A stretch of 64,000 nt of DNA from Ignavibacteria bacterium (GTDB lineage Bacteria; Bacteroidota; Ignavibacteria; Tepidaquicellales; OLB5), in the NCBI GenBank assembly GCA_017303675.1, contig JAFLBX010000001.1, positions 1,747,970 to 1,811,969 on the forward strand, in the 5' to 3' direction. The notes beneath the pieces were generated by a model. The model saw nothing but the letters and a program-made list of their open reading frames with translations. It searched no databases and had not been told where the DNA came from. A program made the position numbers and the translations under genes. Within the stretch, counting starts at the first letter, position 1; each line of letters starts with the position of its first letter. This document shows, one piece after another, positions 1-64,000 of this stretch.

Positions 1-2529
1 AACAAATCGAGTGGTATTAAGATAAAATAAAATACCGCCGCTTATTAAAACTACTGATAAAATTCCATAAGCGTAAACTTTAAGAAAGAAGGTATCGAAC
101 AGTATATAAGTGCCTTTAAGTATCCTGTAAATTGAAACCAGGTATAAAAAGCCGGCAGTTAAGAGTCCAATTATAACGAAATCTGTATTTGCCTGTACAA
201 TCCTCAGGTAAAATGTGCCGAATACCAGCAGTAAGATCACAGGCATTAAGCCCCAAACAGTAATTGTATAAATATTATTGAATCTGACCCTGTATTTTAG
301 GGTTAAAGAAAATAACCAGATGAATACAGATATAAAGAAAATTTTAATGAATGATATTGCAGAAAGCAATCCTATCAGCTTAACCGGATTTGCAAAGAAT
401 TCATCAGCGTATATTTTTACAGTATCGTTTGAAATCACAACTGAAAGCATTATATCAAGCAGCTGAGTATCTTTCCAGAAGTAAAATAGATTTGCGAAAA
501 ATAATCCGCTGCCAAGTGAAATAATTATCGCCAAAAGAACATTATGAAATGTGGGTATCAGGTTCTGCTCACGAACATCTGAATAAAATATGAACGGCCT
601 GAAAAGCGCTCTCCATACATTTTCACGGAACCTTCTTACGCTGTTGGCAAGGTATATGAACAATATAAATGTAATCAGCCCGGTAAATACAAATGCCAAA
701 GGCGCTTCTTTTGAAAAAGTACCGATATTAAGGTTGGGAATATCCTCATCAAGGAATTCCTTCCTTAAAATTATTGCCGGCGGCCTTTGTTCACGGTAAA
801 GTGTGTACAGACCGCTTGTCCGCATATACTGGTTTGTTTTATCAGGAAACTTTAAATTCGGTATATCTGAATTCCAGTCTGTAAATGACTGGAAAAATCC
901 GCCCATCAGCGCGCTTGATTTGCTTATTTTGATAAAATCAACTATATACTTGGATTGTGCTTCCAGTGAAGAAGGATCGCTGTAACCGGAAGTATTTGAA
1001 GGATTGATTATCTTTCCGTAATTAGAAATGAAAACTTTTTCCTTTTTCATTTTCATTTCTGCTGTAATACCCTTTAAAATATTCAGGTCATTGTCGTAGA
1101 AATTCAAGCCAACAAGATCAACAAGGTCACGGCATTTATCTTCGGAGTAATTGCGGGTTGAATAAAAAATAAGCCTGTTGTCAAGTCCCCTGGCTGCAGC
1201 TACCATTTGTTTAACGTAATTCTGTCCTGCTGCGCCGGTTACATCAAAATCATTTCCTAAACCGAATGCGAATATGCACGGATTGTTTTTATGGGCAAGG
1301 ATCATCTCGTTAAGCTGGTTCTCAGCAAGCTGTAAAAAATTTTCAGATTCAAGTATTGAAGAAGGAACTGTATATACTGGGATCTCTTCCATTATCAGCA
1401 GCCCTTGTTTATTACAGATATCTATAAGGTAGCTGCTTGCAGGCCTGCCGTAAACTTTTATAATGTTGCAGCCAAGCGATTTGATAAGCTTTACATCACG
1501 CTCAATATCACTGTAAGAACCGCAAATGCCTGTTTGTCCGAATTCTTCCACGTAATTTATACCCTTGAACTTGAACTCGCTGTTGTTGAGCATAAGCAAA
1601 CCCTGTTTGCGGACAAGCTCGTATATTCCGTAATCAGAGCTGTAAACATCCAGTACTTCTTCGCCAAGCATAATGGTTACCCGCATCTTATAAAGGTAAG
1701 GATACTCGGGAGACCAGTAAACCGGCCCGTTCAGTTCAAACTTGTTTACTGCCTGTATTGTGGAGTTGGATGTAATTGTAAATCCAACAGCATCACTTGA
1801 AGCCTTTACAGTACCGGAGCTGTCGAGCAGCTCAGTTTTGACGGTAAACTTTTTATCGCTTCCTAAGTACCTGTCAACTTCAGTTGCGCTGATAGTAATT
1901 GTATTTTTTATATCTGCGTTGAAATTAATATCAATTTCAGACTGCAGGTTTGAGCTTTTGATATAAACCTTGGGTACAGCAATAATATATATATCCCTGT
2001 AAATACCGCCGTAATTTTTCGGATAGTTCGCTGTGTTCTTTAAGGGAATAGTTCTTGATGCATCTAAAGTATTATCTATTTTTACTTCGATAACATTGGC
2101 TGATTCCTTGATTATTCCTTCGGCAATGGGTGAGAAAAAGGGTGTAAAGCCGCCTTCATGTTTTACTATAAAGCTGCCGTTAATTTTGATCTCTGCCTGG
2201 TAATTGATACCATCGCAGAAAATTATATAGTTCCATTCGTTGGGTGTTTCCAGGCCGGTGCTGAACATCCTTGAAACGGTTACTTTGCCTTTGAATTCAT
2301 AGCAAAACGGAACAGTTACCCTGGAAGCAGTATTATTCTGTGAGATGAAATCCCACTCGCCGTTCAGGTTTATAAGCTTCCTTTGGCCGTTTTGCAGAGA
2401 TTGAAAGATCGATGGAGGAATATCAGGGGAGCTGCGGGTAAATAACCGGTTTTGTGAAAATGAATTTGCACATAATACTATGCTCAGCCAAACAAATACC
2501 TGTAAATAACGGGCAGTTATCTTTATCAA
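1..2529 (-). CDS. GH2-like beta-sandwich/TIM-barrel protein fused to a multi-pass membrane domain; catalytic glutamates missing; 3' end outside window
   Basis: A continuous reading frame runs from a TTG at 2529 off the left edge (843 codons seen). A stop lies 13 codons upstream and no ATG precedes the signal peptide (about residues 1-26), so TTG is the likely start. Residues 35-180 resemble the glycoside hydrolase family 2 sugar-binding domain (NGEWDF, YGGIYRDI), about 185-290 the Ig-like domain, and 300-560 the TIM barrel (KGINYVEEFG, LIDICNKQGLLIMEEIP). The family's acid/base Glu in the NE motif is Asp427 (GLGND). The nucleophile Glu, expected in an S/T-E-Y-G motif, is Asn503 (ISNYG). From about residue 611 there are roughly six hydrophobic helices, Yip1-like in appearance. 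Family knowledge says both Glu are needed for retaining glycosidase activity, so I infer a non-catalytic, membrane-anchored glycan-binding or sensing role. Confidence 0.8.
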   Translation of the reverse strand, partial: MIKITARYLQVFVWLSIVLCANSFSQNRLFTRSSPDIPPSIFQSLQNGQRKLINLNGEWDFISQNNTASRVTVPFCYEFKGKVTVSRMFSTGLETPNEWNYIIFCDGINYQAEIKINGSFIVKHEGGFTPFFSPIAEGIIKESANVIEVKIDNTLDASRTIPLKNTANYPKNYGGIYRDIYIIAVPKVYIKSSNLQSEIDINFNADIKNTITISATEVDRYLGSDKKFTVKTELLDSSGTVKASSDAVGFTITSNSTIQAVNKFELNGPVYWSPEYPYLYKMRVTIMLGEEVLDVYSSDYGIYELVRKQGLLMLNNSEFKFKGINYVEEFGQTGICGSYSDIERDVKLIKSLGCNIIKVYGRPASSYLIDICNKQGLLIMEEIPVYTVPSSILESENFLQLAENQLNEMILAHKNNPCIFAFGLGNDFDVTGAAGQNYVKQMVAAARGLDNRLIFYSTRNYSEDKCRDLVDLVGLNFYDNDLNILKGITAEMKMKKEKVFISNYGKIINPSNTSGYSDPSSLEAQSKYIVDFIKISKSSALMGGFFQSFTDWNSDIPNLKFPDKTNQYMRTSGLYTLYREQRPPAIILRKEFLDEDIPNLNIGTFSKEAPLAFVFTGLITFILFIYLANSVRRFRENVWRALFRPFIFYSDVREQNLIPTFHNVLLAIIISLGSGLFFANLFYFWKDTQLLDIMLSVVISNDTVKIYADEFFANPVKLIGLLSAISFIKIFFISVFIWLFSLTLKYRVRFNNIYTITVWGLMPVILLLVFGTFYLRIVQANTDFVIIGLLTAGFLYLVSIYRILKGTYILFDTFFLKVYAYGILSVVLISGGILFYLNTTRFV

Positions 2530-2659
2530 TTGAAAATACGCTAAAATTTGGGAAAATTTTTATAAAATCTTACAAATATATTAATAATAGTGGGTAAAAT
2601 AAAGGGAATTGGGTGTGGTTTTCAGCTAATATACATGGAGTTGTAAATATTACTGAAAG

Positions 2660-3061
2660 TCATAAAAATTTTGCTCTCTCCTCAGGTGTTGGCACTCTGC
2701 AGGTGGATTTTCTGCCGAACCATTTATACCGGTATTTTGCAATTATATCGTAAACACCATTACGGATAAATGCCGGTACAATCAACAACGGGTAAAGTAA
2801 GTTATAGGGAAACCCTATCATCCCTGCAACACGAAGCGCTGCAGTAGATTTTTTGTAATATAGATTGCCGTCAATAAGAATGAATGACTCAATGTTTTCG
2901 TGATCGATATTCAGCTTCTTCTGCAGCTGAATGCCGGTTTCAGACTGCAGTGCTGCGAAACGGAAAATATCTTTTTTATCATGAGTGATAAAAAAATTAA
3001 CGGCGCCATTGCAAAGATTGCAGACGCCGTCAAACAAAATTATTTTATGTTCGCTGCTCAA
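2660..3061 (-). CDS. DCC-family thiol-disulfide oxidoreductase-like protein (DUF393)
   Basis: This 133-aa protein begins with the DCC-family signature DGVCNLC (Cys14, Cys17 in a CxxC arrangement), followed by the usual hydrophobic middle and a C-terminal basic stretch; length is normal for the family. The members are predicted thioredoxin-like proteins of unknown substrate. The start is TTG: the codon just before it is TAA, so no upstream start is possible in this frame. It lies 28 nt downstream of the acetyltransferase gene on the same strand and may be co-transcribed with it. Confidence 0.85.
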   Translation of the reverse strand: MSSEHKIILFDGVCNLCNGAVNFFITHDKKDIFRFAALQSETGIQLQKKLNIDHENIESFILIDGNLYYKKSTAALRVAGMIGFPYNLLYPLLIVPAFIRNGVYDIIAKYRYKWFGRKSTCRVPTPEERAKFL

Positions 3062-3089
3062 TTATAAACTTAAAAATTATTTTTTTAAT

Positions 3090-3569
3090 TTACAGGGTAA
3101 GCCTGTAGTATTCCCAGTTTGAAAGCGGTGTAGCCCCTATTTTATTATAGAAAGCGATCGCATCTATATTCCAGTCAAGCACAGCCCATTCAACCCTGCC
3201 GCAGCCCATATCATTTGCAATTTCAATAAGCCTGTCAAAGAATAGCTTGCCTATACCTGTGTTCCTTCTGCTCTGGGTAATGAATATATCTTCCAGGAAA
3301 AGGGTTTTTTTAGCCAAGAATGATGAGTAAGATTCAAAATAAATTGCGTATCCAAGAATTTCTTTTCCTTCTTTGGCAACAAGCATATTTATCAGTCTTT
3401 TTTTGCCGAAAGTATCTTTATAAAGCCTTCTTACTGCAATATCATCCGGACCTTCGAGCTTTTCAAATGCTGCCAGCTCTTTTACCAGTGTTATAATTTT
3501 ATCGAAATCATCTTTTTTAGCTTTTTTAATTTTGATCTTCGGTTCTTTATTTTTTTTAGTTTTTGCCAT
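3090..3569 (-). CDS. GNAT-family N-acetyltransferase
   Basis: A 159-aa protein with a very basic N-terminus (residues 1-20, mostly Lys) followed by a GNAT fold. The acetyl-CoA binding motif A is RRNTGIGK (residues 101-108), preceded by the beta-4 strand TLFLEDIFI and followed by the AVLDWNIDAIAFYNKIGA segment that matches motif B. It resembles the diamine/thialysine acetyltransferase branch (C-terminal N-x-x-A-x-x-FYxKxGA), but the substrate cannot be read from sequence. AGGAGA about 12 nt upstream of the ATG is a good ribosome binding site. It probably heads a two-gene operon with the DCC protein. Confidence 0.88.
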   Translation of the reverse strand: MAKTKKNKEPKIKIKKAKKDDFDKIITLVKELAAFEKLEGPDDIAVRRLYKDTFGKKRLINMLVAKEGKEILGYAIYFESYSSFLAKKTLFLEDIFITQSRRNTGIGKLFFDRLIEIANDMGCGRVEWAVLDWNIDAIAFYNKIGATPLSNWEYYRLTL

Positions 3570-3825
3570 TTATAATAGTCTCCTGTATTGCAAAAATATT
3601 TACTTATTTTTTAAATTAATATTCAAATTGAAATCTCATTAAACCTGTATTTTTCCATATATAATTATCCTGCATTAATTGAATTTTTACTTTAGAATCT
3701 GCGAATACAGATTCATCAGAACTATTCCGCCTGTTTTGCTATTATATATAGTATAAACTATTGTTATTTGCATAATAATGGATTCTAATTTCGATAAAAT
3801 AATGAGAAGGGATTGTTAAGCAAAA

Positions 3826-5781
3826 TTGCGGTTTTTTAAAGAGAAATTTACGGCAAATATTACAGCTATTTTTGCAATTTTTATATTGGTATTATTTACT
3901 TTCCTCCATGCAGATATATTTTCCCAGCAAGTTCTCGAAACAGATGAAGTGAGCTTCAGGCACAATGGAAAGTCAACATTTGATGAAAGTACACTTAAAG
4001 ATGCTGTTGCGATATCTAAAAGTGATCTTTTCAGTGTGAAGATTATTCAGGAAGATATCACTAAGCTTAAGAAGTTCTATTTTGATAACGGCTTTTTTGA
4101 TGCTGTAATTGATACATCAATTTCTGTAAATACCGAAGATGAAGAAGCATCTGTAACATTTATTATTACTGAAAACAGGCGGTATAAGATTGATTCAGTT
4201 GCAGTACACGGCATTGATAGCCTTTCAAGCGAAGCTTCAGAAAAGATAAATAAGATCAGAACAATTAAGCCGGGTGATAACTACAGCAGGATCTTTGTGA
4301 TACAGCACATCAATGAAGTTCTCGATAGCCTGCAGAACAGCGGGTATATGAACGCAAGGCTTCGGGAAGATTCAGGCACCGTGATAACCCGCTCTAAACA
4401 GGAGGGGAGTGTATTTGTGGAGTACAGGCTGACCGGAACAGATACCCTTTATTATTTCGGGACAACTGCAATTGAAGTGAAAGAAAATGTTTACGGATTC
4501 AGGGAAGAACTGGCATCGGAAGAAATTGTTTATAAGCAGGGTGAAATTTACAGTAAAGCTAAAAAGCTTGATAGTGAAAGGAACATTGCTAAAATACCCA
4601 TAATTTCAGGTGTGAAGATAAATACTGATGATGTCAGAGGAAATATTGTTAATCCGCGGGCTGAGCTCACCCTGGGTAAAAAATACGAGCTGACACCTTT
4701 TATTAAAGGCTCTAACTATGAGAACCGCTTTTACGCAGGTGCGGGATTAAAATACCTGGATAAATATTTTTTATCAGGTAACAGGACCTTAACGCTGGAG
4801 CTGGAAGAGGATTTTAACTCTCTTGATATTAACCGTACAGTTCTTTCAGCCGCTGTTTCACAGCCTCATTTTTTAAGAAGGAATATTACTTTAATAAATA
4901 AATTATCCATAGGTTTCAATAATGTTGAAAACTATAAGAATTATTTCGCCGCTAATATTACAACCTTAAGCTACTTTATTTCTCAGCATACGTTTTATAA
5001 CAATGTTTACCTTGATCTTACCGAAGAGCTGATCTGGATAAAATATGATACCATTGCTACGGGAAGGCAAACACAGTTCAATTCTTTTCTGGGAATAACA
5101 TTTGAGCATGATAATACAAATAATCTGCTTTCACCATCATCCGGCTTTTACCATTCTATCCAGGCCGGCCATGCCGGACTTATCCCAAGGGCAGTAACCG
5201 GAATTTTCGGGAAAAGTGTTTTTTATTCACAGTTTTTTAAAGCCTATACTCTGAATAAATTTTATTTTTCTCCCGGCAGCAATGATAATACAGTTTTAGC
5301 TGCCTATATCAAAATAGGCGATATAATTGAATACGGCAGCGGGGAAAATGTTATACCGGTGCAGCCGATGTATAAATTTTACAGCGGAGGCTCCAGCAGC
5401 TTAAGGGGCTGGAATGCCAAGGAAAACGGAATGCTTGAAAACCAGCAGAACGGCGGTACATTTTTGCTTGAAGGCAGCCTGGAGCTCAGGAAAAAATTAT
5501 TTCCTTCTTCTGAGGGGTTTCTGAAAAATATCAGCGGAGCTTTTTTTATTGATTACGGAAATGTGTGGGAAACCCATAAACAATTCAGGTTTTCAGATTT
5601 TGCGTATGCTGCAGGATTCGGTGTAAGGTATGACCTCTTTATCGGCCCGGTGAGGTTTGATTTCGGTTTCAGGCTGTATGACCCCTCAGCGCCCAAAGGG
5701 CAAAAATGGTTATTTGATTCACCGGGAAATATATTTAAAGATAAATTCGCTGTTCAGTTCGGTATCGGGCAAGCGTTTTAA
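3826..5781 (+). CDS. BamA/TamA-family outer-membrane barrel protein with POTRA domains
   Basis: 651 aa: signal peptide (about 1-33), POTRA-like periplasmic region (about 45-240, with ITKLKKFYFDNGFFDAVI typical of a POTRA helix-strand pair), then a C-terminal Omp85 barrel (about 280-651) with the SSLRGW motif, equivalent to the conserved lid-loop (V/I)RG(F/Y) motif, and a terminal Phe in GIGQAF like a beta-signal. The start is TTG; a TAA three codons upstream rules out an earlier start. The family inserts or translocates beta-barrel and surface proteins. With only one to two POTRA domains and a TamB gene next door, TamA-type is more likely than the main BamA. The two genes are convergent (16 nt apart), not an operon. 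Confidence 0.88.
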   Translation: MRFFKEKFTANITAIFAIFILVLFTFLHADIFSQQVLETDEVSFRHNGKSTFDESTLKDAVAISKSDLFSVKIIQEDITKLKKFYFDNGFFDAVIDTSISVNTEDEEASVTFIITENRRYKIDSVAVHGIDSLSSEASEKINKIRTIKPGDNYSRIFVIQHINEVLDSLQNSGYMNARLREDSGTVITRSKQEGSVFVEYRLTGTDTLYYFGTTAIEVKENVYGFREELASEEIVYKQGEIYSKAKKLDSERNIAKIPIISGVKINTDDVRGNIVNPRAELTLGKKYELTPFIKGSNYENRFYAGAGLKYLDKYFLSGNRTLTLELEEDFNSLDINRTVLSAAVSQPHFLRRNITLINKLSIGFNNVENYKNYFAANITTLSYFISQHTFYNNVYLDLTEELIWIKYDTIATGRQTQFNSFLGITFEHDNTNNLLSPSSGFYHSIQAGHAGLIPRAVTGIFGKSVFYSQFFKAYTLNKFYFSPGSNDNTVLAAYIKIGDIIEYGSGENVIPVQPMYKFYSGGSSSLRGWNAKENGMLENQQNGGTFLLEGSLELRKKLFPSSEGFLKNISGAFFIDYGNVWETHKQFRFSDFAYAAGFGVRYDLFIGPVRFDFGFRLYDPSAPKGQKWLFDSPGNIFKDKFAVQFGIGQAF

Positions 5782-5797
5782 AACCGGCCAGTATGTT

Positions 5798-8700
5798 TTA
5801 AAATTTTATCTTATAAAGTATCTTTATTTCTGTGGTTAACTTATCTGCCGGACTTATACTTAATGTTTGTTCCTTTTCTTCACGGGCAAATTCAAGCAGC
5901 ACTGTTTCAGGCAGATTAAGGTTAAGCAGCCTGTTAAGAGGGTAGTCCACAACGAGCTCAAAATTTTTAACATCTTTCAGCAGCTTGCCGCCGAACTTTA
6001 CCCTTGCATCTCCAAGCTCTGAAATAAGCTCTACATCAGTATCCTTTACATTGCCTTCAGTATAGCTGAACTGTGCATCAACTATGAACGGAAGAATTTC
6101 TCTTACTGTCTGTGAAAGATATGAAGACGCGTATAATGAACCAACCGAAGCGCCAAGTGATGAAGCAACCGATGTCCTTTCTGATGCAGTAAGCTCGCTT
6201 TTATACCTGCCGAAGAGCAGGTAGGTAATAGCATCTGACTGCGCATCGCTTCCTGAAACCTGTGAGCCATCCTGGAACAGATTAAGTGTTAATTCCGGTT
6301 CTTTAACATTGCCTTTTATTGTAATCACAACTTCAACAGTTGCCGATGAAACCGTTCCGTACTGCTCAATGTTCTTTTCACTTGAATAAACCCCTTTAAT
6401 ATCCAGCACTGGATTTGAAATATCGCCGTCAAAAGTGATATTGCTTTCATCAAGCTTAAAATCACGGTAAAACCTGTAATATGAATCACCTCCGACATCA
6501 ACCCTGCCGTAAGCCTGCATTATCCCGTTCTCAGTTTTTATATCAAGATCTGCGGTAAGCTCGCCAAAGAGCCTGTCACGTGTTAAATTATTAAAATCAA
6601 TTGATGCGTATACAGTGTTTTCTGTTTTTACATTAAAATCAAGATGAACAAAAGTGCTTTTAACACTATCACCTGTAACTTTATATTTATATCTATCGAA
6701 CGGATTGATATTATTGTATTCTTCAGGCTCAAGTACTGTTAATGAATCAGGATTTACAGCAGCAGTATCTGTAAACCTGTTTGCATATATAAAATTATCT
6801 TCATCAGCATTGTAGCCTGTACCTTCAAGGGGAACAGAAGAGATAGTTGCATCCTTAATTAATAACTGCCCGGTAATGAAAAGGCTGTCAAGGCTTCCGT
6901 TAATTTTTAAAGGAGGTTCACCCATTCCCGCAAGAATATAACCATATACACCAAGCTCATTTTGTTCAACATCCTTATCCAGCAGAACCATATCCCCGGT
7001 GGCGCTGATATCAATATCTTTAATTTTCATATCCCTGAAATCAAGGGTACCGAACAGGTCAATATGCCTGCTGTCATCATCTTCATTATATATTCTAAGG
7101 TTATCAAGCACAAGCTTGAAGTTATCTGTGCTCATAGAAGCATCAAAGCTGTGGTACATTCCCGTTAATGGAATTAAATAACCGCCGTTTGTGATCTTAA
7201 GGTTACCTGTTAACGCGGGATCTGAAGCAGTTCCTTTTGCTGAAAGATCAGCATTAAGTACTCCGCGCAGGCTTGCGGCATCCGGAATCAATAGGGCAAA
7301 ATAATCTAGCATAAAATTCTTTGCAGAAAGATTTATATCAACAGGTGCATTTGTAAATTCTGTTGCACCGGCGGTATCACCTGAAAGCGGATTCTGTAAC
7401 GGCGCATTTCCTTTAACTGTAAGCGTACCGTCGCCTTCGGCATTTTGCAGGACTATTTCAGCATCAGCTGTATTCTGCATGAATTTCATTGATGCCGTTA
7501 TCCGTCCTATATCATTATCTTCATATCTTAAGAGATCTGTATTCATCTTAGCTGAAATTTCCGGCTCTTCAAGTGTTCCGGTAAAAGTAATATCAAGATT
7601 CTCTATTTCACCTTCAATATCCCTGTCTTCTGAAATTATGTACGAAGAATCTGCTTTATTAATAATTGAAGCGATATCCTGGATGTTAATATTATCACCA
7701 GTTACTTTAAGCTCACTGCTGCTGTTAAGCGCAAATACACCGCTTAGCTTCAAAACGGCATTTTTGCTCCTTATATCAAACTGTTCCAGTTCAAACCTGT
7801 CTGCATCCTGAAAGCTGAATATCCAGTTTCCGCTGTTTCTGATATCAAACCCCGAATAGTTAACCCTGAATGTATCAATGTTTGCGTTTATCACGCCGGG
7901 GGCTAAGCTGAAGTTTCCGTTTATTTCAGCCAGTCCTGATGTATCGGCTTTGGTTTTCAGATTTAATTCCGCATTATTTCCGTTCATTTTCAGTTTGGCA
8001 GCAGCTGAGTCAAATGAATTTTGTCCTAAAGTGATCTTATCAGTTACTGTATTAAACTCAATATCCATATCACCCCGGTTACCCGTATACCTGTTACTGA
8101 AGAGTATTTCAGTTTCAGAATTTACGATCTTTAAAACACTGTCCTGCAAATTCAGCCGGCTGATCCTTAGATCAGCAGCCAGGTTAAAACCTTCAGCAGA
8201 ATTTGTAATACTTCCGTTCACATTTCCTGCAAAATCTACTCCAAATGGCTTTAAAACCTTCTGAAGCTTAATGCTGTCTTTTGTTACTATTGTAAATTTT
8301 AAACCGGATTCTGAATTAATACTGTTTACAGAATTCCCAATAATTATATCTTTTGGTTCATTTACCTGGTTGTTATTTTCAATGCTTTGTGTTATCTGTT
8401 TATTAAGATGATCTATATTAAATAAAACGGCATCTATCAATTCATCAAAATTAAGCGAACCTTCCGCATAAATATCCGCCGCTTCTGAATTGATCTTAAT
8501 ATTACTTTGCGATCCGGTATTTCTAAGCTCAGCATCAATCTGCGTTGCCGGTAAATAATACTCACCGTAGCTGGATTCATCAAGTTTTACAATATATGTT
8601 CCGTTCATGCTGCCCGGGCTTATACCGCTGCCGTTGATCTTGAAATCAGCATTTATGCTGCTTTTATCCGAGGCAGCCCCTGTGATTGCTGAAATATCAG

Positions 8701-10309
8701 CCCCTCTTATTTTACCGCTCAGATCATAAGTGGGATTAGATATATTCCTGATGTTCATGCTTCCGGCAATTTCTGCATTACCCATTCCGGATGTATGCAG
8801 TATGTTTAGTTTAATATTACCGTTAGTGTTTTTAAGCATTCCGGCGGATCTGGTTATATTATATTTTCCGATCTTTGAGTTTATAATAGAATAATTCAGG
8901 CTTGTATTCATTCTGTTAATATCAAACCCTTTTCCGCTGAATTTTGCGGAAAGATTTAAATATCCGTTAAGCTCACGGTTTGAAAGCACAGCGCCTGTAT
9001 TTAGACCGTAAGTAAATATTTCTCCTGAATAAATTTCATTTGGCAGGTCCAGGTTCAGTCTGCCTTCTGCCGTGCCTGCCGCTGAATTAAACCTGAAATC
9101 AGAGCTGAATACATAATAGGTACCTTTATAGTTTATATCACCGTTAATTATTCCGGTTTGTTTGGGTACAGGTAGCTCTTCCAGGTAAACAGAGTTTATT
9201 TCAGCCGGATCAATAAGCAGGTCCTTGCCCGTAATATCAAAATAAAGGCTCTCAGGCATTTGCAGGTTTTTAATATTTCCACTGAAGCTCAGCCGGGTAT
9301 TCTTCAAGTTTGCGTTCAATATACGGGCATTCAGGTCACCGTATTTACCTTCTGCATCAAGCTTAACAGAAACTGTACTGTCTAAAAAACCCAGGCCTGG
9401 TATAAAAAAGGTAAGGTCATCAAAGTTGAACTTTTGTATATCAATGCTCGCTTTAATATCCTTATTGCCAAGCTCATCATACCTGAATTCATAAAAAGGG
9501 TTGAATTTATCTGCATACAGCCTGTATATTTTTATATCAGAGCGGTTGGTCTCTAGCTCAAATCCCCACAGGTCTGTGGTAGTATCTTTTTCATTCAGGT
9601 TAGCGTTCAGTTTCAGCTTTTTAACAGAAAGCGGAGAGTTGGTATTAAAAGATATATTTGAAATGTTAATTGATTTATAGTCAGTGTAATAAACTGCATT
9701 AAGCTCAATGTTCAGATCAGTAATATCAGTTTCCGTAATATCAAAAATTCCGGTAAGAGTTCTTTTTTCTTTCCACCATTCCGCAGGTTTGGAAGAATCC
9801 GCTCTCACTCTTATAAATCCGTTATTGATCTTCAGGCTTCCTACATCTACATCCCAGTCAAACGGCGAGGATGGCGTAGTATCCTGCATGTCCTGTGTGA
9901 ACAGGTTCTCAAAATTCCAGATAAGGCTGTCGCCGGATGTTATTTGTGATGCAAAAATGAAAGGGTCATTAAGCACAACTTCCTTTAATAAAATTTTTTT
10001 ATCAAGCAGTCCCCAAATATCATATTTTACCGAAAGATGCCCGAATTTAAGCAGAGTATCATTTTTTACAGTAATATTCCCGTTATTTAGCTTAATTCCG
10101 CTGAATATATTTCCTTCTATAGATTCAGCATTAATAGTATTCATTTTTTCCTTTTGAGCTGAATTCAGCTCATCCAGGGTAAATTCAAGCGCAATTTCGT
10201 TGAATTTATCGGTTTGAATAAAAATTATTATCGCTATTAACAAAAAAATAACAGATCCGGTTAACCAAAGCATGATTTTAGCCGCTTTTTTTATCACATT
10301 CTTTGCCAT
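5798..10309 (-). CDS. tamB: TamB/DUF490-family translocation and assembly module protein
   Basis: A 1503-aa protein with one N-terminal membrane anchor (about residues 13-33) and a very long repetitive beta-rich periplasmic body, AsmA/TamB style, ending in the DUF490 C-terminal domain (AITYLLFGRYKSELT about 120 residues from the end, and DAQFSYTEGN). Length is typical of TamB. TamB spans the periplasm and works with an Omp85 partner, in phospholipid transport and/or outer-membrane protein assembly. The facing barrel gene at 3826 is the obvious partner candidate. I saw no frameshift or internal stop. Confidence 0.92.
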   Translation of the reverse strand: MAKNVIKKAAKIMLWLTGSVIFLLIAIIIFIQTDKFNEIALEFTLDELNSAQKEKMNTINAESIEGNIFSGIKLNNGNITVKNDTLLKFGHLSVKYDIWGLLDKKILLKEVVLNDPFIFASQITSGDSLIWNFENLFTQDMQDTTPSSPFDWDVDVGSLKINNGFIRVRADSSKPAEWWKEKRTLTGIFDITETDITDLNIELNAVYYTDYKSINISNISFNTNSPLSVKKLKLNANLNEKDTTTDLWGFELETNRSDIKIYRLYADKFNPFYEFRYDELGNKDIKASIDIQKFNFDDLTFFIPGLGFLDSTVSVKLDAEGKYGDLNARILNANLKNTRLSFSGNIKNLQMPESLYFDITGKDLLIDPAEINSVYLEELPVPKQTGIINGDINYKGTYYVFSSDFRFNSAAGTAEGRLNLDLPNEIYSGEIFTYGLNTGAVLSNRELNGYLNLSAKFSGKGFDINRMNTSLNYSIINSKIGKYNITRSAGMLKNTNGNIKLNILHTSGMGNAEIAGSMNIRNISNPTYDLSGKIRGADISAITGAASDKSSINADFKINGSGISPGSMNGTYIVKLDESSYGEYYLPATQIDAELRNTGSQSNIKINSEAADIYAEGSLNFDELIDAVLFNIDHLNKQITQSIENNNQVNEPKDIIIGNSVNSINSESGLKFTIVTKDSIKLQKVLKPFGVDFAGNVNGSITNSAEGFNLAADLRISRLNLQDSVLKIVNSETEILFSNRYTGNRGDMDIEFNTVTDKITLGQNSFDSAAAKLKMNGNNAELNLKTKADTSGLAEINGNFSLAPGVINANIDTFRVNYSGFDIRNSGNWIFSFQDADRFELEQFDIRSKNAVLKLSGVFALNSSSELKVTGDNINIQDIASIINKADSSYIISEDRDIEGEIENLDITFTGTLEEPEISAKMNTDLLRYEDNDIGRITASMKFMQNTADAEIVLQNAEGDGTLTVKGNAPLQNPLSGDTAGATEFTNAPVDINLSAKNFMLDYFALLIPDAASLRGVLNADLSAKGTASDPALTGNLKITNGGYLIPLTGMYHSFDASMSTDNFKLVLDNLRIYNEDDDSRHIDLFGTLDFRDMKIKDIDISATGDMVLLDKDVEQNELGVYGYILAGMGEPPLKINGSLDSLFITGQLLIKDATISSVPLEGTGYNADEDNFIYANRFTDTAAVNPDSLTVLEPEEYNNINPFDRYKYKVTGDSVKSTFVHLDFNVKTENTVYASIDFNNLTRDRLFGELTADLDIKTENGIMQAYGRVDVGGDSYYRFYRDFKLDESNITFDGDISNPVLDIKGVYSSEKNIEQYGTVSSATVEVVITIKGNVKEPELTLNLFQDGSQVSGSDAQSDAITYLLFGRYKSELTASERTSVASSLGASVGSLYASSYLSQTVREILPFIVDAQFSYTEGNVKDTDVELISELGDARVKFGGKLLKDVKNFELVVDYPLNRLLNLNLPETVLLEFAREEKEQTLSISPADKLTTEIKILYKIKF

Positions 10310-10482
10310 ATTTACACTTTTTCTATATTTTCCTTAATTTTATATCGGGTCATTCCTGTTTATATAACATAGGGAAATTCCTGTGGGTTTTGTAAGAAAT
10401 TGTAATAAAAACATCAATTTTTTGTATTCATTTACTGCAATTATTCAGGTATATTTAAAAAAATTTTTACCTAAAGTATGAT

Positions 10483-12105
10483 ATGAAAATTTCTATTTTA
10501 ATCGTTTTATTATTTTTATGTATTAATAGTATAAACTCCCAGCCTCAAAATATTGAAGCAGAAGCTAAAGAGCCCGGCAATATTTCTGAGAGTTACAATT
10601 TTAACGGAAATTATAATAATTCAGTTTTCTTAAATTTTAATCTCAGCCAGAATTCAAATCCGCAGAACGAACCGTCAATTCACATAAGCAGGGCTAACTC
10701 GAATTTTGTTGTAGCAGCATGGCGTGATTTCAGGCTGGGTTATATTGAACCAAATATAGTAAGAAGAATAGGCTATTCATATTCAACCAATGGCGGTTTA
10801 AGCTGGGCTGCGCCTCAGCTACTGCCGGACCCCAACCCGAACCATACTTCGCAAAGTGACCCGGTAATTACAAGCGATGCACAGGGCAATTTTTATATTT
10901 CAAGCACATCCAGGCAGCCGGTTGCCAATTATAACCGTGATATGCTGCTTTATAAATCAACAAATAACGGCCAGACATTTTTTCTACATTCGATAGCAGT
11001 TCCGGGTTCAGGCGGTGCCGGCGAAGATAAAGAATGGATCTTCTGTGACCCGGTAACAACAAATTCAACTTATAATAATATATTTATTTCGTGGACAAGC
11101 TTCGGGCCTTCACCCGGTATACGTTTCCGTAAGTCAACAAACGGGGGACTTAACTGGTCAGCTACAGTAAATGTTGGCGATAATACTGCGGGGCAGGGCT
11201 CAAATATCTGTTCAGGCACAAACAACCAGATCTATATGGTGTGGGACCAGGGAGGAGTTAGGTTTGACAGGTCAACAAACGGGGGAACCAGCTTCGGCAC
11301 AGATCTGCAGCTCAGCAATGTAAACAGTACCAACGGGTTCCCGTATATAACATGCGACTATTCAAACAATTCAACCCGCGGAAATGTTTATGTTGTTTGG
11401 GATGATATGCGGGGCGGAAATAGTGATGTTTACTTCCAGCGTTCAACCAATGGCGGAATTAACTGGCTGGCATCACCGGTTAGAATAAACGATGTAACTA
11501 CAAATAACCAATACTGGCCTATGATCAAATGTGATAATAACGGGAATTTATTTGTTATATATTACGATACACGCACCGGAACATCTTCTATTAATGCTTA
11601 TGTTGCGTATTCAACAGATGCCGGCAATACATGGGTAAACACCCTGATGAGCGATTCTTCTTTCACGCAGCAGCAGCCAAACAGCGATGTCAGATTCGGG
11701 GATTATATTGGAATAGATGCATATGACGGAAAGGTTATTCCTGTATGGACAGATCAGCGAAAAGGGTACCCTGACCAGGAAATATATACCGCAAATCTTT
11801 CAGGGTTAATATTTGTATCACCGGTAAGCACTGAGATCCCTGTTAGATATGAACTATATCAAAACTATCCAAACCCGTTTAACCCCGTTACAAAGATAAG
11901 GTTCGATCTGCCGGCAAGTGCATTTACTAAGATAGTAATTTTTGATGCACTGGGCAGAGAGGTCAAAACAGTTTTCAGCCAAAACTTATCTGCAGGAAAA
12001 TATGAAACTGAGTACAATGGCTCAAATCTTTCAAGCGGTATCTATTTTTACACCATTACTTCAGGTGACTTTATAGAAACTAAAAAAATGTTAATAATTA
12101 AATAA
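10483..12105 (+). CDS. secreted sialidase-like (Asp-box/BNR repeat) protein with T9SS sorting domain
   Basis: 540 aa: signal peptide (about 1-19), then a beta-propeller region with six Asp-box-like repeats (YSTNGGLSW, KSTNNGQTF, KSTNGGLNW, RSTNGGTSF, RSTNGGINW, YSTDAGNTW), then the T9SS type A sorting domain (about 455-540) starting with LYQNYPNPFNP and ending KKMLIIK. Asp-box propellers include sialidases but also many non-enzymatic exoproteins, so the catalytic activity is uncertain: I did not find the full sialidase Arg triad with confidence. The next gene begins 10 nt downstream, suggesting co-transcription with the M14 peptidase. Confidence 0.85.
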   Translation: MKISILIVLLFLCINSINSQPQNIEAEAKEPGNISESYNFNGNYNNSVFLNFNLSQNSNPQNEPSIHISRANSNFVVAAWRDFRLGYIEPNIVRRIGYSYSTNGGLSWAAPQLLPDPNPNHTSQSDPVITSDAQGNFYISSTSRQPVANYNRDMLLYKSTNNGQTFFLHSIAVPGSGGAGEDKEWIFCDPVTTNSTYNNIFISWTSFGPSPGIRFRKSTNGGLNWSATVNVGDNTAGQGSNICSGTNNQIYMVWDQGGVRFDRSTNGGTSFGTDLQLSNVNSTNGFPYITCDYSNNSTRGNVYVVWDDMRGGNSDVYFQRSTNGGINWLASPVRINDVTTNNQYWPMIKCDNNGNLFVIYYDTRTGTSSINAYVAYSTDAGNTWVNTLMSDSSFTQQQPNSDVRFGDYIGIDAYDGKVIPVWTDQRKGYPDQEIYTANLSGLIFVSPVSTEIPVRYELYQNYPNPFNPVTKIRFDLPASAFTKIVIFDALGREVKTVFSQNLSAGKYETEYNGSNLSSGIYFYTITSGDFIETKKMLIIK

Positions 12106-12115
12106 TAATTCCTGT

Positions 12116-14530
12116 ATGAAGACAAGGCTTTCGGTTATAATAATAACTGTCATTTTGTTTATTGCGTTTTCACGCTTCAGTATTTTTACTACGGGTGAGC
12201 TTGCCCCCGTTGAAAAATACAGTACTGTAAAAGTATTTGTACACTCAGCTGAAGATTTAAAAAGGCTTCAGCAAAATGATATTACCGTTGAACATTTTCA
12301 TGGTAACTATACTGAAGGAATTTCACTGGTAATAAATCAGCTTGAAATCGAAAGGCTTAAAAGCACAGGTATTCAATATTCAGTTGAAATACCTGATATG
12401 GACCAGTATTACAAAAACAGGCCTCTGCCAACTCAACAGGAAATGAATGCTGCGGGTCTGGTTATGCAGAATGATAATATCAGAGGGTTCAGTTATGGAA
12501 GCATGGGCGGTTATTATACCTACACAGAAGTTGTGCAAAAGCTGGACTCAATGAGGCTGCAATATCCAACCCTGATAACAGCAAAGCAGAACAGGGGAAC
12601 GACAGAAGAAGGCAGAACCATATGGTCTGTTAAGATATCAGATAATGCTGATGTAAATGAATCAGGTACAGAGCCGGCAATTTATTTTGATGCGCTGCAT
12701 CATGCCCGCGAACCGCAGGCTATGGCAGGTACTGTATATTTTATGTACTGGCTGCTTGATAACTATAATACCAACCCTGAAGCTAAATATTTGGTGGATA
12801 ACAGGGAAATATATTTTGTACCTGTAGTAAATCCGGATGGATATGTAAGGAACCAAACCACTAACCCAAACGGAGGCGGAAACTGGCGTAAGAACAGGAA
12901 AAATAACGGCAACGGATGCTTTGGCGTTGACCTCAACCGAAATTACAACTACGGCTGGGGATTCAACAGCGGCTCAAGCAGCGACCCGTGTTCTGATACT
13001 TACCGCGGGCCATCTGCCGGCAGTGAACCCGAAACACAGGCTATAAAAAATCTGGTTACTGCAATTCAGCCAAAGATATCGTTTTCAGTTCATTCAGAAG
13101 CCGGAAGGTACCTGAACCCGTATGGTTACAATGATAGTACTGTTGCTTACGAGATCTATTCTGATTTCAGCGGAGATTTTGCATCAGAAAATAATTTTAC
13201 ATATGGTACGGTTATTGAAATGCTTGATTATTATTCAAGCGGTACAACCCGTGACTGGCTGCATTCCATAGGATGTTATGCGTGGACACCGGAAGTTGGC
13301 GGCGGAAGCTTCTGGCCTTCTCAGGCGCAGATCATTCCCGCAGCAAATGAGATGCTGCCAAGCTATAAATATCTAGCATGGGTAGGCGGCGCTTATGCAA
13401 AGTTCCAGAACTACACAATTACAGGAAACGGCTATGTTGAAAGAAATGATACTCTAAGGCTGAATATTGGAATCCGCAATAAAGGACTTTCTCTTCCTGC
13501 AAACAGTGTTACAGTATCAGTATCAACTTCATATCCCAATATTACAGCTATAAATTCATCGCATAATTACGGAAATATAAATCCGCGCCAGGTAAAATAT
13601 AATTCAGTACCGATTTCATTCAGGCTTACTAATTCAGCAGCCTATATGGATGAGATCAAGCTTATCGTTAGCACAAAGCAGGAAAATGTTGAAACATCAC
13701 TTGATACTATTTCTGTGATAGTTGGCAGGGGTAATATTTTAATGAGCGATAATTCCGAAAGCGGAACTTCACGCTGGACAAAAAGCGGAAACCAGACACA
13801 GTGGGATACAACATTTGTAAGCTACTGGAGCGAAAGCCATTCATTTGCTGATTCACGTTACGGAAATTCAAAGAACAGCACAAATAATTATTTTACTTTG
13901 AATGATACTATTAACCTTATCGGCGCTGTTAATCCAAGGGTGGAATTTATGGCTAAATGGGCAACTGAGACTTCCTTTGATTATACAAGAATTCAGGTCA
14001 GTACAAATTTCGGAAGTACATGGACTAATCTTGCCGGAAGATATACAGCAACAGTAAGCGGGCAGCCTTCCTACCATGGGGTACAGCCGTGGATATATGA
14101 ACGTATTTCACTAAATCCATACATCGGCCAGCGTGTTAAGCTCCGTTTCAATTATGTTACAGATGGCGGCGTGCCCGGTGACGGTTTCTATTTTGATAAC
14201 TTCAGGGTAGTTAATTATACTGATGGTCCGGGTGTAGGTATTTCACAAAACGGAAGCGAAATTCCGCTTAGCTATGCACTGTACCAGAATTTCCCCAACC
14301 CGTTCAATCCTGCTACGAAAATTAATTTCAACCTGCCGCGCTCTGCTTTTGTAAGTATCAAACTGTTTGATATACTTGGCAGAGAAGTAAAAAACCTGGT
14401 AAATAGTAATATGGATGCCGGTAAATATACCATTGATCTCAATGCATCAGAACTTGCCGGTGGTGTGTATTTCTATAGAATAGAAACCTCAGAATTTTCT
14501 GATACAAAAAAATTGATGCTGATCAAATAA
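12116..14530 (+). CDS. secreted M14-family zinc carboxypeptidase with T9SS sorting domain
   Basis: 804 aa. After a signal peptide and propeptide-like N-terminus (1-125) comes an M14 peptidase domain with all expected residues: zinc ligands His196 and Glu199 (HHARE) and His326 (SVHSEAG), substrate-binding Arg275 (DLNRNYNYGW) and catalytic Glu393 (TPEVGG). A beta-sandwich region follows (about 440-700), whose second part resembles the MAM/immune-inhibitor-A type C-terminal domains. The sorting domain (about 720-804) starts LYQNFPNPFNP. It should trim peptides from the C-terminus outside the cell, consistent with the peptide importer downstream. It begins 10 nt after the sialidase-like gene; a strong terminator follows. 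Confidence 0.93.
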   Translation: MKTRLSVIIITVILFIAFSRFSIFTTGELAPVEKYSTVKVFVHSAEDLKRLQQNDITVEHFHGNYTEGISLVINQLEIERLKSTGIQYSVEIPDMDQYYKNRPLPTQQEMNAAGLVMQNDNIRGFSYGSMGGYYTYTEVVQKLDSMRLQYPTLITAKQNRGTTEEGRTIWSVKISDNADVNESGTEPAIYFDALHHAREPQAMAGTVYFMYWLLDNYNTNPEAKYLVDNREIYFVPVVNPDGYVRNQTTNPNGGGNWRKNRKNNGNGCFGVDLNRNYNYGWGFNSGSSSDPCSDTYRGPSAGSEPETQAIKNLVTAIQPKISFSVHSEAGRYLNPYGYNDSTVAYEIYSDFSGDFASENNFTYGTVIEMLDYYSSGTTRDWLHSIGCYAWTPEVGGGSFWPSQAQIIPAANEMLPSYKYLAWVGGAYAKFQNYTITGNGYVERNDTLRLNIGIRNKGLSLPANSVTVSVSTSYPNITAINSSHNYGNINPRQVKYNSVPISFRLTNSAAYMDEIKLIVSTKQENVETSLDTISVIVGRGNILMSDNSESGTSRWTKSGNQTQWDTTFVSYWSESHSFADSRYGNSKNSTNNYFTLNDTINLIGAVNPRVEFMAKWATETSFDYTRIQVSTNFGSTWTNLAGRYTATVSGQPSYHGVQPWIYERISLNPYIGQRVKLRFNYVTDGGVPGDGFYFDNFRVVNYTDGPGVGISQNGSEIPLSYALYQNFPNPFNPATKINFNLPRSAFVSIKLFDILGREVKNLVNSNMDAGKYTIDLNASELAGGVYFYRIETSEFSDTKKLMLIK

Positions 14531-14555
14531 AATTTTTAAATTAGTGTTTTTTATA

Positions 14556-14589
14556 AAGCAATCTCAATCTGGGGATTGCTTTTTTTTTG
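14556..14589 (+). terminator. intrinsic terminator after the M14 peptidase gene
   Basis: An 8-bp stem AAGCAATC/GATTGCTT with a short loop is followed directly by a T-run of about nine. It ends the two-gene transcript 10483-14530. Confidence 0.85.
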
Positions 14590-14636
14590 ATATATGGTGA
14601 TATTGCAAGCTATTATTTAATATTACGGAGGCTGAA

Positions 14637-17318
14637 ATGTTAAAAGTATTACTGTTTTTTATATCATTTACTTTATTGATATCTTACACCTGCTCACAAT
14701 GGAATTATGGTACACCTTTTTCAACATCGCCGCAGCAATCAACCTGGCAGCAGGTAGTAAGTAAAGTACAAACTGCCGGGAATACTATATTAGACAGCCT
14801 TTCAGCGCCTTACCCCACAAATGCATGGTTCAACCTGTTCTTTCTGCACGGCACAGCCTATCCGAATCCCCAGGGAAACATCGGACAAAATGACAGCTGG
14901 GTATACCCGTATAATCTTGGCTCAGGCTTTAACTATGGCGGTTACTCAAACCAAAGGGCATTATTAAGCATTAATTATAAACCGTTCGGTGTTACAACCA
15001 CGGGCGGCAGCTTTCCGACTGTTAACTGGGATAATGGCTCAGTTTTATTCATGGGAACAACAAACCCCGCAAATTTTACACCGGTTATCAGAAATGACTA
15101 TACGGATCTTTCCGCTACAATAAAATATTACAATACCGCTAATGTTAATCAATATTATTATGCCCCAATTGTACGCGGTATGCCGTATGTAACTATGTTC
15201 TATAATAATGTTACACCGGGAATTTATTTCCCTTCACCGGCAATATGGAAAGTTAATGATGTTATTGTTGCTGCAAACCAGACTTTTACCGGAACTGAAT
15301 TTAAGGTGCAGACAACTACAGGTGCTCCCGAGCCCCTGCGTTCACAAACCTGGATGATATTCAGCTCTCAGTCAATTACTCTTCAGTTCAGCCAGAATCC
15401 ACAAACCCTTGGATTGATCGGTACGGCGCCGCTTACCGGGTGGATAAGGGTGGCAAACTTAACGTATGATAACGATCCGAACGCTGCCGATGTGCCTAAC
15501 AGGCTTAATCTGCTTAGAGCTTACGCAAAATTTATTCCCATAAAGGGAGAAGTAGGAGCTAGCATTCCAAGCGGAAGCAGCACTGCTGCTTTGAATTTCA
15601 ATTTTACCCGCTATAATGAAGGATCGCTCACAGGTGATTCATTATTAATGATGGCACTCCCGCATCATGTTGATATGCTCCCGGGCGGAAGTACAACAAA
15701 TCTTCTGAAGTACCAGGTATTAAAAGGTACAATGAGCGAGGTAAAAACCAAAACCTGGCAAATGACAGAACAGCTACCGGGTTATTCATGGAGCCCAAGG
15801 TCAGGCGGTCTCGCAAACGTTCCGCTCCAGTGGTGCGATACACTTAACCGTTATGTAACAAATGACCTGGTTAACTTTAACAGGCAGTACCAGTGGATGG
15901 ATATATACAGCGCTGCAAAATGTATAGGCAAGCTTGGAAGGATAGTCCAGATTGCAGATGAGCTTTATGATAGGGACCAGACAAGGTATGCTGCTATGCA
16001 GCCGCTTGCGGTCAGAATGCGTGATTCATTGCAGATCTATTTAGGCAGATGGCTAAACGGAAACAGTTCAATTTTTTATAACGGTATTCCGTATCAAAAG
16101 GATTCATTATTATACGATACAAAATTCCGGGGAATAATCTCAAGCCGTTCACATGATTCACTTAACCTGAATAACGGAATAGATTTTGGCAGCGCATTAT
16201 ATAATGATCATCATTTCCATTATGGTTACCTTCTGTATGCCGCTGCTGTTGTTGCCAAAAAGAATCCTGCATGGTTTACAGCAAATGGTAATTATTATTC
16301 AAACCGTGTAACTGATCTTGCGCGTGAAATAGCCAATCCAAGCCGTGGAGATAATTACTTCGCGCTGCAGCGGTATAAAGACTGGTATGACGGGCACTCA
16401 TGGGCTAACGGCCTTGTACCATACGGCGGCGGAAAGAACCAGGAAAGCTCCAGCGAAGCTGCCAATGCATGGTATGGCTTATATCTGTTCGGTCTGGCTA
16501 TGAATAACGCTTCGCCAAACGCACAATACAGCAACATGCTGAACCAGGGACAGCTTATGCTTTCACAGGAAGTGAGATCAGTGCAGAAATATTACTACGC
16601 AAATCAAACAAACCCTGTGTATCCGGCAGTATATACAAACCAGTTCAAAACCGTTACAAATATGTACCAGGGGAGAATTGATGCAAGCACTTTCTTTGGC
16701 TCGGTAAATTATTATGCCACGGGAATACAGGTTGTACCTGTAACACCTGTAACTGAACAGTTCTGGAGCAATATTGCATTTGCCAAACAGATCTATGATT
16801 ACACGCCTAACGGTCTGCGTTATACGCCTTGTTTTGATTCCACCAACACCAATACAACAGTGTGGAACTGGACTACTATCAATGTAGGGGTTCAAGCTAC
16901 AGCTTACCCGCAAACCGCGCTGAATTTCTGGAAGTTTTACGGTTATAACAACGCTAATTTTGATAACGGCTCAAGCCAGTCAAATGTTATGTACTGGATC
17001 TTAACAAGAAATCACAATGCAATCGGTATCAGTTCAATTTCTAACGAAGTTCCGGCTAAGTATAATCTTTATCAAAGCTATCCTAACCCGTTTAACCCGG
17101 TTACTAACATTAAGTTTGATATAAGCAAAGCAAGCGCTGTTAAGCTTGAAATTTATGATGTCACAGGAAGAAAAGTTGATGAACTTGTAAACGGTCAGCT
17201 AAATGCCGGAACATATAATGCTGAGTGGAATGCTTCCCGCTTTTCAAGCGGTGTTTACTTCTATACTCTTTCATCCGGTGATTTTGTTCAAACCAAAAAA
17301 ATGATATTAGTAAAATAA
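14637..17318 (+). CDS. secreted GH81 endo-1,3-beta-glucanase with T9SS sorting domain
   Basis: 893 aa with a signal peptide (about 1-20), a GH81 catalytic module (about 30-800) and a T9SS sorting domain (about 810-893, LYQSYPNPFNP). GH81 markers are the N-terminal PYPTNAWF segment, NDHHFHYGY (residues 523-531) and the acidic motif ESSSEAANAW with Glu603 and Glu607, which holds the family's catalytic base. GH81 enzymes hydrolyse internal beta-1,3 bonds of laminarin-type glucans with inversion. A GGAGG ribosome binding site precedes the ATG. It has its own terminators on both sides, so it is probably transcribed alone. Confidence 0.93.
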   Translation: MLKVLLFFISFTLLISYTCSQWNYGTPFSTSPQQSTWQQVVSKVQTAGNTILDSLSAPYPTNAWFNLFFLHGTAYPNPQGNIGQNDSWVYPYNLGSGFNYGGYSNQRALLSINYKPFGVTTTGGSFPTVNWDNGSVLFMGTTNPANFTPVIRNDYTDLSATIKYYNTANVNQYYYAPIVRGMPYVTMFYNNVTPGIYFPSPAIWKVNDVIVAANQTFTGTEFKVQTTTGAPEPLRSQTWMIFSSQSITLQFSQNPQTLGLIGTAPLTGWIRVANLTYDNDPNAADVPNRLNLLRAYAKFIPIKGEVGASIPSGSSTAALNFNFTRYNEGSLTGDSLLMMALPHHVDMLPGGSTTNLLKYQVLKGTMSEVKTKTWQMTEQLPGYSWSPRSGGLANVPLQWCDTLNRYVTNDLVNFNRQYQWMDIYSAAKCIGKLGRIVQIADELYDRDQTRYAAMQPLAVRMRDSLQIYLGRWLNGNSSIFYNGIPYQKDSLLYDTKFRGIISSRSHDSLNLNNGIDFGSALYNDHHFHYGYLLYAAAVVAKKNPAWFTANGNYYSNRVTDLAREIANPSRGDNYFALQRYKDWYDGHSWANGLVPYGGGKNQESSSEAANAWYGLYLFGLAMNNASPNAQYSNMLNQGQLMLSQEVRSVQKYYYANQTNPVYPAVYTNQFKTVTNMYQGRIDASTFFGSVNYYATGIQVVPVTPVTEQFWSNIAFAKQIYDYTPNGLRYTPCFDSTNTNTTVWNWTTINVGVQATAYPQTALNFWKFYGYNNANFDNGSSQSNVMYWILTRNHNAIGISSISNEVPAKYNLYQSYPNPFNPVTNIKFDISKASAVKLEIYDVTGRKVDELVNGQLNAGTYNAEWNASRFSSGVYFYTLSSGDFVQTKKMILVK

Positions 17319-17331
17319 TTTAAACTTTTTA

Positions 17332-17356
17332 CCCGGCAGCTTCTGCTGCCGGGTTT
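17332..17356 (+). terminator. probable terminator after the GH81 gene
   Basis: A perfect 9-bp GC-rich hairpin CCCGGCAGC/GCTGCCGGG with loop TTCT is followed by a short T tract (TTTATATTT). The weak T tract makes read-through into the serine hydrolase gene 18 nt on possible. Confidence 0.6.
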
Positions 17357-17373
17357 ATATTTACAGGATCACT

Positions 17374-18840
17374 ATGAAATTTATTGTAAGAGCAGCATTT
17401 TTATTTGTAATTTGTTCAGCTAATCTTTTCTCACAGGGCGACCCTTTCAAAAATGCAATTGATTCACTTTTCAAGGTACATTACAGTGATACAACAGTGG
17501 GAGTATCGATAGGTGTAGTTTTTTATAATCCTGCAACTAATGAATATTTAAGAAGGCTCTTTTATCACGGTGAAAAAAACAGGTCAACCCACGAAGCACC
17601 TGATAGTACTACCGTTTACCAGATAGGATCAGTTACTAAAACGTTTACAGCCATGGTAATGGCTCATATGCTGCGATATAATATGGCAAACCGGTGGGAC
17701 CTTATAAAAAATTACCTGCCCGATACACTCAGAGTGCCATTTTGGGTCAATGGCAATGATACTACCAGGATAAACCTGCTTGAGCTTGTTACTCATTTTT
17801 CCGGTTTAATTGATGAACCGCCGGCGTCGTATCCATATACACTTGAACGGATGTTCCGTTATATTGATACTTGTCACCTTGTTACAAAACCCGATTCGAT
17901 CTGGACCTATTCAAATTTGGGTTTTGCGACGCTAGCTACAGGCTTAACAATGCATGCAGGCAGAGACTCCATCGAACAGCTTTTTCAGCAGATCATAACT
18001 GATTCGCTTAATATGCCTGATACAAAAATTACCAGGAATCTTTCAATGATACTGCGCTCAGCCAAAGGATATATTAAAAATAATTCCAACAATTGGATTT
18101 TGGCTGACAGCAATAAATCTACCTGGCCGGCTTTTAACGGAGCGGGTGCAATACGCTCAACCATTAAAGATATGACCCGTTATCTTGAATACCAGATGAA
18201 GATGCTGAGCTCAAGCCTTAACCCGCTGCTTGATACAATGCATAAACATATAAAAAGGATAAATCCCGGGCAGCCAACTCAAAAATGGCAGGGGATGGCT
18301 TGGGCATCCAACCGCCTTAATTTTCAGCTTAACAATCCATGGATAATTTTTAAAGACGGCGGCACACCAGGTTATAACAGCTTTATAACTTTTTATACTG
18401 ATTCACTTACCGGAATTAAAGGAGGTGTAGTTATACTTTCAAATTCAGGTACATCTGCCAATTTTAACAATGCTTCATATATAGAAGCTTTATCTATGGA
18501 TATTTTAACATATCTGCACACCAGGTATACCAGTATCGGAATTGAACCGGTTGGGATCGAGATTCCAGGCGAATATAAGCTATTTCAAAATTATCCTAAC
18601 CCGTTTAATCCGGTTACTGTTATCAGTTTCAGCATTCCTCAAAATAGCATTCAGCCTGTTTCTTCGCTTAGAGTATATGATATTACAGGCAAAGAAGTTG
18701 CAGTTCTTGTGAACAGCGCTTTAAAACCCGGAAATTATAAAGTTGAATTTAATGCCAAAAACCTTCCGAGCGGCATCTATATATATAAGCTTGTTTCCGG
18801 CGATTTTTCAGCATCTCAAAAAATGATACTGATTAAATAA
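17374..18840 (+). CDS. secreted serine hydrolase (beta-lactamase/class C-like) with T9SS sorting domain
   Basis: 488 aa: signal peptide (1-20), a penicillin-binding/class C beta-lactamase fold (about 25-390) and a T9SS sorting domain (about 400-488, LFQNYPNPFNP). The SxxK motif is Ser86-Val-Thr-Lys89; the second motif is Tyr179-Ser-Asn181; the third is in KDGGTPGYNS (family HxG/KTG position, here DGG). Members are esterases, D-amino-acid peptidases or beta-lactamases, and the substrate is not predictable. The T9SS tail argues for extracellular action on a polymer or peptide rather than antibiotic resistance. Confidence 0.88.
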   Translation: MKFIVRAAFLFVICSANLFSQGDPFKNAIDSLFKVHYSDTTVGVSIGVVFYNPATNEYLRRLFYHGEKNRSTHEAPDSTTVYQIGSVTKTFTAMVMAHMLRYNMANRWDLIKNYLPDTLRVPFWVNGNDTTRINLLELVTHFSGLIDEPPASYPYTLERMFRYIDTCHLVTKPDSIWTYSNLGFATLATGLTMHAGRDSIEQLFQQIITDSLNMPDTKITRNLSMILRSAKGYIKNNSNNWILADSNKSTWPAFNGAGAIRSTIKDMTRYLEYQMKMLSSSLNPLLDTMHKHIKRINPGQPTQKWQGMAWASNRLNFQLNNPWIIFKDGGTPGYNSFITFYTDSLTGIKGGVVILSNSGTSANFNNASYIEALSMDILTYLHTRYTSIGIEPVGIEIPGEYKLFQNYPNPFNPVTVISFSIPQNSIQPVSSLRVYDITGKEVAVLVNSALKPGNYKVEFNAKNLPSGIYIYKLVSGDFSASQKMILIK

Positions 18841-18948
18841 CTGTCTTAAAACGTCACAAATTTTAAGGTTTTTTATATTGTTTCGTTTTATGATATTTGT
18901 TTATAGTTAATTCAGATCTCATTTACATAACATTAAGGAGCATCAGGA

Positions 18949-20880
18949 ATGAAAAACAGAGCAATAATATTAGCTTTAGTTCTAATTGTCACATCAGCCC
19001 TTTTTATTTCTTGCGGTAAATCCACAAAACCCAAAAAACAGATCGATACAAAACCGGTTTCTATAAAACAGTTTGATACACCTCCGGGCGCTGACCCTTC
19101 AGTTCCGCCGGAACTGGGAGGCAACGGCTTCACAGGAGAAGGCTGGCAGACTGCCGTTAATTATAATGTTGCAGGAGACTCCAATGCCATCAAGGGCGGT
19201 TCTTTTACAATGAGGATACCTGATTTCCCGAATACTTTAAGGAATATGGGTAAAGATGCCAACTCATACGTAAATAACCTGATGGAATTCGGCCTGATGT
19301 ATGAAGGCTTATTGGCACAGGATCCTGTTACAGAAGAATGGATCCCAAGTTTAGCTACACACTGGAAAATATCAGAAGATAAAAAAACGTTTTCATACCG
19401 TATCAATCCTAATGCAAGATGGGCTGATGGTAAGCCTGTTACAGCAGAAGATGTTGTTGCTACATGGAAGATTCTTGTAGATCCGGGTATTCTTGAGGCG
19501 TATTCAAATATACTATATGGTACGTACGAACAGCCTGTAGCTGAAAGTAAATATATTGTATCAGTTAAAACAAAAGAAGAGAACTGGAGACAGTTCCTGT
19601 ATTTTTCAGGCTCAATGAGAATTCTGCCTGCACATTATATTGGCAATATTAAAGGCTCTGAATATCTCGAAAAATTCCAGTTTGAAACAATACCGGGTTC
19701 AGGTCCATACACTTTACTTAAAGAAGATATAAATAAGGGCCAATCAGTTACTTTCCGCCGCAGAAGCGATTACTGGGCTGAGAAAGAAAGATTCAACATT
19801 GGCATAAATAACTTTGACGCTATTAAACTTGATGTTATTCAGGATGAATCATTAGCATTCGAAAAATTCAAAAAAGGTGATATTGATGTTTATTCAGTTA
19901 ACCGCGCACAGTGGTGGGCTGAAAGGTTTGACTTCGATGAATTCAAACGCGGTCTTGTAGCAAGGTACCGGGTATATAATGAAAATCCGAACGGGGTACA
20001 GGGTCTCGTTTTTAATATGCGTAAACCGCCTTTTGATGATATAAGAATTAGAAAAGCTGTAACTTATTTATGGGATCGTGTTAAGTTTAATGAAAAATTG
20101 TTTTTCAAACAATACGAGATGGAATATTCATATTATCCCGGTTCAGTATATGAAAACCCAAATAATCCGAGGGTTGGTTTTAACCTCGATTCAGCACGTA
20201 TGCTTTTAGAGGAAGCCGGATGGAAGGAAAAGAACTCCGAAGGTTACCTTGTAAAAGACGGTAAAATTTTTGAGCTTGATCTGCCTTTCGATGGTGGTCC
20301 GGGACAGGAAAGATATTTAACGATCTTCCAGGAAGACCTGAAGAAAGCCGGTATTAAATTAAATCTGAAACAGATCGACGGCACCACAAGGTTTAAGCTT
20401 GGAAATGAAAGGAATTTTACAATACTTGTTACTGCATGGACAGGCTTAAGGATACCAAATCCTGAAAGCTCGCTTAAATCAAACACTGCAGATGCACCCA
20501 ATACAACAAACTGGCCGGGAATTAAAGATGCAAGAATTGATGAGTTATGCGATCTATACAACAAAACTTACGATAAAAAAGAGAGAATTAAAATTATAAG
20601 AGAAATTGACGGTATTGCATGCAATTATTTTGGATACGGTTTTGGATGGTATGTTCCGTTTCAAAGAATTGCTTTCCAGAATAAATTCTCATATCCTGAA
20701 TGGATACTTCCAAGGACTAGTGATTACCTCTTTACCTGTATTTTATGGTATTATGATCCGGAAAAAGCCGCTGAATTTGACGCGGTGAAATCTGATCCTA
20801 ATAAGAAAATGGAAATTAAACCGGAAGATCAGAAATACTGGCTGAAGATAAAAGAACAGGAAGAAGCACAAAACAAATAA
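18949..20880 (+). CDS. peptide ABC transporter substrate-binding lipoprotein (family 5, YejA/OppA-like)
   Basis: 643 aa with a lipoprotein signal peptide (cleavage before Cys22, LFISC). It belongs to the solute-binding protein family 5: NLMEFGLMYEGLL, the cluster WKISEDKKTFSYRINPNARW, and ADGKPVTAEDVV at about residues 160-171. The late segment (RNFTILVTAW) resembles YejA, as do the permeases that follow. A TAAGGAG ribosome binding site lies upstream. It would capture oligopeptides in the periplasm and pass them to the permeases at 21040 and 22122. A 159-nt gap separates it from the next gene; a hairpin there may lower downstream expression. Confidence 0.93.
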   Translation: MKNRAIILALVLIVTSALFISCGKSTKPKKQIDTKPVSIKQFDTPPGADPSVPPELGGNGFTGEGWQTAVNYNVAGDSNAIKGGSFTMRIPDFPNTLRNMGKDANSYVNNLMEFGLMYEGLLAQDPVTEEWIPSLATHWKISEDKKTFSYRINPNARWADGKPVTAEDVVATWKILVDPGILEAYSNILYGTYEQPVAESKYIVSVKTKEENWRQFLYFSGSMRILPAHYIGNIKGSEYLEKFQFETIPGSGPYTLLKEDINKGQSVTFRRRSDYWAEKERFNIGINNFDAIKLDVIQDESLAFEKFKKGDIDVYSVNRAQWWAERFDFDEFKRGLVARYRVYNENPNGVQGLVFNMRKPPFDDIRIRKAVTYLWDRVKFNEKLFFKQYEMEYSYYPGSVYENPNNPRVGFNLDSARMLLEEAGWKEKNSEGYLVKDGKIFELDLPFDGGPGQERYLTIFQEDLKKAGIKLNLKQIDGTTRFKLGNERNFTILVTAWTGLRIPNPESSLKSNTADAPNTTNWPGIKDARIDELCDLYNKTYDKKERIKIIREIDGIACNYFGYGFGWYVPFQRIAFQNKFSYPEWILPRTSDYLFTCILWYYDPEKAAEFDAVKSDPNKKMEIKPEDQKYWLKIKEQEEAQNK

Positions 20881-21039
20881 TTAATATATAAATTACTGCC
20901 TTCATTCTATGAGTGAAGGCAGTAACCATTTTACAAAAGTCCTGCAGATCTATAAATCTATTTAAATAAAAAGATCATTTAGTTTTTATAATTTACGTAA
21001 TTTGTATTTCTGCATTTTGCGGGAAATAATTCTAATATT

Positions 21040-22080
21040 ATGACATCATATTTTATACGCAGGTTCCTTCTGATAATACCAACCTTTCTGGGTATAACTC
21101 TCATTACATTTTTTATACTTCAAATAGTACCAGGTGGACCGCTCGAAAGAGAGCTGCTGAAGCTCCGTATGGGCGGACAAAATACCGGCGGTGAAGTCGG
21201 TACCTCAGGTCAAAATGTTACCGGTGGAATTGAAATTCCTGAGTCAGCGCTTCAGGAAATGAAAAAGTTTTACGGGTTTGATCTGCCGATACATGAACGC
21301 TATTTCAGGTGGCTTGGTAATATGCTTACGCTTGATCTAGGTAATTCATATGTATATGCAGAGCCTGTATGGGATGTAATTATATCTCGATTTCCTGTTT
21401 CAATTTATTTCGGTCTTATCGGATTTATACTTACGTATCTGATATGTATTCCCCTCGGGGTTTTTAAAGCCGTTAAGAACGGCAGCAAATTTGACCTGGC
21501 CTCATCAATACTTGTTTTTATGGGTTACTCAATTCCCGGCTGGGCGTTTGGTACAATTATGCTTGTTATATTCGGAGGCGGCAGCCTTTGGGATGTTTTC
21601 CCGCTCGGCGGTTTCCGTTCAGAAGATTTTGAAAGCCTCTCGTTTTGGGGACAGTTAACTGATCAGTTCTATCACACTGTTCTTCCTGTTGCATCATACC
21701 TGGTAGGAAGCTTTGCCACACTTACTATCCTTACCAAAAATTCTGTGATAGAAAACTTAAGCCAGGATTATATCAGAACTGCATTTGCAAAAGGACTTTC
21801 AGAAAAGCGGGTTATATTTAAACATGCGTTGCGCAATTCATTAATACCGCTTGCAACCGGACTGGGTCACTTTTTATCGCTTATACTTGCAGGAAGCTTT
21901 CTGATTGAAACAGTATTTAATATTAACGGAATGGGTCTGCTCGGGTTCAGGTCAATTGAGCAGAGAGACTATCCTGTGACAATGGGAATTCTTGTTATAT
22001 CATCATTCCTTCTGCTTATCGGGAATATTATTTCCGATATGCTTTACGCGATATTCGATCCGAGGATCAGGTTTAAATAG
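21040..22080 (+). CDS. yejB: peptide ABC transporter permease, YejB/OppB type
   Basis: 346 aa, about six membrane helices, starting with the YejB-type RRFLLIIPTFLGITLITFF helix and PGGP motif. A long Gly-rich periplasmic insertion (about residues 35-70) before PESALQEMKKFYGFDLP is characteristic of YejB rather than OppB. The permease EAA-type loop is RTAFAKGLSEKRVIFKHALRNS. It pairs with the YejE-like permease 41 nt downstream. YejABEF in enterobacteria imports peptides, including microcin C, which is family knowledge and not shown here. Confidence 0.9.
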   Translation: MTSYFIRRFLLIIPTFLGITLITFFILQIVPGGPLERELLKLRMGGQNTGGEVGTSGQNVTGGIEIPESALQEMKKFYGFDLPIHERYFRWLGNMLTLDLGNSYVYAEPVWDVIISRFPVSIYFGLIGFILTYLICIPLGVFKAVKNGSKFDLASSILVFMGYSIPGWAFGTIMLVIFGGGSLWDVFPLGGFRSEDFESLSFWGQLTDQFYHTVLPVASYLVGSFATLTILTKNSVIENLSQDYIRTAFAKGLSEKRVIFKHALRNSLIPLATGLGHFLSLILAGSFLIETVFNINGMGLLGFRSIEQRDYPVTMGILVISSFLLLIGNIISDMLYAIFDPRIRFK

Positions 22081-22121
22081 TAAACAGATAATATAAATCT
22101 CATGATAATAACTTCTTAATT

Positions 22122-23189
22122 ATGAAGAAGGAAAAAAATAAAGATAAAGTTTCAATTTCAATTTTCAGGAAACGCTGGAGAAAGTTCAAAGGAATAAAAC
22201 GGGGTTATTACGCTTTCCTTGCACTTGTTATTATGTACCTGCTTTCCTTTATTCTTCCGCTGTTCATCAATCATACTGCAATTATTGTAAAGTATAACGG
22301 TGAATATTACTTCCCGCTTTTTAAAAGCGGTATATACGCCCCCTCTGTATTCGGGCAGGAAGGCTACGGAGAAACAAATTACCGCAGGTTAAAGGAAGCA
22401 TTCAGCAATGACGCCAGTGATAACTGGGTACTTATGCCTATTTATCCCTACAGCCCCAATGAGAACCTGCTGGATGAAACCGAAGGCTCACCTCCGCATC
22501 CTCCTTCTGCGAAACATATTTTCGGTACAGATGACAGGGCGCGTGATGTATTTGCAAGGACTCTTTACGGTTTTAATATTTCCATTTCATTCGCGCTTGT
22601 TGTAACTTTTTTTGCTTACCTGATCGGTGTATCAATTGGCGCTATGCTTGGATTTTTCAGCGGCAAGATAGATATTTTCGGGCAGCGCCTTATTGAAATA
22701 TGGAGCACTTTACCGTTTTTGTATGTTATGATAATTGTCAGCTCTATATTACAGCCTAATTTTATACTGCTTGTACTCATTTTAACGGCATTCAGCTGGA
22801 TGGGTATAACATATTATGTAAGAGGCGAATTTTACAGGGAAAAAGCCAGGGATTACGTTTCAGCAGCAGTATCTCTTGGAGCAAAGAACAGAACAATAAT
22901 TTTTAAACATATTCTCCCGAACTCGTTAACACCCGTAATTTCATTTGCGCCGTTTGCTATCGTTGCCGATATCAGCGCTTTAGTATCGCTTGATTTTCTC
23001 GGGTTCGGGCTCCCGCCGCCAACTCCAAGCTGGGGACAGCTTGTAAGGCAGGGCATGACTGATATCAATAACTGGTGGCTTGTCGCTGTACCGCTTGGCG
23101 CGATGTTCTTAACGCTTATTGCAATTGTATTTATCGGCGAAGCTATCAGAGAAGCATTTGACCCGAAAGTTTATTCAAGGCTGAGGTAA
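22122..23189 (+). CDS. yejE: peptide ABC transporter permease, YejE/OppC type
   Basis: 355 aa. The N-terminus RKRWRKFKGIKRGYYAF, the periplasmic KYNGEYYFPLF and HIFGTDDRARDVFARTLYGF segments match YejE closely in pattern. The EAA loop is YVSAAVSLGAKNRTIIFKHILPNS and the C-terminal GFGLPPPTPSWGQL is the OppC-family signature. Five to six membrane helices are visible. It sits 4 nt before the ATPase gene, so translation is likely coupled. Confidence 0.92.
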   Translation: MKKEKNKDKVSISIFRKRWRKFKGIKRGYYAFLALVIMYLLSFILPLFINHTAIIVKYNGEYYFPLFKSGIYAPSVFGQEGYGETNYRRLKEAFSNDASDNWVLMPIYPYSPNENLLDETEGSPPHPPSAKHIFGTDDRARDVFARTLYGFNISISFALVVTFFAYLIGVSIGAMLGFFSGKIDIFGQRLIEIWSTLPFLYVMIIVSSILQPNFILLVLILTAFSWMGITYYVRGEFYREKARDYVSAAVSLGAKNRTIIFKHILPNSLTPVISFAPFAIVADISALVSLDFLGFGLPPPTPSWGQLVRQGMTDINNWWLVAVPLGAMFLTLIAIVFIGEAIREAFDPKVYSRLR

Positions 23190-23193
23190 TTAT

Positions 23194-24297
23194 ATGAAGA
23201 AACTTGTAGAAGTTAAAAATTTACGTACTTATTTTTTTGTTGAAGCTACCGATAAGCAGCTTGAAGCGCATGCGGAATATGCCAAGGAAGAATTTCTGAA
23301 GAAATTCTACCGGGAAGATAAAAAGCTCAAAGGAAAGTTCCCGGCTAAAGCTGTTGATGATGTAAGCTTTGATATCCATGAAGGCGAAGTGCTTGCAATT
23401 GTGGGTGAATCCGGCTCAGGTAAATCAGTGACAGCTTACTCACTTACCAGGCTTGTGCCTGACCCTCCGGGTAAAATTGTCGCGGGCGAAGTGCTCTACA
23501 AAGGCGTTGATATGCTTAAGCTGAGCTATGAGGAAATGAAAAAATACCGCGGCTATGAAATTGCCATGATATTCCAGGAACCGATGACATCGCTCAATCC
23601 TGTTATGAAAATAGGCGAGCAGATAACAGAAGTTATCTTAACCCATGAAAAGATAAGCAAACAGGAAGCAGAGCAAAAGGCTATTGATATGATAGAAGCC
23701 GTGGGAATACCTGATGCGGCTAAAAGAATGAAGGATTACCCGCACCAGTTCAGCGGAGGTATGAGGCAAAGGGTAATGATAGCAATGGCTCTTGCCTGCA
23801 ACCCATCACTGCTTATAGCCGATGAGCCTACTACAGCTCTTGATGTGACAATACAGGCGCAGATACTTGAGCTTATGATAAAGATCAAGAAACAGCGCGA
23901 AGATGCTGCAATTCTGCTGATTACCCATAATCTTGGTATTGTTGCTGAAATTTGCGACAGGGTAATTGTAATGTATGGCGGAAAGATCCAGGAAATAGGA
24001 GATATATTCGGAATATTCAACGACCCGAAGCATCCCTATACTAAAGGATTAATGCAGTCACTGCCTGATCCATATAAGGATACGCGCGAAGAGCTGAAAG
24101 CTATCCCGGGAATCATACCGCATATTTTAGAGCTTCCGAAAGGGTGCAAGTTCTGCACAAGATGCACTGAAGCGGTGCAGTTCTGCACAGAAGTTGAACC
24201 TGAGTTTGTTGAAATTTCACCGGGAAGAAAAGTCAGGTGCCATCTTATTTCTAACCCCGAGGCAATGATGAATTCACCCAAAATTAACGCTGCTTAA
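23194..24297 (+). CDS. oppD: peptide ABC transporter ATP-binding protein, OppD/DppD type
   Basis: 367 aa with Walker A GESGSGKS (71-78), Q-loop, signature FSGGMRQR, Walker B LLIADEPTTALD and the switch His in ITHNLG. The C-terminal oligopeptide-transporter domain has the Cys cluster CKFCTRC plus a later Cys. An insertion of roughly 30-35 charged residues (about 15-48, rich in Lys and Glu) interrupts the usually short region between the first strand and AVDDVSF. In enterobacterial YejF the two ATPases are fused; here they are separate genes with this one first. Confidence 0.94.
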   Translation: MKKLVEVKNLRTYFFVEATDKQLEAHAEYAKEEFLKKFYREDKKLKGKFPAKAVDDVSFDIHEGEVLAIVGESGSGKSVTAYSLTRLVPDPPGKIVAGEVLYKGVDMLKLSYEEMKKYRGYEIAMIFQEPMTSLNPVMKIGEQITEVILTHEKISKQEAEQKAIDMIEAVGIPDAAKRMKDYPHQFSGGMRQRVMIAMALACNPSLLIADEPTTALDVTIQAQILELMIKIKKQREDAAILLITHNLGIVAEICDRVIVMYGGKIQEIGDIFGIFNDPKHPYTKGLMQSLPDPYKDTREELKAIPGIIPHILELPKGCKFCTRCTEAVQFCTEVEPEFVEISPGRKVRCHLISNPEAMMNSPKINAA

Positions 24298-24335
24298 TTT
24301 GGCGTTGTTACTAAAAAAGGATTTAGAGTTAAGTT

Positions 24336-25340
24336 ATGAATAACAGCAATATTTTAGAAGTAAAAGATCTGAAGGTTAAATTCCCGGTTCACGGGGGAGT
24401 TTTTCTTGGTAAAGTGGCAGAAGTTAAAGCTGTTGATGGCGTCAGCTTTACAATGAAACAGGGTGAAACCCTGGGTATAGTGGGTGAATCCGGATGCGGT
24501 AAATCAACTTTGGGTAAAGCTATAATCAATATTCTTAAATTCTCTTCGCCTGATGTTGATATTACCGGGGAAGTGCTTCTTAACACCGGCAGCGAGATGA
24601 TAGATCTTACAAAGCTTTCAAGGAATGATATAAGGAAATACAGGGGACTTGTGCAGATGATATTCCAGGACCCGTATTCATCACTTAATGCCAGGCTGAC
24701 TGTCGGACAGATCATCGAAGAGCCGATGCTTTACCATACAAATATGCCGAAGAAACAAAGGCTTGAACGTATATCAATGCTGCTTGAAAAAGTCGGTTTG
24801 CAGCCTGAACAATCCAAGCGTTACCCGCATGAGTTTTCAGGCGGCCAGAGGCAGAGAATTGGTATTGCAAGAGCTCTTGCAACCAACCCGAAGCTGATAA
24901 TTGCCGATGAGCCGGTTTCCGCGCTTGATGTATCTATACAGGCGCAGGTAATAAACTTAATGCAGGAGCTGCAGAAGGAATTTGACCTGAGCATTATGTT
25001 TATTGCTCATGACCTTTCTGTGGTTGAGCATATCAGCTCAAGAATTGCCGTGATGTATCTTGGAAATATTGTTGAAGTTGGTTCCGGCAGGGAAGTATAT
25101 CACCATCCAAAACATCCGTACAGCAAAGCTCTGCTTTCAGCAGTGCCGCTGCCGAATCCTAAGTTCAGGCATAAAGAACGTGTAATATTAAAAGGCGATG
25201 TACCCACACCTTTAAGGAAACCCAGCGGCTGCGGCTTCAGAACACGCTGTCCAATTGCGCAGCCAGTCTGCGCAGATGCGGTTCCGCCGCTTGAAGAAAA
25301 AGCACCCGGTCATACAGCGGCTTGTCCATTTGTATCATAA
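24336..25340 (+). CDS. oppF: peptide ABC transporter ATP-binding protein, OppF/DppF type
   Basis: 334 aa: Walker A GESGCGKS (50-57), Q-loop MIFQDPYSSLN, signature FSGGQRQRIGIARAL, Walker B LIIADEPVSALD, switch His in IAHDLS, and the C-terminal oligopeptide domain with CGFRTRCP. It completes the five-gene importer 18949-25340 (binding protein, two permeases, two ATPases), all on one strand, and is followed by a strong terminator. Confidence 0.94.
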   Translation: MNNSNILEVKDLKVKFPVHGGVFLGKVAEVKAVDGVSFTMKQGETLGIVGESGCGKSTLGKAIINILKFSSPDVDITGEVLLNTGSEMIDLTKLSRNDIRKYRGLVQMIFQDPYSSLNARLTVGQIIEEPMLYHTNMPKKQRLERISMLLEKVGLQPEQSKRYPHEFSGGQRQRIGIARALATNPKLIIADEPVSALDVSIQAQVINLMQELQKEFDLSIMFIAHDLSVVEHISSRIAVMYLGNIVEVGSGREVYHHPKHPYSKALLSAVPLPNPKFRHKERVILKGDVPTPLRKPSGCGFRTRCPIAQPVCADAVPPLEEKAPGHTAACPFVS

Positions 25341-25361
25341 TAAGTTTTCCATAATATAAAT

Positions 25362-25393
25362 AAAAAACCCCCGCTTACTGCTGGGGTTTTTTT
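25362..25393 (+). terminator. intrinsic terminator of the peptide importer operon
   Basis: An A-rich stem AAAACCCC/GGGGTTTT with a loop of about 11 nt ends in a run of seven T. It abuts the palindromic repeat element that starts at 25394. Confidence 0.85.
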
Positions 25394-25570
25394 GTCATTC
25401 CCGCGCAGGCGGGAATCTATTGCTTGTCATTCCCGCGAAGGCGGGAATCTAGATATCAATTTGAGATTTATCAATAAAGTTTGATATGCTTTGATTCTTG
25501 ATCCATCCATATCACAAATATATACTTTTTCCGGCATCTTCGTCTGGATACCCGCCTTCGCGGGTATGAC
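25394..25570. repeat. palindrome-ended repeat element, copy 1
   Basis: Two left-end palindromes (GTCATTCCCGC...GCGGGAATCTA at 25394-25419 and 25426-25451) are followed by about 90 bp of AT-rich core and a right-end palindrome (CTGGATACCCGC...GCGGGTATGAC, 25544-25570). The right end is roughly the inverted complement of the left end, so the element has imperfect terminal inverted repeats. The core (TTGAGATTTATC, ATGCTTTGATTCTTGATC, TATCACAAATAT) recurs in the copy at 26554-27004, in the same orientation. No coding capacity. Confidence 0.85.
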
Positions 25571-25586
25571 TATGTCGGTCATTTAA

Positions 25587-26450
25587 CTACTCATTCACAT
25601 ACTTAGAAAGATTTATAACCGGACTCTGAATCCCAATTGGTACTCCCATCATCTGTCCGCTCTGCACAACTGTACCGAGTATCAGGTTTTCACTCTGGTT
25701 AAGTGAATTTGTCTTCTTGTACTGAACTATCCAAAGATCCGCCGGGAAGCCCGTGAGATTTGTGATATATGCAGGAAGGTTCAACGTTCCCGCAGCCGGC
25801 ATAAGGATCATATTCCTTGTCTGGTTCGTGCCCGTTGAGAAAAAAACATTCCCGTTTAGAGAGCTTGTATCCGGAATAAAGCTTTCATCAAATTTGATTA
25901 TCGGGTTCGTTGAAGCTGCAAGATTTATTGATGCATCGCTGTTGAGAAGTGTTGATGTTGATGTTGCTATAAAAATGTTCGTTGAAATAATAAGATCAAG
26001 CGCGCCTGATACCATATTTCTTGCTGATGTATCCTGTATAAGTCCGATAAGCTGGTTTGTGTTGAATAGCGCTGTCAGCTCGATGCAATCAGTTGCTGTT
26101 GGCAGCGGATTTGGTGTATAAATTCTGAGCGATGTATCGCCGGGAGCCCTGAAAATATAAAGCCATGCGCCGATGGAATCAGGATTTGTTGCAGCCTGAA
26201 GCAGTGAAAGCTCGGTTTTTCCGTTTGCTTTAACATTTTTTCCCATTATCAGCACAAGCTTAGTATTTGCTCCGTGATTGCGAATAGCCTGCGCGTAAGC
26301 TGAATCAAGCCTCTCTTTCGCAGTTACTTCTGTAGTTGTAGCATTATTTATTATTGTGTTAATATCATCACTGCTGCAGCCAGAAAACTGAAATGAAATT
26401 ACTGTAATTACAGTGATCAAAAAAAGCGGTAAAATTAAGCGTTTTAGCAT
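25587..26450 (-). CDS. hypothetical lipoprotein, Ser/Thr-rich, bracketed by repeat elements
   Basis: The frame could open at 26558, but I place the start at the ATG at 26450 (287 aa). It has AGGA about 8 nt upstream, begins directly with a lipoprotein signal (MLKRLILPLF...FQFSGC), and a TATCTTTG promoter element lies between the two candidate starts. The mature part has many Asn, Thr and Ser and short beta-like segments, with no motif I recognise. Upstream and downstream lie two same-orientation copies of a palindrome-ended repeat. A cell-envelope location is the only thing I infer. Confidence 0.75.
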   Translation of the reverse strand: MLKRLILPLFLITVITVISFQFSGCSSDDINTIINNATTTEVTAKERLDSAYAQAIRNHGANTKLVLIMGKNVKANGKTELSLLQAATNPDSIGAWLYIFRAPGDTSLRIYTPNPLPTATDCIELTALFNTNQLIGLIQDTSARNMVSGALDLIISTNIFIATSTSTLLNSDASINLAASTNPIIKFDESFIPDTSSLNGNVFFSTGTNQTRNMILMPAAGTLNLPAYITNLTGFPADLWIVQYKKTNSLNQSENLILGTVVQSGQMMGVPIGIQSPVINLSKYVNE

Positions 26451-26489
26451 ATATTTCCTGTTAATTTGTAATATTGTTACCATATAAAA

Positions 26490-26497
26490 CAAAGATA
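26490..26497 (-). promoter_or_regulatory. Bacteroidota-type -7 promoter element (TATCTTTG) for the lipoprotein gene
   Basis: TATCTTTG on the minus strand fits TAnnTTTG exactly and lies 40 nt before the ATG at 26450. The -33 element is weak. It supports the shorter gene start. Confidence 0.5.
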
Positions 26498-26553
26498 CGA
26501 AGATTTGGTTGCGAAAATCTATGATAATTGTGTAAATGTTTGTATCTTTCTCT

Positions 26554-27004
26554 GTCATTCCCCTGCCTGCGTCAGGCAGGCGCGCAGTCGGGCACGAAAC
26601 TGGGAATCTAATTGCTTGTCATTCCCGCCGAGGCGGGAATCTAGACATGGATTTGAGATTCATCTATGAAGTTTGAAACGCTATGATTTTTAATCTATCA
26701 TTATCGCAAATATATGCTTACTTCTACATTTACTGCTTGTCATTCCCGCGCAGGCGGGAATCTAGACATGGATTTGAGATTCATCTATGAAGTTTGAAAC
26801 GCTATGATTATTAATCTAACTTTATCACAAATATTTGCTTACTTCTACATTTACTGCTTGTCATTCCCGCGCAGGCGGGAATCTAGACATGGATTTGAGA
26901 TTTATCTATGAAGTTTGAAACGCTATGATTCTTAATCTAACTTTATCACAAATATTCGCTTTTTCTAGCTTTATCGACTGGATACCCGCTTCCACGGGTA
27001 TGAC
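26554..27004. repeat. palindrome-ended repeat element, copy 2, internally expanded
   Basis: It starts with a diverged left end containing a GC-rich palindrome (CCTGCCTG..CAGGCAGG), then three successive left-end palindromes each followed by the core, then the right-end palindrome (CTGGATACCCGC..CGGGTATGAC, 26988-27004). The core sequence is clearly homologous to copy 1 at 25394-25570. Its right edge lies 13 nt from the stop codon of the methyltransferase gene. Confidence 0.85.
26613..26960. repeat. 121-bp tandem repeat, about three units, within element copy 2
   Basis: Units begin at 26613, 26734 and 26855 (period 121 bp), each opening with TGCTTGTCATTCCCGC and continuing through GGATTTGAGATT and GAAACGCTATGATT. 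Units two and three differ at only a few positions, so the expansion is recent. Confidence 0.9.
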
Positions 27005-27016
27005 AAAGGGGGTTTT

Positions 27017-27796
27017 TCAACCGGATTTTTTTGTTTGTGTGGATTTTGATGGGTATACATTCGTATCATACAAAAATTCAATCTTACCATCTACCTGATA
27101 CTGCTCAAATATTTCATTTAACTCAGCCAGCATTGGTTCATATAAGGGACTATCGTATTGCGGAGTGTAAGATGATGATAACAACCTGCGGGTTACACCG
27201 GCGAGATCGAATACCTGCTTGTTGGGGAAAGTCTTCTTTGTGTATCCGCCTTCAAAGAATTCATATAGCTTATTATCATCGATATTTTCATGTCTCACAT
27301 TTTTATAATCAGTGCCGTATTTAAGCAATAGATTTTCGTAAGCGATCAAAAACGGATTTCCGTCAAGTATTCTTTCATTCCACATTAAACATACACTGCC
27401 AGTGGGTTTTAGTATCCGTTTAAATTCAATTTTCACCTTCGGTATATCAAACCAATGAAAAGCTTGTGCGCATATGATCACATCAATTGAGTTATCCGGT
27501 AACTTTGTATCCTCAGCAGATGCATTAATGCTTCTAAAATTCCTGTAGCCCGAAAGTAATTTCTCCGCCGCTTCGCGCATTGCGTCGTTGGGTTCAACTC
27601 CATATACAGTGTTACCATTTTTCAGGAACAGCTCCGCAGATATTCCCGTACCTGAGCCGATATCCGCAATGACTGAATCAGGTCTAAGAATACCTTCAGA
27701 TTTCAGGTATTCAATTACCTCTGCCGGATATGAAGGGCGGTATTTAATGTAATTTTCTACACGGTCAGTAAAACGGGTTTTGGAGTTGGAGTTCAA
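27017..27796 (-). CDS. class I SAM-dependent methyltransferase
   Basis: 259 aa. Motif I is VIADIGSGTGIS (42-53), with the acidic residue of motif II in VYGVEPN and motif IV region VIICAQAFHWFD, the pattern of Methyltransf_11/25-type enzymes. FHWFD is shared with small-molecule methyltransferases of the UbiE/trans-aconitate group, but the substrate is not inferable. The start is TTG with AGGAAA upstream. The last residues (KSTQTKKSG) sit at the edge of the repeat element, so the C-terminus may have been altered by its insertion. Confidence 0.88.
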   Translation of the reverse strand: MNSNSKTRFTDRVENYIKYRPSYPAEVIEYLKSEGILRPDSVIADIGSGTGISAELFLKNGNTVYGVEPNDAMREAAEKLLSGYRNFRSINASAEDTKLPDNSIDVIICAQAFHWFDIPKVKIEFKRILKPTGSVCLMWNERILDGNPFLIAYENLLLKYGTDYKNVRHENIDDNKLYEFFEGGYTKKTFPNKQVFDLAGVTRRLLSSSYTPQYDSPLYEPMLAELNEIFEQYQVDGKIEFLYDTNVYPSKSTQTKKSG

Positions 27797-27899
27797 ATAT
27801 GTTTTTCCTGTTATTTAAAATTTAAAACAGCAATATTTGTAAAAATAATTAACCAAAAATAGATATTTTCAGACAATTATAATATCCAAACGGAAAAAC

Positions 27900-29333
27900 A
27901 TGAATAAAGAAGTACGGGTACGTTTTGCGCCATCACCAACCGGTTATCTGCATTTGGGAAGCCTGCGAACGGCGCTTTTCAACTATCTCTTTGCAAGGCA
28001 CCATAACGGTAAGTTTTTATTGCGGATTGAAGATACTGATCAATCGCGCAAAGTTGAAGGCGCAGTTGAAAATTTGATAAATATACTCAATGAAATGGGC
28101 CTGAATTACGATGAGGGTCCGGGTGTTGGGGGTGAGTTTGGTCCGTACTTTCAATCACAGCGCTTAGATATTTACAAAAAATACTGCGATGAGCTGCTTG
28201 CAAGCGGTCACGCTTATTATGCATTTGAAACCGCCGAAGAGCTTGATGAAATGCGTAAAGTGCAGCAGATGCAGGGCAAACAGACAATGTATGACCGCAG
28301 GGCAAGGGTACTTACTGAAAATGAAGTTAATGAAAAATTAGCTTCGGGGATTCCTTATGTTATAAGATTAAAAGTACCGTTGGATTCAGAGATCAGATTT
28401 ACTGATATCATTCGCGGGAATGTTAAAATTGATACTAATCTTGTGGATGACCAGGTATTGCTTAAGAGCGATGGCTTTCCGACATATCACCTGGCGAATG
28501 TGATCGATGACCATCTGATGCAGATAACACATATCATCAGGGGAGAGGAATGGTTAACATCTGTGCCTAAGCATATAATTTTATACAATGCATTTGGATG
28601 GGAAGTGCCGCAAATGGCACACGTGCCGCTGATACTGAATCCCGATAAAACCAAGCTTTCCAAGCGCCAGGGCGATGTTGCAACCGAAGATTATCTGAAG
28701 AAAGGCTATCTAAAGGAAGCACTTCTGAATTTTATGGCACTGCTGGGGTGGAATCCGGGTGATGGCGAAGAAAAAGAGATATTCACTAAAGAGGAGCTAA
28801 TCGAAAAATTCAGCATAGAGCGTGTTAATTCCGCTGGAGCAGTATTTAACGTTGAAAAGCTTAATTGGATGAACGGTGAGTATATAAAGAATTATAATAT
28901 TGATGAATTGACCGGGCTTTTGATTCCTTATCTCAATGCAGGCGGAATAGATACAAGCGATATTATAAAAACTAAAAGAGTTATATTTGCCATCAGGAAT
29001 TACATAAACAAGCTTGATGAAGCCGCTGAACAGGCAAAAGTTTATTACAGTGATGTAAAGCTGAACGATGAGCAAACAGCAATTATAAGCGCTGATACAT
29101 CAAAACAGGTTTTTAAAGCATTGGCAGCAAAAATAGATTCTATGCTTGAGATCACAACTGATAACTTTAAGCCTGTACTTTCTGAAGTGCAGAAGGAAAC
29201 CGGTGTAAAGGGCAAAAATCTTTTTATGCCTGTAAGGCTTGCCCTGACGGGCGAAGAACACGGTCCGGAGCTTGGAATGATAGCATATGTACTGGGTAAA
29301 GAAGAAGTGCTGAAACGATTGAATTTAAATTAA
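27900..29333 (+). CDS. gltX: glutamyl-tRNA synthetase
   Basis: 477 aa, normal length for bacterial GluRS. The HIGH-type motif is in PSPTGYLHLGS (11-21) and the KMSKS-type motif is KLSKR (252-256), with the GluRS-specific NYLFARHH and RIEDTDQSR segments. It activates glutamate and loads tRNA-Glu in the cytoplasm; a tRNA-Glu gene lies in this window at 40.1 kb. The C-terminal anticodon-binding part (about 320-477) is complete. The lipoprotein gene 16 nt downstream may be co-transcribed. Confidence 0.97.
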   Translation: MNKEVRVRFAPSPTGYLHLGSLRTALFNYLFARHHNGKFLLRIEDTDQSRKVEGAVENLINILNEMGLNYDEGPGVGGEFGPYFQSQRLDIYKKYCDELLASGHAYYAFETAEELDEMRKVQQMQGKQTMYDRRARVLTENEVNEKLASGIPYVIRLKVPLDSEIRFTDIIRGNVKIDTNLVDDQVLLKSDGFPTYHLANVIDDHLMQITHIIRGEEWLTSVPKHIILYNAFGWEVPQMAHVPLILNPDKTKLSKRQGDVATEDYLKKGYLKEALLNFMALLGWNPGDGEEKEIFTKEELIEKFSIERVNSAGAVFNVEKLNWMNGEYIKNYNIDELTGLLIPYLNAGGIDTSDIIKTKRVIFAIRNYINKLDEAAEQAKVYYSDVKLNDEQTAIISADTSKQVFKALAAKIDSMLEITTDNFKPVLSEVQKETGVKGKNLFMPVRLALTGEEHGPELGMIAYVLGKEEVLKRLNLN

Positions 29334-29349
29334 ACTAAAAATATATAAT

Positions 29350-29880
29350 ATGAGATCAATAAAAATTCTCTTCATTCTCACAGCTGTAATAATTTTTTCA
29401 TCCTGCGGTAAAAAGGATGAAAAGGTGAACTCAGAAAACCAAAGCTCGACGCAGAATGTGGCTCCGAACACCCAGCAAAACACCACAAACAGCTCTGCTG
29501 TTAATAAAAAGTGGGCAGGGCAGTATTCATTTGAAGAATCAGCCAAAAATGTTACCGGTGATGGTGCACAGACCTGGAATTATGTGATCGACATTAAAGA
29601 GAAAGATGCAAACACTCTTGTAGCTGATATCCAGGTGGATGGATTCCAGACTATGACAAGAATTGAAGCAAGCGTTAAAGCTTCAGAAAAAAATGCGGAG
29701 GTGATATTTGAAAAATACGGCAAGGATAACATGTTTGAGCTGTATAAAAAAGGTGACAGGCTCTTTACAATTGAAGCTAATGAAAAAGGCGAGCTTATAA
29801 CTAACTGGGATAAAATGAAGCCCAATGTCATAGAAAACCAAAAGAGCGGAAAAGTGATGTTCAAAAAAATTGCTTCTTAA
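29350..29880 (+). CDS. small lipoprotein, possibly DUF5991-like
   Basis: 176 aa with a lipoprotein signal (cleavage before the Cys in FSSCGKK). A Ser/Asn/Gln-rich linker (about 25-55) leads into a compact beta-rich domain beginning WAGQYSFEESAKN. That opening resembles DUF5991 proteins, a family without known function; I make the match from memory of its pattern only. It follows gltX by 16 nt and is followed by a strong terminator, so it may ride on the gltX transcript. Confidence 0.75.
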   Translation: MRSIKILFILTAVIIFSSCGKKDEKVNSENQSSTQNVAPNTQQNTTNSSAVNKKWAGQYSFEESAKNVTGDGAQTWNYVIDIKEKDANTLVADIQVDGFQTMTRIEASVKASEKNAEVIFEKYGKDNMFELYKKGDRLFTIEANEKGELITNWDKMKPNVIENQKSGKVMFKKIAS

Positions 29881-29922
29881 TAGAGACAGTCAGGATCAGG
29901 TTATTCTATAATTTTTTATAAT

Positions 29923-29956
29923 AAAAAGCAGTGAATGTATCATTCACTGCTTTTTT
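29923..29956 (+). terminator. intrinsic terminator after gltX-lipoprotein
   Basis: AAAAAGCAGTGAATG pairs with CATTCACTGCTTTTT around a 3-nt loop, with a T-run of six. Confidence 0.9.
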
Positions 29957-29990
29957 AATGAGCAAAAAAATGGTAAGAAATTTAAGTATT

Positions 29991-30365
29991 CTACTTTCTT
30001 ACCGAATGCAATTTTTTCGAAATGACCATTTTAAGCCATTTGCTGTGGGTATAAAGATGCAGCCCGAAAGCAATTATAAAAACCGAAAATAATATCAGGT
30101 GAATATTCTTCCATTGAGCTTCATTCATCTGCAGCAGGCTCCAGCCGCTTCCGCTGCCTTCAAGAAACAAAAGTTGCCCAGTTGCTATCAGCCCTATGAA
30201 TGTAATTAACGAACATATCTTGCATGTTCTTGATGCAGGTAAAATATTTTTTGCTGTAATTGAAAGATTGGATTCACCAGTTAATTCAGCTTTTTTTCTG
30301 AACTCGGATATTACATGTATTATAATTGCAGTAAGCAGAATTAAAAATACCAGCAGAAAGTACAT
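29991..30365 (-). CDS. small membrane protein, DUF4405-like
   Basis: 124 aa with three hydrophobic helices (about 1-18, 49-65 and 85-105). The segment WKNIHLILFSVFIIAFGLHLYTH, with His residues one turn apart in consecutive helices, resembles DUF4405, a family related in pattern to cytochrome b-type membrane domains. Whether it binds haem is unknown. AAGGAGA precedes the ATG. No close neighbour on the same strand. Confidence 0.65.
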   Translation of the reverse strand: MYFLLVFLILLTAIIIHVISEFRKKAELTGESNLSITAKNILPASRTCKICSLITFIGLIATGQLLFLEGSGSGWSLLQMNEAQWKNIHLILFSVFIIAFGLHLYTHSKWLKMVISKKLHSVRK

Positions 30366-30536
30366 GGTAAATCTCCTTTTTGTTTACATCATTTATCTTA
30401 GCCTTTAATATCGGGATCTTTGTTTTCCGGAGTGTATTTATCGTATCAATACAAAAATAATCAAAGGTTTAAGGGTTAGCAGTGAATAAAATTTCGTATA
30501 AAAACAGCATGCTATATATATCACCGGGTATTATGA

Positions 30537-30573
30537 TAAAAAAAAGCATAAGTTGAAAAACTTATGCTTTTTT
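30537..30573 (-). terminator. terminator downstream of the 30597 lipoprotein gene
   Basis: AAGCATAAGTT/AACTTATGCTT hairpin flanked by an A-run on one side and a T-run on the other, so it can act in both directions. The gene ending just upstream of it is on the minus strand. Confidence 0.8.
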
Positions 30574-30596
30574 AATGTGTAAATTATGATTTTGGT

Positions 30597-30965
30597 TTAA
30601 TTTGGTCTTGTCCTGAAGAAAAATCTGTCCTGAGACCAGTAAGTTGTTCCGCCAACTGTAGTACCTGCACGCCAGTAATAAAATGTGGATGGATTCAAAA
30701 TACCCGATGGCAGCTGAAATTGATTGCCTGTAACTGCAGTTGTGTAAAACGGATTTTCAAAACCCGCACTAACATCTATTTGAAGCTGGTCTGCGTTATT
30801 GTTCCATTTAAATAATGGAGCTGCAGCAACCATTGTATCGTTGTTGGCTGGTTCTACTAATCCCGGCGGTGTAACACTGATCGATTTACTGTCAGTTGCT
30901 GAATCACAGCCGGAATACAAAATAACGCAAACAAATGCGATGATAAAAAATATTAAAGCTTTCAT
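30597..30965 (-). CDS. small lipoprotein with a single fibronectin III-like domain
   Basis: 122 aa: lipoprotein signal ending in YSGC at about residue 20, then one beta-sandwich-like domain (PGLVEPANNDTM, APLFKWNNN, FYYWRAGTTVGGTTYWSQ). The pattern W-x(3)-Y/W-R with the final RFFFRT is what is seen in fibronectin type III or carbohydrate-binding-like modules of Ignavibacteria exoproteins. It stands alone, with its own terminator. Function unknown. Confidence 0.7.
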   Translation of the reverse strand: MKALIFFIIAFVCVILYSGCDSATDSKSISVTPPGLVEPANNDTMVAAAPLFKWNNNADQLQIDVSAGFENPFYTTAVTGNQFQLPSGILNPSTFYYWRAGTTVGGTTYWSQDRFFFRTRPN

Positions 30966-31159
30966 AACTTTCCCCTAAAAATTTGTATGATGCAATATAA
31001 ACTTCAAGAATTGTTTTTCAAGTGTATATGTTAAAGCACAAATTAACTTGTTATTGTTAGTGGATTTAGCTATCTAAAAGTTTTAAAAATCACAATATTT
31101 TACCTTATTATTCCATTGTTTTTTCGTAACTTGCACCATTCTATTATACAAAAATAAAC

Positions 31160-31810
31160 ATGGAAAAAATGAAAAAATTGAATTTAGCTGTATTTTTTGC
31201 AGTATTTTTAGGGTTAACTATTATTTTCAACGGTTGCGGCGAGAAAAAAGACACAAAAACTGATACTAAAACAGATACAAAGACTGATACAAAATCCCAA
31301 ACTACAGAGAAAAAGGACGAAAAGAAGAAGAAAGATTTCAAGAAATCAGACGCGCCCAAAAAAGAGCTTAAGGCTGATGTGCCGGCGGAATGGACAGAGC
31401 TTGTTTCCAAAGATGGAAAATTCCATTTCAATGCTCCTTCAAACTGGACAATCGCTTCTGATACCGAAACAAAATTTACAGCTATGAGTGAAGATAAATC
31501 AGTAGGTTTGACATTTGTAATCTTCTCAAATGATCAGATCACTTCAGATGAACTTCTTGGCCTGGCGCTGGCAGATTTTGATTTTGAACCGGATGGTGAA
31601 GCATTCGGATACACAGAAGGCAATATGGAAGGGTATATTACTGCAGCCCGCGGAAAAATTGACGGCACAGATATGATGATGTATGTTATGAGTGCGGTTG
31701 AAAACGGCGGAAAAGGGAATTATGTTCTTTACATCTTTACCCCAACCGCAAACTTTGAAAAAAATAATGCAACAATGGAAACAATTCTTTACAGCGCAAA
31801 GCTGAAATAA
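31160..31810 (+). CDS. lipoprotein with KTDT repeats and a PsbP/DcrB-like domain
   Basis: 216 aa; the ATG at 31160 or the one at 31169 could be used. After the lipobox (FNGC, about residue 26) comes a low-complexity linker with four Lys-Thr-Asp-Thr repeats and then a Lys/Glu-rich stretch to about residue 70. The globular part (75-216) reads WTELVSKDGKFHFNAPSNWTI, like the start of PsbP/DcrB-type domains, and is beta-rich. The linker would lift the domain off the membrane. Function unknown. Confidence 0.75.
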   Translation: MEKMKKLNLAVFFAVFLGLTIIFNGCGEKKDTKTDTKTDTKTDTKSQTTEKKDEKKKKDFKKSDAPKKELKADVPAEWTELVSKDGKFHFNAPSNWTIASDTETKFTAMSEDKSVGLTFVIFSNDQITSDELLGLALADFDFEPDGEAFGYTEGNMEGYITAARGKIDGTDMMMYVMSAVENGGKGNYVLYIFTPTANFEKNNATMETILYSAKLK

Positions 31811-31832
31811 AAATCAATTTTTATTTATTCTC

Positions 31833-31860
31833 AAAAAGCGGTCAATTGACCGCTTTTTTT
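31833..31860 (+). terminator. intrinsic terminator
   Basis: AAAAAGCGGTCAATTGACCGCTTTTTTT: a perfect stem with a strong T-run ends the 31160 gene. Confidence 0.92.
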
Positions 31861-32015
31861 ATTTCTTATTTTTGTAATTGAGCTGTAATATAAATATCAT
31901 TGCTGCGTATGTCCCAAATCATATTAAACAGCAATTTTTTGATATATCTTTAGATAAGGAATATTGGATTTTCTTCCGAACTATTTTTTGCTGCTAAATT
32001 AAAACAGAGAATATT

Positions 32016-32399
32016 ATGAAAAACGTAATTTTTCTTTTTATAACATTTTTTAGCTGTACTCTCTTTATCAACGAACTTTACTCGCAAACAACCTGCAGTT
32101 TTTGCGGAGGGACGGGAACAGTTAATTGTATCAGCTGCGGAGGTTATGGTAATTACAACTGCAATCAATGCGGCGGAAATGGCGGTAAATGGGAAAGATG
32201 TACACAGTATAACTGCAATGGCGGTGTAGCAACATTGGATGATGGTACTACCGTAACATGCCAGGGCTGCCAGGGTAGGGGTGAAGTTTGGCATTCATGT
32301 TATAACCCGAACTGTAATGGGGGAACAGTTAGCTGTAATTTTTGCGGCAACAAAGGCAGAAAAACATGTGGTACCTGCGGAGGTGACGGCATACAGTAA
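32016..32399 (+). CDS. exported protein made of DnaJ-type CxxCxGxG zinc-finger repeats
   Basis: 127 aa: a signal peptide (about 1-24, FINELYSQ at the end) followed directly by Cys-rich repeats. Six CxxCxGxG-like units are visible (CSFCGGTG, CISCGGYG, CNQCGGNG, CQGCQGRG, CNFCGNKG, CGTCGGDG), plus two CxxxxCNGG variants. This is the arrangement of the DnaJ central zinc domain, but there is no J domain or substrate-binding domain, and the signal peptide sends it out of the cytoplasm. In DnaJ these repeats bind two zinc ions and take part in disulfide chemistry. Here a periplasmic or outer-membrane role is inferred. Confidence 0.8.
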   Translation: MKNVIFLFITFFSCTLFINELYSQTTCSFCGGTGTVNCISCGGYGNYNCNQCGGNGGKWERCTQYNCNGGVATLDDGTTVTCQGCQGRGEVWHSCYNPNCNGGTVSCNFCGNKGRKTCGTCGGDGIQ

Positions 32400-32426
32400 A
32401 GTATAATATATGATATACTTTTTTAT

Positions 32427-32456
32427 AAGGGAAACATTTCTGTTTCCCTTTTTTTA
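32427..32456 (+). terminator. intrinsic terminator
   Basis: AAGGGAAACA/TGTTTCCCTT stem with loop TTTC and a T-run, directly after the zinc-finger gene. Confidence 0.9.
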
Positions 32457-32470
32457 TTATTTAAAAATTA

Positions 32471-32478
32471 TATCTTTG
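32471..32478 (+). promoter_or_regulatory. Bacteroidota-type -7 promoter element (TATCTTTG)
   Basis: An exact TAnnTTTG match 32 nt before the ATG at 32510, just downstream of the previous terminator. Confidence 0.5.
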
Positions 32479-32509
32479 TAGCGAAAATCTAAAAAATAAA
32501 CAAATTAGA

Positions 32510-33004
32510 ATGAAAAACGATCCCGGTTTTGATGTTGATAAAGCAAACCGCTGGTTTGGAGCGGAGTTTAATAACGGTATTTTCCCTTTGCTTTTAAAAG
32601 AGAACAGAACAGATGAAGAAACTGAAAAAATGATACAAATGGCTTTTGCCTCAACTTTACATTGGAGTGAATTCAGCGGCTGCAGGTATGCAAACAAAGT
32701 AAGGGGCATAAATATGATAGCTGCTGCTTTTGCATTTGCAGGCAGAAAAGAAAGCGCTTTATTTTACGCATCAAAAAATCACGATATGGTAGTTAATAAT
32801 CCCGGTGAAGTTGAAGATTTTGATGTTTCTTTTATGCTCATGCAATATTCACGTGCTTTAGCGCTTAACGGAATGACGGGCGATGCCAGGAAAAAATATG
32901 ATGAGTGTGTTGAATCCATAAATAAAATATCAGATCCTGAAGATAAAAAAATTGTTATAGGTGATCTTAATTCCGGTCCCTGGTACGGCTTAGACCGAAC
33001 ATAA
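32510..33004 (+). CDS. hypothetical protein, helical, TPR-like
   Basis: 164 aa, no signal peptide, mostly predicted helix. The middle segment (GINMIAAAFAFAGRKESALFYASKNHDM, then FMLMQYSRALALNGMTGDARKKYDEC) has the Ala/Gly spacing of two or three TPR-like helix pairs. I do not recognise the family. It lies between its own promoter and the cysteine-synthase-family gene 77 nt downstream. Confidence 0.6.
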   Translation: MKNDPGFDVDKANRWFGAEFNNGIFPLLLKENRTDEETEKMIQMAFASTLHWSEFSGCRYANKVRGINMIAAAFAFAGRKESALFYASKNHDMVVNNPGEVEDFDVSFMLMQYSRALALNGMTGDARKKYDECVESINKISDPEDKKIVIGDLNSGPWYGLDRT

Positions 33005-33081
33005 ATTTCATTAAAAAGTATATATTATAATTTAATTAATAATTTTATATTGTAAAATAAAGAAAATTAATATTTTGCAAT

Positions 33082-34173
33082 ATGGAGCATTTTACTGAAA
33101 AAATTGTACACCCCTTGCCTAAAAAGTTCAAAGGACTTAAGAACCTCATCGGTAATACACCTCTTTTAGAGATAAGCTTTTTATACAAAGGAAAGCCGAG
33201 AAGAATATTTGCCAAGTCTGAAAATCTGAATATGACTGGCAGTATTAAAGACAGAATGGCTCTTCATATTCTAAAGAAGGCTTATGAACAGGGCACAATT
33301 AAACCCGGTGATATGATAGTTGAAGCCACAAGCGGGAACACAGGAATATCTTTTTCTGCTATCGGGAGAGCTTTAGGGCACCCGGTCTCAATTTTTATGC
33401 CTGACTGGATGTCCAGGGAACGAGTTGACCTTATTTCCAGTATGGGCGCAAAAATTCACCCGGTAACAAGGGAACAGGGCGGCTTCCTTGGAAGCATTAA
33501 AATGACTGAAGAGCTTGCCCGGCAAAATGAAAATGTCTTTTTACCATGTCAGTTCTCAAATTATTCTAATTGCGAGGCTCATTATGAAAATACAGGACCC
33601 GAATTGTGGTGGCAGCTTAGGTTCCGTTCTTTAAAACCGGACGCTTTCTGCGCAGGTGTTGGAACCGGAGGTACAATTATGGGAGTTGGTAAAAGGCTGA
33701 AAGAGCTGCACCCCTCAGTGAAAATCCACCCGATTGAACCGGCTGAATCACCAACACTAACCACCGGTCATAAGGTCGGGTCGCACAGGATACAGGGTAT
33801 TTCTGATGAGTTTATTCCGGAAATTATGGAGCTGGATAAAACAGATAGTGTGATACCGGTGCATGATGGTGATGCAATTATAATGGCTCAGAAACTCTCT
33901 GCGGAGCTTGGACTTGCAGTGGGAATTTCTTCAGGAGCAAACTTCATCGGGGCATTAATAGCACAGAATGAGCTTGGTGATGAATCTGTTATTGTAACAG
34001 TATTCCCTGATTCCAATAAAAAATATCTTAGTACAGATCTCCTGAGGGATGAGCCTGTAAAGGATGGTTATTTATCAGTTGATGTTGAGCTTGAGCATTT
34101 TCATGCAATGAAAAGGGTATGTAATACCTGCTGTGACTATGATGAGTGCGAACAGAAAATATATGCAAAATAA
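33082..34173 (+). CDS. PLP-dependent cysteine synthase family protein with Cys-rich C-terminal tail
   Basis: 363 aa, fold type II PLP enzyme of the CysK/CysM/CBS group. Lys56 in TGSIKDRMA is the Schiff-base lysine, TSGNTG (83-88) binds the substrate carboxylate, and GTGGT contacts the PLP phosphate. The core matches O-acetylserine sulfhydrylase in length up to about residue 335. It is followed by a short tail with [10 protein letters not shown] (Cys347, 350, 351, 356) near the C-terminus, not part of the usual fold. The reaction is probably beta-replacement giving cysteine; a role in cystathionine formation cannot be excluded. Confidence 0.88.
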
Positions 34174-34200
34174 TATAAGTATCTGCTGATTAAATATTGA

Positions 34201-37200
34201 TTATCCTGTGATAATTTTTTTTAATTTTGAAGAAATTTTTTCAGGAAGGGTTTCATCATATTCTTTTTTATAGAATTTTACAAGCTGGTTATAACGAATC
34301 ATTGCGATTTGCGGTTTATCCAGCTTTATCATGGAGTTTATTATATATTCATAACAAACAATGTTAAGCGGGTCATATTTAAGCAGGTACTCAGAATAAT
34401 GCATCGCCTTATTGTATTCACCTTTTTCATACAGTTTTTTTATCAGTTCTTCGCTTATTGAAATAAACTCAGTCCTGTATTTAGTTCTCAATTCTTCGCA
34501 CCATGTTTCATAATTTCCGTCCATAAAGTCACCTTTGTAAAGTTCAATAGCTTTTTCCATCATCTGCAATTTCTCAGAAGGGTCCTTGATTACCGGGAGT
34601 TTTTTGGCGATCTTTTCAAATTCTACCGAATCAATATAAATTATAAAATCATTGCTGAATTGAAGCTGTTTATCCTCATAGCTTATCAGCGAAGGGATAA
34701 GTTTTATATCATCAATGTTCTTTTGCTTTCCTTTTTTTTCACTTTTATCCTTTTCAGTTTCCCTCGAAGTTCCTTCTGCAAAAGCTGTTTTGAACAGGTT
34801 CCTGAACTTTGATATCATCTGGTGAAAGATATTTTCTGCGCTCTCAGCCGGAGTTTCAGGGTAGAAAATATCAATGATCTTATCCTTAGAAAGTGTCATC
34901 CTTGCAGAAACAAGCAGGTAAATAAAAATTAATTTCCATTTTTTCTTTCCCCATGCAGAATCATCCTGCTGCCTTCCGCGGATCCTTACCTCATTTTTAC
35001 CGAAGAGTATTAAATGAATATCATTGAATGATTCCAGCTTTTCCTCAAATCTCTGCCTGCATTCGTCTGAAATCCAGTCAGCTTTGTTCTTTTCAGCTGC
35101 GGAATTAATGATCTCTTTCACAAACCTGTTGTTTATCCTGTTAGCCAGGGCAAAGTCAAATAATTCCCTCTCATGCAGTATCTCCCGCTGCAAAAAAGCG
35201 CTGTATTCCTTTTCAGAAGATACAGTGAGTACTTCTTTCAAGAACTGAAATGATTTTAATAAATTGCCTGATTTTTTGTAAAAATCCGCCAAATGGAAAG
35301 CAGTTTGTACCCTGCTGTAGATCATTTTCTGTTCTTCATAATAATTATAAGCTTTCAGCAGCACTTCTTCTATTTCTGAAACAGCAGAGGTTCTTTTGAT
35401 AAGTAGCGCTTTTGATACTGCGAACTGAATTTTTTCATATTCACTGTTCTCATTAATATACCTGAATGCCATATCATAGTATTCATCTGCCTTGTTCAGC
35501 TTATCAAGCCAATAGTAGCTGTCTCCAATCAGCGAATAGCTTAAAAAAATATAATATTTATGGTTTATCTCTGAAGCTATCCTGTTCATTTCAACAAGCA
35601 TTTTAATGCTGTCTTCATAATCTCCGAACTCAAACTTAAAAGCCTGCTTTGCAAGCAAAAAGGTTATTCTGAAAATAGGAATTGATATTTGCCTGCTTAT
35701 TTCACCGGCTTCATCCAGAAATATTAAAGCTTTATCGAATTTTGCAGAATGAGAATATAATAGCACCAGGTTGCATAATGATTCATACCGGGAACTTAGT
35801 TTTTTTGAGCTGCCGGCTACCTTCTCATAATATGATATGGATTTTGAATAATCACCTTTTATCAGGAATATGTGTCCGTAAAGATTGAATATTTCTAGTT
35901 TCAGATCAGCGTTATATGCTGAGTTTACCATTTCTTTTTCTGCAAGCATTAAGGCTTCATTCAGTAGTTTTAATGCTTTATCATAAAGTGAATTCTGGTA
36001 GAAAGTATATGCTTTCAGATATAAAAGCTTAGCTTTGTTTAATCCTTCTGTTTTTATCTTCTCAGCCTGGCTAAGCACGTTCACTGCCTCAGTAATTTTT
36101 CCCAGGCTAATCAGGTTCCTTGCCTTCGAAATTATACTGATTACATAATAAGCGTCATCTTTGTTTTGGCGGCTTAAAGTTATTGCCTTATCAAGAATTG
36201 GCAGTGATTCTTCTATGCTTCCCATAAAAAACTTTAGCAGAAGCGCTTTGTAGTAATATATCCTGTGATCATCATTTATTCCGCTGTTTTCAGCCTTTTC
36301 TATCCAGCTCCATAAAATATCAAAATTACCTGAATCAAAATAGTCCTGGAATTTTTTGTTAATAAGTCCCGTAGCTGCTTTTATTTCACCCGCTTCAAAA
36401 AGATAGTTGATAGCTGGCGCGAATTCATTGAGCGAAGTGTAATATTCAGCTGCATTTTTTAGGAATGCCTGTATTTCTGCGCTGCTTTTAGTTTCTTTGA
36501 TCTTAACATTCAGGAATTTTTTGAATAAGCCCTGGTAACAGTACCTTGATTCCGATATATGAGGCTGATTTTGGAGAACCTGTATAAAAATATTTTTTTG
36601 AAGTAGCCTGTTTATTATCGCCTGGCTATCATTGGATTTAAAAAGAACGTTGCACTGTTTAACGGTAAAATTTTCTAGCAGGGAAGTATATAAAATGAAT
36701 TCTTTAATTTCTTCTTCAAGCTCATTAAAAATATCTTCAGTGAAGTAATTGAATATATCATCAACTATTACCAGCTTATCCAGCTGCAGCTTTGTGAAAT
36801 GTTCTCCGTGGCTTTGCAGAATAAGGTGCAGCCCGGTTATCCAGCCTTCAAATGCTTTTGTAAGAAGATTAATATCCTTTTCGCTGCTGTCAATTCTGTA
36901 AAGCTCTCTTACTAATTTAGCTGTTTCTTTGGTGCTGAATGCAAGTTCAGCTGTTTCTATCTTTAATATATTCTGTTTTGCAAGCAGTAAGCTCTGGCTG
37001 AAAGCAGGAATATTTCTGGAAGTAATAACAAAATGTATGTTCCGGGGAATATTTTCAAATAATTTTTTAAATGCTGGCTTAACCCAGCCGGGATCTTCCA
37101 GGTTACCGGGCTCATCAAGCACTATCACAAGGTCATCATCAAAGCCCTGATGCAGCTCATTGATAAAAGTCGAAGTAATATCTTCAATAATTTTTTCCTG

Positions 37201-37536
37201 TTTAGAGCTGAACTCAAATTTATCCCTGTAATCATCAATTAACAGCATAGTAGGGTTTCCAAAATCTGATCTCACCTTTTTAATTGAATGTATAAGGTAA
37301 TTCATAAATATATAAAAATTACTCATATCCCGGTGAATATTCAGCCAGGAGTAGCTCATACCTGAAAAAGCTAAATATTGCTGAATTAGTATGGTTTTAC
37401 CGTATCCTGCCGGGGCATTTATCAATATCAGCCCTTTATTAATATTATCATGTATCTTATCAATTAATTTTTCCCGTTTAATGGTTTTTATGGGAAATTT
37501 GTACGGTAATATCCGGGATTGAAAAATATTTTCCAA
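34201..37536 (-). CDS. large STAND-type transcriptional regulator: P-loop NTPase, TPR region, winged helix, BTAD
   Basis: 1111 aa. The N-terminal NTPase has Walker A APAGYGKT (41-48) and Walker B-like LVIVLDEP (about 140-147), in the MalT/LuxR-STAND style. The middle (about 380-800) is made of TPR-like helical repeats. A winged-helix DNA-binding region (about 865-950, WGKKKWKLIFIYLL) and a bacterial transcriptional activator domain (about 970-1111, YKGDFMDG...W, ALxxYxxxL-type helices) close the protein, as in SARP-family activators. Such proteins bind DNA after ligand-driven oligomerisation. It is convergent with the enzyme gene at 33082 and divergent from the sorting-domain gene at 37690. 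Its target is not known. Confidence 0.85.
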   Translation of the reverse strand: MENIFQSRILPYKFPIKTIKREKLIDKIHDNINKGLILINAPAGYGKTILIQQYLAFSGMSYSWLNIHRDMSNFYIFMNYLIHSIKKVRSDFGNPTMLLIDDYRDKFEFSSKQEKIIEDITSTFINELHQGFDDDLVIVLDEPGNLEDPGWVKPAFKKLFENIPRNIHFVITSRNIPAFSQSLLLAKQNILKIETAELAFSTKETAKLVRELYRIDSSEKDINLLTKAFEGWITGLHLILQSHGEHFTKLQLDKLVIVDDIFNYFTEDIFNELEEEIKEFILYTSLLENFTVKQCNVLFKSNDSQAIINRLLQKNIFIQVLQNQPHISESRYCYQGLFKKFLNVKIKETKSSAEIQAFLKNAAEYYTSLNEFAPAINYLFEAGEIKAATGLINKKFQDYFDSGNFDILWSWIEKAENSGINDDHRIYYYKALLLKFFMGSIEESLPILDKAITLSRQNKDDAYYVISIISKARNLISLGKITEAVNVLSQAEKIKTEGLNKAKLLYLKAYTFYQNSLYDKALKLLNEALMLAEKEMVNSAYNADLKLEIFNLYGHIFLIKGDYSKSISYYEKVAGSSKKLSSRYESLCNLVLLYSHSAKFDKALIFLDEAGEISRQISIPIFRITFLLAKQAFKFEFGDYEDSIKMLVEMNRIASEINHKYYIFLSYSLIGDSYYWLDKLNKADEYYDMAFRYINENSEYEKIQFAVSKALLIKRTSAVSEIEEVLLKAYNYYEEQKMIYSRVQTAFHLADFYKKSGNLLKSFQFLKEVLTVSSEKEYSAFLQREILHERELFDFALANRINNRFVKEIINSAAEKNKADWISDECRQRFEEKLESFNDIHLILFGKNEVRIRGRQQDDSAWGKKKWKLIFIYLLVSARMTLSKDKIIDIFYPETPAESAENIFHQMISKFRNLFKTAFAEGTSRETEKDKSEKKGKQKNIDDIKLIPSLISYEDKQLQFSNDFIIYIDSVEFEKIAKKLPVIKDPSEKLQMMEKAIELYKGDFMDGNYETWCEELRTKYRTEFISISEELIKKLYEKGEYNKAMHYSEYLLKYDPLNIVCYEYIINSMIKLDKPQIAMIRYNQLVKFYKKEYDETLPEKISSKLKKIITG

Positions 37537-37689
37537 TTAATTTTTATTGTTTTGGTGATAAATAAATTTAAGAAGATAAAAATCTTAATGAAATACCTTA
37601 TATCCTTAAATCACGGTATATAAACAGGTAAGGTTTGAGGTAAGAGATAAAAATATATTTGTATTAATTATTAATCAATCATTTATAAC

Positions 37690-38010
37690 ATGTACAATTT
37701 ATTGCATTCCGAAAGAAATTTTGAAAAAAATGCCGTTTACCCTGAAAATTATAAATTATACCAGAATTTTCCGCAATCATTTTATAAAACAACCAGAATA
37801 GCTTTTGATATACCTTCAGTAAGTAATGTAAGAATAGTTATTTACGATGTATTTGGCCAGGATAAAGAAGAACTATGCAATACTGAACTGAAAGCAGGCA
37901 GCTATGAAATAAAATGGAATGCTTCCGCTCTGAAAGCCGGCGTTTACTATTATAAATTGTTCGCAGGTGATTTTGTTGATGTAAAAAAGATACTTTTAAT
38001 TAAAAACTAA
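37690..38010 (+). CDS. orphan T9SS sorting-domain protein without cargo or signal peptide
   Basis: 106 aa that consist almost entirely of a T9SS type A sorting domain: YKLYQNFPQSFYKTTRIAFD replaces the usual YQNYPNPFNPVTKI region, then IVIYDVFGQ, LKAGSYEIKWNAS, LKAGVYYYKLFAGDF and the terminal KKILLIKN. There is no signal peptide, so it cannot reach the T9SS by the Sec route as written. The core proline-rich motif is degraded (NPFNP to QSFYK). It is most likely a remnant of a larger cargo gene; a small regulatory or adaptor protein is a weaker option. Confidence 0.6.
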   Translation: MYNLLHSERNFEKNAVYPENYKLYQNFPQSFYKTTRIAFDIPSVSNVRIVIYDVFGQDKEELCNTELKAGSYEIKWNASALKAGVYYYKLFAGDFVDVKKILLIKN

Positions 38011-38071
38011 CTGAATAACTTATTTTATTTTAAATATTTTAATAACATATTAAACAATAAGGGAGTTTTGT

Positions 38072-38134
38072 ATGTTTCATAATCATATAGAATTGTATGT
38101 TTTAATATTCATTAGAAACACGGGAAAACGTTGA
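38072..38134 (+). CDS. 20-codon upstream ORF overlapping the next start
   Basis: ATG at 38072 with GGGAG seven nt upstream opens a 20-aa frame ending in TGA at 38132-38134, which overlaps the TTG start (38131) of the SBBP protein by 4 nt. The peptide is hydrophobic in the middle and ends RNTGKR. The TTG itself has no good ribosome binding site, so translation could be coupled through this small frame. Only its position and Shine-Dalgarno sequence support it. Confidence 0.35.
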   Translation: MFHNHIELYVLIFIRNTGKR

Positions 38135-39831
38135 ATAATTTAAGATTTTTAATATTACTAACTTTTTTAATCTTAATTACTGGAAATACATCCGCACAAC
38201 CGGTGGTTGAATGGACAGCGAGATTAAACGGTCTGCTTGATAGCACCGATGTTGCCTTGGATTTAACTGTGGATGCAGCAGGCAATACTTACGTCACAGG
38301 GTACAGCAACAGCCTTTTAGGCTTGCTTACCGGGGCAGTGACAGTAAGCTATGACCCGGACGGTAATACCAGGTGGCGCTCTGAATACGATCAGCTCTTA
38401 AACGATGCCGGTTCGGTTATTGCAATGGATAATACCGGGCAATATGTTTATGTAGCGGGTTATACCAATGCTCTGCTGAATCTTACGGCGGCGGATTACC
38501 TCATTATTAAATACCGTGCAAGTGACGGGCAGCAGATGTGGGCCCGGACCTATGGTTTCGGGCTGCTTGGTGATGATAAAGCTGCAGCATTGATAATTGA
38601 CTCTCAGAATAACCCTGTGATAACAGGTTATAGCCAGGGATTCCTGCTTTTATTAACCCCGTATGATTATGCAACCGTTAAATATGACCAAAACGGAAAC
38701 CAGCTTTGGGCACAAAGATATAACGGAACAGGCAATAACAATGATAAGGCATTTGGTATTGCTGAAGATTCTGACGATAACATTATTGTTACAGGCGAAA
38801 GTGTTGGAACCTCATCCGGCTATGATTATGCTACAGTAAAGTATGGACCCGATGGCTCGCAGCAGTGGGTGAGCAGGTATAACGGTACAGCTAATGACCA
38901 GGACAGATCATATGCTATAGTAGTTGATAATACAGATAATATTATTGTAACAGGTGAAAGCAGCGGCAGCTCATCAGGCGCGGATTATGTGACAGTGAAA
39001 TATAATCCTTCAGGTTCGCAGCAATGGGCAAGCAGGTATAACGGCTCGGGGAACAATGAAGACAGGTCTTACGCAATAGTTGTAGATAATACCGATAATG
39101 TTATTGTTACAGGCTCCAGCCGTTCCGCAGGTACACCGGGAAGTGAAGATTATGCAACAGTAAAATATAACCCTTCGGGTTCACAAATGTGGGTTTCCAG
39201 GTACAACGGCCCGGGAAACAATGAAGACAGGTCATATGCAATAATAGTTGATAACACCGATAATATTTTTGTCACAGGCTCAAGCCGTTCAGGCAGCTCT
39301 TCAGGTACAGAAGATTATGCTACCGTTATGTATTCTCCGGCAGGTTCAGAATTATGGGATGTAAGATATGACGGTACAGGAAGCAATGAAGACAGGGCTT
39401 ATGCCATTGTTGTGGATAATTCTGATAACATATACATTACCGGCTCCAGCAGAAACGGTTCTGTATTAGGTTCAGAGGATTACTTGACGCTGAAATACAG
39501 CAGAGAAGATCTCGTGCATATACCCCCGTATACCGGGATCGTTCCTTCTGAATTTAACCTGTATCAGAATTATCCCAACCCGTTTAATCCTTCAACTGTA
39601 ATTGAGTTCGATCTTCCGGAAGATGGATTTGTTACATTGAAAATCTTTAACAGCAGGGGGATTGCAGAAGAAACTATTATTCAGTCAGTTAAAAAAGCAG
39701 GAAAGTATTCAGTATTATGGAACGCTGAAAAATATCCTAGTGGTATTTACTTCTGCAGGCTTGAAGTATCGGGTATATCATCCGGTATGACTGCATTCAG
39801 CCAGACTAAAAAATTAATTTTTATCAAATAA
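38131..39831 (+). CDS. secreted SBBP-repeat beta-propeller protein with T9SS sorting domain
   Basis: 566 aa from a TTG start (a TAG 6 codons upstream excludes earlier ones). Signal peptide about 1-23. The body carries about seven SBBP-type repeats of 50-55 residues, each with the pattern DYATVKYxxxGxQxWxxRYNG ... DNIIVTG. The later repeats are nearly identical at the protein level, which points to recent internal duplication. The sorting domain starts at LYQNYPNPFNP (about 475) and ends KKLIFIK. Such propellers are surface or secreted proteins of unknown ligand. Confidence 0.88.
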   Translation: MNNLRFLILLTFLILITGNTSAQPVVEWTARLNGLLDSTDVALDLTVDAAGNTYVTGYSNSLLGLLTGAVTVSYDPDGNTRWRSEYDQLLNDAGSVIAMDNTGQYVYVAGYTNALLNLTAADYLIIKYRASDGQQMWARTYGFGLLGDDKAAALIIDSQNNPVITGYSQGFLLLLTPYDYATVKYDQNGNQLWAQRYNGTGNNNDKAFGIAEDSDDNIIVTGESVGTSSGYDYATVKYGPDGSQQWVSRYNGTANDQDRSYAIVVDNTDNIIVTGESSGSSSGADYVTVKYNPSGSQQWASRYNGSGNNEDRSYAIVVDNTDNVIVTGSSRSAGTPGSEDYATVKYNPSGSQMWVSRYNGPGNNEDRSYAIIVDNTDNIFVTGSSRSGSSSGTEDYATVMYSPAGSELWDVRYDGTGSNEDRAYAIVVDNSDNIYITGSSRNGSVLGSEDYLTLKYSREDLVHIPPYTGIVPSEFNLYQNYPNPFNPSTVIEFDLPEDGFVTLKIFNSRGIAEETIIQSVKKAGKYSVLWNAEKYPSGIYFCRLEVSGISSGMTAFSQTKKLIFIK

Positions 39832-39857
39832 CAGCAGCTTCAAATTTATCCCCAATT

Positions 39858-39882
39858 AGCGGCCTTGATGGCCGCTTTTTTA
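39858..39882 (+). terminator. intrinsic terminator after the SBBP gene
   Basis: AGCGGCC/GGCCGCT stem with a 5-nt loop and a T-run of six. Its end overlaps the stop codon of the sorting-domain relic on the other strand. Confidence 0.9.
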
Positions 39883-40005
39883 TTTTACCAGAATAAGCTT
39901 CATGGTTTTACTGAATGTATTATTACCTTTTGAAACCAGCCTGTAAAAATAAACACCGCTTGCCAGTGCAGAGCCGTTAAAGGAATTTGTGTAAAAAAGG
40001 GGATA
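39880..40005 (-). pseudogene. relic of a T9SS sorting domain (C-terminal 41 codons only)
   Basis: On the minus strand the frame between a TGA at 40006-40008 and the TAA at 39880-39882 reads ...NSFNGSALASGVYFYRLVS...FSKTMKLILVK. That is the last part of a T9SS type A sorting domain, equivalent to the ends of the intact cargo proteins in this window. There is no start codon, signal peptide or cargo domain; the upstream side runs into the terminator of tRNA-Glu. It is the leftover end of a deleted or displaced cargo gene. Confidence 0.8.
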
Positions 40006-40010
40006 TCAGA

Positions 40011-40038
40011 AAAATAAAAAAGCAGCCATTTGGCTGCT
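40011..40038 (-). terminator. intrinsic terminator of tRNA-Glu
   Basis: AGCAGCCA/TGGCTGCT hairpin; on the minus strand it is followed by a T-rich run. It lies 5 nt from the tRNA 3' end. Confidence 0.85.
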
Positions 40039-40042
40039 TTTG

Positions 40043-40116
40043 CAGCGCATACGGGGATCGAACCCGTACTTTCCGCCTTGAGAGGGCGGCGTGTTAACCA
40101 ATTACACCAATGCGCC
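40043..40116 (-). tRNA. tRNA-Glu (anticodon CTC)
   Basis: On the minus strand: acceptor stem GGCGCAT/ATGCGCT (first pair G-U), D stem GTGT/ACAC, anticodon stem CCGCC/GGCGG around loop CTCTCAA (anticodon CTC), T stem ACGGG/CCCGT with loop TTCGATC, discriminator G. CCA is not encoded. All stems are intact. Charged by the GluRS encoded at 27900. Confidence 0.96.
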
Positions 40117-40282
40117 AAAAATCTTTTTCGCCGCTGTGCGGCGTGCGACCCTGCTTTAGCGTGGGAATTCCGCAAAATGAACACCTGAAATTAATATATT
40201 ACAAAAATATTAAAATTCTGAATGATTAACAATGATAGTAAAATGAATTTAATGAAAAAAAATTACAAATAATATTAAACAA

Positions 40283-40312
40283 ACGAAGCTGTATAGAGAA
40301 ATACAGCTTCGT
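40283..40312 (-). terminator. terminator of the 40351 T9SS gene
   Basis: A 12-bp stem ACGAAGCTGTAT/ATACAGCTTCGT with a 6-nt loop lies about 40 nt past the stop codon of the minus-strand gene. Confidence 0.8.
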
Positions 40313-40350
40313 TTTAGTTAATACAAAATTAGTAACTCAGCAAAAAGAAC

Positions 40351-41628
40351 TTACTTTACAAGTATCATTTTATTTACAGCTGAAAGATCTCTATAAGTTA
40401 GCTTGTAAAAATATATCCCTGATGAATAATTGCTGCCGTCAAATATTGCTTCGTATTCACCCTGCTCAAGCGTCATATCCAATATTGTTTTTATTAATTT
40501 TCCGTTTACATCAAAAACAGATAAATTACTCTTACCTGTTGATTGAACTCCCGACGGTACTGCAAAACGTATTTTGGTAATGGGATTAAACGGATTAGGA
40601 TAGTTCTGCATAAGACGGAATGCATTTGGAATATTATTACTTATTACAGAAATTCCAATTGCAAGTAAATTATATTTAATTACCGAACCATTTGCGTATG
40701 AAAGCCATATCCGGTTTGTATCGAATGCATCACCATAACCGGGTGTACCACCTGCAAAATTTGAGGCAAACCATGTGCTGCAGAAATCCCGGCTTAGGTT
40801 TATTGCATTTCCGCGCAAAGCGATAATCCAATTTGATCCAGGAACAGCGATCAACTCATGCAATGTACCTGTTCCTACAGCGGAATTTTTGTTCAGCCAT
40901 GTTGCACCCCCATCAGAGGTAATTACGATTTGTCCGCCGTAAGCTGCCGCTATTCCGTTCAAATTATCTTTAAATACTGCAAACCTGAAAGAACCGGTTT
41001 GACCATAATCATGCACTTGCCATAACGATTCAAATCCGCCAGTCAATTTGTAAAATTTGTAGTTCGTTTCACCGTGGTGCCCGCAAAACCAAATAAAGTT
41101 TGTATCTAACTGATTTCCGCAATTTTCAACTAATAATGTACCTGAATTGCTAACAGGTGCTTTAGATGATCTTATCCAGGTATTGCCGCCGTTCCTTGTA
41201 TAAAAAAATCCGACTGTATCATTGACTGCATCTGCAAGTATGTAACCTGTATTTTCATTGAAAAAATGAATCCTGTTGATAAAATTCTTAGGTGAATATT
41301 GCTGCTGCACCCAGTTGATCCCTCCGTTTGAAGTTTTATATATATTACCTAAGCCGGAACTTACCCATGCGGTTGTACTATTAACAGCACTGATAAAATA
41401 ACAATATTCAGGAATTGAGCCGGAATGTATCCAATTTAAACCTGAATTTGTTGTCCTGTAGATATTGGAAGCTGCTTCAAAAGAAACAACCCAAATTACT
41501 GATTGACCAACAGCGTCTAAATTTTGTATCTTTTCAGTTGAGTTAAATATATTGACCTGCTGCCATTGTGAAATTAATGTAACTGAAATGATAAACTGAA
41601 GGACTATGAATAAAATTTTATTTTTCAT
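40351..41628 (-). CDS. secreted YCF48/BNR-type beta-propeller protein with T9SS sorting domain
   Basis: 425 aa: signal peptide (about 1-20), a propeller with repeats like YRTTNSGLNW, YKTSNGGINW, YTRNGGNTW and ITSDGGATW, then a T9SS sorting domain (about 340-425, LMQNYPNPFNP, ending NKMILVK). The repeat pattern is that of Ycf48-like photosystem assembly factors and BNR proteins, but in this secreted setting it only indicates a propeller fold. The gene for a Cys-rich exported protein ends 9 nt upstream of its ATG, so the two are probably co-transcribed. Confidence 0.87.
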   Translation of the reverse strand: MKNKILFIVLQFIISVTLISQWQQVNIFNSTEKIQNLDAVGQSVIWVVSFEAASNIYRTTNSGLNWIHSGSIPEYCYFISAVNSTTAWVSSGLGNIYKTSNGGINWVQQQYSPKNFINRIHFFNENTGYILADAVNDTVGFFYTRNGGNTWIRSSKAPVSNSGTLLVENCGNQLDTNFIWFCGHHGETNYKFYKLTGGFESLWQVHDYGQTGSFRFAVFKDNLNGIAAAYGGQIVITSDGGATWLNKNSAVGTGTLHELIAVPGSNWIIALRGNAINLSRDFCSTWFASNFAGGTPGYGDAFDTNRIWLSYANGSVIKYNLLAIGISVISNNIPNAFRLMQNYPNPFNPITKIRFAVPSGVQSTGKSNLSVFDVNGKLIKTILDMTLEQGEYEAIFDGSNYSSGIYFYKLTYRDLSAVNKMILVK

Positions 41629-41637
41629 TTTTTACCT

Positions 41638-41982
41638 CTATTCATTTGGAATGCATAGCTGGTAACCTATCATATCACAGGATATATTGTATGCATATAA
41701 ATTATGGGGATTTCCGTAATACTGATAAATTTCACAACAGCATTCAGCTGAGATCAAAATATCGTATTCTTCTCCGTTACATGAAACCCATAAGGAAACA
41801 GTTTCATCCGGACTGCAACCGGGTATGATACCGGCATTACAACATTTGTAACTTGAGTAATTTGAATCCCTTTCGGAATAATAAGTTTTGTTATTATCTG
41901 TTGGCGGATCTACAACAGAATTACAGGTCGAAATGATTAAAGCCAGGATGAAGGAAGCAATGAAAAACATTAAAGTTCTCAT
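41638..41982 (-). CDS. small exported Cys-rich protein, unknown
   Basis: 114 aa with a signal peptide (about 1-20, ending near STC). The mature part has about ten Cys, including CC and CCC runs (KCCNAG, ECCCEIY), so it is probably disulfide- or metal-stabilised outside the cytoplasm. A lipobox is not convincing because Thr precedes the Cys. It lies 9 nt upstream of the propeller protein gene on the same strand. I recognise no family. Confidence 0.65.
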   Translation of the reverse strand: MRTLMFFIASFILALIISTCNSVVDPPTDNNKTYYSERDSNYSSYKCCNAGIIPGCSPDETVSLWVSCNGEEYDILISAECCCEIYQYYGNPHNLYAYNISCDMIGYQLCIPNE

Positions 41983-42469
41983 TTTCCCTCCTATTTGTTA
42001 CTACAAATATAATATGGGAAATAAAAAATTATTCACTTAAATACTGTAAGTATCCAGTTAACAATTATTTAAAATACTATTACAAATTAATCTTTCATAT
42101 TTATAAAGCTTTTTTCTCTTATTTTAAAGAATATACACTGGTTCACTTCTTTGTAAAATTATACAATCAATCTTAATTTTTATTCCATTAATTTGATGGC
42201 TTTCTTCTTTATGTAAATATTATAAAAATCTTCAATTAAAAATCTTCTTTTTTTTAATTCAATATGTTTACTTTTGAGTTAAATTTTTATTACAGTTAAA
42301 TCATTGATTTTGATTTTTTAAATAATACAAACACAATACTTATGAACTTTTTCTTGACGTTATTGTCAAGATTGGAACTTGGATTTAAAAAATGTGTGTT
42401 ACACTAATTAAATTCATATTCATGGCGCCTGAATTGAATAAATAAATAAACTTAAGGAGGATATAATCT
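41983..42469. other. AT-rich divergent intergenic region with an inverted repeat
   Basis: 487 bp between divergent genes, about 75-80% A+T, no open frame or RNA I can recognise. The only clear structure is CTTGAC-N6-GTCAAG at 42353-42370. It should contain the promoters of both flanking genes. Confidence 0.6.
42353..42370 (+). promoter_or_regulatory. inverted repeat CTTGAC-N6-GTCAAG upstream of the DUF4397 gene
   Basis: A perfect 6-bp inverted repeat 100 nt before the GTG start at 42470. Size and location fit an operator, but nothing identifies the regulator. Confidence 0.35.
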
Positions 42470-43186
42470 GTGAGATTAATCAAAATGCTGTCGTTATTTA
42501 TTTTTTTATTCATTGTTAGTTTTTCTATGATTGGATGCAGTGACGATAATACTACAACCCCTACAACTACGCAAAAAGCTAATTTAATGGTTGTTCATGC
42601 TTCACCGGATGCACCTCAGGTTGATATTTATGTTGACGGAACAAAGGTTAGAGATACTCTCAGCTTCCCCGGAAACACTTCATATTTACAGATAAACAGC
42701 GGTACCAGGAATATTAAGGTTAATGTCGCCGGAACAAACACTACTGTTATCGGACCGGTTGATCTCTCTTTTAATGCTAACACAAACACGTCAATTTTTG
42801 CAATTGATAGCGTTGCTAAAATTAGTCCGTTAGTAGTTTCTGATGATCTGACAGCTCCTGCTTCAGGAAAGGCGCATATCAGGTTTATTCATCTATCGCC
42901 AAATGCGCCGGGAGTTGATGTTTCAGTTACAGGACAGCCTCAGGGTACAGGTTTGTTTACTAACAGAACATTTAATAAAACAATTACCGGGTCAGAATCA
43001 TCATTTACACCCGTAGATGCAGGTACTTATAATCTGGAAGTAAGGCTGGCTAATACTTTGACTGTCGTATTACCATTACCCGGAATAACATTAACTGCCG
43101 GTAAGATATATACAGTTTTTGCAAGCGGATTTGTTGGAGGCAGCGGTATCCAGCAGCTTAATGCTCAGATCATTGCAAATAATTAA
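42470..43186 (+). CDS. DUF4397-domain lipoprotein
   Basis: 238 aa from a GTG start preceded by a perfect AAGGAGG. The lipoprotein signal ends in SMIGC (about residue 23), and the body holds two DUF4397-type beta-sandwich halves: ANLMVVHASPDAPQVDIYVDG and AHIRFIHLSPNAPGVDVSV. The family is widespread in envelope proteins and its function is unknown. Transcribed alone, with a convergent neighbour. Confidence 0.9.
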   Translation: MRLIKMLSLFIFLFIVSFSMIGCSDDNTTTPTTTQKANLMVVHASPDAPQVDIYVDGTKVRDTLSFPGNTSYLQINSGTRNIKVNVAGTNTTVIGPVDLSFNANTNTSIFAIDSVAKISPLVVSDDLTAPASGKAHIRFIHLSPNAPGVDVSVTGQPQGTGLFTNRTFNKTITGSESSFTPVDAGTYNLEVRLANTLTVVLPLPGITLTAGKIYTVFASGFVGGSGIQQLNAQIIANN

Positions 43187-43207
43187 AATGTAAAAATTAA
43201 ACTAATG

Positions 43208-43234
43208 CCCCGAAAGAATGTATTTCTTTCGGGG
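43208..43234. terminator. shared hairpin between convergent genes
   Basis: CCCCGAAAGAA/TTCTTTCGGGG, 11-bp stem and 5-nt loop, between the ends of the DUF4397 gene and the acyl-CoA synthetase gene. No long T-run on either side. Confidence 0.65.
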
Positions 43235-43264
43235 CAGATTATTACTGTAGATATTAAATTAAAT

Positions 43265-45367
43265 TTATAATCTTATCCTTGCATCCAGTATACAGCTGCT
43301 TTCTTTTGTATCAAAGAAAACGAACGGGTTCAGGTCAATTTCTTCAAATTCCGGGAAATCTCTGCTTAATTGAGAAAGCCGTAAAAGACTTTCAGAAATA
43401 TAATCTATATCCACAGGTTTTCTGCCTCTTACACCTTTAAGCATTTCAAAGCTTTTTATGGATTGAACCATTGCCATAGTTTCTGCGTCATTTACCGGTA
43501 CAAGTTTAAAATTCACATCTTTGAATACCTCAACAAAAATTCCGCCTAATCCAAACATTACCATGTGACCTGCTTTTTCATCTTTAGTAATACCAAGTAT
43601 AGTTTCAACACCGCCTGAAATATATGGCTGAATTAAAAACTTCTCAAGGTGTTCATATGCTTTGTTCTGTTTTAGCTTTACTGTGATCTTTTCGGCTGCT
43701 CTAAGCAGTTCATCCACATTGTGAATATCAACTTCTACTCCACCCAAATCTGACTTATGTATAAGCTTCTTGCCAACGGCTTTTAAAACTACCGGATATT
43801 TTATTTTATCGGATATCTGGATCAGCTCAAAAGTATTTTTGGCAAATACTGATCCAATTATAGGCAGCCCGTAAGCATTCAGTATTTTCGAAACTTCATC
43901 AGAGCTAAGGTACACATTTTTTTTACCTTTATAAGAGCCGATGATTTTTCGAACGGTTTTTTTATCAGAATCAAATTCCCTGTAAATTCCTTCGGGTCTT
44001 TGTTTCCATTTGCTGTAATTTACCATTTTAGAAATTGCCCTTGCTGCGTTTTCAGGGAAACGGTAAATGGGCGGGTGAACAGGTGATACTTCTTTTAGCT
44101 TGGGAATAACATCATCCTGTGACATCATAACCAGCGCAGCGGTTTTATCTGACTTTTTGAATTCATCACAAACAGCCTTTGCGATCTCAAGAGTATCAAG
44201 CATCAAAGGCGGACCTACGACCACTATCAATGAATCAATGTTTTCATCCTTAAGCATCAATGATGCTGCCTTTGCGTATGTTTCAGCATCTGCAGGCGGT
44301 AATATATCAACAGGATTAAAAACAGAAGCTTCCTGCGGTGCTGTTTGTTTCAGCGCTTTCTGTGTTTTTTTTGAAAGCTCCGGAACTGTTAAACCGCAGT
44401 TCGCGCATTCATCTACTGCAAGAATTGCCGGTCCCCCTGCATTTGTTAAAATACCAACCCTTTTCCCTTTAGGCAAATTGGTCATATCAAATGCACGGGC
44501 TATATCAAACATTTCATCTGTTGTATTAACACGTATTACTCCGCTTTGCTCTAAAAATGCATCAACTACAGCATCGCTTGAAGCAAGTGCGCCGGTATGT
44601 GATGATGCCGCCTTCATTCCCGCTGTTGTTCTTGCTGATTTAATTGCGATGACCGGTTTGGTCTTTGTAATTTCGCGGGTAAGCTCCATAAAATGGCGCG
44701 GGTCTCCGAATGATTCCAGGTACAGCGTAATAACTTTTATATCATCATTATGCCACCAGTAATCAAGAATTGTATTTCCGGAAATATCAGCCTTATTACC
44801 AATACTTGCGAACTGTGCAAGACCAATATCATTTTGCTGAACAGTTCTTAATATTGCTGCGCCTAAAGCTCCGCTTTGAGAAATAAAACCTATTCCCCCG
44901 GGTACTGGATTGCCCTGAACAAATGTACAATTAAGCTTAACATCAGGGTGAGTGTTTATTATACCCATACAGTTTGGGCCAACAAGCCGCATCTTGTATT
45001 TACGGATCTTTTTTACAAGTTCAGCTTCTCTTTCAGCGCCTTCTTTGCCGGTTTCTTTGAAGCCGGCAGTTATTACAACAACTGTCCCGATCTTTTTCCT
45101 GTAACATGAATCTATTGCTGCAGATACAAATTCTTTTGGGACCATAATTATTGCAAGGTCGATATTATCGCTGATTGAAGTTACATCCGGGTATGCTTTT
45201 ATACTGTGTACAGAAGGTGCTTTGGGATTTACAGGGTAAATACTGCCTTTATAACCGAATTTTATCAGGTTACTTACAAGTTCAAAGCTTAATGTTCCTT
45301 TTTTTGATGATGCACCTATTACTGCAATTGATTGAGGATAAAAAAGCTTATCAAGTGAGCTTTGCAT
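43265..45367 (-). CDS. acetate/acyl-CoA ligase (ADP-forming), alpha and beta domains fused
   Basis: 700 aa. The N-terminal CoA-binding domain has the Rossmann start IAVIGASSKKGT, then the ligase domain VGPNCMGIIN and the active-site phosphohistidine His257 in SSHTGA. The C-terminal ATP-grasp half (about 480-700) includes PVVLKAVGKKLIHKSDLGGV. It makes ATP from acyl-CoA, ADP and phosphate, the acid-forming energy step of archaea and anaerobes. With the ferredoxin oxidoreductases nearby it would complete 2-oxoacid fermentation. The HMA-protein gene ends 21 nt upstream, so it is likely the last gene of the operon that begins at 47480. Confidence 0.93.
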   Translation of the reverse strand: MQSSLDKLFYPQSIAVIGASSKKGTLSFELVSNLIKFGYKGSIYPVNPKAPSVHSIKAYPDVTSISDNIDLAIIMVPKEFVSAAIDSCYRKKIGTVVVITAGFKETGKEGAEREAELVKKIRKYKMRLVGPNCMGIINTHPDVKLNCTFVQGNPVPGGIGFISQSGALGAAILRTVQQNDIGLAQFASIGNKADISGNTILDYWWHNDDIKVITLYLESFGDPRHFMELTREITKTKPVIAIKSARTTAGMKAASSHTGALASSDAVVDAFLEQSGVIRVNTTDEMFDIARAFDMTNLPKGKRVGILTNAGGPAILAVDECANCGLTVPELSKKTQKALKQTAPQEASVFNPVDILPPADAETYAKAASLMLKDENIDSLIVVVGPPLMLDTLEIAKAVCDEFKKSDKTAALVMMSQDDVIPKLKEVSPVHPPIYRFPENAARAISKMVNYSKWKQRPEGIYREFDSDKKTVRKIIGSYKGKKNVYLSSDEVSKILNAYGLPIIGSVFAKNTFELIQISDKIKYPVVLKAVGKKLIHKSDLGGVEVDIHNVDELLRAAEKITVKLKQNKAYEHLEKFLIQPYISGGVETILGITKDEKAGHMVMFGLGGIFVEVFKDVNFKLVPVNDAETMAMVQSIKSFEMLKGVRGRKPVDIDYISESLLRLSQLSRDFPEFEEIDLNPFVFFDTKESSCILDARIRL

Positions 45368-45388
45368 AATATTTTATTTCCGTTCAGG

Positions 45389-45712
45389 TTAAATGATCTC
45401 AGCTTCGTATCCGGCATTTATTACTGCGTTTAATATCGAAACCTCATCAGTAACTGCGTCATCATAAATTACGGAAATTATTTTTGTTTCAAGATCTATA
45501 TCCAGTGTTTTTATTCCATTTAAATGGCTGATTGATTTTGTAATGCTGCGTTTGCATGCTTCACAGCTCATTTCTGAGCACTTTATTTTTACAACCTTTT
45601 GAGATACAGCTGTTTCCGTTAGTGTCATAGTATTGATTTTAATATTGTTGTACGAATAATTAATGTTTAAAAAAATTACAAAAAATAAAATTATGTATTT
45701 TATATATTTCAT
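45389..45712 (-). CDS. exported heavy-metal-associated (HMA) domain protein
   Basis: 107 aa: signal peptide (about 1-20) then one HMA domain (about 38-105) with the metal-binding pair Cys50 and Cys53 in EMSCEAC (family GMTCxxC) and an additional Cys45 just before. The ferredoxin-like fold continues with IDLETKIISVIYDD and the typical NAGYEAEII end. HMA domains carry copper, zinc or mercury. Its ATG overlaps the stop of the upstream gene (TAATG), so it is translationally coupled. Confidence 0.88.
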   Translation of the reverse strand: MKYIKYIILFFVIFLNINYSYNNIKINTMTLTETAVSQKVVKIKCSEMSCEACKRSITKSISHLNGIKTLDIDLETKIISVIYDDAVTDEVSILNAVINAGYEAEII

Positions 45713-46668
45713 TATTGAGCTATATAGTAAGTAAAGTTGATATTATATGTTGCAGAGCTTTGAGCATTTATCCCGAAATTATTACCCGCTGGACCCAGCT
45801 TAACTGATGATGTTATCCTGAATGGTATCGAAGGATAATATGTATATGCCAGGCTGAAGTTCGTGCTTCTTTCATTTGAGTTTTCTACCCGCTCGCCGTT
45901 GATCTTAAAGTTATTCTGTAAAAAACCTGATGCAGAAATTGAAACTGCATGCCTGCTGTTAATAATATAGTTTGCTGTTACAGAATAATTGAATTTTTCG
46001 CCGGGCTGCTTTTCGTAGTTATATCCTATCGGTTCTCCGAAATATTTAGAATACTTTTTTTCAAAGCTGTGCTGCCAGTTTAGATCTGCAAGTAACTGAA
46101 GTTTAGAGCGGATTATACTTTTTGTTAGTGAAATTCCGAGTGTTGTTGAATAAAATCCTTTTCCGGTAATATCAACATCGTTCAAAGCATTTTCTTCTGA
46201 TTTTCCTGTAGGAATAGTTAATCCAAAAGTAACTGCAAGATAGGGGAGGGTCTTATCCAAAGCAAGCTTTTTATTCTTTTTATACGGCTGAAACTCATGG
46301 AATATCTCGAATCTTCCTCCCAGTGTAATATCTCCAAACCCTGAACCATTCTGTTTAAGTCCCGGGATACTGCTGTTATTGAAAACATATGGTATCGAAA
46401 GAGCGAACTGTACAAATTTATTCAGCCTGTAAGCGCTGTTAAAAGTTACACGGTATTGGCTTTGTGAGTGTTTATTTTCAAGCCAGTTCCCGTTCTTATC
46501 CCACACGCCGGTATATCGGTCATTAGTAAATCCCAGATTGAAAAGGGCAAGGCCGTCGAGAGAAAGCACTGAAAGATCCCCGGTTCCTCCGCCGCAGCTG
46601 TTACATGCTTTGGAAGGTATATTAATAAAACATAAAAATGTTAAAATGATAATTATTCTTTTTATCAT
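45712..46668 (-). CDS. outer-membrane beta-barrel protein, probable transporter-type
   Basis: 318 aa: signal peptide (about 1-21) followed by CNSCGGGTGD at the mature N-terminus (Cys22, Cys25). The rest alternates hydrophobic and polar residues in strands of 9-12 residues separated by turns: FVQFALSIPYVFN, GFGDITLGGRFEIF, LPYLAVTFGLTIPTG, ITGKGFYSTTLGISLTKS. That is the pattern of MetA/phenol-degradation-type barrels. The N-terminal CxxC could bind a metal. Start and stop overlap the neighbours (TGATG before, TAATG after). Confidence 0.75.
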   Translation of the reverse strand: MIKRIIIILTFLCFINIPSKACNSCGGGTGDLSVLSLDGLALFNLGFTNDRYTGVWDKNGNWLENKHSQSQYRVTFNSAYRLNKFVQFALSIPYVFNNSSIPGLKQNGSGFGDITLGGRFEIFHEFQPYKKNKKLALDKTLPYLAVTFGLTIPTGKSEENALNDVDITGKGFYSTTLGISLTKSIIRSKLQLLADLNWQHSFEKKYSKYFGEPIGYNYEKQPGEKFNYSVTANYIINSRHAVSISASGFLQNNFKINGERVENSNERSTNFSLAYTYYPSIPFRITSSVKLGPAGNNFGINAQSSATYNINFTYYIAQ

Positions 46669-47480
46669 CAGTTTACCTGTAATATAAATTTTGGTGCAGG
46701 ACTATCGGTAACAAAGCTTCCGTTAACTTTTATTGAATCGTATAAAAACCATTCGCCCGGCATATTAAAGTTTACAATTCCTTTATAAGTGCCCGGTGCT
46801 GTATAAACAGGGTCAACATTGTTGCCTGAACCGTGACCCATTGATTCCATCCATGGCCTGATGAACATTTCAGCATTATTTATTTCTTCATAATTAGTCA
46901 TATCAGATGTTTGATGGAACATGAATTCAAGATCATTCAACCCTACTACCGGTGCAGCCGGAGTAACCATTGTAAGGAAATATGTTTTTTCGGTCAGTGA
47001 ATTATCCCAGGCTAATATTTTTGTTCTTGTTGAATAAGTCAAAGGAAAAACTGATGAATCCACTGTATTCAGGTCATTATAATTAAAATCCGCTGCCCAA
47101 AATGCCGCTGTATCATACATTATAAAAACAGAATATCCGGTAAAAAGCTGTTTGTCGCTGTCATAAAAATATTTCTCAGGTACAGGTACTGAATGGCTGG
47201 GTCCGCCAAGCCCATGATACATTGTCGGCTTAAATCTGACAAATCCCTGGTTTTGTTCACTCCCGTTTATAAATACTTTAAAACCTATATTATTATACCC
47301 ATATATAAAACTCGAAGCGCTTTTACTGTAAACTTCAAATTTATTTGCTCCTGATTCAGCAGTAAATATCTTCACATAATCAGATGGTGTATTAATAACA
47401 TTATTAACAGATGTATCATTTCCGCAATGATACAATGCTAAAACAGGAAGGATCAAACAGAGATATATGAATTTTTTCAT
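46668..47480 (-). CDS. envelope protein with a FixH/YtkA-like domain, putative metal handling
   Basis: 270 aa with an N-terminal export signal (Cys19 follows, though the lipobox is poor). The C-terminal third (about 185-270) reads FMFHQTSDMTN, then FIRPWMESMGHGSGNN, then GTYKGIVNFNMPGEWFLY. That is the arrangement of FixH/YtkA-like beta-sandwiches, where the Met/His-rich loop is a likely copper ligand set. A similar first half (MYHGLGGPSHSVPVP) suggests a second such site. It is the first gene of a coupled operon (46668, 45712, 45389) with an inverted-repeat motif 68 nt upstream. Copper is inferred, not shown. Confidence 0.6.
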   Translation of the reverse strand: MKKFIYLCLILPVLALYHCGNDTSVNNVINTPSDYVKIFTAESGANKFEVYSKSASSFIYGYNNIGFKVFINGSEQNQGFVRFKPTMYHGLGGPSHSVPVPEKYFYDSDKQLFTGYSVFIMYDTAAFWAADFNYNDLNTVDSSVFPLTYSTRTKILAWDNSLTEKTYFLTMVTPAAPVVGLNDLEFMFHQTSDMTNYEEINNAEMFIRPWMESMGHGSGNNVDPVYTAPGTYKGIVNFNMPGEWFLYDSIKVNGSFVTDSPAPKFILQVN

Positions 47481-47547
47481 AATTATTGTTTTGTTATTAC
47501 AATTATCGCAATAAAAATATTGCTCTCATATGATATAAGTCAACAAA

Positions 47548-47565
47548 ATCATATTTTTTTATGAT
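47548..47565 (-). promoter_or_regulatory. ATCAT-N8-ATGAT motif upstream of the metal/ACD operon
   Basis: A perfect match (ATCAT, ATTTTTTT, ATGAT) 68 nt before the ATG at 47480. It shares form and position with the sites before the 2-oxoacid oxidoreductase operon and nifJ. Confidence 0.55.
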
Positions 47566-47596
47566 TTGTAATCTGTTGATAAATAATAACATATAT

Positions 47597-47623
47597 AAAA
47601 AAACCCGGTAAAAACCGGGTTTT
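47597..47623 (-). terminator. terminator of the 2-oxoacid oxidoreductase operon
   Basis: AAACCCGGT/ACCGGGTTT hairpin with a T-run on the minus strand, about 20 nt past the stop of the gamma subunit. Confidence 0.85.
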
Positions 47624-47642
47624 GTGCTTAATTATATGACTT

Positions 47643-48209
47643 TTAAAAGGCTTCCCCTAAATTTATCATTTCTTTTTCAACCAGCTCTGCACCGCGGTTC
47701 AATGCGTCTTTGTTAATGGGCAGGAGGTTGTGGTATCTTTCAGGCAGTACTTTTTTAAGTGCTTCAATAATTGAATCAATTTTTACAACAGGCTTTCTTT
47801 CAAGATATGCTCCGAGCATTATCATATTCAGTATCTTGCTGTTTTTCATTTTTACCGCTTCTGTAGCTGCTGGGATCCCGATTATTTCTATATCAGTCCT
47901 GGTGCTTGGTTTGAATATATTTGATGATTCGTAAATTAAAAGTCCTCCCGGTTTTATCTTTGATTCGAATTTTTCCATCGAAGGCTGGTTAAGCACTATG
48001 GCTGAATCAAATTCAGAGATGATCGGAGAGCTGATCTTTGTATCAGAAATTATAGCTATACAATTAGCTGTTCCACCGCGCATTTCAGGACCGTATGAGG
48101 GCATCCATGAAATTTCCTTGTTCTCAACCATTCCGGCATAAGCAAGGGTCATACCCATTGATAAAACTCCCTGTCCGCCAAATCCTGCTACTATGAGTTC
48201 TTCTAACAT
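47643..48209 (-). CDS. 2-oxoacid:ferredoxin oxidoreductase gamma subunit (KorC/VorC-like)
   Basis: 188 aa with the gamma-subunit fold start LIVAGFGGQGVLSMG and SYGPEMRGGTANC. Length is standard for the four-subunit class. It is the last gene of the operon 50552-47643, 2 nt after the TPP subunit. The complex oxidatively decarboxylates a 2-oxoacid to acyl-CoA and reduces ferredoxin. Subunit sequence alone does not separate 2-oxoglutarate from branched-chain 2-oxoacids. Confidence 0.92.
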   Translation of the reverse strand: MLEELIVAGFGGQGVLSMGMTLAYAGMVENKEISWMPSYGPEMRGGTANCIAIISDTKISSPIISEFDSAIVLNQPSMEKFESKIKPGGLLIYESSNIFKPSTRTDIEIIGIPAATEAVKMKNSKILNMIMLGAYLERKPVVKIDSIIEALKKVLPERYHNLLPINKDALNRGAELVEKEMINLGEAF

Positions 48210-48211
48210 GA

Positions 48212-49117
48212 TTATTTTACCTCCTCAAGCTTTTTAAGATCTTCACCCTTAGGCAGCTTTATATCGCCAAGCGGGAAAGTTTTTACCATTTCATCATCAA
48301 TGAACTTGCTTGCTTCAATAGGCGTCATCTTCCAGTTTGAAGGGCAGTTCCCGATAATTTCAACAAACGATGTTCCTTTTTTCAGCTTCTGATATTTAAA
48401 GGCATTCATCAGAGCTTTCTTAGCTTTCCTAACTGCAGTGGCTGAATTAACTGCCTGCCTGGTTACATAAAATGCACCGGGTAAATGGCTTATCAATTCA
48501 GATACGCGTATCGGCTCGCCGTATTCTGTTACATCCCTGCCAAATGGACTTGTTGTTGTTTTCATTCCAATAAGACTGGTGGGTGCCATCTGCCCGCTTG
48601 TCATGCCGTAAACGGCATTGTTCATGAAAACTATCGTGATATTTTCACCCCTGTTGATAGTATGAAGGGTTTCTGCAATACCTATTGCAGCAAGGTCACC
48701 ATCGCCCTGGTAAGTGAAAACATACTTATCAGGCATAAGCCTTTTTATCCCTGTAGCTGTTGCGCAAGCTCTGCCGTGAGCAGCTTCTGACATATCAATA
48801 TTCATATAATCATAAGCAAACACCGCGCATCCAACAGGCGCAACACCAATTGTCTGCTCCTGGATACCCAGCTCATCAACTACTTCCATGACCAGCTTGT
48901 GAACAAGGCTGTGTGCACAGCCCGGGCAGTAATGCATGCTTACATCTACAAGCGTACTGGGACGGTGATAAACCACTTCATATTCTTCATCCATGCATCT
49001 TGGCTTTTCAGGTGAAATTGTTTCTGTATTTTCTGTTTTAGCTTTAAGTGAATCTGCAGCTTCATCCTTTATGGTTACAAGCTGTTCTTCAACCAGCAAA
49101 TTTTCTTCAGACCGCAT
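48212..49117 (-). CDS. 2-oxoacid:ferredoxin oxidoreductase TPP-binding (beta) subunit
   Basis: 301 aa. The TPP/Mg motif GDGDLAAIG and the CPGCAHS segment near residue 70 define the beta subunit. The first 45 residues form a charged extension (KAKTENTETISPEKP) not needed for the fold. Its first codons overlap the end of the alpha subunit gene by 11 nt. Confidence 0.92.
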   Translation of the reverse strand: MRSEENLLVEEQLVTIKDEAADSLKAKTENTETISPEKPRCMDEEYEVVYHRPSTLVDVSMHYCPGCAHSLVHKLVMEVVDELGIQEQTIGVAPVGCAVFAYDYMNIDMSEAAHGRACATATGIKRLMPDKYVFTYQGDGDLAAIGIAETLHTINRGENITIVFMNNAVYGMTSGQMAPTSLIGMKTTTSPFGRDVTEYGEPIRVSELISHLPGAFYVTRQAVNSATAVRKAKKALMNAFKYQKLKKGTSFVEIIGNCPSNWKMTPIEASKFIDDEMVKTFPLGDIKLPKGEDLKKLEEVK

Positions 49118-50171
49118 GATTTTTCTTTATTAAGTTTTCCAGTTTTATTACAATTTCATCAGGGTTAGGCAGCATACCGCCAAGACGACCGTAAAAATCA
49201 ACGGGAACCTTGCCGTTCACAGCAAGCCTTACATCTTCGACCATCTGGCCTGAATTCAGCTCAACTGTCAGTATTGCTTTCATTTTATCTGCAAGAACAT
49301 TTAATCTCTCAGAAGGGTAGGGGAATAAAGTAATGGGTCTTAACAAACCTACTTTTATTCCTTTTTCTCTTGCCATATTAACAGCTTTATGGCATATCCT
49401 TGCGCATAAGCCGTAAGCTACCATCAAATATTCAGCATCTTCAGTTTCAATTTCTTCAAACCTTACTTCATTTTTCTTTACTTCTTCATATTTTGCCACA
49501 AGCTTCTCGTTATGCTTTTCAAGCATTTCTGGTTTAATATGAAGTGAAGTTATATAGTTGCGTTCCCTGGTTGGGGGCTTGCCTGTGGTTGCCCACGGTT
49601 TTTCTATTTTATTCGGTTTAAATTTTCCGAATGTGACTTTTTCCATCATCTGGCCTATAGCGCCGTCGCTTAAGATAAGTACAGGATTTCTGTATTTATC
49701 TGCAAGATCAAATCCAAGGAAAACAAAATCTGCCATTTCCTGAACAGAAGATGGTGCAAGCACTATCAGCCTGTAGTCACCATGTCCGCCGCCTTTTGTT
49801 GACTGGAAATAATCTCCCTGTCCGGGCTGAATTGTGCCGAGTCCCGGACCCGCACGGTTAACATTTACAAGCAGGCACGGAAGCTCTGCGCCTGCAATAT
49901 ACGATATCCCTTCCTGCATCAGGCTGATTCCCGGAGAGGAAGAGCTTGTCATTGAGCGGAACCCCGCGCCGGCTGCGCCGTATATCATATTGATTGATGC
50001 AACTTCGCTTTCAGCCTGTAATACAACTCCGCCGCGTTTGGGCATTTCCTTTGCAAGGTATTCCAGTACTTCTGACTGTGGAGTAATTGGGTAACCAAAA
50101 TAAGCATCGCAGCCTGCCTGTATAGCAGCTTCTGCCAATGCTTCGTTACCTTTCATTAGTTTAGTTTCCAT
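49107..50171 (-). CDS. 2-oxoacid:ferredoxin oxidoreductase alpha subunit (KorA/VorB-like)
   Basis: 354 aa, starting with MKGNEALAEAAIQAGCDAYFGYPITPQSE, the pyrimidine-binding domain that includes the conserved YPITP motif, and later GPGLGTIQPGQGDYFQ, which is typical of the VorB/KorA type (3-methyl-2-oxobutanoate dehydrogenase subunit VorB in annotation practice). Overlaps the beta gene by 11 nt. It makes the main active site together with beta. Confidence 0.93.
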   Translation of the reverse strand: METKLMKGNEALAEAAIQAGCDAYFGYPITPQSEVLEYLAKEMPKRGGVVLQAESEVASINMIYGAAGAGFRSMTSSSSPGISLMQEGISYIAGAELPCLLVNVNRAGPGLGTIQPGQGDYFQSTKGGGHGDYRLIVLAPSSVQEMADFVFLGFDLADKYRNPVLILSDGAIGQMMEKVTFGKFKPNKIEKPWATTGKPPTRERNYITSLHIKPEMLEKHNEKLVAKYEEVKKNEVRFEEIETEDAEYLMVAYGLCARICHKAVNMAREKGIKVGLLRPITLFPYPSERLNVLADKMKAILTVELNSGQMVEDVRLAVNGKVPVDFYGRLGGMLPNPDEIVIKLENLIKKNHAV

Positions 50172-50189
50172 AATTACAAAATTTAAAAT

Positions 50190-50552
50190 TTATATATAGT
50201 CCATATTGCTTAGATCGCTGTAAACAGGTGAAGTAATGATCGCTTTGATCTCTTCTTTTATATTTGAAGGAGTGATATCTTCTTTCTTTGCACCCTTTTT
50301 AGGATTCGTTCTGTAAACAGTAATGATAGCATCCGGGCAAACCAGTGCGCAGTTTACACAGCCTGTACAGAGATCGTTGTTCGCAATTATATATCTGTAT
50401 CCTTTGATATTTATTGTATCAGAAAGTGTTAATGCATTTTCTTTGCATGCTGTTCTGCAAAGCTCGCAGCCTTTGCATTTGGAAATTTCAATTTCCACCA
50501 TGCCTTTTACTTTTCTTTCTTTTGCAGGTGTTGCTTTAGCTGTAGTATCCAT
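50190..50552 (-). CDS. 2-oxoacid:ferredoxin oxidoreductase delta subunit (2x[4Fe-4S] ferredoxin type)
   Basis: 120 aa with two clusters: Cys26, 29, 32, 36 (CKGCELCRTACKE) and Cys62, 65, 68, 72 (CTGCVNCALVC). It carries electrons from the TPP site to soluble ferredoxin. It is the first gene of the operon, 18 nt before the alpha subunit. The last 35 residues are a helical tail without Cys. An ATCAT-N8-ATGAT site lies 72 nt upstream. Confidence 0.94.
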   Translation of the reverse strand: MDTTAKATPAKERKVKGMVEIEISKCKGCELCRTACKENALTLSDTINIKGYRYIIANNDLCTGCVNCALVCPDAIITVYRTNPKKGAKKEDITPSNIKEEIKAIITSPVYSDLSNMDYI

Positions 50553-50623
50553 TTGTATGTATGTTAAATGGTTTGAAATTTATACAAAAATGGCATAGAA
50601 AGTCAGCAAATCCTATTACCTGT

Positions 50624-50641
50624 ATCATATGAAAATATGAT
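50624..50641 (-). promoter_or_regulatory. ATCAT-N8-ATGAT motif upstream of the 2-oxoacid oxidoreductase operon
   Basis: Perfect ATCAT-N8-ATGAT inside a longer palindrome (TATCATAT-GAAA-ATATGATA, 50623-50642), 72 nt before the ATG at 50552. A 28-bp stretch here (50621-50648) is nearly identical to 50993-51020. Confidence 0.6.
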
Positions 50642-50694
50642 ATTTATCACATTGAATTGTGGAAAAATATGAGGAAAAGGGTATTTTCTTTTGT

Positions 50695-50728
50695 AAAAAA
50701 GTAATGGGACCCGTATATGAGTCCCATT
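50695..50728 (-). terminator. intrinsic terminator of the candidate RNA
   Basis: AATGGGAC/GTCCCATT stem (50703-50728) followed on the minus strand by TACTTTTTT. Confidence 0.8.
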
Positions 50729-50980
50729 CTTTGAAAGGTTAAATCATTAGATGAATAAAGACCGGGTTTCCGTATAATAGATCAGTTCAAATTTGAACCA
50801 GGCTGTTTTCAGGATGAAGTCATCTCAACCCATTGAATGACTTCGCAGATTTTCTTCGAGTTATATTTTAATTTATTTATTAAATATATCCGTTCAGCCT
50901 TTTTCGCTCGTTTAAGAGAGCATTTCTTTCAGAACACCCGAACCTTATGTTCGGTACAAAAATGATAAATTATTTTTCTT
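50695..50980 (-). ncRNA. candidate unannotated structured RNA
   Basis: No gene is found here, yet the minus strand reads from an ATCAT-N8-ATGAT site (50996-51013), identical in layout to the one before the oxidoreductase operon, through several hairpins to an intrinsic terminator. Visible stems: CCGAAC/GTTCGG at 50938-50954, GCTC/GAGC with closing GTTC/GAAC in about 50892-50935, and GAAGTCAT/ATGACTTC in about 50815-50850. A perfect palindrome GTTCAAATTTGAAC lies at 50785-50798. It does not match 6S, tmRNA, SRP or RNase P features I know. It could instead be the 3' untranslated region of the gene at 51054. Confidence 0.4.
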
Positions 50981-50995
50981 AAAAAAATAATCTGT

Positions 50996-51013
50996 ATCAT
51001 TTTGAAATATGAT
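50996..51013 (-). promoter_or_regulatory. ATCAT-N8-ATGAT motif in front of the candidate RNA
   Basis: Perfect ATCAT-N8-ATGAT. The surrounding 28 bp (50993-51020) differ from 50621-50648 at only a few positions, although they are about 370 bp apart. Confidence 0.5.
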
Positions 51014-51053
51014 TTTTATCCGGTTTTTGCTGCAGTGCTGATGAAAATTTTAT

Positions 51054-51248
51054 TTATCTTTTTCTGCCTCTGCCCATGCCAAGCGGCTGTTCTTCTTCTT
51101 CCTTATATTCTATCAGGAATGATATGATAAGCCACAGAACGCCTGCTCCTGTGATATAAATGCCGTAATCTGCATTAAGCAGTATCAATATTATGCCCAA
51201 AATTATAAATAATGAAGGCAGTAATACTGTTAAAAATAATGTCCGCAT
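51054..51248 (-). CDS. small two-helix membrane protein
   Basis: 64 aa with two membrane helices (about 5-24 and 28-47) and a charged C-terminus (EYKEEEEQPLGMGRGRKR) that should face the cytoplasm. GAGGAGG upstream of the ATG is a very good ribosome binding site, so this short gene is probably real. No family recognised. Confidence 0.65.
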   Translation of the reverse strand: MRTLFLTVLLPSLFIILGIILILLNADYGIYITGAGVLWLIISFLIEYKEEEEQPLGMGRGRKR

Positions 51249-51360
51249 AATAACCTCCTCTAATTGTTATTACCCATGCATTATAAAAACCAAAGAACAG
51301 TGATTAAAGTTCTTACGTATATAAATTAACAAATATTGTTAAATAAATAAAATTACAATA

Positions 51361-51780
51361 TTACCAAATTGCAATAAGCCCGCCCATTAATGTTATGGAT
51401 ATGAGCTGGTAAATTATGAACAGGAAATACAGCATTTTCGGGCGGCTTTCATACATATATCCGGGTATTACTGTAGTAACAACAAAACCCAGCCAGACCC
51501 AGAAACCTATCATTACTCCGCCTTCAAATGTATTTGTAAATGTAAATTTTATAATATGGGCAAGCACATAGGCAAATAACAGCGAAGCAATTGTGTTAAC
51601 AACATAGGTCATACCCATTGCAGCGGATGAAAATCCCTGTTTGATCTCTTCTTCGGTTTTGCCCATTGAGCGCATCCAAAGCTTGCCAATAATCAGCGGT
51701 GAGTACCAAAAGGCTCCGATGACCATATTAATTACACCTGCAATAACTACAGGTATCAGGTTTAATGACGGGTCAGGCAT
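51361..51780 (-). CDS. DUF1761-family membrane protein
   Basis: 139 aa, four membrane helices. The start NLIPVVIAGVINMVIGAFWYSPLIIGKLWM, with the GAFWYSPLxFGxxW pattern, and the later MIGFWVWLGFVV identify DUF1761. Function unknown. It stands alone, with no terminator I can identify in the 110 nt after its stop. Confidence 0.88.
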   Translation of the reverse strand: MPDPSLNLIPVVIAGVINMVIGAFWYSPLIIGKLWMRSMGKTEEEIKQGFSSAAMGMTYVVNTIASLLFAYVLAHIIKFTFTNTFEGGVMIGFWVWLGFVVTTVIPGYMYESRPKMLYFLFIIYQLISITLMGGLIAIW

Positions 51781-51948
51781 AATTAAAATTTAATTTATTG
51801 GATTATTTAAATTTAAGGTAATATTTTAAAAAGTGATACAGAAAAATTAAAATTAATTAATATCAAACTTATTTTACTTTTTTATATATATCGGCGTCAT
51901 TTTAACATAAAAATAAACAGCTATTGCTGTCTTTTATTATTTTGCCCT

Positions 51949-51989
51949 ACTTGAAATGTCGTGAAACCTGGACTTTTCCTGACTAGGAT
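51949..51989. repeat. fragment related to the tRNA-Gln-derived repeats
   Basis: The stretch GAAATGTCGTGAAACCTGG and the following CTTTTCCTGACTAGG match parts of the copies at 52301-52445 and 52473-52579. It is the most distant and most decayed piece of that family. Confidence 0.6.
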
Positions 51990-52041
51990 AAATTACTTTA
52001 AATTATTTCTAAACTTTCTTAAATTTTAATAAACTTAAAAT

Positions 52042-52152
52042 ATGACTCCATAGGAGTCATATGTTTGTAGAAAAATTTTCAGTTAAAATTGCGACCCCAT
52101 AGGGGTCGCACATAATCATAAGTTATATGGATGTTTGACCCCTATGGGGTCA
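52042..52152. repeat. three spaced perfect palindromes of one design
   Basis: ATGACTCC-ATA-GGAGTCAT (52042-52060), GCGACCCC-ATA-GGGGTCGC (52091-52109) and TGACCCC-TAT-GGGGTCA (52136-52152). Each has a 7-8 bp stem around the same 3-nt loop (ATA or its complement), with related stem sequence. The last is followed by a T-run and could terminate plus-strand transcription. Confidence 0.8.
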
Positions 52153-52181
52153 GTTTTTTATGTGCTACCTCTATAAATGTG

Positions 52182-52198
52182 TGATGCGTACAGCATCA
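52182..52198. repeat. short palindrome TGATGC-N5-GCATCA
   Basis: A perfect 6-bp inverted repeat in the same hairpin-rich non-coding region. Confidence 0.5.
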
Positions 52199-52300
52199 GT
52201 GTATATTTTAATGAAGCTGTCTCAATTAGCAAATTTATACAAAATTTCTATTAAAATTTTTCAAGATTCCTGCTTTCTCAGGAATGACAAACTACTTTTT

Positions 52301-52445
52301 GAGTTACCCGACCAGGGACAGCCTGTCCTGACATGAAATGTCGGGAAACCTGGACTTTTTCTTAACACAATTAAATGGCGTGTTGAACTCCGCTGGAAGC
52401 GGAGTGAAATCCTGCTTTAGCAGGATTGTCAATTACACAATTAAA
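52301..52445 (-). pseudogene. decayed tRNA-Gln copy with two inserted hairpins
   Basis: Read on the plus strand, segments align in order with the complement of the intact tRNA at 53053: ACCCGACCAGGG (acceptor/T stem), ACCTGGACTTT, GGCGTGTTG and CAATTACAC (D arm). Between them sit extra palindromic sequences: one at the T loop (GGGACAGCCTGTCC, then GACATGAAATGTC) and two at the D loop (CTCCGCTGGAAGCGGAG, ATCCTGCTTTAGCAGGAT). The tRNA fold is destroyed. Confidence 0.65.
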
Positions 52446-52579
52446 AAAGACAGCTTTCACTGTCTTTATGTAGTTGCCCGACTAGGGACAGCCTGTCCCG
52501 ACATGAAATGTCGGGAAACCTAGACTTTTCCCGACACAAAGTGTCGGGACGTGTTTGCTTATTATACCATCATAAACAA
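52446..52579 (-). pseudogene. decayed tRNA-Gln cassette with one hairpin insertion
   Basis: A terminator hairpin (AAAGACAGC..GCTGTCTTT, one base changed) is followed by a tRNA-like segment. It starts GTTGCCCGACTAGGG and carries the T-loop insertion of the older copy, while the anticodon arm is replaced by CCCGACAC..GTGTCGGG as in the 111-bp units. It is intermediate between the older copy and the tandem array. Confidence 0.7.
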
Positions 52580-53023
52580 GAAAGACAGCTTTCGCTGTCT
52601 TTATAGAGTTGCCCGACTAGGGGTCGAGGCATAGACTTTTCCCGACACAGAGTGTCGGGACGTGTTTGTTTATTATACCATCATAAACAAGAAAGACAGC
52701 TTTCGCTGTCTTTATAGAGTTGCCCGACTAGGGGTCGAGGCATAGACTTTTCCCGACACAGAGTGTCGGGACGTGTTTGTTTATTATACCATCATAAACA
52801 AGAAAGACAGCTTTCGCTGTCTTTATAGAGTTGCCCGACTAGGGGTCGAGGCATAGACTTTTCCCGACACAGAGTGTCGGGACGTGTTTGTTTATTATAC
52901 CATCATAAACAAGAAAGACAGCTTTCGCTGTCTTTATGTAGTTGCCCGACTAGGGGTCGAGGCATAGACTTTTCCCGACACAGAGTGTCGGGACGTGTTT
53001 GTTTATTATACCATCATAAACAA
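52580..53023 (-). repeat. tandem array of four 111-bp pseudo-tRNA-Gln cassettes
   Basis: Units begin at 52580, 52691, 52802 and 52913 (period exactly 111). The first three are identical; the fourth differs at two positions. Each unit, read on the minus strand, is a tRNA-Gln-like segment followed by the tRNA's own terminator hairpin. The 3' acceptor strand and 3' T-stem (GACCCCTAGTCGGGCA) are unchanged from the real tRNA. The 5' acceptor strand no longer pairs, the T stem is broken, and the anticodon arm is replaced by the perfect hairpin CCCGACAC-TCT-GTGTCGGG. Open frames through the array only reflect the lack of stops. Confidence 0.85.
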
Positions 53024-53024
53024 G

Positions 53025-53046
53025 AAAGACAGCTTTCGCTGTCTTT
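53025..53046 (-). terminator. terminator of tRNA-Gln
   Basis: AAAGACAGC/GCTGTCTTT, 9-bp stem with 4-nt loop, 7 nt from the tRNA 3' end. The same hairpin recurs in every pseudo-tRNA unit. Confidence 0.8.
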
Positions 53047-53052
53047 ATGTAG

Positions 53053-53125
53053 TTGCCCGACTAGGGGTCGAACCTAGACTTTCCTGATCCAGAGTCAGGC
53101 GTGTTGCCAATTACACCATCGGGCA
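53053..53125 (-). tRNA. tRNA-Gln (anticodon CTG)
   Basis: On the minus strand: acceptor TGCCCGA/TCGGGCA (first pair U-A, typical of tRNA-Gln), D stem GTGT/ACAC, anticodon stem CCTGA/TCAGG with loop CTCTGGA (anticodon CTG), T stem CTAGG/CCTAG with loop TTCGACC, discriminator A. CCA is not encoded. It is the only intact member of the family of copies lying downstream of it. Confidence 0.95.
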
Positions 53126-53172
53126 ATAATTAACACAAATATAATGATTTTAAAAATCTTTTCAAAAACCAT

Positions 53173-53209
53173 AAAAAAGGGGTTAAACTAAAAGTTCAAC
53201 CCCCTTTTT
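53173..53209 (-). terminator. terminator of the 53230 T9SS gene
   Basis: AAAAAGGGGTT/AACCCCCTTTTT-type hairpin about 20 nt past the stop, T-rich on the minus strand. Confidence 0.85.
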
Positions 53210-53229
53210 ATCAAATATTTGCTTGTTGG

Positions 53230-54291
53230 TTACTTAACCAGCAAAAGCTTTTTAGTTTGTGAAAAGTTACCGGCTTTAATAATATAAAAATAAACACCGC
53301 TTGACATCCCGGAAGCATCCCATTTGGCAACATAATTGCCTGCAGCATACTCTCCGTTAACAAGCTTTGTTACTTCCTTGCCCTGGGAATTATATACTGT
53401 TATACTAACATAATTATTTTCGGGAATTGCGAACTGAATATTTGTTGCCGGGTTGAATGGATTCGGATAATTCTGCGATAATTTATAATCTTCAGGTATT
53501 CCTGTGTTCAGGTTTGTAATACCGGTTGTTGTACTTACTACATAACGTATTTCACCGGTTAATGCGCGTGATGAAAACCAGGTGCCGGTAGTTGTAAATA
53601 CAGCAGAACGGGCATCACCGGTTATCAGCCTGATGTTTGTATCAACATAATTTTCCAGCGGGGGAGTCCCGGTACCAAAATAACGCGGTCCGCCAAGCAC
53701 AAGCTTAAGAGCTACACCAACTGTATCATTAGCCGCAACTGGAATTGGACCGATATATATAAGCTCCGAAATTCCGTTTGCTGTTGATCCCTGGAACCCG
53801 TCTGCTGTATCTATTAATGTCCAGCCTGCCAGTGAGCTTCCCGGGCCTGAGCCAACCGGTCCGCCAAGTGCATTTCCGTCACGTATATATACTTCTATTC
53901 TTACCGGTGCGCCTGCAGTCAGTGATAGTCCGGTTTTAAAAGCTGTAACAAAAAGATCGCGCGGCCCGCCGATCAGGTTGAACAGCATACCTGCTCCCGC
54001 TGCGCTTAAACCGTTATTTGGCGGTCCCGGGTTTGCAGTAAGTATAATTGTATCTGCAAGGCTATATTCAGTATTGAACATAAAATGCCTGTTCATGATC
54101 TCGTTTGTATTAAGGTAGGGAGCTGAACTTTCTGTTACTATACTAATATTTGAAAGACTAATATTTTCTGTTGTTATCGCATCTTTATCCCTGTTATCAT
54201 TAAATTCAAAAAAGCCGTAGAATGAAAAAATTGAAACCGCAAAAAATACTATTAAAAAAGGAATTTTGTTTCCATTAATTGAAATTTTCAT
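53230..54291 (-). CDS. secreted T9SS cargo protein with a beta-sandwich domain
   Basis: 353 aa. N-terminal hydrophobic segment (about 10-27), a beta-rich domain (about 60-250; VRIEVYIRDGNALGGPVGSGP and PVAANDTVGVALKLVLGG resemble choice-of-anchor domains), then a sorting domain (about 268-353, LSQNYPNPFNP, ending KKLLLVK). GGAGG precedes the ATG. The cargo's function is unknown. Confidence 0.82.
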   Translation of the reverse strand: MKISINGNKIPFLIVFFAVSIFSFYGFFEFNDNRDKDAITTENISLSNISIVTESSAPYLNTNEIMNRHFMFNTEYSLADTIILTANPGPPNNGLSAAGAGMLFNLIGGPRDLFVTAFKTGLSLTAGAPVRIEVYIRDGNALGGPVGSGPGSSLAGWTLIDTADGFQGSTANGISELIYIGPIPVAANDTVGVALKLVLGGPRYFGTGTPPLENYVDTNIRLITGDARSAVFTTTGTWFSSRALTGEIRYVVSTTTGITNLNTGIPEDYKLSQNYPNPFNPATNIQFAIPENNYVSITVYNSQGKEVTKLVNGEYAAGNYVAKWDASGMSSGVYFYIIKAGNFSQTKKLLLVK

Positions 54292-54481
54292 TTTTCCTCC
54301 ATATTTTAAATTTATTTCATTAAAACTTAATCATTTCTTAAATACAATACAACTTATTTTGTAATATTTCATAATATACAAAAATCATAATGTATGGTGA
54401 TTAGAATTGATTTATCTGAGAAAAAAACCTGTATTTTAATTATTTACTCTTAATTAGCTTTTTAATAGAAAGATGTTTTAG

Positions 54482-54489
54482 TAAATTTG
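54482..54489 (+). promoter_or_regulatory. Bacteroidota-type -7 promoter element (TAAATTTG)
   Basis: Exact TAnnTTTG match 34 nt before the ATG at 54523. A TTTA about 17 nt further upstream may be the -33 part. Confidence 0.45.
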
Positions 54490-54522
54490 CATAGCTGAAA
54501 TAATTTTTCAGCACATAACATT

Positions 54523-55413
54523 ATGATATTTAGACTATCTGCGGCAATATTACTGTTAAATTTTTATCTATTTTCACAGCAAACAGTATTATTTAAAGCT
54601 CCCCCGGGAAATATTACACTTCCCTCTGTTATTGTTGATGAAAACAGCAATCCAAAATCAACTGGTCTTGGAATAATTGAATCCAAATGGGTGCCTTCAT
54701 CACAACCGGCTGCTGAAACACTCCTTGAATCATATTCCTCTTCAGGAGATATCGGCATCAGAAAAATAATTAATGATATTCTGCTTAAAGCAAATATCTC
54801 AGCTGAAAATATTGCCAAGCTGAATATCAGCTTCAAAAGCTCGGGAATTGAAGAACGCAGCATAGATAAAAATGATGCCGTGTTCAATGATGATTTTGCA
54901 TCAAAATATACCGGTGATAATTTGTTCCTTGTCACCAGGCTTTACCGCTCAAACAACGCAGTTATAGAAATTACGGAAACCGGTGTAGCTGAATTTACGC
55001 CTGAGATAAAAAATGCTTTATCTGAAGGGTTAAGGTTCGGAAATAAAACCGAAACTACCCAGGAAAATAAAATGCTTGTTGAGATTCAATATCTTGTTTT
55101 TGCTTATGAATATGTACCTATGAAAATCGAAAGAATTACAGATAAGTCTCTTGTTGTTCCAATGTATTATACGGTAGATATCGGCCTGAATGCAATTTCT
55201 AATATGACAGTTACAGAATATTCCCAGTATAATCTTCATGTAAAGATCGGCTCTGATATCATTTCAAAACCGGTGGAATTCAAGATCTCAAATACCGAAC
55301 CTAAAAATAATTTCAGGGTGGGGAACAGGGAAGCTTATTCAATAACTTATATCGAAGCCAGCGGAAACAAAGTTACTTTTTCCATTTCAGGATTCAGCGT
55401 TTCATTTCCTTGA
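54523..55413 (+). CDS. hypothetical exported protein
   Basis: 296 aa with a signal peptide (about 1-19, ending LFSQQ). The mature part has alternating helix and strand segments but no repeated motif, Cys cluster or sorting domain. I do not recognise the family. The SET-domain gene follows after 81 nt on the same strand. Confidence 0.6.
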   Translation: MIFRLSAAILLLNFYLFSQQTVLFKAPPGNITLPSVIVDENSNPKSTGLGIIESKWVPSSQPAAETLLESYSSSGDIGIRKIINDILLKANISAENIAKLNISFKSSGIEERSIDKNDAVFNDDFASKYTGDNLFLVTRLYRSNNAVIEITETGVAEFTPEIKNALSEGLRFGNKTETTQENKMLVEIQYLVFAYEYVPMKIERITDKSLVVPMYYTVDIGLNAISNMTVTEYSQYNLHVKIGSDIISKPVEFKISNTEPKNNFRVGNREAYSITYIEASGNKVTFSISGFSVSFP

Positions 55414-55494
55414 TTAACCTGCTGATCCATTTATCAAAAACGAAATTTTAGGGATACCCCTGCAGCAAAATATCAATCTATTTAAAGGAATTTA

Positions 55495-55848
55495 ATGCAA
55501 TTCAGATTAAAAAAATCTACTATCGAAGATGCCGGTATAGGCGTTTTCACAACTTCATTTATCAAAAAAGGCGATAAGCTTCACACATTATTTCATGAAA
55601 ACGATGTTATATGGGTATCAAATGAGGATTATGAAAAACTTGATATTCCGCATGAGCTTAAAGAAAATTTTTCGATCAAGTTTGAAGAAGGGTACTCAAT
55701 GCCTGGTGATTTTAACCGTATAAGCGTTGGCTGGTATCTGAACCACTCCGATAATCCCAATCTCCATTCCGATGAGGAGTATGAATATTATGCTTCACGT
55801 GATATTCAGCCCGGTGAAGAATTATTTATAGATTACGAAGGTTTATAA
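55495..55848 (+). CDS. SET-domain protein, putative protein-lysine methyltransferase
   Basis: 117 aa, only a SET domain. The N-terminal GIGVFTTSFIKKGD strand pair, the NHSDNPN motif (83-89, SAM-binding/pseudoknot) and the GEELFIDY motif with the catalytic-type Tyr114 are all present. The post-SET Cys cluster is absent. SET proteins methylate lysines using SAM; in bacteria the targets are mostly unknown. AAAGGA precedes the ATG. No ribosomal or chromatin-like protein gene sits nearby to suggest the substrate. Confidence 0.88.
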   Translation: MQFRLKKSTIEDAGIGVFTTSFIKKGDKLHTLFHENDVIWVSNEDYEKLDIPHELKENFSIKFEEGYSMPGDFNRISVGWYLNHSDNPNLHSDEEYEYYASRDIQPGEELFIDYEGL

Positions 55849-55886
55849 AAAACAAAAAGCCTCTCATATTATATACGAGAGGCTTC
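55848..55886 (-). terminator. intrinsic terminator, strong on the minus strand
   Basis: AAGCCTCTC/GAGAGGCTT hairpin with a long T-rich run on the minus side (TTTTTGTTTTTT) and a weak one on the plus side. It ends a minus-strand transcript coming from about 56 kb and may serve the SET gene as well. Confidence 0.8.
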
Positions 55887-56172
55887 AAATAGGATTGGGC
55901 AGGTTATGCCCGTGCCCTCCTAAAACTTATACTTATCATACACACTCCTTTCTCTAAGCGGGCCTGCTTTTATACCCCGCAATACCAATATAACCAAATA
56001 TTATTTAAATTTGTCTCCAAATTATATTTATAACAAAAACATTTTTTGTAAAGTATTATAAATCAATTCAGCAAAAATTTTTGAAAATTACTTTTTCCGT
56101 TTCGCATTCTGCGCCATTTCAGTCCCGCGTTTCCATGACTTTAGTTGCTTAGCGGGATCACGTTTCACGTTC
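55849..56172. other. 324-bp intergenic region with a probable minus-strand short transcript
   Basis: Contains the terminator and tiny ORF described separately, then AT-rich sequence (55981-56095), which on the minus strand has a TATAATTTGG-like promoter region near 56020. The end (56096-56172) holds no further structure that I can support. Confidence 0.4.
55904..55939 (-). CDS. possible 11-residue leader peptide or small protein
   Basis: On the minus strand AAAGGAG with a 5-nt spacer precedes ATG; the frame reads MISISFRRARA and ends with TAA. It is flanked by GCGGGG..CCCGC (just upstream) and the GGGCA..TGCCC hairpin, and is followed 20 nt later by a strong terminator. The arrangement looks like an attenuator leader, but no gene on this strand lies immediately after the terminator. 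Confidence 0.35.
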   Translation of the reverse strand: MISISFRRARA

Positions 56173-57162
56173 TCACTTGAAGCTGTTAAGCGCTTTCATG
56201 TAATTTGCTCTTTCAAACGCACCCGGATTTGCGACTGCTTTATGGCTCATAGAGCCTTTCATCATTTTAATCGACTCATACTCGTGCTCTGTCATCCATT
56301 TTTCCATATCAGCAAGTATAGTTTTAATATGATCTATTCCGTATTTATGCAGCGCAGCAAATATCTGAGTAACAGATGCCCCGGTCATGATGAGCTTCAG
56401 CACATCTTCGGCTGTGTTAACGCCGCTTGTAGCGGCAAGTGATGCGTTTATTCTGCCGTATAATATTGCTATCCACCTCAGCGGCAGGCGCATTGACTGA
56501 CTGTTGCTCAGCAGAACATTAGGCACAACCTCAAGGTTATCCAGGTCTATATCCGGCTGGTAAAACCTGTTGAATAATACCAGACCGTCAACTCCTTCAT
56601 TATCCAGCCGTTTTGCAAAGTGACCCAAAGCGCTTATATACGGACTAATCTTCATCGCAACCGGTATCCCCACATTTGCTTTTACCGAACGCAGTGTTTC
56701 TACATAAATATTTTCAATATCCTCTGAAGTTGTGTTAAAATCCGTTGCAAGCATATACATATTCAGCTCCAGTGCGTCTGCCCCGGCTTCTTCGATCAGC
56801 TTTGCGTATTTTGTCCAGCCGCCATCAGTGCAGCCGTTAAGGCTGCCAATTACGGGAATATTCACACTCTTCTTGATATTATGAAGATGCTCCAGGTATT
56901 CTTCAGGTCCAAGGTTATAGCTCTGTTCCGGGAAGTATGACTGAGCTTCAGCGTGAGTATCATCATGGTAAGAAGTATGATGATAAAGCTCGAGTGCTTC
57001 ATGGGTAATCTGCTCTTCGAAGAGTGAATACATAACAACTGCCGCTGCTCCGGCATCTTCCATTTTTTTTATGTTGCCAATATCCCTTGAAAGCGGGGAG
57101 GCTGATGGTACTATCGGGTTTTTCAGGTTCATACCCAGGTAATGTGTTGAGAGGTCTGTCAT
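56173..57162 (-). CDS. dihydroorotate dehydrogenase-like flavoprotein
   Basis: 329 aa, TIM-barrel of the DHOD family: LKNPIVPSASPLSRD at the start, IPVIGSLNGCTDGGW, ADALELNMYM, IPVAMKISPY, LVLFNRF and the late SGVNTAEDVLKLIMTGA for FMN-phosphate binding. The residue pattern differs from class 1 PyrD, and the gene sits in an operon with nifJ and dsrE rather than with pyrimidine genes. A different oxidoreductase role, possibly ferredoxin-linked, is more likely than orotate synthesis. Electron donor and substrate are unknown. Confidence 0.85.
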   Translation of the reverse strand: MTDLSTHYLGMNLKNPIVPSASPLSRDIGNIKKMEDAGAAAVVMYSLFEEQITHEALELYHHTSYHDDTHAEAQSYFPEQSYNLGPEEYLEHLHNIKKSVNIPVIGSLNGCTDGGWTKYAKLIEEAGADALELNMYMLATDFNTTSEDIENIYVETLRSVKANVGIPVAMKISPYISALGHFAKRLDNEGVDGLVLFNRFYQPDIDLDNLEVVPNVLLSNSQSMRLPLRWIAILYGRINASLAATSGVNTAEDVLKLIMTGASVTQIFAALHKYGIDHIKTILADMEKWMTEHEYESIKMMKGSMSHKAVANPGAFERANYMKALNSFK

Positions 57163-57213
57163 GATCGTCTATTCCCTTTAACCGGGGAATCCATTTTTAA
57201 ATTATTATTACTT

Positions 57214-57567
57214 TTAAAAGCTTATTATTTTATCTGAGCTCATATACCATGCAGTTAGTTCTGCCATGGTGCTCATTTGTGTACCTTCTATTATATTATC
57301 TTTTTTAATTCCCCTTGCATCAGCACATGAACCGCATATCTTAACTTCACCTTTGTTTAGCAGTACAGATTTGATCATACGCTCAACGTTATAATATCCG
57401 TTCGGAGTAGTTTGTCCGGCTTTTGCGCAGGCTGCTGCATCCGCCATGAGGAAAATTCTAACCTCCTCGCCGGGGAAATCCTTCTGAATCTGCATCGCAA
57501 GCCTTAAACCGTTGTATGGTTTCTCGCTGCCGTATGGCTGCTCATTTATCAATATTAAATGTTTCAT
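57214..57567 (-). CDS. DsrE-family protein
   Basis: 117 aa; LILINEQPYGSEKPYNGLRLAMQIQ and VRIFLMADAAACAKAGQ are typical DsrE/DsrF-like fold segments, and the Cys in ICGSCADARG occupies the position used for persulfide chemistry in sulfur-relay members. It lies 10 nt downstream of nifJ. Sulfur or redox handling connected with the Fe-S enzyme is plausible but not shown. Confidence 0.85.
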   Translation of the reverse strand: MKHLILINEQPYGSEKPYNGLRLAMQIQKDFPGEEVRIFLMADAAACAKAGQTTPNGYYNVERMIKSVLLNKGEVKICGSCADARGIKKDNIIEGTQMSTMAELTAWYMSSDKIISF

Positions 57568-57577
57568 TCTTTTTATT

Positions 57578-60500
57578 TTATATCTTTACAAATGCCTTCT
57601 GGTAATCTGCAGATAGATCTTCGTACATTTTCCACCGTTTATTTACATCTTCCTGCGCTTCATTCATCAGCTCTTTTGCTGTTTCAGGGTGACTCTTTGT
57701 AAGCATCTTATACCTGGTTTCCATATACGCGTAATCAGCAAGCTTTATCTTAGGCGGTTTGCTGTCAAGCTTAAAGGGTGATTCACCCGCTGATATCAGC
57801 TCAGGGTTAAACCTGAATAGCGGCCAGTAACCTGAATCAACCGCAGCTTTCTGGTTCTGGTTTGCTGTGCGCATGTTGATTCCGTGCGCTATGCAGTGGC
57901 TGTAAGCAATTATAAGTGAAGGCCCGTCATATTTTTCAGCTTCCGTGAAGGCTTTAAGTGTCTGTGAATCACTTGCGCCCAATGCTACCCTTGCAACATA
58001 TACATTTCCGTAACTTACCGCAAGCAGCCCCAGATCTTTTTTTGCTGTTGTTTTGCCGGCTGCAGAAAACTTCGCAACGGCTGCGCGGGGAGTTGATTTT
58101 GATGTCTGGCCGCCTGTGTTTGAATACACCTCCGTATCCAGAACAAGCAGGTTAACATTTTTGCCTGAAAGCAATACATGATCAACTCCGCCGAAGCCAA
58201 TATCATATGCCCATCCGTCGCCGCCCATTATCCAGACTGATTTTTTCACAAGGTAGTCGCTCAGCCAATCAAGTGATCTTGCGCCGTCTCCTTTAATATC
58301 CTTTAATTTCTTCTTCAGGTCATGAACTCTTGCTCTTTGATTGAAAATTCCGAGCTCATCATCCTGATTAGCGCTTAAAATTTCGTTTACAAGCTTTTCG
58401 CCAATTTCACCGGCAAATTTCTTTAACAGGAACTCTGCCTGCTCTTTATGCTTATCAATAGCAAGGCGGTATCCTAAGCCAAACTCTGCATTATCTTCAA
58501 ATAATGAATTGCTCCAGGCGGGTCCGCGTCCCTGTTTATTTACAGTCCATGGTGTAGTAGGCAGGTTGCCGCCGTAGATGCTTGAGCATCCCGTTGCATT
58601 TGCTATAATAGCCCTGTCACCGAATAACTGGCTAACAAGCTTAACATACGGCGTTTCGCCGCAGCCCAGGCATGCCCCTGAAAATTCAAAAAGCGGCTGG
58701 AGGAACTGCGAATCTTTTACCGCCGATGTATTTACCTTTGTCCTGTCAACTTCAGGCAGGTTAAGGAAGTAATCAAAATTAACCGCTTCTTTTTCCCTTA
58801 AACCTTCTGTTTCATTGGAAACCATATTGATAGCTTTGAACCTGGTTTCCTGTTTATTTTTTGCAGGGCAAACCTCTACACAAATTCCGCATCCTGTGCA
58901 GTCTTCAACTGCTACCTGCAGGCTGTACTGCGCGCCTTCGCCATATTCCTTGCCTCTGTAATTCGTGTATTTAAAAGTTTCAGGTACATTTATCAGCTCT
59001 TTCTCATCATAAACTTTTGGCCTTATTGCAGCATGTGGACAAACTATAGCGCACTTATTGCACTGTATGCATACATTGGTATCCCATACCGGTACTTCAA
59101 GTGCAATGTTTCGTTTTTCCCACATTGCAGTTCCTGTAGGGTATGTACCGTCAACGGGCAGCATGCTGACAGGTATCATATCGCCTTTACCTTCAATCAT
59201 CATAGAAGTTACATTCCTTACAAACTCAGGCGCCTTTTGTGAAACAGCCTCACGCATCATAATTTCACCGCCGGCTGCCTGAGGGATCTTTACTTCAAAT
59301 AAGTTGGCAAGTGTTTTATCAACGGAATCAAAATTCATTTTCACAACAGCTTCGCCTTTTTTACCGTATGTCTTTTCAATGGTCTTTTTGATCTTGGCTA
59401 TTGCCTCTTCACGGGGAAGTATGTTTGAAATTGCAAAGAAACAGGTCTGCATAATTGAGTTTATCCTTAAACCCATTCCTGTTTCTTTTGCTACTTTATA
59501 TGCATCAATTACATAAAGCTTGATATTTTTATCAATTATTGTCTGCTGCACTTTCTTCGGCAGCTCGCCAAAAACCAAATCAGCCGGTACCTGTGAATTA
59601 AGCAGGAATGTCGCTCCTACTTCTGCGTTTGCCAGCATGTCTATCCTCTCTAAAAACGAAGGCTGGTGGCATGCTATAAAATTCGCTTTTGTGATAAGAT
59701 AAGTTGAGCGTATCGGCTTGGGTCCGAACCTTAAATGCGAGGTTGTCATTGAACCTGATTTTTTGGAATCATACACAAAATACCCCTGTGCAAAATTATC
59801 TGTTTCTTCACCGATAATTTTTATTGAATTCTTATTGGCACCTACGGTGCCGTCTGCGCCGAGACCGTAGAACATTCCGCGGAATGTTTCGGGTGATTCA
59901 ACACTAAATGCCGTGTCAAACTCAAGGCTTGTGTTGGTTACATCATCAATTATACCAACAGTAAAATGATTTTTCGGCTGCTCTTTTTTCATCTCATCAT
60001 AAACAGCCTTTATCATTGCAGGGGTAAACTCCTTGGATGAAAGTCCGTACCTGCCGCCTGTTATTTTTGGAAGCTTTTTCAGCTTTCCGCTGCTGTATGA
60101 TTCACTAACTGCGTTAACTATATCAAGATAAAGCGGTTCGCCTGCTGAACCCGGCTCCTTGGTTCTGTCGAGCACTGAAATTTTTTCAGCAGTAACCGGC
60201 AGAACATTCAATAAGTGTTCAACTGAAAACGGCCTGTAAAGCCTTACCGTAACCAAACCGACCTTTTCGCCCTTAGCGATTAGCCAGTCTGTAATTTCTT
60301 TTGCAGGCTCATTGCCTGAGCCCATTAACACTATTACTCTTTCAGCTTCCGGGTGGCCGTAATAATCAAACAGCCTGTATTTCCTTCCTGTCAGCTCACC
60401 AAACTTATCCATATACTTCTGCACTATTGCAGGGCAGTTGTTGTAATATGTGTTAACAGTCTCTCTTGCCTGGAAGTAAACATCAGGGTTCTGCGCAGTG

Positions 60501-61150
60501 CCGCGTATGAAGGGGTTATCAGGTGTAAGCGCCCGTTTCCTGTGTTCAAGTATCAGCTCTTCGCTTACCATTGCCTTCATATCTTCATAGGTAAGCTGTT
60601 CTATTTTCATTACTTCATGTGATGTGCGGAAGCCGTCAAAGAAATGCAGAAACGGAATCCTGCTCTCAAGCGTAGCAGCCTGCGCTATCAGCGCCATATC
60701 CATCGCTTCCTGTACCGATGCAGATGCAAGCATTGCAAATCCGGTTTGCCTTACAGCCATTACATCGCTGTGATCACCGAATATTGAAAGTGCCTGCGCC
60801 GCAATTGAACGCGCCGTAACGTGGAAGACTGTTGAAGTAAGCTCACCCGCTATTTTATACATGTTGGGTATCATTAATAACAGACCCTGTGACGCTGTGA
60901 ACGTAGTTGTCAGCGCGCCGTTCTGCAATGAGCCGTGTACCGCGCCTGCAGCGCCGCCTTCTGACTGCATTTCCTGTACTGTCGGAACTATTCCCCACAT
61001 ATTGGGCTTATTTTCAGATGCCCACTGGTCGCAAAGCTCACCCATATTTGATGATGGTGTTATGGGGTAGATTGCGCAGACTTCGTTTAAGTTATAGGCA
61101 ACATATGCTGTTGCTTCATTTCCGTCAATTGTTACTTTTTTGCGTTCCAT
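57578..61150 (-). CDS. nifJ: pyruvate:ferredoxin (flavodoxin) oxidoreductase
   Basis: 1190 aa single-chain PFOR, normal length. Visible parts: N-terminal YNLNEVCAIYPITPSS pyrimidine-binding segment, the central ferredoxin domain with CIQCNKCAIVCPH (about 690) and CTGCGICVEVCPAK (about 748), the proximal cluster/TPP part CLGCGETPYVKL (about 828) with ATGCSSIYGG, and the TPP motif GGDGWAYDIGFGG. It converts pyruvate, CoA and oxidised ferredoxin to acetyl-CoA, CO2 and reduced ferredoxin. First gene of an operon with dsrE (10 nt) and the DHOD-like gene (51 nt). A one-mismatch ATCAT-N8-ATGAT site is 52 nt upstream. Confidence 0.97.
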   Translation of the reverse strand: MERKKVTIDGNEATAYVAYNLNEVCAIYPITPSSNMGELCDQWASENKPNMWGIVPTVQEMQSEGGAAGAVHGSLQNGALTTTFTASQGLLLMIPNMYKIAGELTSTVFHVTARSIAAQALSIFGDHSDVMAVRQTGFAMLASASVQEAMDMALIAQAATLESRIPFLHFFDGFRTSHEVMKIEQLTYEDMKAMVSEELILEHRKRALTPDNPFIRGTAQNPDVYFQARETVNTYYNNCPAIVQKYMDKFGELTGRKYRLFDYYGHPEAERVIVLMGSGNEPAKEITDWLIAKGEKVGLVTVRLYRPFSVEHLLNVLPVTAEKISVLDRTKEPGSAGEPLYLDIVNAVSESYSSGKLKKLPKITGGRYGLSSKEFTPAMIKAVYDEMKKEQPKNHFTVGIIDDVTNTSLEFDTAFSVESPETFRGMFYGLGADGTVGANKNSIKIIGEETDNFAQGYFVYDSKKSGSMTTSHLRFGPKPIRSTYLITKANFIACHQPSFLERIDMLANAEVGATFLLNSQVPADLVFGELPKKVQQTIIDKNIKLYVIDAYKVAKETGMGLRINSIMQTCFFAISNILPREEAIAKIKKTIEKTYGKKGEAVVKMNFDSVDKTLANLFEVKIPQAAGGEIMMREAVSQKAPEFVRNVTSMMIEGKGDMIPVSMLPVDGTYPTGTAMWEKRNIALEVPVWDTNVCIQCNKCAIVCPHAAIRPKVYDEKELINVPETFKYTNYRGKEYGEGAQYSLQVAVEDCTGCGICVEVCPAKNKQETRFKAINMVSNETEGLREKEAVNFDYFLNLPEVDRTKVNTSAVKDSQFLQPLFEFSGACLGCGETPYVKLVSQLFGDRAIIANATGCSSIYGGNLPTTPWTVNKQGRGPAWSNSLFEDNAEFGLGYRLAIDKHKEQAEFLLKKFAGEIGEKLVNEILSANQDDELGIFNQRARVHDLKKKLKDIKGDGARSLDWLSDYLVKKSVWIMGGDGWAYDIGFGGVDHVLLSGKNVNLLVLDTEVYSNTGGQTSKSTPRAAVAKFSAAGKTTAKKDLGLLAVSYGNVYVARVALGASDSQTLKAFTEAEKYDGPSLIIAYSHCIAHGINMRTANQNQKAAVDSGYWPLFRFNPELISAGESPFKLDSKPPKIKLADYAYMETRYKMLTKSHPETAKELMNEAQEDVNKRWKMYEDLSADYQKAFVKI

Positions 61151-61201
61151 TCGTTTTTTACGTTTAAATCATATTTTTACTATTCAAAATTAACACTATT
61201 A

Positions 61202-61219
61202 GTCATTATTAAATATGAT
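61202..61219 (-). promoter_or_regulatory. GTCAT-N8-ATGAT motif upstream of nifJ (one mismatch)
   Basis: GTCAT-TATTAAAT-ATGAT, 52 nt before the nifJ start, overlapping an 8-bp palindrome AAATATGA-N6-TCATATTT (61211-61232). It fits the position of the perfect sites before the two other 2-oxoacid/acyl-CoA operons. Confidence 0.45.
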
Positions 61220-61383
61220 TTCAGTCATATTTATGAATGCTTTTTGTTAGGAATTAATTTGTTATAATTATTTATAATAATTATAGCTTTTTACCAATTA
61301 TTGGAGTTGTCTCCAATCAACTTATCATCCGCCCAAACATTTCCCTTAAATCTCTCCATTTTTCCGCGTATTTTTGTTATTCT

Positions 61384-62322
61384 ATGCAAACCACAATCAC
61401 AAACGACTCTAAAATCGCGGCGGATTTCATCAAATCAGGCGAAGTTGCCGCATTCCCCACTGAGACCGTTTACGGGCTGGGCGCAGATGCGTATAATGAA
61501 AAAGCTGTGCGGAAAATATTCAAAGCCAAAGGCAGGCCCGCTGATAATCCATTGATTGTGCACGTTGACAAAAAGAAAGATATTTCAGTTCTCGCAAAGG
61601 AAATTACGCCTTCGGCAAAAAAGATAATCAGCAAATTTTTCCCGGGTCCCGTTACAGTAATTCTCAAAAAAAATGAGATAGTGCCTGATGTTGTAACTGC
61701 TGGACTTGATACCATTGCAATCAGAATGCCCGCATCAAAAATAGCGCGTGAGCTTATCAGGTTAAGCGGAGTGCCAATAGCCGCGCCAAGCGCGAACCTT
61801 TCAGGTTCACCCTCGCCTACAAATTTTTTGCATGTGTTAAGGGATATGAAGGGGAAAATTCCCTGCCTGCTTATAGGTCCCGCTGCTAAATACGGACTCG
61901 AATCCACTGTAATTGACTGTACCGGGAAATTCCCTGTAATACTGAGACCCGGCAGTGTTACATTAGAGCAAATCAAAAAGCTTGATAAAAATGCGGTCTA
62001 TCAAAAAAATGCGCGTAAGATAAAAAGTCCGGGGCAGAAGTATCGTCACTACTCTCCAAAAGCAAAAGTAAAGTTCGTCAAACGTGAAACGTCAAATGTG
62101 AAACGTTCAAAAGAAGCTTATATTGGATTGAATAAAAAATTTGCAAAGGGATTTGAAACCGTAAAAGTGTGCAGATCTGTTGAGGATTACGCGAAGAATT
62201 TATTTTCATTCTTCAGGCAGTGTGATGAGCTGGGAATTAAAACCATCTATTGCGAAAAGATACCTGAAAAGGGGATAGGGACTGCTGTAATGAACAGGCT
62301 GAATAAAGCAATTATCAATTAG
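61384..62322 (+). CDS. L-threonylcarbamoyladenylate synthase (Sua5/YrdC/YciO)
   Basis: 312 aa. The YrdC fold spans about 8-200 (SGEVAAFPTETVYGLGADA, KAKGRPADNPLIVHV, APSANLSGSPSPTN, GLESTVIDC), followed by a C-terminal part (about 210-312) that contains GQKYRHYSPKAKV as in the Sua5 domain. It uses threonine, bicarbonate and ATP to make threonylcarbamoyl-AMP for the t6A37 modification of ANN-decoding tRNAs. Divergent from nifJ. Confidence 0.93.
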   Translation: MQTTITNDSKIAADFIKSGEVAAFPTETVYGLGADAYNEKAVRKIFKAKGRPADNPLIVHVDKKKDISVLAKEITPSAKKIISKFFPGPVTVILKKNEIVPDVVTAGLDTIAIRMPASKIARELIRLSGVPIAAPSANLSGSPSPTNFLHVLRDMKGKIPCLLIGPAAKYGLESTVIDCTGKFPVILRPGSVTLEQIKKLDKNAVYQKNARKIKSPGQKYRHYSPKAKVKFVKRETSNVKRSKEAYIGLNKKFAKGFETVKVCRSVEDYAKNLFSFFRQCDELGIKTIYCEKIPEKGIGTAVMNRLNKAIIN

Positions 62323-62400
62323 CAATGTGCAATTAACAATTAATATTATATTACTTTTTAAATTGACTATTGCTTATTGTTCATTGTTAATTGTTAATTG
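62323..62400. repeat. AT-rich inverted and direct short repeats between convergent genes
   Basis: AATTAACAATTAA faces copies of TTAATTGTTAATTG across about 40 bp, so the DNA can fold into a long AT-only hairpin. It lies between the ends of the Sua5 and NlpC/P60 genes and may act as a weak two-way terminator. Confidence 0.5.
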
Positions 62401-63282
62401 TTAATTATCGTTGTACCATCTTCTTATCACAAATCTTGAGCCCTGCGAAGAATTATAATCATTCACCGGAGTCCTTGAGCTCATTAAATCACTTAATGTT
62501 TCAACCAGGTCAAGCTTTAAAACCCCGCCTTTTGAAAGGCTGCTTTGTATAGAGGTCTTTTCATCATATACATAAATTACGTGACCGTTCCATACTATCA
62601 TATCCAAAGGTTTGCATTTAGCGGCAATTTCTTCTGCAGTTAGTCCTTCAATTTCTACAGGTGTGCCGTAATCAACAAGCTTACTTGTATTCCTTGGTGT
62701 AAATCCGTTGGTCGCTTCATACATCAGCCCTGAGCAGTCACACCCCGTAAGCATCCATTCATTTTTTACCCCGTCAGAAATTTCACCTTTAGGCTGGTAC
62801 AGCTCAATTAGCTTTTGTATTCCGTCATTATAATTACCGCCCCAGCAGTAGCGGTTTCCAACAGCCTTATCAAGTAATTTGTAAATATCTTCTTTTTTCG
62901 GCAGCGCAACAAATCTTTCACCCGGCCTGGATTTTTTAAGCTCAACAAAACGGCTGTCTATATATAGATCAGTTCCGTATTCGTATTCCTTACACTCCAC
63001 TTTAAATATTTTATATGAACCGTGGTCAAACTCACCCAGCAGCTCAAACACTGTTCCTGGCAGAGCTATGAATTCCATTTCACGGATCAAGCCTGAATTA
63101 TCCGTCTTAACGGTTCTACCGTCACTACCACCGAAAACGGCTTCGAAATCAGGTGAATTAAGCACGGGCGTTGGTCCTGTAGCAACAGCATAATAAAAAT
63201 CCTGAGAAATTACGCTCAAAGTAGTCATTAGTACTATTATAGTAATTAAAATTGTTTTGGATGAAGTTGGTATTATTTTCAT
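62401..63282 (-). CDS. NlpC/P60-family secreted cell-wall hydrolase
   Basis: The frame could begin with GTG at 63309, but the ATG at 63282 gives a standard signal peptide (MKIIPTSSKTILITIIVLM...), so I prefer it (293 aa). After an SH3-like middle region (about 30-125) comes the NlpC/P60 peptidase: RYCWGGN, catalytic Cys183 in CDCSG, and His234 in NGHVIYV. Such enzymes cut peptide bonds of peptidoglycan stems. Convergent with Sua5 and divergent from acpP. Confidence 0.88.
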   Translation of the reverse strand: MKIIPTSSKTILITIIVLMTTLSVISQDFYYAVATGPTPVLNSPDFEAVFGGSDGRTVKTDNSGLIREMEFIALPGTVFELLGEFDHGSYKIFKVECKEYEYGTDLYIDSRFVELKKSRPGERFVALPKKEDIYKLLDKAVGNRYCWGGNYNDGIQKLIELYQPKGEISDGVKNEWMLTGCDCSGLMYEATNGFTPRNTSKLVDYGTPVEIEGLTAEEIAAKCKPLDMIVWNGHVIYVYDEKTSIQSSLSKGGVLKLDLVETLSDLMSSRTPVNDYNSSQGSRFVIRRWYNDN

Positions 63283-63407
63283 TGCCGCAAAATATTGAAA
63301 TTTTATCACTTTTTAAACATAGTTAATATAAATTTTAATCATTTCATGGCTTAAAAGTTTCATATTTTATGAAAAACTGACCCCTTTAAAATTAGTAATT
63401 TTATTAC

Positions 63408-63415
63408 TATTTTTG
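63408..63415 (+). promoter_or_regulatory. Bacteroidota-type promoter for acpP
   Basis: TATTTTTG fits TAnnTTTG; TTTA 19 nt further upstream (63385-63388) fits the -33 TTTG with one mismatch. It lies 44 nt before the acpP ATG. Confidence 0.5.
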
Positions 63416-63458
63416 TGATTATTCTAAAAAATTTCATTCTCAAACAGGAGGAACATAA

Positions 63459-63698
63459 ATGTCAGTTGACGTAGAAGCTCAGATAAAAGACGCAATAGTT
63501 GAAAAATTAGGTGTAGAAGAATCAAAAGTAACACCAAACGCATCATTTATCAATGATCTTGGCGCTGATTCACTTGATACAGTTGAGCTCATCATGGAGC
63601 TTGAAAACCGTTTCAGCATACAGATTCCTGATGAAGACCAGGAAAAGATCCAGACTGTTGGCGATGCTATCAGCTATGTAAAATCAAAAGTTGCTTAA
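63459..63698 (+). CDS. acpP: acyl carrier protein
   Basis: 79 aa, standard length. Ser38 in [10 protein letters not shown] carries the 4'-phosphopantetheine arm; [18 protein letters not shown] follows as in AcpP. AGGAGG precedes the ATG. It carries growing acyl chains in fatty-acid synthesis and sits directly before fabF, the usual order. A terminator-like hairpin separates the two genes. Confidence 0.97.
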
Positions 63699-63720
63699 CC
63701 ATAAGCTGCTTAACATTATG

Positions 63721-63745
63721 TTGCTTAACATTGAAGCAATTTTTT
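63721..63745 (+). terminator. intrinsic terminator between acpP and fabF
   Basis: TTGCTT/AAGCAA with a 7-nt loop and six T. Three copies of TGCTTAAC run through 63693-63730, so alternative pairings with the upstream copies are possible. Confidence 0.6.
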
Positions 63746-63765
63746 AAAGTTTACCACATCCTATA

Positions 63766-64000
63766 ATGGAAAAAAAGCGTGTTGTAATAACCGGACTTGG
63801 TGTTGTATCGCCTGTTGGAAATACAGTTGCTGATTTCTGGGATAATATTATTGCCGGAAAAAGCGGGGCGGGTCCTATAACTTATTTTGATACTGAACAT
63901 TTTGATACTAAGTTTGCCTGCCAGGTCAAAAATTTTGACCCGCTGAACTATATGGATAGAAAGCTCTCTTCAAGGGTTGATCCTTTCACTCAGTTCGCGC
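63766..64000 (+). CDS. fabF: beta-ketoacyl-ACP synthase II, 5' part (runs off the window)
   Basis: The first 78 residues are seen: RVVITGLGVVSPVGNTVADFW, GKSGAGPITYFD and YMDRKLSSRVDPFTQFA are typical of FabF. The catalytic Cys-His-His lies beyond the edge. It elongates acyl-ACP with malonyl-ACP. It lies 67 nt downstream of acpP. Confidence 0.95.
   Translation, partial: MEKKRVVITGLGVVSPVGNTVADFWDNIIAGKSGAGPITYFDTEHFDTKFACQVKNFDPLNYMDRKLSSRVDPFTQFA

Follow-up and report, generated by a model that had tools for sequence, protein, structure and literature searches.

The described systems closest to the locus studied here are the palindromic elements of mitochondria, i.e., the GC clusters of yeast, the double-hairpin elements and the repetitive hairpin-forming elements of sponges (PMC4478555, PMC2800124), which share with our sequences short single or double palindromes, pairing that is kept while the sequence varies, a sporadic distribution, and merging or nesting. 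The sequences reported here differ from these elements in residing in bacterial chromosomes, in having duplicated tRNA arms and loops as their targets, in their linkage to GIY-YIG genes and in the replacement of whole arms, and no short target duplications were seen. REP sequences of the GTAG and CGTC superfamilies, with their RAYTs, are alike in forming palindromes of 20-40 bp with stems of 8-9 bp (PMC3733652); CGTC-family REPs have been reported from Chlorobi and Bacteroidetes, and members of this superfamily have complementary AT in the first stem positions and an unpaired CCA-like tail (PMC3733652). The free-standing GIY-YIG homing endonucleases of phages T4 and T6, of which SegB causes a tRNA-segB segment of phage T6 to be amplified in tandem, resemble the present system in a nuclease gene adjacent to tRNA genes, in tandem tRNA-nuclease amplification and in a target within the tRNA region, which here is predicted (PMC13096335); they differ from it in that our genes are chromosomal, encode proteins of about 80 aa and are accompanied by hairpin-bearing pseudo-tRNAs, and in that the array described below has no nuclease gene. 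Finally, partial tRNA genes are commonly left behind by the integration of mobile elements (PMC9897764).

The window, a 64-kb stretch of DNA from an Ignavibacteria bacterium, contains an intact tRNA-Gln(CTG) accompanied by a tandem array of dead copies of this tRNA and its terminator, the loops and arms of which are occupied by short perfect palindromes:

53052 to 53125, minus strand: intact tRNA-Gln(CTG), the parent gene (tRNA call, 63.8 bits)
53025 to 53046, minus strand: terminator-like hairpin of tRNA-Gln, AAAGACAGCGAAAGCTGTCTTT, present again in every unit (repeats at 52914, 52803, 52692, 52581 and 52446)
52915 to 53025, minus strand: U1, a 111-bp pseudo-tRNA-Gln unit with a hairpin in place of the anticodon arm, 2 nt different from U2-U4
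52804 to 52914, minus strand: U2, a 111-bp pseudo-tRNA-Gln unit (exact unit comparison)
52693 to 52803, minus strand: U3, a 111-bp unit identical to U2 (exact unit comparison)
52582 to 52692, minus strand: U4, a 111-bp unit identical to U2 (exact unit comparison)
52445 to 52581, minus strand: U5, an older 137-bp unit with the anticodon-arm hairpin and T-loop hairpins
about 52302 to 52444, minus strand: U6, an older copy with a D-loop double hairpin and T-loop hairpins
about 51915 to 51995, minus strand: U7, a decayed remnant with part of the variable loop and T arm (TCAGGAAAAGTCCAGGTTTCACGACATT...), then a terminator-like hairpin (terminator-like site 51932-51915)

The original prediction had described four 111-bp units beside the tRNA, three of them identical, together with two older copies; all of these were recovered, and U7 is a seventh copy lying beyond the coordinates covered at that time. 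Tandem Repeats Finder (TRF) reported a period of 111 with 5.1 copies and 98% matches. U1 differs from U2-U4 only by two nucleotides in the spacer, which reads CAACTACAT in U1, as behind the real tRNA-Gln, and CAACTCTAT in U2-U4; on the minus strand, U1-U4 have the order ...GATGGTATAATAAACAAACACG-[TCCCGACACTCTGTGTCGGGA]-AAAGTCTATGCCTCGACCCCTAGTCGGGCAACTMYAT-AAAGACAGCGAAAGCTGTCTTT. When aligned with the tRNA-Gln gene, the units are collinear with it from the D arm through the terminator, far beyond the 17 bp noticed at first, and the shared blocks comprise the D arm (GATGGTrTAAT...ACACG), the anticodon-loop core CTCTG, AAAGTCTA, TCGACCCCTAGTCGGGCAACTACAT and the terminator AAAGACAGCGAAAGCTGTCTTT. 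The predicted loss of acceptor pairing and the broken T stem hold for U1-U4, in which the 3' portions are best preserved. The further claim that decay rises with distance from the tRNA stands only in part, since the trend is not monotonic: U5 and U6 have an intact T-stem sequence, unlike U1-U4, and the D arm of U6 is more tRNA-like than that of the four 111-bp units. Lacking acceptor pairing or an anticodon arm, none of the units scores as a tRNA, and the gene at 53052-53125 is the sole tRNA call at the array; Rfam matches in the window were limited to two tRNAs, and no ORF lies between the copies, the units being 111-137 bp long. A 610-bp query matched this locus alone in its own genome (an assembly of 2 contigs with 100% completeness, the copy number of the array being as assembled). 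This single-locus match and the restriction of the TCCCGACA hairpins to pseudo-tRNAs led us to reject the array as a dispersed genome repeat.

The palindromes within the units are as follows:

52973 to 52993, minus strand: perfect hairpin of 9 bp in place of the anticodon arm of U1 (further copies at 52862-52882, 52751-52771, 52640-52660 and 52529-52549)
52496 to 52516, minus strand: TCCCGACATTTCATGTCGGGA, a T-loop hairpin of U5
52381 to 52427, minus strand: double hairpin within the D loop of U6, built as hairpin-TTTCA-hairpin-TTCAACAC (likewise in G002, G005, G008 and G009)

The replacement of the anticodon arm by a perfect hairpin, also part of the original prediction, proved to be an exact swap in U1-U5: the 17-nt arm (nt 27-43) is exchanged for a 21-nt perfect hairpin, TCCCGACAC-nnn-GTGTCGGGA, with a stem of 9 bp and a 3-nt loop, so that the arm is replaced and nothing is added to it, and the hairpin retains the loop core CTCTG. 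In U5, a further pair of hairpins occupies the T loop, flanked by T-stem strands that are intact; the T loop of U6 contains the same hairpins, and its D loop the double hairpin, which occurs at tRNA-Gln in five species with one architecture (hairpin-TTTCA-hairpin-TTCAACAC) and with stems that differ yet remain complementary. The pattern CCCGACAN3-8TGTCGGG has six sites in the window, all within the array, with 0 expected from shuffles, and all seven sites of TCCCGACAN3-10TGTCGGGA in the own genome are in pseudo-tRNAs, six at tRNA-Gln and one at tRNA-Pro(CGG). With shuffles and backward controls near zero, a chance origin of the hairpins was rejected.

Other repeats are also present in the window. 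Short palindromes tailed TGTTTGTAGAAA (ATGACTCCATAGGAGTCAT, GCGACCCCATAGGGGTCGC and TGACCCCTATGGGGTCA) at 52037-52200 resemble those beside a Y1 transposase gene of the own genome (L352) and would represent a REP/RAYT-type family adjoining the array. Palindromes of the TGTCATTCCCGC..GCGGGAATCTAG type, similar to CGTC-type REPs or Neisseria dRS3-like repeats, are found at 26613-26961 (with 2.9 tandem copies of a 121-bp repeat at 26613) and at 52268-52290. A palindrome chain (CACGCTAAAGCAGGG..., CGCCGCACAGCGGCG) lies immediately upstream of tRNA-Glu(CTC) at 40116-40180 on the minus strand, and a relative (G003) has tandem pseudo-tRNA-Glu copies bearing the T-loop double hairpin (L366, L370). The repeat at 38902-39404 is an imperfect tandem repeat of coding type (165 bp, about 3 copies).

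The tRNA-Gln genes of relatives were inspected, as proposed with the original prediction. Downstream pseudo-tRNA-Gln copies are present in G005, G002 and G013; the T-loop hairpin of U5 recurs in G005 and G002, and G005 has the anticodon hairpin of U5 in addition. G008 has its copies upstream, G009 has two upstream copies and none downstream, and in five further relatives (G004, G006, G007, G011 and G014) no pseudo-copy was found downstream, between tRNA-Gln and the next gene. Because the hairpins of the pseudo-tRNA-Gln are common to G005 and, in part, to G002, their acquisition is older than these species and older than the amplification, whereas the fourfold amplification of the 111-bp unit is probably recent, as judged from its three identical copies. 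Each step of the history read from the window at the outset, i.e., duplication of tRNA plus terminator, acquisition of a hairpin and recent re-amplification of an already dead unit, is consistent with the data.

The same hairpin was found at other tRNA genes. In the own genome, a GIY-YIG ORF lies between tRNA-Pro(CGG) and a pseudo-tRNA-Pro whose arm has been exchanged in the same way, and relatives carry the hairpin in pseudo-tRNA-Ala (G002, G003) and pseudo-tRNA-Pro (G001, G005, G006, G009). Among 294 genomes of the class, 36 have it in its tRNA context (GAGCG-TCCCGA...TCGGGA), with 0 in the backward-read control, and TCCCGA hairpins were found at at least 14 distinct tRNA loci (42 sites; expected 0.7) in eight genomes of the genus. 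The naming of this class as Ignavibacteria rests on a locus that G213 (L104) has in common with a Melioribacteraceae contig (L125). A scan of 84,980 species for the hairpin in tRNA context returned at least 117 stretches, and the phyla among the matches listed include Bacteroidota, Ignavibacteria, Neomarinimicrobiota, Acidobacteria, Chloroflexi, Nitrospirae, Verrucomicrobia, Patescibacteria and others; Flavobacterium and Niastella, which include cultured members, are among the genera with such loci. Among the matches listed, 108 loci were inspected: a tRNA gene overlaps the hairpin or lies within 1 kb in 79 of them, and a GIY-YIG ORF lies within 700 bp in 37. Most of the distant loci were chosen by the TCCCGA sequence, which biases the spectrum of palindromes everywhere except in the survey of 93 tRNA genes described below. 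Watson-Crick pairing at the first inner stem position was seen in 115 of 126 hairpins, with all four pair types represented, compared with a mean of 56 and a maximum of 73 in shuffles; therefore, stem pairing is kept under sequence change. The tRNA-Gln array is one case of a recurrent class at tRNA genes in several bacterial phyla, and the hairpin, originally envisaged as a single insertion, is one product of a process that has acted repeatedly on many tRNA genes, often with GIY-YIG genes. Five viral contigs also matched the hairpin; as judged by reading, three (L347-L349) represent one non-tRNA sequence. The other two, the IMG/VR contigs L345 and L346, show a hairpin-bearing pseudo-tRNA-Pro and a tRNA-Ala-like copy. 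With only these two of the five in tRNA contexts, a phage origin was rejected; the hairpin/pseudo-tRNA module may travel on phages or prophages.

A survey not selected for hairpins covered 93 tRNA genes of three genomes of the genus (G000, G002 and G012) and recorded fragments of at least 12 bp of a tRNA's own sequence nearby, outside any tRNA. Such cognate pseudo-tRNA fragments were found at 20 of the 93 genes, compared with 7 of 465 in the non-cognate control. Palindromes occupy the anticodon arm in Ile, Leu, Val, Ala, Arg, Pro and Gln copies, the T loop in Val, Pro, Ala, Ile and Met copies and the D loop in Cys and Gln copies; tandem pseudo-tRNA arrays were present at Ile-TAT, Cys and Val. 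In several T loops the point of insertion is precisely TTC^GAA, and no base is lost or duplicated. The same palindrome recurs at unrelated sites and sporadically among relatives, as in the mitochondrial elements: a 22-bp double hairpin, TCCCGAAGGGACTCCnnnGGAG, was located at 29 sites, spread over 6 of 11 genomes of the genus and over three kinds of context, which by reading are the T loops of pseudo-tRNAs of various types (15), the loops of unrelated palindromes (6; e.g., CCCCTCTCC...GGAGAGGGG) and other hairpin chains (8), and the TCCCGACA hairpin is found at copies of tRNA-Gln, -Pro and -Ala. Because TCCCGAAGGGACTCCnnnGGAG sits in the T loops of different pseudo-tRNAs and in the loops of unrelated palindromes, the double hairpin seems to be dispersed with a preference for hairpin tips. 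Upstream of tRNA-Arg(CCT) in G012 (L319), pseudo-tRNA-Arg copies lie in a long palindrome chain; hairpins have been inserted behind an anticodon arm that is itself intact, and also around the D arm, which looks like an intermediate step from insertion to arm exchange. At tRNA-Cys of the same genome (L315), three upstream pseudo-tRNA-Cys have kept their acceptor pairing, and CCCG hairpins replace the D loop and the region from anticodon to T loop.

Small GIY-YIG genes are strongly associated with tRNA genes and with these pseudo-copies. The eight genomes of the genus contain 53 small GIY-YIG ORFs, of which at least 18 have a listed tRNA no more than 300 bp away and always on the same strand; 0.4 were expected (P about 3e-25). 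By reading, about 14 of these 18 loci also carry, beyond the nuclease gene as seen from the tRNA, a pseudo-tRNA with a hairpin; loci with no clean palindrome are G004:C10, G009:C167 and a decayed one at tRNA-Pro of G002, and G002:C6 has an N gap. The tRNA-adjacent proteins of about 80 aa match Pfam GIY-YIG; they also match TIGR01453, a model of group I intron endonucleases, but below its cut-off. Tandem pseudo-tRNA/GIY units were found at two loci (tRNA-Met of G012 and tRNA-Pro of G000). Upstream of the real tRNA-Met, the loci L324 (G012:C14) and L334 (G010:C231) show tandem units of a pseudo-tRNA-Met with the hairpin TCCGCCGACTGGCGGA, a GIY-YIG ORF and a promoter-like flank. In the own genome, a GIY-YIG gene is present at tRNA-Pro, -Ser and -Met; none was found at the tRNA-Gln genes of the relatives inspected. 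Because the 64-kb window has no such gene either, an enzyme acting on the tRNA-Gln array would have worked in trans or in the past.

We therefore propose, at about even confidence, a recurrent module consisting of an intact tRNA, often a small GIY-YIG gene, and a partial tRNA copy whose anticodon arm, T loop or D loop contains palindromes. That the tRNA-Gln array is an ORF-less, re-amplified case of palindromic micro-insertion, in which redundant tRNA copies that probably stem from GIY-YIG-provoked breakage and tandem repair receive palindromes at their hairpin tips, is a reading we hold to be evenly poised between right and wrong. The mechanism that we infer would begin with a GIY-YIG nuclease, or another agent, breaking the tRNA DNA, and tandem copies would then arise through repair. 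Small palindromes would favour hairpin tips, either TTC^GAA of the T loop or the loops of other palindromes, and would come to rest in the redundant copy, doing no harm there and perhaps abolishing the cutting site. Unequal recombination between long direct repeats would amplify the dead unit, and no RNA function would be required. Several observations speak against this proposal: no GIY-YIG gene was found in the window or at tRNA-Gln of the relatives inspected, some GIY-tRNA loci have no clean palindrome, the exact replacement of an arm is unexplained by simple insertion, and the own genome has Y1/HUH transposases, which could in principle move palindromes.

Among the alternatives, the one that survives best is passive: slippage would duplicate tRNA genes, replication template switching (quasi-palindrome correction) would turn the unconstrained copies into perfect palindromes, and the GIY-YIG genes would be independent of both. 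Direct repeats do permit slippage, the stems change in concert, and arrays with no GIY-YIG gene exist (this window; G256, G178). However, local templating would not yield the same TCCCG start in different tRNAs and phyla, and neither the return of the 22-bp double hairpin in unrelated contexts nor the number and common strand of the tRNA-adjacent GIY-YIG genes fits this scheme, which we regard as unlikely.

Somewhat less likely still is that the palindromes are non-autonomous, REP-like elements that a Y1 (RAYT/IS200-type) transposase moves into hairpin tips, pseudo-tRNAs being merely tolerant targets. The precise insertions at TTC^GAA and the dispersal of the double hairpin would suit such an enzyme, and the own genome has nine Y1_Tnp matches, six of about 150-170 aa. 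Yet the TCCCGACA hairpins are not dispersed beyond pseudo-tRNAs in that genome, and anticodon arms are replaced rather than invaded. The array hairpins also depart from REPs in their features: they have no GTAG tag, CGTC appears only where the GCG of the tRNA abuts the T of the hairpin (GAGCG-TC, CACG-TC; GAGCA-TC in Ala and Ile copies), and the stem begins with TCCCG, not AT, with tRNA variable-loop sequence directly behind it instead of a CCA tail. As the palindromes flanking the Y1 genes at the four loci inspected, out of nine, are of other sequence, RAYT-mobilised REPs were rejected as the source.

Stacked attachment-site remnants, i.e., partial 3' tRNA copies (attR) left by tyrosine recombinase elements, are improbable. 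The best-preserved parts of U1-U4 are indeed the 3' ones, but the units retain the D arm and the tRNA terminator as well as an anticodon region in altered form, so that internal parts are duplicated and palindromes lie in the arms; the intervals measure tens to hundreds of bp (111-137 bp in the array), no integrase or cargo lies between the copies, and in relatives pseudo-copies occur on either side of the tRNA. Selection for tRNA-like decoy RNAs, the function suggested by the original prediction, or for regulatory RNAs is slightly more improbable again and found no support: strong predicted folding (z -4.1 for U1, -5.2 for U5), co-varying stems, three identical copies and a phenotype reported for one Bacillus cereus pseudo-tRNA (PMC3399842) are outweighed by units that have lost the tRNA features for processing, have no good promoter-like site inside and end in a predicted terminator-like hairpin, and by copy number, arm sequence and presence that differ among close relatives, several of which have no downstream pseudo-copy.

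Returning to palindromic micro-insertion into redundant tRNA copies, we note that the array, by analogy, appears to behave as the mitochondrial GC clusters, double-hairpin and hairpin-forming elements do, but in a bacterium, in tRNA copies and with a candidate enzyme, and there is a real chance that it represents a new class. In the literature searched, with most subscription journals outside its scope, no description was found of hairpin-bearing pseudo-tRNAs or of tRNA-linked chromosomal GIY-YIG modules, which is weak evidence. A bolder version, which we offer tentatively and consider somewhat doubtful, is that of phylum-crossing parasites of tRNA genes, in which minimal GIY-YIG modules would duplicate tRNAs, arm palindromes would immunise the copy or serve as a recognition signal, and ORF-less derivatives would be amplified.

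Mobile DNA has long been known to land at tRNA genes, but the exchanges seen here involve only tens of bases, with base-precise swaps of arms for palindromes in copies of many tRNAs and in many phyla, beside genes of a nuclease family with known cutters of tRNA regions, and this recurrence, together with the sandwiching of GIY-YIG genes, points to a little-noticed genomic parasite or repair scar at tRNA genes. If the link to the nuclease is true, it would constitute a bacterial counterpart of the mitochondrial GC clusters and double-hairpin elements with a testable enzyme, and it would account for many spurious tRNA-like annotations and for many small GIY-YIG genes adjacent to tRNAs.
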